DNA from: Pontederia crassipes
Lineage: Eukaryota > Streptophyta > Magnoliopsida > Commelinales > Pontederiaceae
Direction of reading: 5' to 3'
NCBI GenBank assembly: GCA_030549335.1
Contig: JAUKPH010000018.1
Span: 2,852,001-2,916,000 of the forward strand
Length of the DNA: 64,000 nt
The notes beneath the pieces are model-generated. The model saw only the letters and a program-made list of their open reading frames with translations. It was not told the DNA's origin and did not search any database. The translations under genes were made by a program, and so were the position numbers. Below are positions 1 through 64,000 of the stretch, one piece after another (position 1 is the first letter of the stretch; every line of letters begins with the position of its first letter).

Positions 1-850
1 GGAGAGACCCCCGCTAATAACTTATAGAACATCTATGCTGTGTACACTGTACATTGTGTGTGTGAGAGAGAGACAGAGAGAACAGTATTTTATGCTGTGT
101 GCATTCAAAGGAGGCTCCAAGTTTGGACCCACTCGAAGCGGATTCACTAACGATTTAAATATAAATAAAATTATTGGAATGTAAACATAAATAAAATTCT
201 TACCGAAAAAAAAACATAAATAAAATTATTGGAAAATTAGAAAAACCATACAAAAAAGAAGTGAGAAAAATAAGATAACAGGAATGAGCGGAAAGGCTGT
301 TGCATCCAGGGAAACGGGAGACCTTCTTCGACGGAAAAAAAGAAAAATAAGGGGCCGAAGGAGACAACATCATCTCACGAATCCAAGACCGACAATTCAT
401 GACAGAATATCATATAGGCTACATTTGTCAAGTGGAACTAAAGTTCCTTCAAGTTCTAAGGAATAATTTGATTTATGTTTGGATAGGGTGGAATGAGGAA
501 TAGGTGATATGATAGAAAAAAAAGTAGATGTGATGGATTAATTTTTTATGAATTTTTAATTAAAAATTAGTATTATAAATAGAAAATATAATATTATTAA
601 TAAGTAAAAATAAAAGTATAAATAATAAGTTTTTTACTATATAAAAATATAAAAATCAATTTTTTAATAATTTATATTTAGTGAAATGTTGAAACTTTGT
701 AATGAAATAAAAAGTAATAAACATTATTATATTAATTCTTTATTATTCATATTTTACACATAATAAATAAATTATTATATATAAGATAGCTAAAAAGAAG
801 AAAAACTAAAAGAAAAAAGAATTTGTAAAATAAAAAAGAACCAGTGGCTG
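1..850. other. AT-rich non-coding DNA
   Basis: No gene is supported here. A short TG/AG microsatellite lies at about 51-80. From 480 to 840 the sequence is strongly AT-rich with frequent stops in every frame. The short frames at 200-466 have no recognisable domain and I treat them as chance. Confidence 0.6.
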
Positions 851-958
851 ATGGTGGACGGAACTAGGGTCAAGTCGCCGCATCGTTTGGGGAACTAGGT
901 GGAACTGGTTCCACCTAATTCTGGTTCCGGTTCCACCTAATTCTGGTTGTCAAACATT
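470..958. repeat. possible MITE-like element
   Basis: The left part reads ATGTTTGGAT and the right end reads TCAAACATTA, giving imperfect inverted ends around an AT-rich centre. A GGTTCCACCTAATTCTGG motif occurs twice near the right end (about 906-946). No clear target duplication was found, so this is a weak call. Confidence 0.25.
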
Positions 959-964
959 AGCCAT

Positions 965-1566
965 AAAGACACGGTATCTGTATCTACTGGAGATGGAGGT
1001 GTTGCTTTTAGTGATGCACACACACGTATTTTGCTTAGGAGCGCCCATGGATCTATTCAAATAACAATCATGATCCGAGCGATGACGAGGGCGAACCATT
1101 GGAGATCCCTTCGTTCGTCCAATCGACGAGTTCACTCATCCAAGGAGGTTCTAGCGAGGATACATGCACCCTGGTGGTGGGGGCCTTGATAGTAAAAAGG
1201 TGCTGGTGCTGGTGCTGGAGGAACGTCTTGAATTTCTATGCGATCCTAAATTTGAAATGAAAGTGGATTAGTTTGACATTTACGTCCAGGGAAGATCGAG
1301 CGTTCGTGATCAACAATGCCCCGTGGACAATCCTCGGGAGCTTTCTATCTCAGCCAGATTCATCCCTGAGTTGGCGGAGATTGAGAACACTGTGATATGG
1401 ATTCGTATTCTTGCATTTCCAATATAATAACTATGACGCAGAGTGTATTGTTGAGACTAGGAATTCCATTGGCAAGACGGTGAAAATTGACTGCGGACTA
1501 GCAATATGAGAAAGGTCGCTTTGTCAGGATTTGTGTCGAACTAAAGTGAATTTAAAGGAATGCCTT
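965..1566 (+). mobile_element. LINE (L1-type) ORF1 remnant, DUF4283-like
   Basis: Plant L1-type LINEs encode an ORF1 with a DUF4283-type RNA-binding domain. Readable pieces here are FVINNAPWTILGSF (about 1301-1342), a VIWIRILAFPI block (about 1393-1425), NSIGKTVKIDCG (about 1465-1500) and GRFVRICVEL (about 1515-1545), in family order. An acidic SDDEGEP-like stretch lies near 1078-1098. Stops and frame changes separate the pieces, so it is dead. A second copy with the same 5' sequence lies at 43855-44396 plus 52716-52810. The remnant is cut off on the right where the Copia LTR begins at 1567. No reverse transcriptase part is present. Confidence 0.7.
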
Positions 1567-1927
1567 TGTTAGAAACCACCCAGACTTGACAACTGCCAGC
1601 CTGCCATGCTTTTGAGCATGTATAAAAATGCAAAACGTAGTTTAATTAACTGCTCTACTGGCAGTTATGTAATGCACTATAAATGCACTATCACTGTGAG
1701 TTTTGTACAGAATACAAGTTGACAATTGTACATAGGTGATTTGTACATGTACGATTAAGTTGTACATGTAATCGATCCTAGATTGTGATAATTATATTGT
1801 CTCTCTATAAAAGACTCAGACTGTGTGATTCATTCGATTAATCTTAGTTTTGGGTTCTTCTTGATTCCTCTACATTCCCTTGTTCATTCTGAATTATGAT
1901 GATTTGGTGCTTCCACGGATGCTTACA
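1567..1927 (+). repeat. Copia 5' LTR
   Basis: The LTR begins TGTTAGAAACC and ends GCTTACA, followed directly by a primer-binding site. TATAAAAGACTC near 1806 is a likely promoter TATA. The partner LTR is absent from the window. Confidence 0.75.
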
Positions 1928-1940
1928 TGGTATCAGAGCA
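1928..1940 (+). other. primer-binding site, initiator tRNA-Met type
   Basis: TGGTATCAGAGCA follows the LTR end immediately. This is the usual plant tRNA-iMet complement. Confidence 0.85.
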
Positions 1941-2909
1941 AGGAAGTGATGCAAGTGATGCAGAAGTGATTTAGTTGGACATCGAGGAGTTCATTCAGAA
2001 ACGAGGCTTTTGAGTTTGATTCTGTGGCCCAATTTCTATTTTCCAAATTTTTGTGTTGGTTTCATCCAATTCTTGAGTGTTCTTTTTCTGATTTCTTGAT
2101 CATTCAAACCGGTAAATTGTGACATTCACAATTCTATTGATTCTTTGTTGGATCAAGTTGACTCTGTTTGTAATTCATATCGACTCTGAATTACTGATGT
2201 CACAAGATTTTGGTAGCACATTGGGAGAAATGAGTGGAAATCTAATTATAATAATTAGCATCATCCTTTATATCCGAGTACATCGGATGGTCAAGGTACA
2301 CCTATGATTTCTTTTCAATTAATTAGTCTTGAGAATTATTCTCTATGGAGATGAGCCATGAAATTTTCTTTGTTAGGGAAAAACAAATTTGGTTTGTTGA
2401 TGGTTCATATTATTGTGAATTTGTAGACGATAGAATCAAAAGACTTTGTGTCAGGGTTGACGCAATTGTTCCTTCTTGGATTATGAATTTTGTTTCAAAG
2501 GAGCTGATGAGTGGGATTATTTTTTCTTATAATGCTGCTTTAGTTTGGATGGATCTCAAAGAAAGATTTGATAAATCATATGGAATTAGAGTTTTTTTAA
2601 TTATTAAAGGGAATATATACTCAAAATCAAGAAAACATGCCAATAGCTGTTTATTTTACTAGGATGAAGTATTTTTGGGATGAGATGTTATCAATTGTGG
2701 AAATCCTTTCATGTTCTTCGGGAAATGCCACCACTTGGGGGTGAAACTCATTTCCTCTACACGATTACAAAAGACAATTCGTATCAATCAGTCTTTTAAT
2801 TACATAAATCAATACATACAATCATTCAATACATATTGTATATTTTAATTCTATTTAAGCTCATACATACTTTGAATCATTCTAAGTATATAAATCAGCA
2901 TACATAGGT

Positions 2910-3370
2910 CCATCACGGCCGTGCCATTGTCTGGGCATGCCCGTGGTGGAATCCTTCCATGGCCGTGTACGGGGCGTGTTTTCCTTTGCACTTCATCCGT
3001 TCTATGTCACGGCTGTATGCGCAGGTATGTTTCCTTCACACTTCATCCACTCTCTATCACGGTCGTGAGACCCTATGGTCATAGCTGTGTGCGAAGGTAT
3101 GTTTCCTTCACACTTCATCCGCTCTTTGTCACGATCATAAGACCCTATGGTCACGGCCATGTGCGAAGGTCTCTCTGTCACAGCCGTGTGTGAAGGCCAG
3201 TTTTTGTGGTACTTAGAATAGTTCTAAATATGTTGTGGGGCACGGCCATGCCATGCTTAGTCACGGACATTCCCAAAGAGGTATCGCCTATCGGCAATTC
3301 ACATCCTTGCATACGGGCGTGCTCTCTCGATGCAGCACGATTGTGCTCAGGGTGTCACGATCGTACCTAG
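2910..3370. repeat. array of CACGNNCGTG-like palindromic motifs
   Basis: At least ten variants of a self-complementary CACGGCCGTG or CACGATCGTG core occur at irregular spacing, for example near 2915, 2960, 3009, 3059, 3153, 3179, 3241 and 3356. Similar blocks lie in the LTRs at 42580-42900, 45440-45800 and 51660-52030. Confidence 0.6.
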
Positions 3371-4073
3371 GGAAACAATCGAGTTTCCCAAGTTTTGTCC
3401 CCTTTTACCCATTTACATCCATACACAACTAACTCTACTACATACATTCATCCAATACATGAAAGTACATTTGTACAAACCATTTTAAGATTCATATCAC
3501 AACATTAATAATATAATAAGCCATGAAGATTAATAAGGGTTTGTATAAGAACATATAATTTACTAATCACATTTCTATTTGACAAGTGAATACTATTATC
3601 ATAACTAAAGCATAAATGAACATGAACATCATGATGCGAAGCATAGTCATAGATGAAACAATAATCTTAATATAGAAATGACTTAACTTAAGCCATCATA
3701 CACATCCCCCTAATCATGCATCATAAGACCTAGTTTGGCCTTTGAAATTCTTAATCCAAACATCATGCATCATTAAGGATGAAAAGAGGGTTTTGGATTC
3801 CCTCAATATATATTTAAGGTTTAAGTTAAATCCATATTAATTCTAATGTCTTATCTTTCTTTTTCCTCTATTTTTCTTGTTCCTTCTTTCCTTTCCTTTT
3901 TCTTTTTCTTCCTCTTCTTCTTCTTACTGTGGCAGCCCTCCTCTTCTTTTACCTTCTTCCCTTTCTTGTTTCCAGCAACCAGCCCCCTTTTGATTTCCAA
4001 CTGGTTGGTGCCTTGCCGAGAGTGTGAGGCAGAGTAAGGGAGGGGGAGAGAAGAGAGAGAGGAGAATAGGGGT

Positions 4074-4075
<2 letters not shown>

Positions 4076-4153
<78 letters not shown>
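4076..4153. repeat. (TA)n(GA)n microsatellite
   Basis: A long TA run passes directly into a GA run. The frame across it on the minus strand is an artefact of the repeat. Confidence 0.9.
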
Positions 4154-4156
<3 letters not shown>

Positions 4157-4284
4157 ATGCTTGTTAGATGAGGTGGCTCCTTTGATGCTGCTGCTGCCAC
4201 TCGATGTGAGTGGAGAGAGTAGGAGAGAGAGAATGAGTGAGGGAGAATGGGGTTTCTTGTTGTTCGTGAGAGAGAGTGAGTGAG

Positions 4285-4752
4285 TAGGTGTCGACTCAAC
4301 TCGGTAAACCCGATGATTCGATCCAACTCGAATTCAACATGATCATGAGTCGGATCAGGTACGGATTAAACTTTTCCAACTCAAATCGACTCAATCCGAC
4401 CTGATGACCTAATTTTTTTAATGTTTTTCTATTATTTATTTAAACTTAGGCCGATATTTGTTTTAATTTTTTTCAAAAATGAAATAAAATATTTTAAATG
4501 CTGAAATAATATTTAGATAGTTAAAAAACTTATTTTGTTCTTTAAAATAAATATTAAATAATATTTTTTATATTAAATAAATAAATATACAAAATAGTAA
4601 GAAAAATAAAAAAAGAAAATTGGATGGTCGAGTAACTCGACCACCCGACCCGTCAGATTTGTCCCCAAGGAGGACTCGATCCGACCCGATTTGATTGAGT
4701 CGGGTCAAATTTGTTCACGAGTCGAGTTCAACCCGACCCGTGAACACCCCTA
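4285..4752. mobile_element. hAT-type MITE, copy 1
   Basis: The ends are TAGGTGTCGAC and GTGAACACCCCTA. Inside, both flanks carry many copies of a GACCCGA/TCGGGTC motif around an AT-rich centre, exactly like the better preserved copy at 16612-17086. The target duplication cannot be read because the flanks are GAGTGAG simple sequence. Confidence 0.65.
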
Positions 4753-4970
4753 GAGTGAGAGAGTAGAGGGAGGTGCTTGCTGCTGTTGAGAGTTAAGAGG
4801 GAGAGGATGCTGGGGGTTTGGGAGAGTAGGAGTGAGGGTTTTTGGTGGAGATTTAGGGCATATTAGGATATTTATAATTTAGATTTTGGGCTTGTCAGAC
4901 TAGTGATCGTCTTAATTAGTTGTAAGTTTTTTTCTTTTCTGTTCTTTTACTTTTTTTTGAGGATATTACA

Positions 4971-5310
4971 TAAGTTATGTATACAATTTGCATGTCGATC
5001 TCATTCGAAGGAATTTTGGTAAATTTTAACGAGAAACGTATGATTGGAAGTTTGTTACTGTTCTTTCTCTTTTTCCAAATTTTTGTTATCGAGCGATTCT
5101 TTTATGACGGTTCTTTTCTATGAATTATTGACTAAATCTGAAGTTAAAGTGCAAGAAAAGTTAAAATGATATATTTAAAGTGCAAGAAAAGTTCAATTCG
5201 AAATGAATTATTTTATATACTAAATATGAAATTAATATTTGAATATATTTCATTAATAATTAATCTCTACGAGTAATTAACTAGAAAAGGAAATGCTTAA
5301 TTACCTCTCC
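4971..5310. repeat. duplicated non-coding segment, copy A
   Basis: This DNA is similar to 63390-63600 and 63940-64000. Matching landmarks in both are ATCTCATT, GGTAAATTTTAA, AAACGTATGATT and TCTACGA.TAATTAA followed by a GGAATGCTTA-like end. It lies upstream of the host gene. Confidence 0.6.
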
Positions 5311-6589
<1,279 letters not shown>

Positions 6590-6626
6590 CACCGGCCGTA
6601 GGGTGCTATCAGGAGGCTTCCCAAGG

Positions 6627-9145
<2,519 letters not shown>

Positions 9146-9840
9146 ATCATATTAGAATTATGACAATAATAAATTTATGTTTCACTGAACCTTGTAATAT
9201 TCATGATCTAATCCATGTAGAATTATTTGTGTTAATTTCTTTATTAGTTATAATATTAATCGCTGTTATGAAATACATCTATGTTTTTATCTACTAAAGT
9301 AAATGTAACTCTCGGGAAATTCATTTTAAACTAGATGTCATTGGGGAACTTTGGGTGTATCAGTCACCTTAACATTTATACATAGTAATAATACAATGGA
9401 AGACTATATAAGTTGATATAATTATATAAAAAAATGAAAGTATACTATGACATGGATCACTCAAATGACCAACCAAATAGTAGTGGTTTCATAAGACTTC
9501 CTAACATAATAAATCTTAAATGTTCTATCACATGAGAATAATGTGATTTAAATGTGGGACTCATACACAAAATTATTGTCGGACCGAAGATTAATTATAT
9601 ACTATTTCGACGATAGAAAATAAGGAAGATGATGGAGGATAATTAACTTAAGTATTGAGCTAAACAAGATAATTAATTTTCAAATGAAAATATCACTTTC
9701 AAATTTTGTAAAAGAAAATGACGACCGGCGAAGAAAATGGATGACCTATGTGAGAGTAACTGTCAATACAACAGACAATAATATGATTATCGGACACCCA
9801 CTATGAAAATGAACTACTTACAATTATCAAAATAGACAAC
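9146..9840. other. 3' flank of the host gene, no gene seen
   Basis: AATAATAAATTT near 9160-9172 could serve as a poly(A) signal region. The rest is AT-rich and has no coding or repeat structure that I can support. Confidence 0.5.
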
Positions 9841-9870
9841 TAGCTGAAGTAGCGGATTAGTGCCACAACG

Positions 9871-10068
9871 TCCACAAAAATGCAAGAGTTGAAAGCTTCT
9901 AGGACGGGCGTCCGATCTATAAAATGGATGCCCGTTGAATCATAAAATGAACGATCGACTAACAGAATGTCCACAAAAATGTGAGAGTTAAAAGCTTTTA
10001 AAATGGACGATTGATTCATAGAACGATCGTCCTTTGTGGACATTGACACAGAAAATCAAATGGAACGA
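9871..10068. repeat. 2 x 99-bp tandem duplication with GATCG/GTCC motifs
   Basis: TCCACAAAAATG followed by GAGTT.AAAGCTT occurs at 9871 and again at 9970. Each unit carries variants of the self-complementary CGATCG or GGACGNNCGTCC theme also seen in the Gypsy LTRs at 20230-20650 and 30640-31050. Confidence 0.65.
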
Positions 10069-10575
10069 ACGACCGAAAGTTGATGGTGCTGGGATTGAGT
10101 AACAGTTATTCCAAAGTTCCTTTTAAACTAGATTGTGTTCATTCTTGGGTTTTAAATGTGTTTGGATGATTATAATCTTGGTAATTCCGCAAATTTCATT
10201 TCTTCAAAAGTTTCACAACTTGTACTAGTCAATCAAACATCAAGTTTTGTTTGTGAGAAGAAAAATAATGTATTTGTGGCCTAGCTAATTTTAAATGCAT
10301 TGAAGCTGAGAGATTGTAGCTGTTTAACTGTTGTGCTAAATCTTCTACTGTATCTTTACTAGTCAACTTGTACAGACAATTAAGAGTATGGGTTCTCTTT
10401 CTGCCGTGAACTCAGTGAACATTGCCAATTAACACAAAGGGCGCTATAAATTTCTTTTCCATAAAATGTATCAAAGGTCAAAACAGTTCGAGTAATTTGG
10501 TTTGTTCATTCATTCTTTTGAGGTGGGAAAATCTTGATGTTTCTCATTTCTGATCCCACTGTTCAATATTAGTTA
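10069..10575. other. non-coding flank of the Copia element
   Basis: The composition is mixed. No open frame with a recognisable domain and no repeat boundary is visible. Confidence 0.4.
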
Positions 10576-10948
10576 TGTTGCGAATAGAACATCGAGAATC
10601 GATGAATAATCAAAACAACGAAAGAAAGAGAAGATGAACACATAAATTTAACGTGGTAAAACTCTCTTGATCAATGTTAACAAGAGAGAAACATCCATGG
10701 GCAAAGAAGACTGCCGCCAAAAATTTATTCTATGAGCACATCATATAAAACCCTAACCCTCATATATAAAGGTCCATACCACGGGGGCGAAGCCCCCGCA
10801 CCTCCCACGAGAATCAGTGGCGGGCTACGGACTTGGGCCTAATGGCCCAAGCCCTTCGCTTCCGCCACATATTCTCATTTTTTCTCCTTTTTCATTTTTT
10901 TCTTTCATAATTTTGAATATAGGGTACATAATTCAAGGCACATCAACA
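10576..10948 (-). repeat. Copia LTR (3' end of element)
   Basis: It begins TGTTGCGAATAG and ends ACATCAACA on the plus strand. It shares long stretches with 14754-15056, including CGAGAATCGATGAATAATC. It contains a GC-rich insert-like segment around 10783-10855 that the other LTR lacks. Confidence 0.85.
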
Positions 10949-10962
10949 AATCTCCACCTTGA
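10949..10962 (-). other. polypurine tract
   Basis: On the minus strand AAGGTGGAGATT directly precedes the LTR start, the usual place of the plus-strand primer in Copia elements. Confidence 0.7.
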
Positions 10963-11033
10963 CTTTAATTTCACAAAACTCTCAAAAATAAAATGCTCAA
11001 CATGCTCTCCTTTGCCGAATGGCCCACGAGGGC

Positions 11034-11711
11034 CTAGCTTGATCTTTGCGTAACGCCCGTCAAGTCTGAACAATAGTCGAACTTGGTAACAGGTAAGCTC
11101 TTTGTCATCATATCTGCTGGATTGTCATGTGTGCTAATCTTCTGAACTTGAACATCTTGCTTTTCCATAATATCTCGAACAAAATGATATCTCACATTTA
11201 TATGCTTTGTTCTTTCATGATGCATTTGATCTTTTGTAAGATGTATTGCACTCTGACTATCACAATATATGGCAGTAGCTTCCTCTTTCATAGTGAGCTC
11301 TCCAACTAATTCTCTCAACCAGATAGCTTCTTTCACAGCTTCAGTAATGGTCATGTATTCAGCTTCAGTAGTGGATAATGCTATTGTATCCTGCAAAATA
11401 GCTTTTCAACTCACAGCACAATCAGTAATAGTAAATACATAATCAATTAGGGACCTTCTTCTATCAAGATCTCCTGCAAAATCTGAATCAACATAGCCAA
11501 CCAGTCCAGCTGAATTTCTACCAAATTCCAAGCATACATCAGAAGTACCTCTTAAATATCTCAGTATCCACTTAATAGCTTCCCAGTGCTTCTTTCCTGG
11601 ATTAGACATATATCTACTAACAACACTGACAGCATGAGATATATCTGGACGAGTGCAAACCATTGCATACATAATGCTACCAACTGCACTACAGTAAGAA
11701 ACTTTTGACAT
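11034..11711 (-). mobile_element. Copia RNase H region
   Basis: [25 protein letters not shown] and [14 protein letters not shown] are standard Copia RNase H landmarks, followed by the [12 protein letters not shown] block near the C-terminus. It is part of the element at 10576-15056 and does not form an intact frame. Confidence 0.85.
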
Positions 11712-11837
11712 ATATATTTTGTCTTCATCAGATTGAGGTGAATATGAAGTTGAGAGTTTAAAATGTGTTGCAATCGGTGTACTGACAACCTTAGCATTCT
11801 ACATTCCAAAACGCTCTAAGACTTTTTCAATATATTT

Positions 11838-12539
11838 CTACTGAGACAGAAATAGTCTTCCTGAACTTTTATCTCTAAAAATTTCCATTCCCAAAATCTT
11901 CTTTGCTGCTCCAAGATCCTTCATCTCAAATTCAGAACTTAACTTATTTTTCAAAATATTAATTTCATATATATCTTTCACTGCAATTAACATATGATCA
12001 ACATAGGGCAATAAATAGATGAATGAACCATCGGAAAGTTGATTCAAAGAAATACAACTATCATATTTGCTTCTAGTAAAACCAATACTCAACATGAATG
12101 AATCAAATCTTTTATACCACTGTCGAGGGGATTGTTTAAGTCCATACAAGGACTTCTTCAGATGGAAAACTTGATCTTCTCTACCTTCAACATGAAAACC
12201 CTCTGGCTGCTCCATATATATATCTTCTTCTAGATCGCCATGTAAGAATGCAGTCTTAACATCTAATTGCTCAAGTTCAAGATTCTGCAAAGCAACAATA
12301 GCAAACAAAGTACGAATAGAAGTATGTTTCACAACTGGAGAGAACACATCATGAAAATCAACACCCTCCACTTGACTGTACCCTTTTGCCACCAATCTTG
12401 CTTTGTACTTTGTCTCTTTATTATTGATTCCTTCTTTTTTCTTGAACACCCATTTGCAGCCAACAATCTTCTTATTCACGGGTTGTTTTACAAGATCCCA
12501 AATATCATTCTTCTGTAGAGATTCCATTTCCTCCTGCAT
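11838..12539 (-). mobile_element. Copia reverse transcriptase region
   Basis: Landmarks in order are NDIWDLV, KWVFKKK, KARLVAKGYSQVEG, DVKTAFLHGDLEE, LKKSLYGLKQSPRQWY and LLPYVDHMLIA, where the catalytic YVDDM-type motif sits. The family is RVT_2. It belongs to the broken Copia element. Confidence 0.9.
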
Positions 12540-12548
12540 TGCTATTAA

Positions 12549-14099
12549 TCACTTATTACAATTAGGACTTCGACTAGCTTCAAAATAGGAGGAAGGATCA
12601 GGTAACTCAATATCTTCATCAACACTTAATGCATAAGCGACCAGTTCTTCGAGCCTTTGATGTGCTTTTATTTCTCTCCTTGGTCTATCACGAGCTAACA
12701 TGTATTGCTGCTGAACTTGAGGTGATGTATGAACTTCAGGAGTATCAGGAGTATCATTCTTTTCATCAGAAGAACTTGACAATTCTAACTCCACCTTCTC
12801 CAAAGTTTTCAGCTTTTCTGCATCACCAATAATAGACAAATCTTTTTTCGAGTGAAGCATCACAGATTCATCAAAAATAACATCTCTACTGATAATAAAT
12901 TTCTTGATTTCAGGACACCATAATCTATAACCTTTAACACCAGATTTATAACCAAGAAATATGCACTTCCTAGTTCTAGGTTCAAACTTTCCATCATTAA
13001 CATGTGCATATGCAGGACAACCGAAAACTCTTAAATGTGAGTAATTAGGAGAATTACCTGACCACACTTTTTCACGAATTTTTAAGTCTAAGGATCGGTG
13101 AGGAGACCGATTCACTAAGTGACATGCCAAGTTAATAGCCTCTGCCCAAAACTCTTTGCCAAGTCCTACATTTGATAGCATACATCGTGCTCTTTCTAGT
13201 AGAGTTCTGTTCATTCTTTTTGCGACTCCATTATGCTGTGGAGTTCTCACAACTGGGTGATGCCTTGCAATACCTTCTTTGTCATAGAATTCATTGAACC
13301 TAGAATTACAGAATTCTAGTTCATTATCAGTCCTCAGCCTCTTCACAACTTTTCTAGATTGCTTCTCTAGCAAAGTCTTCCATGACTTGAATGTTTCAAA
13401 TACATCATCTTTATGCTTTAGAAAATAGACCCAAACTTTTCTAGAGAAATCATCAATAAATGTCAGCAAATACATATTTCCTCCTTTCGAAGGAACCTGA
13501 GAAGGACCCCATAAATCTGAATAGATATAATCATGAGTTCCCTTCGTCTTATGAATGGCTGAGCCGAAATTAACTCTCTTCTGCTTTCCGAAGATACAAT
13601 GCTCACACAGTTCTAATTTTCCAACTTTTGCACTAGGAAGAAGACCTCTGTTACTGAGAACTGGCATGCCCTTCTCACTCATATGGCCCAAACGCATGTG
13701 CCATAACTTTGTGCAATCTTCCTCTGAGGTAGATGAGACTGCTGCTGAACCTATCACCATCGAACATTGAAGAGCACCACGGGAAATTTTCATTTCATTA
13801 GACTCAATAACAACTTTGCAACCATTTGAGTCTAAGACACCGAGAAAGATAAGATTCTTCTTCAGATCAGGAACATGTCTGACTTCTGATAATGTCCTAA
13901 TAATCCCATCATGCATCTTAATCTGGATGGACCCAATACCAACAGTCTTACAGGCAGCATTGTTGCCCATAAGAACGACTCCACCTTCAACAGATTTGTA
14001 CGTGGAGAACCAATCTCGATTGGGACACATATGGTATGAGCATCCAGAATCAAGAATCCATTCACTTGATGATATGGATTTGTTTGATGCCGTTACCAA
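12549..14099 (-). mobile_element. Copia protease-integrase region
   Basis: WILDSGCSYHM is the aspartic protease site. LWHMRLGHMSEKGM and CEHCIFGKQ form the integrase HHCC zinc finger. SDLWGP, FIDDFSRKVWVY and an RTDNELEF stretch mark the catalytic core, followed by TPQHNGVAKRMNRTL. The tail VFGCPAYAHV and CIFLGYKSGVKGYRLW is the Copia integrase C-terminal region. Confidence 0.92.
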
Positions 14100-14153
14100 C
14101 AGAACATCTTCATTCTCACTTTCTGCTACACCGACATCTGCAATTTCAGTCTT

Positions 14154-14753
14154 CTAATTTCTTTTCTTGTTGCCATCGTTAATCCTTTTATTCTTATTCT
14201 GTAATTTGTAACACTCTGCTTTGATATGATCCTTCTTCTTGCAATAATTGCAGACTTTATCTCTGTTCTTCGACTTGGATCTGGATCTATCTTGATTTTG
14301 ATTTCTCGTTTGATGCCTGCCTCTTGCGATTAGACCTGAGGCTTGATCATCAGATTTGTTGCTTGATCCCAATTCATTATCCAACTTTTCTTTGCTCAGT
14401 AGTCTGCCCTTAACATATTCAAACGTGAGTTTGTCCCTACCGTAGATCATCGTCTCCTTAAAGGTTTTATATGAAGATGGCAAAGAACAAAGAAGTAATA
14501 GGGCCTGATCTTCATCATCAACCTGTGCATCTACGTTCTTCAAATCATTGATTAGGGCAATGAACTCACTGACATGTGATTTGATCGACGTACCTTCGGC
14601 CATACGCGCTGCTTCAACACAAGTCGATTCGCGAGGGTTTTCGTCAGATACAGAGTTTCCAACTTCGTCCAAAGACCGATCGTCGTCTTCTCTGCGAGAA
14701 CTTCCTGAAGAACATCGTTCGTCAGGCACAACTGAATCACATACATGGCAAAT
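14154..14753 (-). mobile_element. Copia gag region with zinc knuckle
   Basis: The domain is UBN2-like: DDEDQALLLLCSLPSSYKTF and YGRDKLTFEYVKGRL, then a basic linker and the CCHC knuckle CNYCKKKDHIKAEC near 14208-14255. It is incomplete and part of the broken Copia element. Confidence 0.85.
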
Positions 14754-15056
14754 GAACATCGAGAATCGATGAATAATCAAAACAACGAAAGAAAGAGAAG
14801 ATGAACACAGAGATTTAACGTGATAAAACTCTCTTGATCAATGTGAATAAGAGAGAAACATCCACCGGCAAAGGAGGCCGCCGTCAGAAATTTATTCTAT
14901 GAGTCAAAAGAGAATGTACATCATATAAAACCCTAACCCTCATATATAAAGGTCCAAACCCTCCGCTTCCACCACAGATTCTCATTTTTCCTCCTTTTTC
15001 ATTTTTTTTCTTTCATAATTTTGAGTACATGGTACATAATTCAAGGCACATCAACA
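14754..15056 (-). repeat. Copia LTR (5' end of element)
   Basis: It matches 10576-10948 over most of its length and ends CACATCAACA at 15056. ATATAAAGG near 14944 on the plus strand is shared by both LTRs. Confidence 0.85.
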
Positions 15057-15133
15057 AATTATATATGGAGTATTCTTGGGGTGGGGGTGGGAGTCTTTGC
15101 ACAACTATTGAATTTTTTAGTGACCAACCGAGG

Positions 15134-15381
15134 AAGGTTTGGGTGAAATGGTAAGCGGCTCCTCCTTGCTTAAGCAAGGTATCGGGTTCGAGTCTTGTGA
15201 ATGTAAAAAATTTTTATTCCCTCCATTGTCAGGTACGCGACTCGGAGCGACCTAACTGGATTAGTTGAGCTAGATGATGAGTCGGCCTCCAGCTTATGGA
15301 TAGTGCGCTCTTTAGCACCACGAGTTGAATCGTCGGCCCCATTTTTCAGATACCGATGGCCGGCTAAATTTTTTTTTTCTT
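15134..15381 (+). mobile_element. tRNA-derived SINE, copy 1
   Basis: A degenerate pol III A box (GAAATGGTAAGCGG, 15145-15158) and a good B box (GGTTCGAGTC, 15185-15194) stand 27 bases apart. A tRNA-unrelated body follows and ends in a T run near 15370-15380. Flanks AACCGAGGAAG and CACCGAGAGGACA may be a degraded target duplication. It is not a tRNA gene because the cloverleaf is not completed. Confidence 0.7.
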
Positions 15382-15384
15382 CAA

Positions 15385-16603
15385 TCACCGAGAGGACATC
15401 AATTTGAGCTGTTAAAACAATCTTTCTGTCTACGGAAGGAAAGTTCTTACCAATTCCCAGTATTTAGATTTTTTTTATCTTTATCATATATATAATCTAG
15501 TAGCTCTTAAAGCAATCTTTGAATTTTGTTCAAAATCCCTGCAATTTTCGCATCCATACGCAACCAGTTTTTTTTCAGTTATGTCATTGACCTGTGCTTG
15601 TCAGGTTGTTACGGTGTAAAGTAAATGAGTTAAACAATGTAATTGGTGATGACATAATTGAATCCAGGAGCACGATTAGTTTTATGGATGTTTATGGAAT
15701 ATGGGTAGTATGCTATTTCCAAAACGTGAATAATGAATGGACGCACCAAACACAACACTAGAAAAATTTAGGTTTGATATTTGTATGAAAAATATAATGA
15801 TGAAAATTTAAAAAAGTTAATTTGACAATAAATTTTAGTAGGTGTTTTAAATAAAAGGTAAGAACTAAAAATATAATTAATTATTTTATGAGATATAAAA
15901 TTATAATAAATAAAAATATTATGTGCATTTATTTTATTTTAAATAATAATTACTAGCATATAAAAATATTATATGTGATTATTAATTTAAATTTTTATTA
16001 AAAATAAGTTGTATCACAATATATTAATATTAATTTGATTAAATCTCTTATATGTTATTAATATTATAATTTACATAAATACTAAGATCCAAATATAATA
16101 TAATTTTCCTAAAAAAAATTGAACAATTTAATTAATATAATATTACACATAAGATTGTACATTAATTTTCTTTAATTCATATTATAATACAATAAATACA
16201 ATTATAATGTTTACATCAATTCAGTTAATTAATATGAATTCTTTTATAATCTTATTATACTATAATATTAAGAAAATATTATAAATAATTAATAAATTAT
16301 TAAAATTAAATAATTTTTAATTAATCAAATTGAATTATTAATTTATAAGCTGAATAATAATGCATTACTAAATAATATTTATACATTAAAAAATAATTAA
16401 AGAAAAAATAAAGAAAAAAATGCAAGTTCATGCTTCCAAGAACTTAAAGTCGAAGTTCTCGGTCAATAGTATTGATTGAGAACTTGAAATTATTTTTCTT
16501 TCTAATGTTTGGCAGAACTACTGAGAACTTAAGCAAGTTTCGAACATATTTTAACTCCCAACTTGTGCTATCCTGCAAGTATACACGTTATAATAGTAAT
16601 AAT
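15385..16603. other. AT-rich non-coding DNA
   Basis: The part at 15780-16400 is extremely AT-rich and has no open frame. The stretch 16430-16560 repeats AGAACTT and GTTCTC in both orientations and may be a MITE end, but I cannot place borders. Confidence 0.45.
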
Positions 16604-16611
16604 GCCTCATG

Positions 16612-17086
16612 TAAGGATGTTCACCGGGTCGGGTCGACCCGGTAAACTCGGAAATCCGACTCGACCCGACCCTTGGTCGGGTCGGGTTTGGGTTGGAAAA
16701 TTCCAACTCGAGTTGACCCGACCCGGTGACCCGGTTTTTTCTTTTATTTTTTTAATTTTTGATTATTTTTTAGTTAAATATATAGTTTTATATCATTTAA
16801 AATCTAAAACAAATATGAAATAAACTATTTTAAATGTAGAAAAGTATATAGATATTTAAAATGATATTTTTTATATTTAAAAATACTTTATTTAATATTA
16901 AAAATAAAAAAATAAATACTTTTTATATTAAAAAAATAAATAAAAAATTAAAAAAAAGACTGATCGGGTAATCCGACCACCCGACCGGGTCGGGTCGGGT
17001 CACAGCCAAAAAAAGGGGGGACCCGACCCGGCCCGGTCGGGTGGCCGACCTCGGGTGGGGTCAAACTTGACCCGTGAACACCCCTA
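16612..17086. mobile_element. hAT-type MITE, copy 2, with 8-bp target duplication
   Basis: The element is flanked by GCCTCATG at 16604-16611 and 17087-17094, an exact 8-bp duplication typical of hAT. The ends are TAAGGATGTTCACC and CGTGAACACCCCTA. Subterminal GGGTCGGGTC and GACCCGACCC clusters surround an AT-rich middle. No transposase is encoded. Confidence 0.88.
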
Positions 17087-17250
17087 GCCTCATGAATCCT
17101 TGAGGCTACTATTGAAAAACGATCAAATTGATGTTTAGTCAATCTCCACAACTGTCAAACTTGACCCGTGAACACTCCTAGCCTCATGAATAATTGAGGC
17201 TACTATTAAAAAATGATAAAATTGAGGTGTAGTCAATCTCCACAACTGTC
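17061..17250. repeat. 94-bp tandem duplication across the MITE end
   Basis: The unit starting TCAAACTTGACCCGTGAACA at 17061 recurs at 17155. It includes the last 26 bases of the MITE, the right target duplication and flanking DNA, so it arose after the MITE inserted. Confidence 0.85.
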
Positions 17251-17500
17251 AGTTCAGTGATTCCGAAATTGAGGAACTCGTGAACCAAGATAAGCTAAAA
17301 CTAATTAGAAGAATGCATGATGACTTCTAGAAATGAAAATATCTTTTGCAGTTTTATATACGCGTGCAGAAAATTAATGCAAGTAACAAGATATCTGACT
17401 AACAAAATGTAAATTCCCAGGCTTGGATCATCTTGAGATCAATTAAATTGATTAACAAATGAGCTCTTCATAAACCTACTCGGGTCTTAGGATGGATATC
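17251..17500. other. short low-copy segment with a coding-like stretch
   Basis: The frame 17256-17329 reads SDSEIEELVNQDKLKLIRRM then HDDF and a stop. It looks like the end of a coding exon, but the family is not recognised and nothing upstream continues it. Confidence 0.25.
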
Positions 17501-19331
17501 CACTACAAGAAAATCGCGATTTTCCGGCGGATAATTTTCGACGGTTCTAAATCCGTCGCTATTTGCGACGGATTTTTCGACGGTTATGACCGTCGAAAAT
17601 AATTTATATTATTATTTAATTTTTCGACGATTAGGAACGTCGATATTTTCGACGGATATCCATCCATCGTAATTTCCGACGACTTTTCCGACGGTTACGA
17701 CCATCGGAAATAAAAAAAATTAAATTATATATTTTTAATATTATTATTAAATTTTTTCGATGAATTTTCCGACGGTCACGACCGTCGGAAATTAAAAAAA
17801 TTAATTATATTATTATTTAATTTTTCGACGATTAGGAACGTCGATATTTTCGACGGATATCTATCCGTCGCAATTTCCGACGACTTTTCCGACGGTTAGG
17901 ACCGTCGCAAATAAAAAATTAAATTATATATTTTTAATATTATTATTAAATTTTTTCGACGGATTTTCCGACGATTGTGACCGTCAAAAATAAAAAAATT
18001 AATTATATTATTATTTAATTTTTCGACGGTTAGGAACGTCGATATTTTCGACGGATATCCATCCATCGCAAAATCTGCCGCAATTTTCGAAGGTCGTAAC
18101 CGTCGGTAAATCCGTCGCAATTTCCGACGGATATCCAAACCGTCGCAATTACCGACGGTTTTGACCGTCGGTAAAGATTACCGTCGATTCAAACCGTCGG
18201 TAAAATAAAAAATAAATATTATATATAACTAAATAAAATAAAATTTTTTATTATTTATATTTTTGACGGCCGAAACCGTCGGTAATTAAAATTTCGTTAT
18301 CCCACTTTTTTTTCTCTTTTCCCGCTTTCTTTCCACTTTTTTCCTTTATATATTTTCCCTCCTTCCTCTTCTCTCTCCCTCCTCCCTCCACTCCTCTCTC
18401 TCTCCCTCCTCTCCTCTCTCCCTCTCCCGGCCGCGAGCACGGATGCCGGACGTCGGTTACACCGCGAGATCGGCCTCTCCCGCGCGCCGGACGCCGACGA
18501 CCCTCTCCCGCGCCGGCGTATCTCTCTCTCCCGTTCCGCGCCGGCATCTCTCTCTCTGATGTCAGCCGGATCCGACCTCCAGCGGCCGGATCGACCGCCT
18601 GGCGCCGGATCCGGTCTCCTGGCAGCGGATCCGGCCGCCTGGCGCCGGATCGGCCGTCAGGCGGGCCGGATCCGGCCTCCTGGCGGCGGATCCGGCCGCC
18701 TGGCGGCCGATCCGGCCTCCTGGCGGCGGATCCGAACGCCAGGCGGCCGGATCCGGCCGCTAATTTTTTTTATATTTAAAAAATTATTTGCGACCGTCAA
18801 AAGATCGACGGTTACGATGACCGTCTAAAGTTTTGACAGTTGGGACCGTCGAAAAGTTGCGATGGCTCGGACCGCCGGCCTTTTCTGGCGATTGCAACCG
18901 TCGGAAATTTCGACGACTCGGACCGCCGGCCTTTTTCGGCGGTTGCAACCGTCGGAAATATCGACGGCTCGGACCGCCGGAAGCCTTTTCCGGCGGTTGC
19001 AACCGTCGGAAATATCGACGGCTCAGACCGTCGGCCTTTTCCGACGGTTGCAACCGTCGAAAATATCAACGGTTCGAACCGCCGGGGACTTTTCCGGCAG
19101 TTGCAACCGTCGGAAATTTTCGACGGGTCGAACCGCCGGGGACTGTTCCGACGGCCAGAACCGTCGATATTTTCGACGAATTTTTTTCAACCGTCGCAAA
19201 TCCGTTTGCGACGAGCGTTTTTCCGACGGATCGATTCCGACTGAAAAACCGTCGGTAATTACGTTACCGACGATTTTCGAGCTGATTATCGATGATTCGG
19301 ACTGTCGGTAATCCGCGTTTTTCTTGTAGTG
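17501..19331. mobile_element. CACTA (En/Spm) non-autonomous element 1
   Basis: The ends are CACTACAAGAAAATCGCG and CGCGTTTTTCTTGTAGTG, flanked by ATC at 17498-17500 and 19332-19334, the 3-bp duplication expected of CACTA. The left arm holds three units of about 200 bp (landmark TTTTCGACG at 17621, 17822 and 18020). The right arm (about 18843-19160) holds six units of about 60 bp with GCAACCGTCGGAAAT. Both arms are dense in CGACGGT and CCGTCG, the likely transposase-binding subterminal repeats. The middle has a TATATATT box near 18347, a CT-rich leader and a GC-rich minisatellite with GGATCCGGCC (about 18567-18762). No transposase is present, so mobilisation would need another element. Confidence 0.92.
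18567..18762. repeat. GC-rich GGATCCGG minisatellite inside CACTA element 1
   Basis: Units close to CTCCTGGCGGCGGATCCGGC recur about eight times with small changes. The frames across it are artefacts of the repeat. Confidence 0.8.
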
Positions 19332-20229
19332 ATCACTGGCATTATCATTAGAACTCAGTGTAACATTCTTAAGTAAAATAAAAAAACGAAAAGAAAAGAA
19401 AAAAAAGGAAAGTAAAGTACGAAGGCCCAGCCGCTCCCAGTCCAAAACCCATTTAACTAATGAGACCTAAAAGCAACTTATACATTCTCTCTCTCCCACC
19501 TCATACATGTCGGTTGCACCAAAACAATCCCCCATTTTATGCTACAGTGCCATCTCATATCTCTCTCTTCCATTGCCTGGCCGATAGCAGCTTCCAAAAC
19601 CCTCCCACCTACTACAGTGCTGCTACAGTAAATTTCTCATTTCTTTCTCCATTCGGATATGTAGTTAGCTCATGTCCTGCAATAGCTCCCCATTCAACAA
19701 ATCAGCTCATTATCTCTCTCTTGCACAGCACCAGCAAGCTTGGGCAGCCACCTTTAGGAGAGAGAAAGGATTGTTGAGACTATAGTAAAAAGTTAGGATC
19801 AAAGACATTACTAATTATTAAGGTATGTTAAGAGGATCCAAATTCTCTAATCACCTCCTAATGATATGTGTATGTTTGGATTCGGGCATAAAAGACCTAC
19901 TATGTGTCCTTAGAATAGATGATTAAGGGATGTTCATATTAGTATTAGTATGTTTTTATTTTATTAAGATTATTGCTCTATTGCTAATCATGTTTAGAAC
20001 TATGATGCTCATTGTTATTTATGTTAGTTCAAAATAAAATTTGTTTAATGCTCATGTACATTTATGATTGTAATTAGCATGTTAAATATCTTTACGTGGA
20101 AACCCCTCTTACTTCATTGTTATGATGTTAAGAATGTTGAGAAATGTTTCATATGATGTTGGAACCCAATATGTGCTCAATATGTCAAGACATGCATGAT
20201 TTGAAAGAAAGAATGTTGAAGTATGTGTT

Positions 20230-20650
20230 CTGTTGGCCCAGAACGGGTGACCGATTTCTTAATGGTCGACCGTTATGAGAACAAATTAGTTTCGATATTT
20301 GCCCATCGGTCGTCCGAAACTCATTCGGACGTCCGATTTAAAGAGGTAGTTACTCTATGTAATTAACGGTCGACCAATATCTTAATGGTCGTCCGATTTA
20401 GAGCATTCATGCTCTCTATTTAACGGTCGATCCAACACCCGGTTTGGTCATCCAAAAATCATGAAATGGTCGACCGATATACTAACGGTCGTTCGATGTA
20501 GAGCAGTCATTGCTCTTTGTGATTAATGATCGAACCGACACCCAACTCGGTCGCCCGAAAGGACCATATCAGTCGACCGAAAATCTTATCGGTCTCCCGA
20601 TACCTAGTCCAATGGTCGATCGAAAGTAAAAAATGATCGTTTTGGGTAGA
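20230..20650. repeat. GGTCGACC / GGTCGTCCG motif block in the LTR
   Basis: Many near-palindromic GGTCGACCG and GGTCGTCCGA variants occur at about 30-60 bp spacing. The 3' LTR has the same block at 30640-31050, and an unrelated region has one at 39470-39780. Confidence 0.7.
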
Positions 20651-20811
20651 TGATTTGGTTATGATTGAATGTCCACACTTAATATGATTTAAAGTATTAC
20701 GACCTTAAATAAGATTAAAACATGCAACATGTAATGAATGATTGTATATATAGACGAATGTAAGTAAAAGATGGATTTGCATGAAGATATCTTGTTGTAA
20801 TCGTGGAGGGG

Positions 20812-21281
20812 AATAAAGTCTTCACATGCTAGCATATGTGTCATATTCCCTGGGAAGAATACTTCCAATGTGGACAATCGTCCCGGCTTAGCTAGTCAAG
20901 GTCCCACGAATCAACATGGTCTTTCCAATCATCAAGATAATAAGCTATCTTAATTAAGACAGAAAATGAAAAGATGATGCAAAGTTGGAAAGTTAAGTCT
21001 TGACTTTCCAACGATGACTTGGGACATAAAGATGAAGATGATGAAAACACCAAATAAAGTCTTCACATGCTAGCAAATGTGTCGTATTCCCTGGGAAGAA
21101 TACTTTCAATGGGGACAATCGTTCCGGCTTAGCTAGTCAAGGTCCCACGAATCAACATGGTCTTTCCAATCATCAAGATAATAAGCTATCTTAATTAAGA
21201 CAAAATGAAAAAATGATGCAAAGTTGGAAAGTAAAGTCTTAACTTTCCAACGATGACTTGGGACATAAAGATGAAGATGAT
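20812..21281. repeat. 241-bp tandem duplication within the 5' LTR
   Basis: The unit beginning AATAAAGTCTTCACATGCTA at 20812 recurs at 21053 with few changes. The 3' LTR has one copy (from about 31241), so the duplication is private to this LTR. Confidence 0.88.
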
Positions 21282-21561
21282 TTATGCAAGAAGATGTTAA
21301 ATAAAATAAGATAAATGATGATATGTCTTAGTATAAAGATAAGTTATGATATGTTTTGACATAATGATAATGATGTTATATACTTATCTTGCCATGATGA
21401 TATGTCATATGTCATATAATATGCATAAGTAGCTCATAGCATGAATATGATTTATATTTCATGATGATAATATTCATATGCCATGACATGTAGAGATTAT
21501 GTCATAGGAACATAGCATGCATGAACCTCAACATAATCTAACGGGAGAAATCTCCTGCACC

Positions 21562-22649
21562 CACTATAAGAAAAAGGTTGATTACAGACGGTCAAAATCG
21601 TCTGTAATCAGCCCCAAAACCGTTTGTAATGAGATTACAGACGAATTTATCGACGGATCCGATCCGTCGAAAAAACGGTCATCACAAATCATTTTTCGAC
21701 GTCAAATAAAATTCGTCGAAAGTACCGATAATTTGACCGCCGAAAGTTTCGACGGTCGCGCGAGATCGACCGCGGGAGGCCGGATCAGCGGCCGATCAAC
21801 CGCCTGCCTGGCGGCCACATTCTGGGGAAGGAGGGGGGAGAGAGAGGCGCGCGAGGGTCGCCGACGATCGTCGTCCGGGAGGGAGAGGGTCGCCGGCCGA
21901 GAGGTCGTCCGAGAGGGAGAGAGAGAGGAGAGAGGGAGAGAGAAGTAGATTTGGGAAGATTATATATATATATATATAGGTGGAATGAGAAAGTGGAAAA
22001 ATGAAAAAAAGCGGGATAGTGAAATTTTAATTACCGACGGTCCTGACCGTCGAAAAAGTAAATATTAATTATTTTTAAAGTTACCAATGATTGTGACCGT
22101 CACAAATTATTTAATTAAAAAAATAAAATACTATATTAAGTTATATATAATATTTATTTTTTAATTTATAGACGGTTTGAACTGTCGCTAATTATTACCG
22201 ACGGTTCGGACTATTGCTAATTATATTAATAAAATACTCATCATATTATATTATTATACATTTACCAACGATTACGACCGTCATAAATTATGGCGGATTT
22301 TGCGACGGATAGATATCCGTCGGAAATATCGACATTCTTAATCGTCGAAAAATAAAATAGTAATATAACAAATTACATGATTTATTATTTTTATTTCCGA
22401 CGGTTGTAACCGTCGGAAATTCGTCAGAAGTTGTGATGGATGGATATCCATTGGAAATATCGACATTCATAATCGTCGAAAAATAAAATAATAATATAAC
22501 AAATTACATAATTTAATATTTACATTTCCGACGATTGTGACCGTCGAAAAATCCGTCGGAAATATTTTTGTCGCAAAATCTGCGCAAATTGCGACGGATT
22601 TCTATCCATCGGAAGTTGCTCGTCGGAAAATGGCAATTTTCTTGTAGTG
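21562..22649. mobile_element. CACTA non-autonomous element 2, nested in the Gypsy 5' LTR
   Basis: The ends are CACTATAAGAAAAA and ATTTTCTTGTAGTG, with ACC at 21559-21561 and 22650-22652 as target duplication. The 3' LTR shows the empty site near 31780. It belongs to the same family as 17501-19331 but in the opposite orientation: a shared block next to GTCGGTAATTAAAATTTC, a TA-rich TATA region (about 21962-21978), a GA/CT-rich leader and a GC-rich core (about 21750-21900). CGACGGT-type subterminal repeats fill the long arm. No transposase is present. Confidence 0.92.
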
Positions 22650-23068
22650 ACCCCATGGATCCGTACAGATATGGACGAGGCTTAGATTCGACGACGAGAG
22701 CCTCATGATGGTGACATTGCACATGGGTTGGTCGGGCTACGACCCAAGTTATCTTTTAGTCTTTTACATTATGATGATGGACTCATAGTGAGTCAAGTGT
22801 GTATGGCCTATCGGCCTTGGAGCCATTTTCTTTCATTTGAACTCATTTATGTATTATGAACCTTATGTTGGGTCTTGATGTTAGAGCCTATGTGGCCCAT
22901 GGGCTAGTATTGTTATTTTGGAATTTTATTTACTTATGAAGTCTTCCGTTACGTTTATGTTATTATTACATTTTTCGCTGCAATGTTTTATGAAAATTAG
23001 GTCATGTAAAGTGACGCCGCCTAGAGTTCGACGATTAAATTGGGGCTAAATTTTGGGGGTGTTACAGT

Positions 23069-23080
23069 TGGTATCAGAGC
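23069..23080 (+). other. primer-binding site, initiator tRNA-Met type
   Basis: TGGTATCAGAGC stands two bases after the LTR end. Confidence 0.9.
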
Positions 23081-23271
23081 CATAGTTTCGCTCGTATGTA
23101 TTAGGTTTTAGGATGTGTAAGCCATAGGTTGGCTAAAGTGCCTAAGTAAAATATCCAAGTGTAAAGTCCATGTGTAATCGTCATGAGGTGCCACCGAACC
23201 TAAAGGTACATGTTTTTTCATGTTTAATTCATGCTAATGATGTTGTTATGTTTATTCGATTGTGAATGTAG

Positions 23272-24115
23272 ATGCCACATAGATGGACAATTGTTGATGA
23301 AGAGCATGAGAGGAATGCATTCTTTGATGGATTAATCCGAGCGGCACAAAATGCCCAAAGGAACAATGAACCAGACTACTCCATTGAGAGATTCCTAAGA
23401 TTCCAACCTTCAAAATTTGATGGAGAAGGAGAGCCAGAGATGATCGAATCATGGATTGAGGAGATAGGGGATATCCTTAAAGTCATGGGATGCCCCGGAG
23501 ATCGTAAGGTAATGTATGCTACACATCGCCTTTGCGGCCAAGCGTAAGCATGGTGGAAGTCGCTCTTGAAGACTACTTTCGGGAGTGAGGAAGATGTTGA
23601 TTAAGAGAGCTTCGTAGAAGTATTCGAGGCTCGCTTCTTTCTCGATCACGTTAAGGAAAAGAAGAGGGATGAATTTCTCAATTTCGTCCAAGGCAACATG
23701 ATAGTGGATCTATACTTGAACACATTTCTATGACTAGAAAAGTATGAAGAGCTCAATGAAAATGAACTTAGAAGGACCAAGAGGTTCATTAACAGTTTGC
23801 ATCCCAGATTGTAACCTTGGGTGAGGAGTGGTCGTTGTACCACCATGAAGGATGCGGTAGAACTTACCGCCGAACATGAAGGAAAGTACAAAGAAAGGAT
23901 GAGTGCTAAAGGAAAAACAATCAAGAAGTACGAAGGAAAAGTTCAAGGGAAGAATCCAAGGAAAACTCCTTATCATTCTCCAAAGAAGGGGGAGTAAGGA
24001 AAATGTGCATGCAACCATTGTGGTAGATATCATCCCGACGAATGCCGCATGAGGGTTGGGACATGCTTACAATGTGGAAAGACGGGTCATTACATAAGGG
24101 ATTGTCCGAAAAAGA
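23272..24115 (+). mobile_element. Gypsy gag region
   Basis: The block FLRFQPSKFDGEGEPEMIES with MGCPGDRKVMYATHRL is the Retrotrans_gag domain. A CCHC knuckle, CLQCGKTGHYIRDC, follows near 24064-24105. It is part of the broken Gypsy element. Confidence 0.88.
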
Positions 24116-24219
24116 GGGGGGACAACCGCAACAAAGGGAAGATGACTATGGATCCACCAAGGGCCTCGGCAAAAGTGTTTGCCATGGAAATGAAGCCACC
24201 CAAGCAAATGATGTGATCC

Positions 24220-24475
24220 AAAGTAATATTCCATTTGCCGGACACTATGCAAATGTTTTTTTTGATTCGGGTGCAACACACTCCTTCATAACTCATGCAT
24301 TTGCTAGCATGCTAGAATTAAGGCCTCTAGTTACTAATTGTCAATTAGAAGTAGTGACTCCTACCGAAATGGTAGCCACTAGAAGATATGTCTCCAATGT
24401 ATCTATAAAAATAGATAGGAAGAATTTTCCATGTGACCTTATATTGCTTCATATGATAGATTAGATGTGATTTTA
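24220..24475 (+). mobile_element. Gypsy aspartic protease region
   Basis: VFFDSGATHSFITHAFA is the active-site segment of the RVP_2 family typical of plant Tekay-like elements. Confidence 0.85.
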
Positions 24476-24819
24476 GGGATGTATTGATTATCCTATAATG
24501 ATGCTCGCATGCATTGCAAAGAAATTTTTTTTATAGGTGACCATTATAGAAATCCCACGATAATTCGAGGAATTCCCTCCAAGAAAGTCAATGTGCTAAT
24601 TTCAGCAATTAAGGCAAGCAAGATGATTAAGAAAGGAGATTTTTGACAAGTGCCATCAAGACGGATTCACAATCTAAGGCACTTGAATCCTTGGATGTGG
24701 TAAGAGAATATCCCGATGTCTTTCCGGAAGACATTGCGTGATTGCCACCAAGAAGGGAAGTTGAGTTCAATATTGAACTACTTCCGGGTACCACGCCCAT
24801 TTGTAAGCTGCCCTACTGA

Positions 24820-25600
24820 ATGGCCCCGACGGAGATGCATGAATTGAGGACTCAATTACAAGAGCTTTTGGACAAGGAATTTATTAGACCAAGTGTCTCA
24901 CCATGGGGCGCACCGGTGCTTTTTATCAAAAAGAAGGATGGCTCTTTGAAATTGTGCATCGATTACTGAATGCTTAATAAGGTGACGGTAAAGAACAAAT
25001 ATCCCTTGTCAAGAATTGATGATATTTTTGATCAGTTATCATCGACGTCGGTTTTCTCCAAGATCGACTTAATGAGTGACTACCACCAATTAAGAATAGC
25101 CGAGCAAGATGTTCCCAAGACAATATTTCATTCAAGGTATGGACACTATGAGTTTTTTGTTATGCCTTTTGGACTAACGAATGCGCCCGCCGCATTTATG
25201 AATTTGATGAATAGGGTCTTTCATCCATACTTGAACAAATTTGTGATAGTGTTTGTAGATGACATCCTCATCTACTCACCAAACCTAGGAGAGCATCGAG
25301 AACATCTTCGCATTGTGTTGAAAATCTTGAGAAGAAACAAGCTTTACGCCAAGTTTTCTAAGTGTGAATTTTGGCTTGAAGAAGTAATGTTCCTTGGACA
25401 TATTATATCAATGTATGGAATGGCCGTGGATCCGGCTAAAGTTAAAGCGATGAGTAATTGGAATAGGCCCAAGAATGTGACCGAAATTAGAAGCTTCTTG
25501 GGACTCGTCAGATACTATAGAAGATTTATTCAAGATTCCTTCAAAAATAGCCGCACTTATGACAAAGTTGACAAGAAAAGGCGAGAGGTTTATATTGTCA
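24820..25600 (+). mobile_element. Gypsy reverse transcriptase region
   Basis: Landmarks are [45 protein letters not shown] and the catalytic FVDDILIYS, followed by the LGHIIS block and [13 protein letters not shown]. Confidence 0.92.
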
Positions 25601-25990
25601 CAAGCATGTAAAGCAAGCTTCCAAGAACTCAAGAGGAGACTCACCACGGCACCAATCCTCGTCATTCCTTCGGGAAGTGGAGGCTATGTCATTTATAGTG
25701 ATGCTTGTGGAACCGACTTAGGTTGTGTACTTATGCAACATGGCAAAGTGGTTGCATATGCTTCACGGCAATTGAAGAAGCATGACGGTGGTATTCGCAT
25801 TGAAGATATAGCGTCATTATTTGTATGGTGAAGATTTTGAAGTGTACACGGATCATAAGAGCTTAAAGTATGTGTTCTCCCAAAAGGAGTTGAACATGGG
25901 GCAAAGAAGATGGTTTGAGTTCCTTAAGGATTATGAATTTGCTATATTGTACTATTGTACCATCTCGGAAAGGCTAATGTAGTACCCGGT
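25601..25990 (+). mobile_element. Gypsy RNase H region
   Basis: YSDACGTDLGCVLMQHGKVV and YASRQLKKHD are the RNase H start; [10 protein letters not shown] lies near 25850. It is part of the broken element. Confidence 0.85.
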
Positions 25991-26279
25991 GTACTAAGTC
26001 GCAAGTGGGAAGGATCACATGGATGTTTGAATGTACACAAGTGGAATCTTGTGGAAAGTATTGTGCAATGGGCCCCAAGCATTTTGTGCCCGACGAATCA
26101 TATGTATGGCTCATCATGTGATCGAATCTTAATGAGGAGAATTATTGAAGCTCAAAGAAGAGACCCGGAATATGCAAAAATAATTAATGTATGCAAAAGG
26201 GAAAGAAATCACTTCAAGTATGACGAAGATGGAACAATTAGGTATAAGAACCGTTTGTGGGTACCAAAAGAGAAAACAC

Positions 26280-26354
26280 TAAGAAGAGAGATTTTGGATG
26301 AGTATCACAAGTCGGAATTCTCAATTCATCCTGGTAGTACCAAGATGTTAAAGA
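26280..26354 (+). mobile_element. Gypsy integrase zinc-finger region, left part
   Basis: EILDEYHKSEFSIHPGSTKM is the start of the integrase HHCC finger. Nested CACTA element 3 interrupts it here; the rest of the integrase lies at 28450-29200. Confidence 0.8.
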
Positions 26355-28446
26355 CACTACAAGAAAATGGGCGATTAGCGACGCGGATTAGTGTCGCATA
26401 TCGTAGTGACGCTACATAGATGTCACTAGCGCCTTGATGGCGTCGACGTTGTGTCCCAATAATGAGACGCTATTTGCCTCACAATAGTGTCTCATTAACG
26501 TATTCTTAGCTATTCATGAAATAGACACTAATTAAGGCATTTTGGTGACGCTACGTAGACGCTATTCTTGCGCGTCACGGAGCGAAAATGCACGGGAGAA
26601 TCTAGCGCCATTCTCGCGTCGACAACTCTCGACACTGACTTCGCATCGCACACTATGCGGCTTTAAAGAAACACTATCCGGCGTCACATTTTTAAACAAC
26701 GCTATGTAGATGCCAATGTGATAACTTGGCAACTATATATAGGTTATCTATATTTATATCGCTATTTTTTTATATTTAAACCTTAAACCCTATATATTAT
26801 ATATACTATATGTTACTCAATAAATAAATTAAATATTATATTAGTATTATCAACATATATATATATATATATGTATTCCTACATGATTAACTATATTATA
26901 TATATCTACTACATGATTACATATATATGTATTTTTACATCATAGGAGTGTTCCTAATATATAATTTGTTACCTATATTATATATCTTATTTATACATAC
27001 AATATATATCATATCTTAATTATGCATATATTATTTTTATATTCTTAATCATAAAATTATGGTGGTTGAATTAAGAGAGTGATTTGCTATAAATTATCTC
27101 ATTTTAGCGTCACCTTGAAGACACAATAGCATCAACTTCGCGTCCAACTAGAGCCACCGACATTGTCGAAGCTATGATGACACTACTGGCGTGTCTTTGT
27201 AACGTCGCCCACTTGAGACGCGAATAAGTTGAGACGCTAATTTGACGCTACGGGGTTGCTAATCTCCTCTAGCGACTCAATAGCGTCTGTATTGCGCCGT
27301 CGTAGCCGACTTTTTATCACACTCGCTTAATCGGGCACGTATAGACATATAAATACGCGTATATACTTATATATAATAAGTAGACATATACATATTATTA
27401 TCACTTAATCTCACACATATAAACATATAAATACATATATACACTTGGAATACGTATACATATACACGTTATCGATATATGTCTCGCACATGTATAGACA
27501 TATACATACACATATATTACATATATATATACACACACACAATTTTATTACAGACACATATATATATATAAACATATAATTTTATATAGATACATGATAG
27601 ATTGTCGGAAGGGAATAAAACAATTGGAATATGGCACAATGTGATGAGACGCTATATTGATAAATAAAATTACATACATAATAGAAAATTAGAAATAGAA
27701 AAAAATTAGCGTCTCTCTGGCGTCACAATGTTGAGACGCTAGATCTTAGTAGATGCCAATGCGATGCTATGATGTCACTACAGATGCTTAGCGACACAAT
27801 AGGGTGCCTATATAGCGTCGCAGAAGAATGAGATGCTAAAGAATTTACTTAAATCCCTAACGCCTCTTCTTCATTTTCACTGTTTACTATTTACCCCTCC
27901 GACGCCCGACGCTCGACGCCCGACGCCGACGATCGACTCCTCCACCGCCTCTGCCTCCACCGTCTCCGCCTCCTTTGCCTCCACCATCTCCGCCTCCTCT
28001 GCCGCCCTGCACCGACCTCCGCCGCCTCCTTCACCGCGCCGACGTCCACCTCCTCCGCCCTCCTTCGTGCGCCTCCGCTCCCTCCACTGTCGTCTCCACT
28101 TCCTCCACCGCGCTGACCTCCGCCTCCGCCACCCTCGGCCTCCACCGTTGCCTCCACCGGCCTCCTCCACCGTATCGACCTCCACCTCCGCCATCCTCCG
28201 TCTCCACCACCGCCTCAACCGTCCTCCTCCATCGCGCCGACCTCCGTCGCCCTCCGCCTCCACCGCCCTCCTTCACCGCGCCGACCTCCGCCTCCGCCGC
28301 CTTCCGCCTCCACCGCCCTCCTCCACCGCGTCGATCGCCGCCTCTACTGCCCTCCTCCACCGCGCCGACCTCCGCCTCCGCTGCCCTCTGCCTCCATCGC
28401 CGCCTGCACCCCCCTCCTTCACCGCGTCGACCTCCGCCTCCGTCGC
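26355..28446. mobile_element. CACTA-type non-autonomous element 3, nested in Gypsy integrase, right end not found
   Basis: The left end reads CACTACAAGAAAATGGGCG followed by GCGACGC and AGCGTC-type subterminal repeats (26365-26700, 27110-27310 and 27700-27835). An AT-rich middle follows, then a pyrimidine-rich leader (about 27845-27900) and a CCTCCGCC-rich core (27900-28446). The Gypsy sequence resumes near 28447. No matching right inverted end is seen, so the element is 3'-truncated or its end is eroded. A caution is that the Gypsy reading frame could itself supply part of the CACTACAAGAAAA sequence. Confidence 0.65.
27900..28446. repeat. CCG/CCT-rich minisatellite core in CACTA element 3
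   Basis: CACCGCGCCGACCTCCGCCT-like units recur with variation. Long frames on both strands, rich in proline or in glycine and arginine, come only from this composition. Confidence 0.75.
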
Positions 28447-28449
28447 AAA

Positions 28450-29209
28450 GAAATTTTTTGTGGGAAGACATGAAGAAGAAAGTGGCCAAGTACGTAGCTA
28501 AGTGTATAGTTTACCAACAAGTCAAGATCGAACATCGAAGGCCTTGTGACAAATTACAACCATTACCTATTCCGAAATAAAAATAATAAAGTATCTCTAT
28601 GGACTTTGTAATAGGACTACCTCGAGCCCGAAAAGAGCATGATACAATTTGGGTTGTAGTGGACCGTTTGACGAAGTCGGCTCACTTCATTCCTATGAAA
28701 GTGAGTTAATCCATGGAAAGTATGGTTGAGCTATATATGAATGAAATTATCCGGTTGTACGAAATTTTGATTTCTATTATTTTGGATAGAGATCTAAGAT
28801 TCACTTCAAGATTTTGGAAAGGTCTCCAAATTACTTTTCGAATAAGGCTAAATTTTAGCATGATTTTTCATCCTCAAACCGACGCTAAAGTGAAAGAACA
28901 ATTCAAACTCTTGAAGATATGTTTAAAGTTTGTGCCTTAGATTGGCATGGGAATTGGGATAACCACTTATCTTTAATGGAATTTGCCTATAATAATAGTT
29001 ATCACTCTAACATCAAGATTGCACCATTTGAAGCCTTATATGGAAGGCATTGTCGTTCTCCGACATGTTGGAGTGAAATCGAAGAAGAAAGATACCTTGG
29101 ACCGGATTTAGTTCACATGTATGTTGACAAGGTGAAACTTATCAAGCAAAGAATGCTAGCGGCACAAAGTAGGAAAAAGAGCTATGCGGATCTAAGAAGA
29201 AGAGAGTAA
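28450..29209 (+). mobile_element. Gypsy integrase core region
   Basis: VAKYVAKCIVYQQVKIEHRR, FVIGLPR-like sequence, [16 protein letters not shown]-type sequence near 28649-28700, ILDRDLRFTSRFW and FAYNNSYHSNIKIAPFEALY mark the rve core in family order. Confidence 0.9.
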
Positions 29210-29233
29210 TTTTATGAAGTTGGTGACCATGTA

Positions 29234-29570
29234 ATGCTCAAAGTTTTACCAACTAAAGGTGTCATGAGATTTAGTAAGAAAAGAAAATTGACTCCAAGAT
29301 ATATTGGACCTTTTGAAATTTTAGAAAAAGTTGACGAAGCGACTTATAAGTTAGTACTATCACCTTCTTATGCAAGACTTCATAATGTCTTTCATGTATC
29401 CATGCTCCGGAAGTATATTCATGATGAAGCAAATGTGATTCGAATCGAAGAGCCAACTATCAAGGAAGACTTGACATATGTGGAGCAACCTATTGAGATT
29501 ATAGAAGCATATCAAGAACAATATCATACCTATGGTCAAAGTAGCATGGAAGCACCATAGATGGCAAGAA
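29234..29570 (+). mobile_element. Gypsy integrase C-terminal region
   Basis: KLTPRYIGPFEILEKV and HNVFHVSMLRKYIHD are the conserved tail of Tekay-like integrases. A chromodomain usually follows; only a weak trace is readable here. Confidence 0.85.
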
Positions 29571-29651
29571 GCTACATGAGAATTTGAAGAGGAATTGCGA
29601 GAGAAGTTTCTGAAACTTTTTGGTAAGTATTGTAAGATTGACGAATTTTTA

Positions 29652-29667
29652 TTTAAGAGAGATAAGT
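29652..29667 (+). other. polypurine tract
   Basis: TTTAAGAGAGATAAGT directly precedes the 3' LTR start. Confidence 0.6.
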
Positions 29668-32183
29668 TGTAATATTTTAAAGTGAAATAAAAAAAAGAAA
29701 AAAAGAAAAAGAAAAGTAAGAAGGCCCAGCCGCTCCCAGCCCAAAGCCCATTTAACTAATGAGATCTAAAAGCAACTTATACATTCTCTCTCTCCCATCT
29801 AATACATGTCCGCTGCATCAAAACAATCCCCCATTTTATGCTACAGTGCCATCTCACGTACAATCCCCCATTTTATGCTACAGTGCCATCTCATGTACAA
29901 TCACCCATTTTATGCTACAGTGCCATCTCACGCGTCTCTCTCTTTCATTGCTTGGCCGACAGCAGCTTCCAAAACCCTCCCAACTGCTACAGTGCGCTAC
30001 AGTAAGTCTCCCCTTCCTTTCTCCATTCGGCTACATCATTCTCTAGTTAGCTCATGTCTTTATGCTGCAGTAATCCGATTATTGTAGCTGCAATAGCTCC
30101 CCATTCAACAAATCAGCTCATTATCTCTCTATTGCATAGCACCAGCAAGCTTGGGCAGCCACCTTTAGGAGAGAGAAAGGACGGTTGAGACTAGAGGAAC
30201 AAGTTAGGATTAAGGGCATTGCTATTAAAATATGTTGAGGGGATCTAAACTCTCTAATCATTCCCTAATGATGTGTGTATGTTTGAATTAGGACATAAAT
30301 AACATGTGTTCTTATAATGGATAATTAAGGGATGTTTATATTAGCATTAGCATGTTTCTTATTTTATTAAGATTATTGCTCTATTGCTAACCATATTTAG
30401 AACTATGATGCTCATTGTTACTTATGTTAGTTCAAAATGAAATTTATTTAATGCTCATGTACATTTATGATTATGATTAGCATGTTAAATGTCTTTATGT
30501 GTAAACCCCTCTTACTTCATTGTTATGATGCAAAGAATGTTGAGAAATGTTTCATATGATGTTGGAACCCAATATGTGCTCAATATGTCAAGACATGCAT
30601 GATTTGAAAGAAAGAATGTTGAAGTACGTGTTCTGTCGGTCCAGAACGGACGATTGATTTCTTAACGATCGACCGTTCTGGGAACAAATTAGTTTCAACA
30701 TTTGCCCATCGATCGTCCGAAATCCATTCGGACTTCCGATTTAGAGAGGTAATTACTCTCTGTAATTAACGGTCGACCAATACCTTAACGGTCGACCAAT
30801 ACCTTAACGATCGTCCGATTTAGAGCAGTCATGCTCTCTAGAATTAATGGTCGACCCAACGCCCAGTTTGGTCATCCGAAAACCATGAAACGGTCGATCG
30901 ATACACCAACGGTCGTCCGATGTAGAGTAGTCGTTGCTCTCTATGATTAACGGTCGAACCGACACCCAGCTCGGTCGCTCGAAAGGATCATATCGATCGA
31001 CCGAAAATCCTATCGATCGCTCGTCACCTAGTCCAGTGGTCGACCGAAAGTAAAAATGGTAATGCATTTTGGGCAGATGATTTGATTATGATTGAATGTC
31101 CAAACTTAGCATGATTTGAAGTATATACGATCTTAAATGGGGTTGAAACATGCAACATGTAATGAATGATTGTATGTATTGATGAATGCAAGTAAAAGAT
31201 GGATTGCCATGAATGTGTCTTGTTGTAATCGTAGAGGGGAATAAAGTCTTCACATGCTAGCATATTTGTCGTATTCTCGGGGAAGAATACTTCTAATGGG
31301 GACAATCGTCCCGACTTAGCTAGCGAAGGTTCCGCGAATCAACATGGTTCTCAATCACCAAGATAATAAGCTATCTTAATAAAAGTAAAAATATGATGCA
31401 AAGTTGAAAAGTAAAGTCTTTACTTTTCAATGATGACTTGGGACATAAAGATGAAGATGATGATGAAAATACCAATAGGATGCTAATGTATGTCCCCTTA
31501 TCATAAGATGTTAGAGTAAAGCAAGATAAATGATGATATGCCTTAGCATAAAGATAAGTTATGATATGCTTTGACATAATAATAATGATGTTATATGCTT
31601 ATCTTATGTTGCCATGATGATATGTCATATGCCATATAGTATGCATAAGTAGCTCATAACATGCATACGATTTATGTTCCATGATGATGATATTCATATG
31701 TCATGACATGTAGAGATTATGTCATAGGATCATAGCATGCATGAGCCTCAACATATTCTAATGGAAGAAATCTCTTGTACCACATGAATCCGTGCAGGTA
31801 TGGACGAGGCTTAGATTTACTAGCGAGAGCCTTATGATGGTTACATTGCACGTGGGTTGGTCGGATTACGGTTTAAGTTATCTTTTAGTCTTTTACTTAT
31901 GATAATGAACTCATAGTGAGTCAAGTATGTATGTCCTATGGGCCTTGGAGTCATTTTCTTTCATTTGAACTCAATTATGTATTATGAACCTCTATGTTGA
32001 ATCTTGATGTTAGAGCCTATGTAATCCATGAGCTAGTATTGTTATCTTGAGATTTTAGTCTTCCGTTACTTTTATGTTATTATTATGTTTTCCACTGCAA
32101 TATTTTATGAAAATTAGGTCATGTAAAGTGATGCCGCATAGGATTGAACGATTAAATTGAGGCCGAATTTTGGGGGCGTTACA
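29668..32183 (+). repeat. Gypsy 3' LTR
   Basis: It begins TGTAATATTTT and ends GGGGGCGTTACA. It is homologous to 19359-23066 and shows the unoccupied site of CACTA element 2. A short AATCCCCCATTTTATGCTACAGTGCC unit (about 29823-29936) is triplicated here; its landmark is ATTTTATGCTACAGTGCCAT. Confidence 0.92.
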
Positions 32184-32770
32184 CTCAGCATGCAAAAACA
32201 GAGTAGCACTGCTGTCGCAACATCCTTTCCAGCCTATCATTAGAATCCTGCAAACCAAGTTTTCTTTTCCAATATTCCAGTATTAAGTGTTGAACATCTT
32301 TGGATAATTTGACAGGAATTTAACTGTTATCTCTCGTTTAATGGTGTGAGCAACTGAATCAAATGGACCACTGAGCTCCTATGTTAATCTAACCCACTCT
32401 CAGATATTGTGCTAAAATTTAAGGAAAGAACCATGATAAATCCTTCAAATTCTTTCGCCCACCAAATTGTCCCAACACTAACAGGTGATGAGTCATAACC
32501 AAAATAAAACTATCAGAAACCTCATGCCCGAGAACTAACAGTTAACTCTCAATTTTCATGATTTCGAACTAATTGGTACAATGGGCATGGTATGACGATA
32601 GGTGCTGATAACAACAAACTGTGCATGTCTACATGAATTTCACATATAGAAATGATACATTTATTTGTATAATACGAATTATAGTTATGACCCAAAGGAC
32701 ATGACAAGCATAATTGTCTTTGAACTTTTTGTTTTGAGTGAAAAATAGGATGTTGACAATGTGTCAACCA
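32184..32770. other. low-copy flank, nothing recognised
   Basis: The composition is mixed. There is no recognisable frame or repeat border after the Gypsy target duplication. Confidence 0.4.
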
Positions 32771-32774
32771 TCCA

Positions 32775-33230
32775 TTTATTAAAAAGTTTTAGTTATAGGA
32801 TTACAAACAGGACTTCAAAGAGTTACAATCACATATCAACATTCTCTCCAATCTTTAATATGCACCCGAGCTGTTTTCGCCACATTCTCAACATAAACTT
32901 AATTTGTCGCCTCTTTTGTTGCATTTGTTTCCAAATGGCCCATAATACAGCTATAGATGTTACCCTTCTGTTGGATGGTACATACGTTTGTAACTTGAGA
33001 GCCACATCAACAGCATCCCTGAAAGATGCCTAGAATCTATCTTCTGACCTAGAGTCTAACGTGATAGTGTCCATGTCAAGCCACACTCGTTTGGATGATA
33101 TGCATCCAAAGAACAATTAATGTGTGTAGAATCCTCTATTTCATCCAAGCAGAACACACACGATGAATCTTCAGCAGGTGCCCATCTCATTTGAAGAGCC
33201 TTTGTCAGCTATATATGACATCTTCTAAGG
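32775..33230 (-). mobile_element. LINE 3' remnant with zinc-binding RT tail
   Basis: On the minus strand MRWAPAEDSSCVFCLDEIED resembles the zf-RVT domain at the C-terminus of plant LINE pol. Farther on, DAVDVALKLQTYVPSNRRV and VLWAIWKQ fit the terminal helix region. Frames change within it and no upstream reverse transcriptase is visible, so it is a 5'-truncated, dead copy. Confidence 0.6.
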
Positions 33231-34010
33231 ACCCCAGCAGATCTCTTAATTCTCAGTGGGATTCTTTAGTCCCCAAATCAAATCAGTCTGCAGTCCACCA
33301 TTTAATTCACCCTGTGTGTGCTGGTCTGAACCCATTCAGCAGTGTGTACAATCATTTCACACTGAACTGTCCAGAATTCCGAACCCACCTATCCATCCAT
33401 CCATCCATCCATCCATTGTCTTTGAACTTGACGAAACACATACATTTGTTCAAGTATTGTTAATTCAACAATATGGATAATCCTTCCTTAAATGCTTATT
33501 AATCTTTCAAGTCATATTTGATAGCTCATCCATTTTTTACATTTTTCTCTGTTAATTTTAACTGAACCTTCTCCCTTCATAGAATGTTTCAAGTTATGAA
33601 AAGAAAGCAATTGCTGGATATACAGGTTCCAAAACTTTTATGACAATTTTTTTGTCACGGATTCCTCTTGAACCTGTTAGAAATACTTATTAAGGTGCAA
33701 GGAATAGTTAATACAATAAAATCCTTTATCTGCACATAATTGAGGAAGACTTGTAAGTATTAGGTGATGACAGCTTAGCTGCATCTAGGATTTTTGGTAA
33801 TCTTATGTAACATGAAACGACTGATTGTTTGGCTTATTTTATGGAAAGCTCTTGATTATTCTCATTTCATCATATAAAACAAATCTAGAAAACAATTTTC
33901 ACTTTCTTTGTGCATCAATCAAGTTGTCATTTTAATAGTGTGTTATAAGGGTAAAAAAAAGGAAAATGAAAAATATTCTTGAAAGTTTCGTGCTAATATT
34001 TAAAATACAG
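33231..34010. other. non-coding DNA upstream of the MKK pseudogene
   Basis: A CATC microsatellite lies at 33391-33416. No exon for the missing kinase N-lobe (glycine-rich loop, VAIK lysine) is seen. Confidence 0.45.
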
Positions 34011-34770
<760 letters not shown>

Positions 34771-35640
34771 GTAAATTTTCTTGTAACCACCTAGAATAAT
34801 ATTCTATAGATGCCCTTCTACTTGCCACAGATGAATTTAGCATGCCAGAAATCTTTACTGATTCTCCTCAAGAAATGAAATGTTTTGTCAATTTTATTGC
34901 GACCACTTAAAATATATTGGTTTAGAATCAATTGTTTGCTCTTTAATAAAATACCTCTGATCATGATAGCTTATGTTGACGGAATACATACTTGGCTGCC
35001 TTTGGCAACACCCGAACGCAAGAACTTATGTTCTGAGAACTAAAACGATGTGACATGAAAATCTCGCCGGCTTGTTTGGGAAAGTTCAGCATCGCCGAAA
35101 ACATTTTCATCTGATTTGACGTTCAAATTCTACTTTTGTTATGGTCGGTGTTTGGAGGAAGTTCTCAACCCTCGCGGCAAAAAAATAATGGCAGGATGAA
35201 CTCAACAGATGTTCCGTATGTAAAATGACTCGGCAAAACGAACGTAGCTAAATTTGTAGATAGGATGCAACTAAACCAATCTTAACTAAGACATTGCAAA
35301 GCAATTTACTGCATCTTTATGTATGTAAAACACAAGTGCAATTCCTGAAGAACATAATCAAGAACTTCTAAAAAACTACGGAGATTCGATGTTTGAACTT
35401 ATGAGATGTTCAACTGCATCATCCACTAGGTTGAATCTGCCAAATGAACTATTACCTGATCGCGTGGACTTCGTAATTGATCACTAGCTGATTACTATAA
35501 GTTTCTATCCCATTTTAGATGCATTTCATTCATATCGAGCCCCATTTTTGCCTACCTTTTGGCCAATTATGCTTGGAATGCATAGATTGTGATAACTAGT
35601 TGATCTTCCTCACTTTATACTTAATTACATGTGCATAGAG
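34771..35640. other. non-coding DNA downstream of the MKK pseudogene
   Basis: No further kinase exon could be read. The composition is mixed and there are no repeat borders. Confidence 0.4.
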
Positions 35641-35682
35641 ATTCTGAAATGCCAAAATCCATAAATAATTCATTTCTATGCC

Positions 35683-36219
35683 AAGTTATCATTTTTTTAG
35701 ACAAGTTATCACTCCTATATGTCAAGTTATCATTATTTTGAGTGAACTGATTTTCAATGATTTTCTTGCCCTAAATCCATTATTATCATGTACGAATCAT
35801 ATTTGGATGGTCATATCTCAACTTGTGCAAAGTTTTAAGTCTATTTGAACAAGTTATCATTTTTCCATTGCCAAGTTATCGTTAAAGGGCAAAACTATCA
35901 TTTCGATATGCAAAACTATCAATTTTGCACAAAGGCCTTAGACATTCATTATATTATTGTCCAAACTCATTGTTGTTCAAATTTGATCACATTTGGATAA
36001 ACACAACAAAATTTATGACAAATTATTATTTTTAAGGCAAACAAGTTATCGTTTTGACACCCGAGTTATCATTTTTATAAAATCTTATTCATATTTGATT
36101 TCTGACTTCACTCACTTGCCACCCTAACCCATTTGATTCCTTCAATGCTTTGAACCACTCATATTTGGACATTTTTCATGAAATTTGCAAAGTTATCATT
36201 CCGGGTTTCATAAGTTATC
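35683..36219. repeat. phased AAGTTATC octamer cluster
   Basis: AAGTTATC or a close variant starts at 35683, 35703, 35724; 35851, 35873, 35892, 35913; 36043, 36063; 36190 and 36212. Within groups the spacing is 19-22 bp; groups begin about 150-190 bp apart. More scattered copies occur near 37686, 38044 and 38265. Function is unknown. Confidence 0.75.
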
Positions 36220-36373
36220 AATTTTAATTTATGATTTTCATTCCTGCACAACACCCAATCCTATTTGGTTAACTATACCACGGTTTTAAAGCTTTATTTG
36301 TTTAAATCTTATTTAAGGGCTTTGATGTTTACTGTTGTGGACTTTCCAGCAGGTATAACAATTCTGCACAAAG

Positions 36374-36405
36374 AGAAAAAGTAGGGGGGACCATCTACTT
36401 TTTCT
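36374..36405. other. 11-bp perfect inverted repeat
   Basis: AGAAAAAGTAG pairs with CTACTTTTTCT around a 10-base G-rich loop. Confidence 0.8.
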
Positions 36406-36562
36406 GTCCAAAAAGTTGCTGCAGCAGCAGGATATTCTGAGCAGGGACAGATGGCATAATCAGGGCATAGTAGAACATTATGATGCTAATCAAAGGGTGG
36501 ACAGAAGACATATAAAAGCTGGAATTTCTGGAAGGAAGAGGGGGCTGGCCATTACAGGGTTT

Positions 36563-36636
36563 GGAGAAGGGTTTCTGCACCAAGGAGAAGGGTTTCTGCA
36601 CCAAGGAGAAGGGTTTCTGCACCAAGGAGAAGGGTT
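36563..36636. repeat. 21-bp tandem repeat, 3.5 copies
   Basis: GGAGAAGGGTTTCTGCACCAA starts at 36563, 36584 and 36605 with no differences, then a partial copy at 36626. The unit length is a multiple of three, so the frame EGFLHQG repeats, but no gene context supports coding. Confidence 0.95.
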
Positions 36637-36894
36637 TGAAGCTGGATTGCTGTGCTGCTGGAATTCTGGCCGAGAAGCTTCAAACTAGGATGATTTGTAC
36701 TTGTTCTTCAATTCATTTTGTTTCAAACTTTGTAATTATGAGGAGCTATCCATGTCTCCTAGGATAGGGCAGTAGTTTAGGTTAATTTGGATGGATATGG
36801 ACAGAAATTAATCCCAAACTATTATCAATTCTGATTTTTAGATTTTGCATTGAAATGAATCTGTTCTTGTCATTGTTAGGTCCTACTTTTATCT

Positions 36895-37865
36895 ACAACT
36901 GAGAAGTTGTCATTTGATCTAACCTTTGTTCAGATATGAATAAAAATCAGTGACAAGTTTCTGAATTTCATTTCTGAAATTTGATTTCTGAATTCTGATT
37001 TCCTGCATTCCCTGAATCTGATTTTTTGATTTATTTGAATCTGTTTGTCAATTGGGATTTGATTGATTGAGCAACTGAGAGGTTGATATTAGTCCAAATC
37101 TTGTTCAGAAATGAATCAAGATACTTGACAAATTTCATGATTCAAACTTGTTTCCCAAATCTGATTTCTGAAACTTATTTTCTGAAATCTATTTCTGATT
37201 TCTTTTAGAATCTGTTTTGCCATTTGAATCCTGATTTCATTCAAGCCACTGAGAGGTGAACTTTAAGGATTTCTTATTTTCCATAAATGGATTAAGAAAC
37301 TATTGCTAATGCTGAATTCCAATGAACAACATTGCTGAACTTTCATGTGTAATCAATTGCTGATTTCTATTTTCTGATTTCTTTGGAATTTGATTTCCAT
37401 TGTTAAACCTCATTTTAATCTACTACTGAGAGGTAGTCTTAAGACCTTCCTTGAAATTCAGAGATGAACCAAGGAGCAATGGACAATAATTGAACTCCCA
37501 ATTTAAGATTGGATGCCTTTTAATTCCAATTAATTAGAGTTTGTGTGGATTTCATTTTAAATTACAGCCGAGAGCTTGATTCCAAATCCCCTTGAAATTC
37601 AGGGATGAATCAAGGAGCACAAGCACTGTTATTGGATAGATTTCATCCATGTTTAGCTATTTGAAGTGATTTTCTCATTTTGTGATTGCCTCTAAAAGTT
37701 ATCACTTCAAATTTTATAAAAAAATGACAAAATCAGCAATGAACTTGAATTGGAGCCTAATAATAACTTAATTTTCAGTGGGGATTCTCTTCTAATTCAA
37801 CATAACTAACAATTGTATGATAATATATTGATTAGTTCAGGGCCAATTGAGCTGTGAGAGCAGCT
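36895..37865. repeat. array of paired small hairpins, about 176-bp period
   Basis: A first hairpin with a GAGA loop lies at 36895-36910, 37072-37085, 37247-37258, 37432-37447, 37565-37578 and 37850-37865. A second hairpin follows the first at 37100-37120, 37271-37298, 37458-37485 and 37589-37615, with a weaker one near 36925-36945. Arms differ in sequence between units but still pair. No coding frame is present. Confidence 0.75.
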
Positions 37866-38299
37866 ATATCCAAGGTTGAATCAGATTTAAGTTTTTAATG
37901 ATAACTTGATCCAATCCATCAATAATTAATTTAGATGAACCCCAACTCCTAGGAGAACTTTCCTCATTGAGAGTTAAACCCTTTTAGCTTCTAATCTAGC
38001 ATTTATAATTCAGTTTTGATAGATTTCCAAAACTCCAAAAAGAGTTATCATTTTGCACAACTAAAAATCTGTTTTTCCAATTCCTTTAATTTCTTGTTTT
38101 TAGCCACTTAAGTAGAACTAGTCTAGATTGTGTTAGAGAGCCTTAGGCTTCAAATCTTTGTTGATACGACAACATGAGTCTACTACAACTTACCTGTGCA
38201 TTTGCAGTTAGTGAGTTGGGAGACCAAAAATTGAAAAATTACACTTTTACATAAAATTCAGCAAGTTATCACTACACCCACATTTATCACTATCAGTAA

Positions 38300-38860
38300 T
38301 TTAGCAAGCCTAAAGACGAATTGGGTCGAAATATCCCCAGGAAAATTAAGCAATATAAAATCTCATGCATTTATATCGAAGGACAGTAGAATACAAGAAA
38401 ATTATCACTGATAATGAATGATAATTCTACTATGAAGGACCACACAACAACTACAACAAATAAACCAATGATAATGAAAGTACACAACAACATAGAACAA
38501 ACCATTCCAAGATATCGTACCACTAGTTAGCAGCATTATCCGACAACTACAGAAGTCCATATAACATACTTTGTCAATACAAAATGATACCAGCCACATT
38601 TTAAGAAAGTTAACATATAACACAAGTCCATTGTCTCCACATTGTGAAAGAAAGAGTAGACCACTAGGTACGCACACAACAATATAGCAACAAAATGATA
38701 TCCGTCAACCAATGATAAGATAGTCCACATATAAGATAAGCACATATTGTCCAGCATCCGGAAAGAAGGGTTCGAACAAGCACATAGTCGCCAAGTTTTC
38801 TAGACTTCAAGCCTCACTACAACACTTGCCAATTAAAAAATCTATGTAGGATCACAAGGC
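38300..38860. other. non-coding DNA, nothing recognised
   Basis: AC-rich, with several ATGATAATGA-like stretches. No domain is readable on either strand. Confidence 0.4.
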
Positions 38861-38868
38861 ACAAAAAG

Positions 38869-38896
38869 AGGGGGGGTGGGGTGGGTGGGTGGGTGT
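38869..38896 (+). other. G-quadruplex-type G-run cluster
   Basis: Runs of 7, 4, 3, 3 and 3 G are separated by single T residues. This fits the canonical quadruplex pattern with one-base loops. Confidence 0.85.
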
Positions 38897-39790
38897 GAAT
38901 TGATGTTTAAATCGAAAATATCGATTTTACAAAAATCGTCGTGGAAGCTTAAAATCGATTCGTTAATATTTAAACCAACACAATAACAATCAAATCACAT
39001 GAATAATAGAGTAGGAAGGAAAGAGAGAAAGATAAACTCAAGATGCACGGTGGTTTGTTGACGATGTTCGGCCACACCTTGGCTTAAGTCCCCGCTCCGA
39101 CTTCCCGACCTCGAGACCGTCGGAGATTCACTAGCTTTCTCTTTTCTTGTAGGGAGAGAATAACCCTTTTTACACCACAATGCCTTCTTCTTTGATCAAG
39201 AGGTAAGTCACACCTTTCTTATAAGGAGCTCTCAAACTCTCTAAACAAAAACACAAGAATTCCCTCAAATTCTCTCTTCTTACAAAGAATGTTTACACTT
39301 AGAAACTAAAAGAGGAAAGGGATGATTTGCAACTTTGGCTCATGAAAAATGCTTTAGATTTGAAGGGAACTCTAGAATGATTTGCCTTGCTTAGTTGATC
39401 TTTCTTCAATCTTTTGGATCCCTTTTATAGGCTTCTCTTGAAAATTTGACCGTTGTAAAGTAATTCAAAAAGATTGTGCTGTTAGCTCTATAACGGTCGA
39501 CCATTTTAGATAACAGTCGACCGTTTGAATAGTAACTAGCCATTGCGCTTGTCTTTTCTACGCAGTTATCAATTGATGGTAGTCCGCAGAAGGATTTTAG
39601 CCGTTGTTGTTGCTTTTGCTCCCATAACGATTGATCGTTAATGTTTCGGTCGTCCGTTTTAGAAATGTCTTTGTTTTCTGTGATTAACGATCGTTCCGAC
39701 AGCACCTTCGGTCGTCCGTTTTAAACCGTTCATCCTTTTTTACCCATAACGGTCAATCATTTTATCATTGACAGTCTGATAGACCTGTAC
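38897..39790 (-). mobile_element. possible LTR-retrotransposon non-coding fragment
   Basis: A GGGGTGAATT start and a long stretch with TTCGGCCACACC and AAGAGGTAAGTC resemble LTR sequence of plant Copia elements in minus orientation, from memory of the type only. At 39470-39780 it carries GGTCGACC-type motifs. No borders or coding parts were found. Confidence 0.35.
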
Positions 39791-39792
39791 TC

Positions 39793-40690
39793 TTTTATAC
39801 ATAACTTTTTGCACAGTTATCCAAATGAGATGATATTTAATTCTATAGAAAGATAACAAAATGCTATACAACTTTTGTATTAATCATTCATCCAAAATCC
39901 AACGAGATCATAGTCAAATATTCAATCAAAGTTCAATGCATAAGGTTGTCAATTTCAAATTAAACTTTATAGGCCTTACTCATTTATACATAACTTTTCA
40001 TACAAGTATCCAAATGAGTTCATTTTTTATTCTATGAAAATATAACATAATTCTCTACAATTTTATGTTCATCATTCATCCAAAATCTAATGAGATCATA
40101 GTCCAATATTAATTCAAAGTTTAGTACACAATGTTGTCTATTTCAAATGAATCATTTTAGATATTTACTCTTTTATACATAACTTTTCATACCAATATCC
40201 AAATGAGATGATATTTGATTCTATGAAAAGCTAACACTTTTATTTACAATTTTCCTGCTCCCTCTTATCCAAAATCAGTTGATAAAGTAATCAAATATTT
40301 AATGAAAGTTCAGCACATAAAATTATCAACTTCGAACAGAACTTGTCGATCTTCACTATTTTTGGCATAACTTTTGATACGATTATCCAAATGAGATGAT
40401 TCTTAATTCTATGAAAATATAAGAGGGTTATATATAATTTTTATGTTAATCTCTTTATCCAAATCTCATGATGGAATACTCAAATATTAAGTACAAATTT
40501 AGTACATAAAAATATCAAATGCAATTTGAACTTTTCAAGCTTCACTTGTTTAAACATAAGGTTTTATGTGATTGTCCTAATGAGGTAATTCTTAATTTTC
40601 TACAAATAAAAGAAAGTTATCTATAACCTTTATATTCACCTCTTAATATAAATCCCATGCGAACATAGACAAATATTAATATAAATCGTC
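39793..40690. repeat. satellite-like tandem array, about 5 x 189 bp
   Basis: The landmark TTTATACATAAC or variant starts near 39794, 39983, 40172, 40361 and 40549, a period of 188-189 bp. Each unit also has TATCCAAATGAGATGAT-like and TCATCCAAAATC-like landmarks. A single diverged unit seems to lie at about 55055-55215. Confidence 0.88.
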
Positions 40691-40917
40691 CAATCCAGCT
40701 GGCGCTAAGAGTTATGTGCACTGATCACGGTTGAAGTCTCGGTCCACTATCAAGTCTGACTATTCTAGTGTCGCCCCAAGCAGCATACTTGACTATATCA
40801 AGTGAGATTCTCAGTAGAAATTTTCTGTCTTCATAAAGGTTCGAGACCCACCCACCCTTAGTGCCCCATTTATACCCCATAGTAAATATTAAAGAATGGA
40901 AAGGTAGGTCCATCTTT
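40690..40917. other. short unidentified segment
   Basis: No recognisable frame or repeat. It separates the tandem array from the solo LTR. Confidence 0.35.
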
Positions 40918-43845
40918 TGTAACGTCCCTAAAATTCGACCCCAATTTAGTTGCCGACTCTGAGCGGCGTCACTTTCATAACCTAATTACATAAAACATTA
41001 CAGCGAAAACATAATAATAATAAAGTCTAATAACATAAAATATAGTGGAAGATTTCATAACTATAAATCCCAAGATACATCTCTAGCCCATGGGCCACAT
41101 AGTCTCTAACATAAATGAGTTCATACAAAAGTAAAATGACTCAAAGGTCCAGAGGCCATACATACTTGACTCTTATAAAAGTTCATCATGATATCATAAG
41201 ATAACTTGGGACATAGCCCGACCAACCCATGTGCAACGTATGAGGCTCTCGCTACTGAACCTAAGCCCCGTTCATACTTGCACGGATCCATGGAGTGCAG
41301 GAGATTTCCCCCGTTAGATTATGTTGAGGCCCGTGCATGCTATGATCCTATAACTCTACATGTCATGACACATGCATTTCATCATAATGGAAATATAGAA
41401 CATGTGCATGCTATGGACTACATATGCACACTATATGGCATGTGAACAATCATCATCATATATAAACCAAGCATATAATATCATCAACATCATGCGAAGA
41501 CATATTATTATTCATCATTATGCTAAGACATATCATAACTTACATTACTTTACTTTAACATTCTCTTTTGTAACAACATATAACAAAGGGACATAAATTA
41601 GCATCCTTTTAGTTGCATTATCATAATCATCTTTATGTCAAGTCATAATATTCATTTATCTTACTTAGCATGTATCATCTTCATCATTAACATCATATAA
41701 CTATGGAAAATACATTAGCATCCTTTAAAATACTTTCATTATCATATCTTTATCTTTATGTTCCAAATCATTCATCTTAGTTACTTTAAGTGACTTCATC
41801 TTTAATATCGTATGACTATGGAACATCCTTTGCATCCTTTTAGATGCATACTTAATCTTCATCTTCTTCTTTATGTTCCAAATCCTTCATCTTAGTCACT
41901 ATAAGCAACTTTCATCTTTTCATCTTCTATCTTTATTTAGATAGCTTCTTATATTATTGATTGAGAAGTCCATGTTGGCTCGTCGATCTTTACTTGACTT
42001 AACTTGCTAGGCTGAGATCTTTTTGTTCTGTTGGAGGCCACACCTTGTCCACTCTTATGTGGAGTCTTGGTCTCCGGAATGCTACACTTTATCCACTCTA
42101 TGGTGGGGTCTTGGTCATCCCCTAGTTCCTTTATCGGGATCTTTTTGTCCCATGAGAAGCCACACCTTATCCACTCTTATATGGGGTCTTGGTCTTTAAT
42201 TGTTCCTTTGTCGGGATCTTTTTGTCTCATGAGAAGCCACACCTTATCTACTCTTATATGGGGTCTTGGTCTTCCTTTAGTTCCTTTACCGGGAACTTTT
42301 TATTCCATAAGAAGTCACAACCTTGTCAACTCTTATGTGGGGTCTTGGTCTTGTCCGAGAGCCACACCTTATTCCCTCAAGATGGGGTTTTGGTCTCCCA
42401 CTTACAACTGACGACATCAACAAGACACCTTCATCAATCCATCTTTAATTTTATATTCATTAATACATACAGTCATTCAATACATGTTACATATTTTAGC
42501 CCTATTAAAAGTCATACATACTTCAAATCAGGCTAATTGTGGTCAAAACAATCATTATCCATCTATGAGACTAGTCACGATCGTGCCACTATAAGTCACG
42601 GCCGTGCCCACACATGGCCACAGGCGTGCCATGGTCCGGCAAGGTCAGCACTTGATCTGGTCACACTAGTCACGATCGTGCCTGATCTTCCTAATGGCAG
42701 TGATAGAACGTTGGATCTCGTCCTGCTCTTGAAATATTCTAAGGCAGAGGCTTCACTGGGTTGTCACGGCCATGTGACCACAAGGTCACGGCCATGATAG
42801 AAAGCTCAATTCTTCACTCGGCTCAATTTCACTCTAAGACATGAATTACAATGGGAGTCACGACCATGCCTCTATACATCACGGCCGTGCCAGACTCCCA
42901 AACGACATCTCTCCTATTTTTCTTCATTTTTTTCTCATTTACACATATATAAGCACCTTTGAGGTGCACATTCAACGAAGTAAGAATCTCAATAGGAACT
43001 TTACACTACTCATATGGGATTAGCAATCTAATAATCTCATCATAATAAACATAATACACATACGTACTTGCATTAAAACTACTAAACATATTCATTTATG
43101 GCAATAAGCAATTTCATCATATCTAAATCATAAATAAAAGTAAAAACATCATGATTCTAAGCAAAATTAGCAATGTAACGGTAACTTTAGCTAAATTATA
43201 TAATAATACAAAATAATCGTGCACACCCTCATCATTCACTCCAAGAACAAATGACTTGTTCTTTAAATAATATTAGAAAGTAATTAGAAAATTTGGATCA
43301 TCTCAACCTACCTTTAAGATTTATGTTAAAATCTTAATCTATCTTTTTTTCCTTCTTCATTTTCTTTCCTTCTCTTCAGGGCTAGAGTGTGGGGCTCTCT
43401 CTTTCCTTCTTCGAGGGGGTTTTGGAAGCTGCAGAGATGATGGGGCTGTAGTCACCTCATAGGTGTTGGTGTTGCCATCTCCAGCTGGGGACATGATGAG
43501 GTGGCATGAGCTACAAGTGCTAGACAAATGGTGCTAGTCTGTCCAATGGAGTTTGGAGAGTGAGAGTGAGTTTACTGTAGCAAAAAAATGGAGTTTTCCT
43601 GTGAGGAACTTGAAGAGGAAGAGAGCGTGTGTGAGCAAATGATGAATTCTTATAGCATATTAGGGAGTATTTTTTGGGTTATGTCGGCTGGTAGGTGTGG
43701 GAGAGAGTGGGGGGTTTATATAGTTTAGGTTATTTTAAGGGTTTTAAGGTATTGGACTGATGGGCTTTTATTTAAATTAAGCCCTTCTTTAATTGTTGGT
43801 TTCATTTTATTTCTTTTATTTTATTTTATTTTTATGAATAATACA
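40918..43845 (-). mobile_element. solo Gypsy LTR, minus orientation
   Basis: The left end TGTAACGTCCCTAAAATTCG and following bases match the reverse complement of the Gypsy LTR end near 22980-23066, including GGCGGCGTCACTTT-type sequence and the AACCCATGTGCAA block. The right end reads TAATACA. Flanks TCTTT (40913-40917) and TCTAT (43846-43850) are a probable duplication with one mismatch. No internal coding region is attached, which fits LTR-LTR recombination. Confidence 0.75.
42020..42400. repeat. GCCACACCTT...TGGGGTCTTGGTC repeats in the solo LTR
   Basis: A unit of about 66-75 bp with landmarks GCCACACCTTATCCACTC and GGGGTCTTGGTC recurs five to six times. The frames here are artefacts. 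Confidence 0.8.
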
Positions 43846-43854
43846 TCTATCGAA

Positions 43855-44391
43855 TCAGAGGGAGAGCTATTGGGAAGGGTAGTGACAACCGGCACTCCGT
43901 GAAGCCATCTTGTTGAAGAAGATCATATATGTGGACATGCCGATGATGGAGGCGCTTTCCAATGTTGCACTCATATTCTGCTTTGGAGCGCCCATGGATT
44001 TAAATAACCAGCATGATCAGAGCGACGACGAGGGCGAGCCATCGGATTGGAGATCCCTTTGTTCGTCCGACGAGTACACCTCTCCAAGGAGGTTCTAGCG
44101 AGGATACATGCGCCCTGGTGGGTTTCCCCAAATAGTTAAAGGTGCTGGGAAGAAATGTAGGGTACAACATTGATGCTGAAGAAACGTCTTAAGTTTCCAT
44201 GGGAGTCCAAATCGGACATGAACGATCCAGGGAAGATCAAGAGTTGGTCATCAACAATAACCCGTGGACAATCCTTGGGAACTTTCAATCTATTCGTTAA
44301 TGGACACCCAAATTAAACCCTAATGAGAGTGCGCGTAGAATGTTTTTGGACTATGTGATATGGGTTCATATTCTTGCAATTCCAATAGAGT
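43855..44391 (+). mobile_element. LINE ORF1 remnant, copy 2, left part
   Basis: This is the same ORF1 start as at 965-1566: GAPMDLNNQHDQSDDEGEP near 43987-44043, then an INNNPWTILGTF-type piece, RRMFLDYVIW-like sequence and HILAIPIEYY near 44365-44396. The minus-strand Gypsy element interrupts it; it resumes at 52716. Confidence 0.72.
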
Positions 44392-44396
44392 ATTAC

Positions 44397-46564
44397 TATA
44401 ATGCCCCCAAATTGACCCACGTCATGTGGCAAATATCAACTTGTAGACACTATAAACGCTATGACATTGACCATCTTGTTGACTAAGTCTCAGTCAAGAA
44501 CTGAGACACGTTAGCGGAAGAAAGAATAAAAATAAAGAAGAATGATATTAACTGCGAAAGTCTAGAAAAATGACTACATCATCTCTAAGGAATATCATAT
44601 AGTTCTGCGTCATGAGTTCATAAATGTGGAATGAAAATAAACCACTAAATAGGCCATGTGGTTCATGTGCTTTCTTGTTGCTAGAGCTTTGTCGCGGCAC
44701 ACCTACTCAACACCATCACTGACTTGACCCTGTGAAAATCAAATACAGGGGAGGACCATAAGCTTTACAGTCTAATGGGGAACCACATAAATATACAATG
44801 CATAACTTGAATAGAAATATCAAAAGTAGAGTAGAGTACTTATCTTGAACGGAAAATGATAACATGGGAGCATCATAAATCACAATAAGAGAAATGAATA
44901 AATGTCACTAATCAATTGAATCGGATGATGCTTGGTAAACTTAGAATCATAGCATGGTTGATAATCATAAGTAATATCAGTAACTTGACGTTCATTCTTG
45001 TTTGTCTTATTCATACTTCTTAATCTTAGTTCGTGCTTATAAATCGGGTGACTTTAGATGCCTTTAATTCTTGGGGTATGCCCAGCAAATGATACAATAT
45101 TATGTGGGTTAATGGGTGATTAAACCATGACCAAGGGAGAGACCCTTATCTTGAGGCACTTGGCTTGTACTGACAACTCATTATTCATCTTCCATCTTAA
45201 CTTATTAATCACTTTAGAAATTTGTTATCTTGTGTTCTTCATATAATGGAGGCAATAAGATCAGTAAGAAAGTAAATTAATAAAAAGGATTCATGTCTTA
45301 ATCAGGTATGGATCTTAGTGAGGACATGGCATTAAAATCAGTCATAATCATGATTAATCATAAGGCAAACAGTCAATATTCAAATAAAATCAAGGAAAAT
45401 GGATGGATGTAATGACGGGGTTGTTATGTAGCTTGGCTCGGTCGTGACAACATAGTGGCACAACCAAGCTGATGGGATGGCACGAGCATGTTGGAAGTGA
45501 GTACGTAGAGGGGATGGCACAGGAATGCCATAAGGGGGCACAACCGTGATGAAGTGTGAGGGAAGTCGATTGGTTCAAAGGGTCGGTTGATCGGTTTTGT
45601 TCTTAGTTGCTCGACTGAGAATTTGATCATGGCACGAGTGTGCCAGAGAGGTGGCACGACCGTGACGGCTTGGGGGCTCGGTCAACCGAGACCGATCGAT
45701 CTTTATTTGGGTTTGGTCGAGCGATGGCACGGACGTACCAGATGGGTGACACAACCATGACGCCGATGGCACGGGCGTGCGAGGAGGGTGGCACAGCCAT
45801 GATGGCGGGAGTTTCAGCCGATTTTCAATGTGAAACTCATACCAAATCTTTGAAACAACATTCTAGAAGAATCACTACATCGTAGCAGACAATCAAAGCA
45901 ATTCCAAACAGAACAACAATTAATTCTTACCATAAATGAATCTCTATTACTATACAAATCAGGAACAAAACAGAGAATCGTGACCTTCGTAATTTTCTTT
46001 CTTTGCATCCAACTATGTCAGAGAGGAGTTGATCTATTCAAAATCATGCAAGGTGATTTCAAATTTCACCCATCTCTATTCACGATTGATCCTTATTTCG
46101 ATCCGATGGAAACTTATTGATCGCATTCTCCCTGTTCTCTCTCTTCTTGGTGTTCACCTCTTGCAATCCAGCCAAGAACATTCATTAACTCATTATTGAT
46201 TGCGATGCAGAGGCGTGCATGAGAGAGGAGGAAAAATCCCTGGATGAATCTGTACCTATCAAGACCTCTAGATGTTGCCGGGCGCTCCAGAAAAATCACG
46301 TGGGAGAGGTTTCGTGAGGTTGGGAGGAGAGAGTCTTAAAGCAAGGTTTGTTTTATCTATTAAAACTCTCCTCTCCTGATTTAAATCTAATATGATAAAT
46401 ATGATCATATTTATCCCCCTCATTTTGTGGGTGTTATGCAATCTCTGTGAGATTTTTGTTTCGATGGGGGATATGGATAATTCTCTCACAACTATCCGTC
46501 AAGCCCTTCTTCATGTTTTAGTTTTTTTTTATTTTATTATATATATAAATATACAGTTGTTACA
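44397..46564 (-). repeat. Gypsy LTR (3' end of the minus-strand element)
   Basis: It is homologous to 50905-52715 with shared landmarks TGACTAAGTCTCAGT, GGGGTATGCCCAGCAAATGA and the CACGGNCGTGCC block near 45440-45800. It ends CAGTTGTTACA. Confidence 0.9.
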
Positions 46565-46581
46565 TTCTTATCCCTTAAAAA
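46565..46581 (-). other. polypurine tract
   Basis: On the minus strand TTTTAAGGGATAAGAA stands directly before the LTR. Confidence 0.65.
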
Positions 46582-46619
46582 AATTCGTCCTCAAATTTTG
46601 TACTAAGTAAAGGGCTTAC

Positions 46620-47950
46620 CGAAAAGATGAGGGAATTCTTGACGCATTTTTGACTCGAGCTCCCATGTAGCATCATCGCCGTGATGGAAATGCCAAGCTA
46701 CTCTAATCATGGGTACATCCTTTTTCTTCTAATGTTGCACCTTGCGCTCCACTATATGCGTCGGATACTCGGCAAAGGTTAGGTCTGTAGCTAGATTTGG
46801 CTCCTCTATCCTTATAACATTTGCAGCATCATACTTGTACTTCTTGAGCATAGACACATGGAATACGTTATGCACTCTCCCATAAGATGAGGGCAAAGCC
46901 AATCAGCAAATGCTGCCTCACCTACTAGCTCAAGTATCTCGAAGGGACCTATATAGCGATGACTAAATTTTTTCTCACTTGCTGAATCTCATGACCCATT
47001 TCATAGAGGATACCTTCAGCAAAACTTGATCACCAGCTTGGAAGGTCCGATCGCGTCTACCCTTATCAACATAACTCTTTTGTCTTCCATGTGCAGTCTT
47101 CATTTTCTGCTTGATTAGCTCTACCTTCTCAACATATTACACTATTTTTTTACTTCTTTACTCATGTTTTTCTCTTCTCCTACTTCACCCAGTGGGCCGA
47201 TGAATGGCTGTTGGTCGTACAAAGCTTCGAAGAGATCCATACCGATACTAGAATGATAAATATTATTATAAGCAAATTTGATTAGGTGAATATGCCCATC
47301 CCAGTTACCCTGCCAATCCAATGCGCATGCCCGCAATATATCCTCTAGGGTTTGGATGGTCCTCTTAAACCGTCCATTTGTCTGAGTGGGGGTGGAATGT
47401 GGTACTATAACTTAGTCTCGTGCCAAATGTCTGTTACATACTTCTCTAGAAACTAGCAATAAATTTAAGGTCTCGGTCAGACACGATAGATGCGGGAATG
47501 CCATGTGGTCTGGCCACCTCTCTCACATACAGGTCTAGTAGACTTTCCACAGATTGCTTCCATCGTATGGGGATGAAATGTGCAGCTTTTGTGAATCGAT
47601 CCACAATTATCCATATCGCATCATGGCCCTTCTTAGATCTGGGCAGGTTGGACACAAAATCCATGGTAATATTATCCCACTTCCACTGTGGAATTTTCAA
47701 AGGCTTCAACTTATCATATGGTCGCTACTCGATTTTGACTTGCTGGCATACTAGGCATTTTGACACATAATTTGCTATCTCCCTCTTCTTGTCATACCAC
47801 CAGTAACTATATTGTACATCCTTATACATCTTGGTACTATCGGGGTGGATAGAGAACTCTGACTTATAGCACTCATCTAGTACCTCTCGTCGGACGGCTG
47901 CATTTGTGGGAACCCATAATCTGTCCCGATATCTTATCCCTCCATCTATA
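46620..47950 (-). mobile_element. Gypsy integrase and C-terminal region
   Basis: IPQWKWDNITMDFVSNLPRS, AIWIIVDRFTKAAHFIPI and HGIPASIVSDRDLKF mark the core. IKFAYNNIYHSSIGMDLFEALY follows, and the tail toward 46620 has the chromo-type C-terminus in degraded form. Confidence 0.85.
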
Positions 47951-48550
47951 GAGATCTAAAATATGTCGACTCATTTTGACATCTCTTTAGTACTTTTCGG
48001 TATTTTGGATCTGCTGCCTGACTATCAATCAAGCTAGGTCTCATATGATGCATCGTCCATAAAGCTAAATTTGTGTCAAACCTAGGACACCATTGATCAA
48101 TCTCCTGCAACATCTCGTACTCGCGTAATATGATATAGGCTACCGAGCCTTCCCACTTCCTACTCAATGCATTGGTGACTGAATTTGCCTTATCAGGGTG
48201 GTAGTTGATGACAAATTCATAGTCTTTCAGGAGTTCTAACCATCTGGACTGCCTCATATTAAGATTCCTCTGATAAAAAAATGTACTTTAGGCTTTTGTG
48301 GTTAGTGAAAATCTCGAATGTCTCTCCATACAAATATTGCCTCCAGATCTTCAACACAAAGACCACTGCAACTAGCTCCAAATCATGAGTGGGATAATTG
48401 ACCTCATGCTTCTTAAACTCTCGGGAAGAATATGCCACTACCTTGCCATGCTACATCAGTACGTAGCCCAAGTATGTTCCACAAGCATCATATAGACCAC
48501 GTAACCTCCACTTTCTATCGGTATGGTGAGAACTGGTGTCGAAGTCAAAC
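47946..48550 (-). mobile_element. Gypsy RNase H region
   Basis: RWLELLKDYEFVINYHPDKA followed by VTNALSRKWEGS is the end of RNase H in Tekay-like elements. Confidence 0.8.
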
Positions 48551-48556
48551 GGTTCG

Positions 48557-49369
48557 TCAGAGTCTGGAAACTCTACTCACATTGATCTGTCCAAATGAAT
48601 TTTTTAGCTTTCTTCGTGAGATTTGTGAGGGTGCAACGATATTGAAGAAATCCCTAATAAACCTCCTGTAATAACCTGTCAACCCAAGGAAACTATAAAT
48701 CTCGGATGCATTCTTCAGCCTTACCCAGTTGGTCACCGTCTCTATTTTTGTCGGTTCTACAACAATGCCCTTCTTGAATACTATGTGTCCCATAAACATA
48801 ATCTCTTTCAGCCAGAACTCACATTTTGAAAACTTGCCATAATGTTTGTGCTGCCTCAGAGACTCCAATACTATCCTAAGGTGTTCTCAATGTTGTTCTA
48901 GACTAGAAGAGTAGATCAGAATGTCATCCATGAACACGATGACAAATTGATCCAGGTATAGTCGGAAGACCCTGTTTATCAAATTCATGAACGTTGCGAG
49001 AGCATTCATTAGTCCAAATGACATAACTAGAAACTCGCAGTGGTCATACCTTGACCGAAAAGTAATTTTCGGTATATCCTCTTCAGCAACTCTTAACTGG
49101 TGGTAGCCGCTACGCAAGTCAATCTTGGAGAACACTGATGCTTTGGACAGCGGATCGAGAAGATCATCGACGTAAGGCAGGGGGTGGTACTTGTTCTTCA
49201 CCGTCACCTTATTGAACATGCAGTAGTCAACGAAGATCCTCATTGAGCCATCCTTCTTCTTGACAAATAGGACTGGTGCGTCCCAAGGTAAGACGCTCTG
49301 TCTAATAAAACCCTTATCCAATAACTCTTGTATTTGATTCTTCAGCTCTTGCATCTCCGCAGGTGCCAT
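48557..49369 (-). mobile_element. Gypsy reverse transcriptase region
   Basis: [49 protein letters not shown] and [10 protein letters not shown] stand in order, then SFLGLTGYYRRFIRDF. Confidence 0.9.
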
Positions 49370-49759
49370 ATGGTATGGTGCCTTGGAGATGGGTGTTGTC
49401 CCTAGTAAGATCTCTATTTTGAAATCGATCTCTCACTTCGGCGGTAGTCCGGAGGTGTCCTCTGGGACACATCTGGGAACTCTCGCACCACATCTATCTG
49501 CTGGAGCTCAGTGACAGGTGAGTCGGTCTTAACCACACTAGCCAAGTAACCACTACATCCTTTCTGCAGTAACTTTTGTGCCTTTATAGCTGAGACTATG
49601 ACCTTATTATTCATTGATGTGGTGCCCCTGATGACCGCCTTGAGCTTGCCTTGCATACCTATAATAATCTTCTTCTACTTACAATGTAATGCTGCATCAT
49701 AATTCACCCAAGAATGATCTCATCGTAATGTTGCTTACAATGTAATGTCATGATAAGAG

Positions 49760-50092
49760 AGTCAATCCATCCCAAGAATGACATCATAATTCACCATAGG
49801 GATGAAAATGAGATCTGCAGAGAAAATTTTCTTCTCTAGAATGATGGGCACATTCGGAATGAACTTGGCAGTGTGAAGGGTCCCCATAGGTGTGCTCACA
49901 CGCATAGCATGGGGGCATCTGTTGTAGAGGCAATCTAATAGCTTGGGCACACGACTCTAAAATAAACGAGTGTATGACACCTGAATCAAATAGAATAGTG
50001 GCAGATAAATCAGTAATGGGGAGAGCACTTCTAATGACATCAATGTCATTCTGCGCTACATCTGCTTCCATGTTGTGCACACGGCCCTGCAT
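49760..50092 (-). mobile_element. Gypsy protease region
   Basis: SATILFDSGVIHSFILESCA is the aspartic protease segment of the RVP_2 type, and FSADLIFIPMVNYDVILGMD is its C-terminal block. Confidence 0.85.
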
Positions 50093-50099
50093 GACAGGA

Positions 50100-50640
50100 T
50101 TTGCGCCTCTTGTTCCCCGATTCTCTCGACCTCCTCTAGTAGCCTGAAACTCCTCTTGTTTACCGATGCACTTGTGCTCAGGTGTCTAAAGAGTCTCGAA
50201 AACCTTCTTGAATTCATCCCACGATATGTCCTCTTATTCTTGTCCTCTAAACTTGGTGGCCCTTGTAGTCTTCCACCATCCCATTGTAGTGTCAGTAAGC
50301 ATATGGGTGGCCTACAGGACTTTACATCCATTAGAGCACCTCATCAACTTGAAAATGCAGTCCAAGGTCTCTATCCACTATTCTGCCTTGAAGAAATCCT
50401 CCTTGCCATCATACTGAGGCGGATGTAACTTCATAAATACTTGGATCGTGTCTTCCGAGAGCTCATGCCGAGCTCCTCGTGCGCGTCGTCGGGGTGTGGG
50501 TGGGCTGCCCCCTGTCTGACTACCCTCAAGAGGGGCAGACTCATCATAGTTCTCATCCAATGATTGTGCTCTCATACCGCGGCCTCGGCCTCGTCCGCGG
50601 CCTGGAGCACGACCTCGGCCACGACACGTCCACAGCCCTA
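50100..50640 (-). mobile_element. Gypsy gag region
   Basis: VFMKLHPPQYDGKEDFFKAE and a later FSRLF-type block belong to the Retrotrans_gag domain. The N-terminal part is arginine- and glycine-rich near 50570-50640. Confidence 0.7.
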
Positions 50641-50887
50641 CTAGCCCTCTAGTGTATCAAGAGGAATCTGGGCTCTTATGGCTTCTCGCTCTTGAATCCT
50701 CTCATATCGTATTGAATGTTTATCCTTTAATCATAAAAGAATCATGCATTAATAAACATTACCATATCATAAACATGAATTTGAGTTACAGTTGTTTTCG
50801 GTGGAGAGTGATGACTACTCGGCGAAAGCACATGAACCATTACCATACTATCTTATACAATAGGATGTCAAGATAGTTCTGACTTTA

Positions 50888-50900
50888 GGCTCTAATACCA
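50888..50900 (-). other. primer-binding site, tRNA-Met type
   Basis: The minus strand reads TGGTATTAGAGCC, one base different from the usual TGGTATCAGAGCC, four bases after the LTR end. Confidence 0.85.
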
Positions 50901-50904
50901 TAAA

Positions 50905-52662
50905 TGTAACACGCCCAAATCGACCCACGCCACGTGGCGAAGACCAAGATGGAGACGCTACGAATGCTATGACATTGACCATGTTGTTGACTAAGTCTCA
51001 GTTAAGAACCAAGACACGTCAGCGAAAGAAAGAATAAAAATAAAGAAGAATGAAAAGTAGTAACTTATCTTGAATGGAAAATGGAAAATGGAAAATGGAA
51101 ACATGGGAGCATCATAAATCATAATAAGAGAGATGAATAGATGTCACTAATCAATTGAATCAGTTGATGCTTGATAATCACAAATATTAGTAACTTGACT
51201 TGACGTTCATGCTTGCTTGTCTTATTCATACTTCTTAATCTTGGTTCATGCTTAGAAATTAGGTGACTTTAGGTTCCATTAATTCTTGGGGTATGCCCAG
51301 CAAATGATACAACTTTGTGCAGGTCAATGGGTGATCAAACTATGACCAATTGAGCGACCCTTATCTTGTGGCACTTGACTTGGACTGGCAACTCATTATT
51401 CATCTTCCATCTTCCATCTTAACTTATTAATCACTTTACAAACTTGTTATCTTTTGTTCTTCATACAATGGAGGCAATAAGATCAATAAGAAAGTAAATT
51501 AATAAAAATGAATCATGTCTTAATCAGGTATGGATCTTAGTGAGGACATGACATTAAAATCAGTCATAATCATGATTTAATCATAAGGCAAACAATCAAT
51601 ATTCAAATCAAATCAAGGGAAATGAATGGATGTAATGACGGGGTTGTTCTGTAACTTGACATGTCTGTGACAGCATAGTGGCACGGACAAGCTGATGGGG
51701 TGGCACGGGCATGTTGGAAGTGAGTATGTAGAGGGGATGGCACGGGTGTGCCGTAAAGGGGCATGGCCGTGACGGAGTGTGAGGGCGGTCGACCAGTTCA
51801 AAGAGTCGGTCGACTAGTTCTGTGCTTAGTTGCTCGGCTGAGAATTTGGTCATGACACAAGCATGCTAGAGAGGTGGCACGATCGTGATGGCATGTGAGC
51901 TCGGTTGATCGAGGCCGACCGATCTTTATTTGGGTTTGGTCGAGAGATGACATGGGCGTGCCAGATGGGTGGCACAGTCGTGACGCCGGTGGCACGGGCG
52001 TGCGAGGAGGGTGGCACGACCTTGACGGCCCAGACAATCAAAGCAATTCCAAATAGAACAACAATCAATTCCTACCAGAAATCAAACCCTATTACTATGC
52101 AAATCAGGAACAAAACAGAGAACCTTGACCTTTGTAATTTTCTTTCTTCGCATGATCCAACTATGGCAGAGAGGAGTTGATCTATTCAAAATCATGCAAG
52201 GTGATTTCAGATTTCACCCACCTCTATTCTTGATTGATCCTTGCTTCGATCCAATGGAAACTTATTGATCGTGTCCTCCCTGTTTTCTCTCTTCTTGGTG
52301 TTCGCCTCCTACAATCCAGCTAAGAACATTCATCAAATCATTATGAATTGCGATGCAAAGGCATGCATGAGAGAGGAGGAAAAATCCCTAGCCTATCGAG
52401 ACCTCTGGATGTTGCCAGGCGCTCTAGAAAAATCACGTGGGAGAGGTTTCGTGATGTTGGGAGGAGAGAGAGGCTTAAAGCAGGGTTTGTTTTATCTATT
52501 AAAACTCTCCTCTCCTGATTTAAATCTAATATGATAAATATGATCATATTTATCCCCCTCATTTTGTGTGTGTTATCCAACCTCTGTGAGATTTTTGTTT
52601 CGATGAGGGATATGGATAATTCTCTCACAGTTGTCCCCTAAGCCCTTCTTCTTGTTTTGATA

Positions 52663-52705
<43 letters not shown>

Positions 52706-52715
52706 GGTTGTTACA
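50905..52715 (-). repeat. Gypsy LTR (5' end of the minus-strand element)
   Basis: It begins TGTAACACGCCC and ends CGGTTGTTACA, with a TA microsatellite at about 52663-52704. It is homologous to 44397-46564. Confidence 0.9.
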
Positions 52716-52810
52716 ATTACAACGTACTTTTGTCGAGATTGGAAATTCCATTCACAAGACGTTGAAGATTGCATGTCACAGCACTATGTTTGCTAGGATC
52801 CGTATCATGC
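52716..52810 (+). mobile_element. LINE ORF1 remnant, copy 2, right part
   Basis: GNSIHKTLKIACHSTMFARI is readable at about 52741-52800 and continues the DUF4283-like domain left of the Gypsy insertion. Confidence 0.75.
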
Positions 52811-52985
52811 CTTATCGATTTAATTAATTGATAATTTAAAATATCATTTAAATAAGATATTACTACTAAAATTATTGATAATATCATGATATAGTGCTTG
52901 ATAATATTGGTAATATAAATAATAGTCAAAATAATTAGAAAGCAAATTATCAAAATATCTCTAAAAATTATCTCAAATTTTAATC

Positions 52986-53528
52986 TAGGGGTGTAAGAAA
53001 AACTCGACTAATCCGAAAAACCTACCCGAACTGAAATAGTAAAACATTAGGGTTCGAATATGATTTAGAGTGATTTTTGATAAATTAAAAACCAACAATT
53101 AAAATTAGAGGCCCACTCGGAAAAATTGGGCCCATGGAACCCATTTTTTTTATAATTTTTATTTATATAATTAATTCATAAGTTATCCATTTTTATTATA
53201 GATATAATACCTTTTATATAAAATCTCATACTTTCCTATCATGTTATCGAACTTCAATTTGGTAAATTTAAAATATTAGTAGTATATTTTATATTTAATA
53301 TAAAAATATTTTTTTATGTTAATTTTAATTTAATATATATTTTTAAAAATATAAGTATATAAAAGTAGGGGTCCGAAAAAATCACCCGAAAAAATCGACA
53401 TGTTAGAGCGTGGTGTTTTATTTTTTTAAATGGTTTTAGGATGACTTTTTTAATTTAAAAAATTGAGACAAAAAATAGTTGACGGTTTAACCGAAAATCT
53501 GATCCGATCCAAACTATTTTCGCCCCTA
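52986..53528. mobile_element. hAT-type MITE, copy 3, with 8-bp target duplication
   Basis: TTTTAATC at 52978-52985 and 53529-53536 is exact. The ends are TAGGGGTGTAAG and TTCGCCCCTA. The inside is AT-rich with CCCGAA and CCGAAAA motifs; its interior differs from the copies at 4285 and 16612, so it is a related but separate family. Confidence 0.88.
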
Positions 53529-53536
53529 TTTTAATC

Positions 53537-55050
53537 ACATATTATTATAAATAAATTAATTTAAAAAATAAATATAGATAAAAAAAGATGAACCAAAATT
53601 AAGAGTTATTTATACAATATATTTAAATAAAAAATAAGATGAAGTTTAATTTTATAATAAAAAATATTTAAATTAAAATTTGATTAAATGGATATTTTGT
53701 ATTCCAATCAAACAAATGTTAGTTATCTCAAGTGATAGCAGAGTAAGTCCTAAGTGCTTGTTGGGTGTTAGTAATTTCATATTTCCGTCTTGAAGCCATC
53801 ACGGTGGTAAAAAAATCATTATTGTTCTATTTTTTTTACTCTGAATTAGTCAGACGCTAAGATCCTCAGACATCAAAAGCTACCCGTAAACTTGAACCGG
53901 CACAAAAAAATGTATTCCAACAAAGTAGTGATATGAAAAGTCACATCTCATATCTACTATATGAATTATAGTGCGGTGATAACTAAAATTATTGATAATT
54001 AATTACAAATAAATGAGATAATGTGGTGGAATATAAAAATAATAAATAATCTATCTAAATTATCTGATGGGAAAATATGGGCATTCCTTAGAAGGATATT
54101 CAGCAAGCATATCAGAAGGTGTTAAACTAATCCAAGTGCAGGTGGAAAGTCACTAGAGGAAGCCCAACGCAGTAGTTGGAGAAGCACTGTCGGCAGGGAC
54201 GGAGTGCTCCCCTCTAAATTAAGTTAAATGCAACTTAAATGAATATATTTATAAATTTTTATTATTTATGATATATTTTTAATATTTACTATGCATATTT
54301 TAATATTTAATATTTTTAAATACTTTTTGGCCTCATCGGGAGGCAGGACAAAGCCACCAACAGGGCTGACCATCGACCTTCTTATACTTTGTGAAGATCT
54401 AAGAAGGTGGAGCATTTGGCAGGAGAAAGGAAGTATCATTTTACAATTAGATAAGGAAGAAATGAGATGGGATGATCTAGTGAAGGATGAGATTATAGAA
54501 TGACGGAGTGACATTATTTGAACACAGTTGTAAAAAATATTAATGAATTAAAAAATTAAAAAAAATATATTTATTAAAAAATCATTTTACTCTTTATTAT
54601 ATAAAAAAAATATTTGTAATATCTAACAAGTAATATTAATGTAACAGTAATATAAAAACTATTTTATTAATGTAAATATTCATATGATGAAAAAGGATAA
54701 TTTAATAATGTAAGAAAGAGAAGAGAGGGATGTGGTTTAATTTGGTAAAAAAAATTAATTTGATCTAAAATTATTGATTTCTTCTCATTTCATCTATTTG
54801 GTGGAATAATAAATATGATGTTTGGAGAGATTAATCACTCCATCCTATCTTTCTTAATTTGAATAAAAGATTTAACCAAATAAAATTGATTTTATCTCAC
54901 TCTTCCGAATTCCATTTCGATCTTCAAAATCCTAAATCCAAATAAAGATTTGATTGTGGAGAACAACAGTAACATTTTACAAGATCAGCATCACGATTTG
55001 CAATGTTAAATGTTTATCCCAGGATAGAAGGGTGCATGAATTTATTTTTA
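53537..55050. other. AT-rich non-coding DNA
   Basis: A frame at 54291-54503 contains GGRTKPPTGLTIDLLILCED, of unknown origin; no family is recognised and there is no gene context. The stretch near 53740-53900 has a SINE-like AGTGATAGCAGAGTAAG but no B box. Confidence 0.4.
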
Positions 55051-55054
55051 TAAT

Positions 55055-55215
55055 GTATTCTTTTGCACACAATTTTTGCTTAGTGTCCAAATGAGATCAT
55101 TATTGATTCCTCAAAAAAACTTAGAGAGTTATTTATAATTTTTATATTCATCTCTTAGTTCAAAGATAATGAAATATAAACTAAAGTTAAGTGTATATAA
55201 AACAATTTATTTCAA
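55055..55215. repeat. single diverged unit of the 189-bp tandem repeat
   Basis: GTGTCCAAATGAGATCATTATTGATTC and the following TTATTTATAATTTTTATATTCATCTC-like stretch resemble units at 40380-40650 (landmarks CCAAATGAGATGATTCTTAA and TATAATTTTTATGTTAATCT). Short matches only, read by eye. Confidence 0.5.
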
Positions 55216-55452
55216 TTCTTTTCGGTACACCAAATCGATAATCCTAAATACTCAAAACTTATATCATCAATATATAAGTAAAACATTTTATTTATTCTTT
55301 GATGATGTTGTTTATTATTTTAGATTTTTGGATTTTCACAACTATAACATTTTTTTGTTAATTTACTTGTTGAGGTGTCATGATTTAAGGTTGCTTTTGG
55401 GTGTACATAAAATGAATCTTAATTAAATACTCGATTTCTTGAACTTGAATCC

Positions 55453-55497
<45 letters not shown>

Positions 55498-55516
55498 TTT
55501 CTTTGTTGGTGTGCAT
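55216..55516. other. AT-rich flank with TA microsatellite
   Basis: A TA run lies at about 55453-55496. Nothing else is recognised. Confidence 0.6.
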
Positions 55517-56249
55517 TGTTGGAAATAGTGGGTAGATGGAAAGATAAGAAATAAAAATCAAGACTTCGTCGATGAATCGCTACATGTAGAGAATTATTTA
55601 TCCTCACACGAAGTTTAATATTGAGTTTATGACAATAATACTCTCAACAAAATCACCGAATTCGTCAACTAGCAACTATTAGAGAACTCGATATCTTATT
55701 CTAGTAATTTATAATTATTTGAATGTATATGTGTTGTACACATAGTACTCATCACATGTTCATAACTTTTTCATTGCTTCTTATCAATTTGGATTGTTTG
55801 AAAATGCGTGAAGGGGAAGCTTATTTATAGGTTTGAAAGTTGCTTCATGAAAGGATGCATCTAATGTCTTTTCGTTCAAAAGACACATCTATTAATGAAA
55901 AAGCTTCACTTAATTCCTTTTCCTATAATGGCACATTATAATGAAAGAACACATCTATTCATGAACGCATATCAAGGGACACACCTTGTAATGAAAGGAT
56001 ACATCTATTCAAGTGTGAATGTAACTCATGAAATGTGAACACATCTCTTTACTTATGAAGTGATTTAACTCTCATTTAATAATATCCTTTCATTAATGAG
56101 ATAACTCATCCATGGAACAATTTCACACATGTTTTTTCATTCAATATTGTACACTTCATTGATCAAAAGATGTGGTGCTACATTTCATATTTAAGTAATT
56201 AGTATCAGCACATTTTTAATTTTCACAAAGTAAACCTTAAGTTCCAGCA
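55517..56249 (-). repeat. left LTR of the Copia-like element
   Basis: It matches 59485-59900, 62383-62446 and 63055-63249 in order. Shared landmarks are GGGTAGATGGAA, GAGAATTATTT, AAATGTGAACACATCTCTT and CTTTCATTAATGAGATAACT. Confidence 0.8.
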
Positions 56250-59200
56250 ATCCCTCACAAGATTGCAAAAAATATTAAGTTGTATAATTATGCATAGTGA
56301 AAGGTATCGTTAAATTTGAATGTTCTATTAGTGTAAACATTTCAAAGTTCACACATGCAAATGATATCTATTACATTTAAACCATTAACACATGAATAAA
56401 AAATATCACACACATAATTGTACTCAATATTTCGAATAAAGGGCTATAATAAGTAGCATTATTTTGGTCATGTGCTCATTCTGATTTCATGAATATTTAC
56501 AAGAGAAAACATCTTGATTGAAACGACATCACTTCTATATTCATATCCATCGATAAGTGTTATCGGTTTAGGATAATACATATCCATCCATTAAGAGCTT
56601 TTTTAACTCATCCTCAATTAATATTTGAACTAAATCATCTTCTAGTGCACTGATTATTAGGTAATTTGTTGTTATTCTTTGAACATTGAGACCAATTTTT
56701 TACTGCAATAAGGAAGGATTTCATTACTAATAACCATATGTTTAAATTGTCATTTAGATACTCAACATTACATACTTTTGCCAATGGAAAACACTTTTAA
56801 ATAGAATATAGAAATGGTTGTCACCAAGTGTGGCCACATCATTTTTATTCAAAAAATTAAACCATTTTATTTTTTTCCAACTATTGATATTACACAAATT
56901 CAACAAGAAAATATATTTCATTGAAGTTCAACACATGACTTCACTACTTTAGTACAAAGTAATTTTACATATGTTAGCACATGTATGCTTTCATTGACTT
57001 TTGTAGTGGTGCACCTTTACAATTTAAGATAATCATGAATTTATTTATCTTTATTCAAAAGAGAAATTTATCAATCTTTATTATTTTAATGAGATAATAA
57101 AAAACTCATACACCATTTAATCACTACGAGTTCTTGTCATCATATGGACTCCAATTTGTATTCTCAACCTTCTTTATCTACATAGTTACAATCTATGATA
57201 GAATTTTTCGCTAAGATTAGTTTATTTTCAAAAACTAATCTGAATGTTTCTTTCAATCATTGACATGAGTATAATTTCACTTTATAACAATAGACATAAA
57301 ATATTTGCAAAAAACTTTTTCGTAGTTATGGTTTGCTCTTTGCCATCTATTGTCATGATTAATTTTCACACTGATCAAGAATGCAACCATTCAAGTTGTC
57401 ATTCATCATAAACTTTACTTCAGTCTATATACATTCTAAACGTCATGTCACTAGTGATCAATTCTTTTCTATGATCGCATATGGGATAACAAAATCTCTT
57501 CGAGATTGAATCATTAATCAAATGTTCCACATAGTTTATTACTTCATATATATAATCATATTTTGTTCTATGACCATCTAGGTGGTCAATTCCCTTATAT
57601 AACTCATATTTTTATTGTTATGTCGAATGTTTTTTTCAAGTTTAAGATTAGTTTGTATGCAAATGGCCAATTGGCATTATTAACTCTTCAAACAATACAA
57701 TACAATTCAAGATCCTTAAGAATATGATATCTCTAAGACCTACGACGATTTTCTTGAACTTTTCACATCCTTTAATTCATGACAATTCATTAGCAATTCC
57801 ATGGGGTGCTCACATTTGCAACAAAACAAATGAGTGCTTCATATTCGATTCATACACTTTGCCAGCATATATATTTCCTTACTATTGCATAGCACACAAT
57901 TCAAATATATTTTAAAATTTTATACCCACAAATTTAACAACACTTATATTTGCTTAGTTTTGCAAATATATACTTTAATATCCGATGTGATAATGGTCAC
58001 AATTTTCTTATATTTATTAACTCAAGTAAAGTTTAAAGTGCAAATATATTTTCATATATGATAATCCAGTAATAAACTATAATAGTGAAACTTTAAATAT
58101 TTCATCTATCATAATTTAATTACACCATAACAATCGAGATTTTAATAATCAATTATAATAGTAAAATTCTAAAAAAATGCATCTATCATATTTAATTACA
58201 CTAATACACTATTTAACATCAACTCTTTTGATCGTTTAATATTTTGGGGTCTCTTGGATGTTTTTTCCCTTCATATCTTATAGTTGAGTGTTCTCCTCTT
58301 ATTCGTTCACCCCAACATGCCTAATTTGTGCATAGCAGTCTTTCTTTGATCATTCATGCAAGCATACATTCATATGCTTTGTCTCTTGAGATGTTTATTA
58401 GTAGCATCTCTTTTTGAAAAACTTCTAAGATTTAGATGGATCCAATAACATCCCATTGCCTCCATCCCTTATATTTGGGTCCATTTATATTCACTTCTCA
58501 TATGAATACAAGATACTTTCTAGTAGCATCTTGTGATGAGTATTGCATCTGAACGTTCATCTAAGCATGATATCTTATGCTTTTTATCTTTGTAGAGTAA
58601 ATCAAAATATTGATTGTGACAAATATCTTTTCAAGTAATTTGTCGAACATGTTGGTCGTTTTTCTATTTTCTTGTGATGTTTACCAATAACATCACTATC
58701 TTTTTCGACAAATGGTGAACATGTGCGACATGTTCTATTTCCTTGTGATGTTTGCCAATAACATCGCTATCTTTTTCAATAAATAGTGAATATGTAGGGG
58801 AACATGTTATATTTTACTTGGATATTTACCAGTAACATCACTAGACAATATTACACTTGCTTTATTATCACCGCAAGGTGTTCATGAGCAACACCTTCAA
58901 GCATTGGATAATGTATTTTTCTTAAACATGTTATCATCATGTTCTAATCCCACATGATGTTCACCATCAACATCATTAGATAAAATTTTATTTTGCATTT
59001 CTATATCCATAAGGTGTTTACCATAGTTTACTCTAAAAAATATGTACCATCAAGTACATGTTAATTGATATAATCAATTAACTAGCCACATAAAATTCGA
59101 ACTAAACAAATTCAATTTCAAAAAAATCATAGGAACATTAGAAAGAATCATAACATACAAAATGTGAATTATATATTTTAAATAAAGATATTGTCATATC

Positions 59201-59484
59201 ATTTCTTTTATCATTGCATAATGCAAATGAATTCAAAATACATAATCAAACGTGTGAGTTCTGAACAAGAATCAAATCAAGAATATTTAGCATAATAATG
59301 TTCATAATACTAGAAAAAAAAGAATGTCAAATCATACTTTAAGAGTAAAGATGAACATAATAACGTACCTCAATTGATGAAATTCATATAACCAAATTGA
59401 ATGAATTTTCACGTACTTTTGATCCATCATCTTGTAGGTAGCATCAATCTCTTTACCCATCTCAACAAAATAACTATATAAAAT
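56250..59484. other. internal region of the Copia-like element
   Basis: AT-rich, with no frame longer than about 75 codons and no retroelement domain on either strand. The hairpin array at 58388-59059 is its one marked feature. Confidence 0.6.
58388..59059. repeat. array of small hairpins with co-varying arms
   Basis: Hairpin type 1 has an 8-bp stem and 7-base loop at 58674-58696, 58745-58767 (one G-T pair), 58875-58897 and 58954-58976; a related one lies at 58388-58410. Hairpin type 2 (GAACATGT / ACATGTTC) lies at 58717-58735, with weaker ones near 58790-58808 and 58925-58943. Others are at 58509-58533, 58563-58582 and 59042-59059. Confidence 0.8.
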
Positions 59485-59900
59485 TGTTGGAAATAATGGG
59501 TAGATGGAAGGAGAAGTAATAAAGATTAAGACTTCGAGGCACAACGAATCGCTATTTTTAGAGAATTATTTGTCCCCACATGAATTTGCTATTGAGTTTA
59601 CGATAATAATACTTTCATGATACAACAAAGACATTGAGTTCATTAACAACGAATTGTTGGAGAACTCAGTCTTTTATTATAATAATTTTCAATGATTTGA
59701 ATGTATTTTCATGTGTTGTATGAATAATGATGTATTTAGTGTCTTCTCATTCAAAAGACATCTATTAATGAAAGAGTTCACTTAATTTCTTTTCATATAA
59801 GGGCACGCCTCATGACGAATGGACGCATTTGTTCGTATGTAAATGCATATCAAGAAATACACCTTATGATGAAATGATGCATCTATTCAAGTGCGAACAT

Positions 59901-62382
59901 TGTAATATCCATGACTTGATCCACATAAGATTATATAATTTAATCATATATTATTTATTGATATGAATTATGATAAGTGTGTGAGCATATGTTCATCAAC
60001 TCCATAGAATCCAACACTTGAAATTGATGACAAATGACTAAGGACAAGGAAAAATGACTTTTCAAAAATATTAAAATTTTGAAAATTAAAGTCCCAGTAA
60101 TTGTTCCTATAGATGAAAGTATGTTAAATATGATTTTTAATATTTTTAGATAAAGTCTTAGTTAGGTTAAATGATAGCGCAAAATAAAAAAATAAAAAAA
60201 TGATCGATTTCTTTGAACAAAAAATTAGATTTTGATTCTTTGGAAATTTATTTTCCTAAATATTTTCTTTGAATCCAAATGGGGGGTAGTTTCTTATTTA
60301 CATGTAATGTCTTAAGTATATGAATAAATAAAATAAATAATAGGATAAATGTCGAGCTATGAACTCCAAAGGAAAAGTTGGACACTCACTTCCAACCGAC
60401 TCTAGGTCGGTATCTAAGATATATATGACCTCAAATCTTATCTCCTTCACCTATGTGAGCACCCATTCGACTTCAGCTAGGAAACAACCAAAGCTAAGAA
60501 GAATAAGAAGAAAGGAAGAAGAAATCAAGGGTTAGTTGTTAGGGCTTCCTATTGGGTAAGTTGTCTACTCCTTCCCTATGAATTATCCCTATGAAATTCA
60601 GATGAAAATATACTCTTCTAAGCCTCCAAGATTTCTTAGTGCTTCTACGTCCATGTTCTTATGGTGTGGATCAAACCCTAGTTCACCTATATGATATTTC
60701 CTCTTTATTGGACACCAAACTCTATTTGAAAGTTGTCAACATTTTCTCGACATCTTATAGTACTTCAAAAATTATGAAATTTCGTAAGTTCAACACTCAT
60801 TGTGTCTACTTTCCATAGGATCTAGAATCAGGTTAATTGGATTTGTATATGAAAAGTTGAGTCAATTATTCAGTTTGTCAGAATAGAAAAGTATAAGAGA
60901 ACATAGTCTGAGAATCATATATGAGCAATAAAATTATGATATTTATATGGGTTAAACCTTGAGGAGTCTAGTTTCATGAAAAATTGGAATTACTTAATTA
61001 TCATAAGTATTTCAGAGGTTATGAATTTTACAACCGACACCACTCAATCTGTCAACAAACTGGGTAGGTGAAGAATATAGTTGTATTGATGGAATTTGTA
61101 GAGCCCTTATACAATACACCATAAATAAGAAATTTTGAGAGTATTAGGCTTAGTAAAGTTTATTCTGATACAAAATTATAATTGTGTTAATATTAGATAT
61201 TTATTAATTGCTATGCATATTAATTTAGCACCACATGAACTCCTAGTGTACTAAGGCGCACTAGAAGTAACTCATCATTGCTATACCTCATGTTGTGCCT
61301 TTGAAATATCATTTGACATGACTATATGTTCTATATGCTCGAAAAGTGAGTGGATTACTTTTAATGTAATTATATGATATTTGTTCTAAATGATATGATA
61401 CGGTTGGTGCATGTATTATGCATCTTATTTGTCATGCATTTGCATTTCCTCTGCCGAGATGATATGTCTTATGCAGAGAAGGTATTCCATTTTCATAGGA
61501 TGATATGGTATCCTACGGGATAATATATGTTCCCCGGCAGGAATGATATGATGTCCTATGGGATGATATGAGACCTCTGGTCAGGGATGATATGTCTTTT
61601 ACATGAAATGTACCCCATGATTTGGATGGGGTAATATGTTCTTCTGACCAATTGGTAATATGACATGTGCATTATGCATACGTGCATACATGATATGATA
61701 TGACACATGACATAACATGTTACATGATATGATATGATACATTATATGACATGATACATTATATGATATGATATGATGCATCATATGATTTATGAAATGT
61801 TATATGAAGTGAAACAGATATGTGAGGCGCTATATGATATGCAAAAGATGTTATTTCATTGAGATTAGTATCCTTCATAATATGATAATTGTTTATAAGT
61901 AATAAGATGTCAGCTTATTTCCTATAAGTTTTTAAAATGCTAAATTAGTTTATTTGAATTGAATTGGTGGTAACACATATGTTATGAGTTTTCAACTTAC
62001 CGAGCTGTTGTTTACTCATAATATTGTTTTAAACTTTTCAAATCAGTAGACTAGTCATGTCGTCGTGTTTGGAAATCCTCTATCGGATTAGAACGTTTGA
62101 AGATTTAGTCTCTTGATATCTTTTTGTGAGGATGTGTGACTTCTCTTAATGTGTTATATGGTGTGTAGAAGCTAAATGTTTCAGAAACCTTTTAGAATAT
62201 GAGTTTGAATTAGAGTGTGTACTTGCTATGAGTTTAAATATAAGTGTGTGTGAACAATAGTGTGATAACTTTATTTCACATGTTTCTACATGATAATATG
62301 ATGCTTCCGCCATAAGAATTTGATCGATCGTATTATGTTGCGGCTTGTGGGTTAGACCAAGGTTTAAACCGGGGACGTGACA
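59901..62382 (+). mobile_element. solo Gypsy LTR nested in the Copia-like right LTR
   Basis: It begins TGTAATATCCATGACTTG and ends GGGGACGTGACA, with AACAT at 59896-59900 and 62383-62387. The left LTR of the host element gives the empty site near 56020. No internal region is present. A TATGATATGA-type low-complexity stretch lies at about 61450-61860. Confidence 0.88.
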
Positions 62383-62446
62383 AACATAACTTTCGAAATG
62401 TGAACACATCTCTTCACTTATGAAATGATGCAAATTTTCATTTAAA

Positions 62447-63054
62447 TGTACTAACATTGGCGCCCCATTAGGGTCACATTAGCAGTGCAAGACGTGCAGC
62501 GACACAAAAATGTCACATAAGCCGTGATGCAAAACAATTAGCACATAGGATCGCGCAATAACATCGCAATGGTGACGGATTACTTGCGACGCTAAGTATG
62601 ACCCAAGTGTAGAGTCACATTAGCACCACAACCTTCTGCGGTGGAATACATTTAGCGCCACGGCTAGATGACGCCGCTATAATGTTGAGTATAAGCCCTC
62701 TTCTGAGCATCGCATTGGCGACGACGTAGTTGTGGCGCTAAGTAAGCCAATGCAGCATCACGATATGTTGACGCTAACTAGGCGCAGATGTTTATCATGC
62801 ATTTGGATTTTCGTGCACGCATTAATAATGTCGTGGTGACAATGATGAAGTGCCAATTGGGCGTCATTTGTAACGCGAAAGAGACATTAAATCGAGACAA
62901 GGAAGAGGCTATTTGTGTCACGTTGTCGTCGACGTTGCGGCGTCGCGTTGTCGTTGACGCTGCAGTGTCACTGTTTCATCACTATTCGGTCAATTTAGTG
63001 TCGTGAATAGTGAGACATAAAGTGACGTTGCTATTTAACAGATTTCTTGTAGTG
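62447..63054. mobile_element. CACTA-type element end, one terminus readable
   Basis: The right end is GATTTCTTGTAGTG at 63041-63054, the CACTA family terminus. The inside is dense in GCGACGC, AGCGTC and TCGTCGACG motifs, like CACTA element 3. The left border (62447) is set by comparison with the other LTR; the left inverted end is eroded. TTTAAA stands on both sides. Confidence 0.65.
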
Positions 63055-63249
63055 TTTAAAAATATTCTTTCATTAATGAGATAACTCATCTATGACACTA
63101 TTTTACTTATAACGCATACATACATATTTTTTCATTCAATATTGTAACATTTCATTGATGAAAAGAAGTAATGTTATATGTCATATTTAACTAATTGGTA
63201 TGTACATATTTTTAATGTTCACAAACTAATATACTTGAAATTCTATGCA

Positions 63250-63618
63250 AGTCCACATGTGGCAAATGTGTGGGAATACCAGCTCAAAATCTTATTAATA
63301 GTGCTAGCCATTTTGACAAGTATATAACAAAACAAATATATTTTCTTATTACAAAGGGAGGTCGATATATTTGATTAGAAACATATGATCTCTAGATCTT
63401 AGAGTGTATATATTTTCCATGCCAATCTCATTGGAAGAACTTTGGGTAAATTTTAATGACAAACGTATGATTAGGTTCACGACATACCTAGAAGTAAAAT
63501 AATTAGCTAGGTTCAGGACAAGAACGAGAAGCGACTAAAATATTGTATATTTTAAAACAAGTTCAAAATTTATTTGTAGACCATGCATATTCGTCAAGTA
63601 AAAAAAAATAACATATTA
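63250..63618. repeat. duplicated non-coding segment, copy B, left part
   Basis: From about 63390 it matches the DNA at 4971-5060: ATCTCATTGGAAGAAC, GGTAAATTTTAATGA and AAACGTATGATTAG. The SINE at 63619-63801 interrupts it and it resumes to the window edge. The part 63250-63390 shows nothing recognisable. Confidence 0.6.
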
Positions 63619-63801
63619 AACCATCCACGGTTGGCGCAGTGGTAACGGGTTGCGCCTCAAGTGATTCAACGGGTGCTACTAGCCCTGAGATCTATCCTTA
63701 GAGACGTCGCATTGACCAGGAGTTTAACCTTTTCCGCTCCCCTCGTACCGGATTAGTCAGTGCTAATAGCTCGGGATAATGGTAAGTTTGATACCGAAAA
63801 G
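63619..63801 (+). mobile_element. tRNA-derived SINE, copy 2, with 14-bp target duplication
   Basis: AAAATAACATATTA at 63605-63618 and 63802-63815 is an exact duplication. TGGCGCAGTGGTA (63632-63644) is a strong pol III A box; the B box is degenerate. The body ends TTTGATACCGAAAAG. It is not the same SINE as at 15134-15381. Confidence 0.85.
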
Positions 63802-63815
63802 AAAATAACATATTA

Positions 63816-64000
63816 TTTCAAATTGTGCTCAGTCAATCAATATTACATATTCGTCAAGCCACGGTTTCTGACCTTTTTCTCCTTTCATATTCCACTGCAA
63901 AAGTCATTTTCTCGATAACTATCTGGTTAGGTATATAATATACCCGTATATGTATCCAATAATCTCTACGAATAATTAACAAGAAAAGGGAATGCTTACC
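63816..64000. repeat. duplicated non-coding segment, copy B, right part
   Basis: AATCTCTACGAATAATTAACAAGAAAAGGGAATGCTTACC at the window edge corresponds to the DNA at about 5258-5308 with few differences; landmarks are TCTACGAATAATTAAC and GAATGCTTA. Confidence 0.65.

Follow-up and report, generated by a model that had tools for sequence, protein, structure and literature searches.

A solo LTR carrying an array of hairpins

The window, by which we mean the whole 64,000-nucleotide stretch analysed here, comes from the 1.13-Gb genome of the plant Pontederia crassipes (contig JAUKPH010000018.1, positions 2,852,001 to 2,916,000 of the forward strand) and contains open reading frames (ORFs) of both copia and gypsy type. 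Within it lies a long terminal repeat (LTR) that begins with TGATCACTAG and ends with CACTATCA, its termini (TGATCACT...CACTATCA) being of the TG...CA type with GTAAT flanking both sides. When the window is compared by BLAST with fetched copies, the homologous copies mostly stop at, or a few bases from, 35477/35478 and 38295; a DNA search with 36500–38000 as query returned 74 matches, from the best 40 of 6306 candidates scored. As self-comparison found no second LTR copy within the 64-kb window and the target site duplication is closed on both sides, this is a solo LTR. A probable TATA box lies inside it, in a stretch (columns 36505–36516) where the commonest base of each column is common to 34–38 of 39 aligned copies, and transcription presumably starts some 30 bases past this box. 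The array of hairpins that is our subject follows downstream, and the features of the locus are these:

35473–35477, no strand: left target site duplication GTAAT, the same sequence as 38296–38300
35478–38295, plus strand: solo LTR, 2818 bp, Ty3/gypsy (probably Athila-type), ends shared with most homologous copies
36510–36517, plus strand: probable TATA box ATATAAAA, from column conservation among aligned copies
36895–36910, plus strand: module 1, hairpin 1, ACAACT GAGA AGTTGT
36929–36940, plus strand: module 1, hairpin 2, inner stem TTCA GATA TGAA (GAAA loop in some other copies)
37072–37085, plus strand: module 2, hairpin 1, CAACT GAGA GGTTG
37098–37122, plus strand: module 2, hairpin 2, outer stem of 6 bp, 1-nt bulge, inner stem of 4 bp, GAAA loop
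37247–37258, plus strand: module 3, hairpin 1, CACT GAGA GGTG
37271–37298, plus strand: module 3, hairpin 2, outer stem of 6 bp, internal loop, inner stem TCCA/TGGA, TAAA loop (GAAA in most copies)
37422–37437, plus strand: module 4, hairpin 1, ACTACT GAGA GGTAGT
37448–37475, plus strand: module 4, hairpin 2, outer stem TCCTTG/CAAGGA, inner stem TTCA/TGAA, GAGA loop
37565–37578, plus strand: module 5, hairpin 1, CAGCC GAGA GCTTG, one pair lost in the window copy
37590–37615, plus strand: module 5, hairpin 2, outer stem CCTTG/CAAGG, inner stem TTCA/TGAA, GGGA loop
37850–37865, plus strand: lone sixth hairpin, AGCTGT GAGA GCAGCT
38296–38300, no strand: right target site duplication GTAAT, from the sequence

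Five modules of about 72 nt and a lone sixth hairpin thus follow the TATA box. Each module consists of hairpin 1, with a stem of 4–6 bp and a GAGA loop, a gap of 10–12 nt (module 1 is the exception, with 18 nt from hairpin 1 to the inner stem) and hairpin 2, in which an outer stem of up to 6 bp and an internal loop or bulge lead to an inner stem of 4 bp, TTCA/TGAA or TCCA/TGGA, capped by a GNRA loop. Hairpin-2 loops are mostly GNRA (GAAA, GAGA, GGGA), GATA and TAAA being the exceptions in the window, and the closing pair of the GAGA loop is T-G in four of six units, T-A in one and C-G in one. The hairpin at 37565–37578 is interrupted by a C.C mismatch in the window, its stem being intact in most other copies, and the module model did not find a full module at the lone sixth hairpin. 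The units are tandem copies (70% identity over 198 bp and 78% over 81 bp in the two longest matches), and the modules therefore share ancestry. No stop-to-stop frame exceeds 52 aa on either strand within 36885–37890, and no tRNA was found in 35000–38600. Rfam gave no match at its gathering score in the window; among sub-threshold hits in 36500–38300 the lowest E-value was 0.03, for the snoRNA model sR35, whose score of 20.4 bits is below the cut-off of 60.

The initial annotation of this DNA, made from the letters alone, had described six GAGA-loop hairpins, and all six are present, as is the T-G closing pair that it saw in most units. A second, longer hairpin, which it also reported for most units, is seen in five, the annotation having overlooked the mostly GNRA character of its loops. 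The suggestion that the region might be LTR sequence of a retroelement was correct: the array lies downstream of the conserved TATA box in an LTR of a Ty3/gypsy element, probably Athila. The proposed period of about 176 bp describes the first four units only, the successive loop-to-loop distances being 176, 174, 177, 142 and 286, and the likeness to nucleosome spacing is not supported, in view of module spacings of 142 and 205 and of the 286 to the last hairpin.

The same LTR holds other repeats. The 9-mer AAGTTATCA occurs nine times in it, eight of them in plus sense, in its U3 part and its 3' part (35683–36220 and 37696–38271), and 12 times in the window against a mean of 1.27 and a maximum of 4 in shuffles; it is possibly a short repeated promoter or binding motif. 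A reading of these flanking repeats as the mark of a DNA transposon was rejected, for they sit inside the same LTR as the array. Directly past the TATA box, at 36563–36637, lies a perfect 21-bp tandem repeat of 3.6 copies, and the stretch that holds it (36578–36677) is gap-rich among LTR copies.

The element and its lineage

Elsewhere in the genome the LTR is followed by a primer binding site (PBS), AGTTTTTGGCGCCGTTGCCGGGGAT or a near form, or preceded by a GGGGAGTT-like polypurine tract (PPT). Five LTR pairs were measured; they stand 7.2–10.0 kb apart with a K2P distance between LTRs of 0.033–0.047. Each of their 5' LTRs is followed by a PBS, and four of their five 3' LTRs are preceded by a PPT-like stretch, the fifth 3' LTR being itself incomplete. 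The array reads in the sense direction of the element, downstream of the TATA box and upstream of the PBS. Interior ORFs, which come from pieces of two elements, match the Pfam families Retrotrans_gag, aspartic protease, RVT_1, RT_RNaseH and integrase, and between the LTRs the integrase comes after RNase H, as in Ty3/gypsy. A Gag CCHC zinc knuckle pattern, CDVCENQGHVTKSC, was read in one interior ORF.

With the T-arm letters GGTTCGA in front of it, the complement of the PBS TGGCGCCGTTGCCGGGGA has 39 genome occurrences and its reversed control none, as expected of a tRNA primer; we take this tRNA to be tRNA-Asp, and the Gag and RT of the element to be Athila-like in appearance. No Chromo hit at E 0.1 was obtained in the integrase C-terminal ORF of one element (L029:6956-7510), and the additional RNase H (aRH) that marks Tat was absent from 10 scanned ORFs, which are part of the interior frames. 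The Athila ORF-1 domain PF03078 likewise gave no hit in 10 ORFs; it is an optional and not a defining feature, reported for 16% of Athila elements (PMC6317226). The same source describes non-chromoviruses as using a PBS for tRNAs other than Met, Asp among them (PMC6317226). The array thus belongs to the LTR of a Ty3/gypsy retrotransposon, and the most likely lineage is Athila, of the OTA clade.

Copies and relatives of the array

Among 39 LTR copies, some of them truncated, five modules are found in 29, six in eight, four in one and three in one (nhmmer, E<0.01), at spacings of 138 to 205, apart from one of 351. Diverged LTRs, 66–76% identical in aligned pieces, also carry modules; copies related to one of them number about 40 among the matches listed, and such LTRs enter the analysis with few modules. 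A model built from 29 sequences of modules 3–5 recovers modules 1 and 2 in the window (E 1.2e-7 and 5.8e-7), with no other match in the 64 kb and none in a further 147 kb of DNA unrelated to it.

The hairpin core of one module, with four stem bases left free, has 1601 genome matches and its reversed control one; of 100 matches listed, 98 keep both variable pairs, 81 of the 100 being one identical sequence. A hairpin-2 pattern has 648 matches (control 0), and among the 21 matches listed with letters 18 keep the pairs, the three exceptions, spaced 6.4 kb apart, seeming to belong to a single local repeat. In viral contigs an initial search pattern gave 16 single matches, to which the module model gives no score and which are probably chance, and a stricter pattern gave none in viral contigs and none in prokaryote genomes. 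Plants are represented by this one genome.

LTRs of the array's family were also seen to adjoin each other, or diverged relatives, in inverted orientation, at C9:50876290-50891008 (L029, L030), C15:19846500-19852006 (L033) and C9:49240815-49246932 (L042).

Probable selection on pairing and loops

In 36850–37900, six GAGA hairpins have an unbroken stem of 4 bp or more (with G.U counted as a pair), against a mean of 0.26 and a maximum of 3 in 2000 dinucleotide shuffles; the six are five of those in the initial annotation and a second-type hairpin at 37457–37468, the hairpin at 37565–37578 going uncounted for its C.C mismatch. The initial annotation had offered such a shuffle as a way to undo its own reading, and the reading survives it. 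A structure-blind alignment of 30 modules points the same way, with 88.9% of cells pairing and both sides changing in seven of ten pairs, and pairing falls to 11–51% when the partner is slid by 1–3 columns.

Because the modules are related, phylogeny must be kept in any test. An R-scape-like screen of all column pairs in 132 mixed modules, with a tree-based null, yielded no pair at E<0.05 (lowest 1.03); a pair outside the stems came out on top, and non-structural pairs equalled or exceeded the stem pairs in score. We think that this negative result is due to the few deep branches among the five unit types. Measured against the refuting conditions named in the initial annotation the answer is mixed: this screen was negative, and tests directed at the named structure, keeping the tree and the site rates, were clear.

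A second test used a tree of 38 of the 39 LTR copies, without the diverged one, and compared internal branches, taken as mostly pre-insertion, with terminal branches, taken as mostly post-insertion decay; some internal branches may include decay, and the tree is better than the rough trees obtained from 72-nt modules. The structure definitions come from the same family as is tested. Over 75 stem pairs, changes on internal branches kept pairing 17 times (two of them double changes) and broke it eight times, against 42 and 77 on terminal branches (p=0.0034). With three duplicated rows dropped, the counts are 17/7 internal versus 42/73 terminal (p=0.0028), the kept fraction being 0.71 against 0.46 in control pairs and reached by one of 300 controls; by stem class the contrast has p=0.041 for hairpin 1, 0.34 for the inner stem and 0.055 for the outer stem. 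Random complementary column pairs in the region suffer 19.8 internal breaks (sd 4.5) where the stems suffer eight, 3 of 500 being as low, and show 0.22 internal double changes to the stems' two, a count reached by 6 of 500. Compatible single changes on internal branches are not in excess (15 in stems, 15.8 in controls), and the stem signal thus consists of breaks avoided and of double changes. Terminal stem breaks, at 77, exceed the control mean of 49, with none of 500 controls reaching 77, which we read as the result of more intact pairs remaining to be broken.

The loops are guarded more jealously still. In the 38-copy tree they changed twice on internal branches, once from GNRA to GNRA and once from GATA to GAAA, so that GNRA was never lost, whereas 41 of 51 terminal loop changes destroy it. 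Internal and terminal substitutions number 2/51 in GNRA loops, 28/122 in stems, 55/159 in the rest of the module, 181/475 in spacers and 429/1082 in U3, giving internal:terminal ratios of 0.039, 0.23, 0.35, 0.38 and 0.40 (loops versus spacers p=2.6e-5; stems versus spacers p=0.023). GNRA loops are the site class most conserved on internal branches. On the module tree, nine core pairs show seven internal double changes against 0.40 in controls and nine breaks against 30.2, with none of 1000 controls as extreme in either. A null that keeps the tree and the changes per column gives 75.6% paired leaves (sd 5.1) where 92.4% are observed, and 1.6 double changes where nine are observed; neither observed value was reached in 1000 runs.

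On internal branches, then, loops and pairing have seen few changes, most of them compatible, and it is on terminal branches that they have been lost. If, as we infer, internal branches mostly represent the mobile life of the element, this looks like a domain selected while the element was active and decaying after insertion. The observation made in the initial annotation is confirmed, and its claim that this was a structure that mattered is supported by stems and GNRA loops protected on internal, not terminal, branches.

RNA, DNA or neither

GNRA is the name of an RNA tetraloop fold, and the protection of these loops is for that reason an RNA-type signal. The strand can be addressed through G.U pairs: single changes from Watson-Crick pairs gave G.U 11 times and A.C three times on internal branches, against 34 and 38 on terminal branches (p=0.042), and with duplicated rows dropped the counts become 10:3 internal against 35:35 terminal (p=0.13), so that the branch test taken by itself is weak evidence of strand bias. 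Genome copies point the same way, one pair of module 5 reading G-C in 137, G.U in 134 and A.C in 21 within the 1601 matches, counts of copies and not of independent events. Folding energy offers little, single modules having unremarkable z values of -0.03 to -1.8. Folded in isolation, modules 1 and 5 lack hairpin 1 at lowest energy. The lowest-energy fold of 1 kb, which is not counted as evidence, shows the lone sixth hairpin and hairpin 1 of modules 1, 2 and 3; modules 4 and 5 are there without hairpin 1, and hairpin 2 is present in every module except module 5 of this decayed copy. Taken together, we consider it very probable that the array is a selected domain of plus-sense RNA.

Two quite different accounts would dispense with that RNA. 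The hairpins might act as DNA, whether as dyad protein sites, as cruciforms or as nucleosome-phasing repeats, an idea to which the unit length near 176 bp in the first four units lends something, as do the palindromic repeated motifs reported in Sirevirus LTRs (PMC2829016); DNA dyads, however, have no need of the GNRA loops that are the class most conserved on internal branches, the spacing of modules is variable rather than regular, G.U-type pairs outnumber A.C-type ones (more weakly with duplicated rows dropped) and the array lies downstream of the TATA box, all of which makes this very unlikely. We give equally little credit to the notion that the array is functionless, being made of tandem duplications of one chance hairpin that resemble each other through recent ancestry. 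The units are clearly tandem copies, the generic covariation screen was negative and folding energies are unremarkable, yet neither the contrast of internal with terminal branches nor the outcome of the rate-preserving null is expected from ancestry alone. Still less probable is an array of small-RNA precursors: a miRNA precursor needs longer stems than the 4–6 bp, or interrupted 10 bp, of these hairpins, and the window has no Rfam miRNA match, even if ATHILA elements are reported to yield small interfering RNAs in Arabidopsis ddm1 mutants (PMC11410651).

What a plus-sense RNA domain might do

If the TATA box is read correctly, the array would be transcribed as part of the genomic RNA's long 5' leader, some 350–1330 nt into it and before the PBS, and would fold there. 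That the module is repeated, with its loops fixed and its stem sequence free, suggests recognition of loop and shape by a protein, or loop-loop contacts, at several sites per RNA. We propose that the modules may be repeated docking sites through which Gag, with its CCHC zinc knuckle, would gather the element's own RNA into particles, and loop-mediated dimerization could possibly be added, on the model of the GACG hairpin pair in the leader of murine leukaemia virus. Granted the selected plus-sense RNA domain, we put such a packaging or dimerization role at somewhat short of an even chance, and the explanation as a whole (Athila-type LTR array, selected RNA domain, Gag docking as first choice) is tentative and a touch less probable again. 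The analogy behind packaging is imperfect: in retroviruses the hairpins for packaging are mostly found downstream of the PBS, and the plant array lies upstream of it. HIV-1 NC is reported to bind tetraloop guanosines, but two results count against a simple loop rule: replacement of the HIV-1 GGAG loop hardly affects packaging, and Rous sarcoma virus in which SL-C bears a non-native GAGA loop, or linker changes, has lowered infectivity (all PMC7599994).

Among possible functions we would rank Gag docking first, RNA processing or export second and control of translation third. A part in RNA processing might mean helping unspliced RNA to be exported, stabilising it, or holding back premature polyadenylation in an R region of great length. 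The array would then stand at both ends of the RNA if R is as long as that proposed for Retrosat2 (PMC3485330), and repeated small hairpins would suit a host protein as well as Gag; given that Rfam offers this region nothing better than sub-threshold hits, we judge it unlikely, though worth keeping in view. Control of translation by ribosome bypass or internal entry would answer to a leader of well over 1.7 kb, since the roughly 1.8 kb from the TATA box (36510) to the LTR end (38295) is long for simple scanning and no frame longer than 52 aa lies within 36885–37890. Leader-dependent shunting does exist in plant pararetroviruses (PMC5902531, PMC2241666), but the shunts described use one large stem-loop (PMC2241666) and not, in a contrast that is our own, repeated small GNRA hairpins, and this role strikes us as rather unlikely.

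The Gag-docking proposal can be carried further, to a multivalent code for genome recognition in which five or six related two-hairpin GNRA modules in the R/U5 part of the LTR, duplicated or lost as whole units, serve to recruit Gag or to bring two genomes together. In that full form we hold it doubtful; if true, it would be the first serial, covariation-supported packaging or dimerization domain known to us for plant Ty3/gypsy elements, and its location in the LTR would mean that solo LTRs spread the domain through the host genome and its transcripts. Some 1600 genome copies of one module's hairpin core exist, and host transcripts that bear them may be affected. With its well-defined loops and stems, a modular RNA domain under selection also offers a concrete sequence for probing and binding work, and the contrast of internal with terminal branches offers a simple way to separate mobile-element RNA structure that once worked from post-insertion decay.

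Comparison with known systems

That retroelement leaders can be structured is well known; for a serial array of two-hairpin GNRA modules in a plant Ty3/gypsy LTR, no description was found in Rfam or, among the matches listed, in the open-licence literature on Athila and LTR hairpins. One of the closest known systems is the pair of GACG hairpins (SL-C/SL-D) in the 5' leaders of murine leukaemia virus type, reportedly treated by Konings et al. in 1992. Like the array, these are neighbouring hairpins with conserved tetraloops in a retroelement leader, and in murine leukaemia virus the two GACG hairpins are reported to contribute to dimer stability (PMC5874298). They differ in being one pair, with GACG loops, after the PBS and in vertebrate viruses, whereas the array has five or six modules in the LTR before the PBS, and its loops (GAGA, GAAA, GGGA) include no GACG tetraloop.

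Other plant elements resemble the array in one respect and depart from it in another. BARE is also an LTR retrotransposon and is said to have conserved cis signals for dimerization and packaging, but it belongs to the copia superfamily, and the word hairpin is absent from the main text of the source (PMC3735527). Sirevirus LTRs too contain repeated dyads, though these are DNA motifs, CGG-CCG, that precede the TATA box (PMC2829016), in contrast to the RNA-type hairpins that follow it here. Retrosat2 shares the long LTR, of 3.2–3.3 kb with a proposed R of 2023 bp; it differs in having simple CTTTTT repeats, with no hairpin array described in section 8 of that source (PMC3485330), and is assigned to the chromovirus lineage Del/Tekay (PMC6317226). 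In the long R regions of some retroviruses, residual conservation has been put down to stem-loops by Benachenhou et al. (2013), who could not build models of plant Ty3/gypsy LTRs, the lengths being too variable, and in whose account no Athila element and no serial module were noted (PMC3601003).

Other repeats of the window

Two further sets of repeats lie outside the LTR. Tandem clusters rich in CCGACGGT and ACCGTCGG, with periods of 28–201 bp, occupy 17596–19154 and 22300–22550 and look like the sub-terminal repeats of a DNA transposon. A tandem array of units of about 189 bp (3.9 copies, 75% matches) runs from 39779 to 40686, with a weak match at 55.05–55.17 kb.
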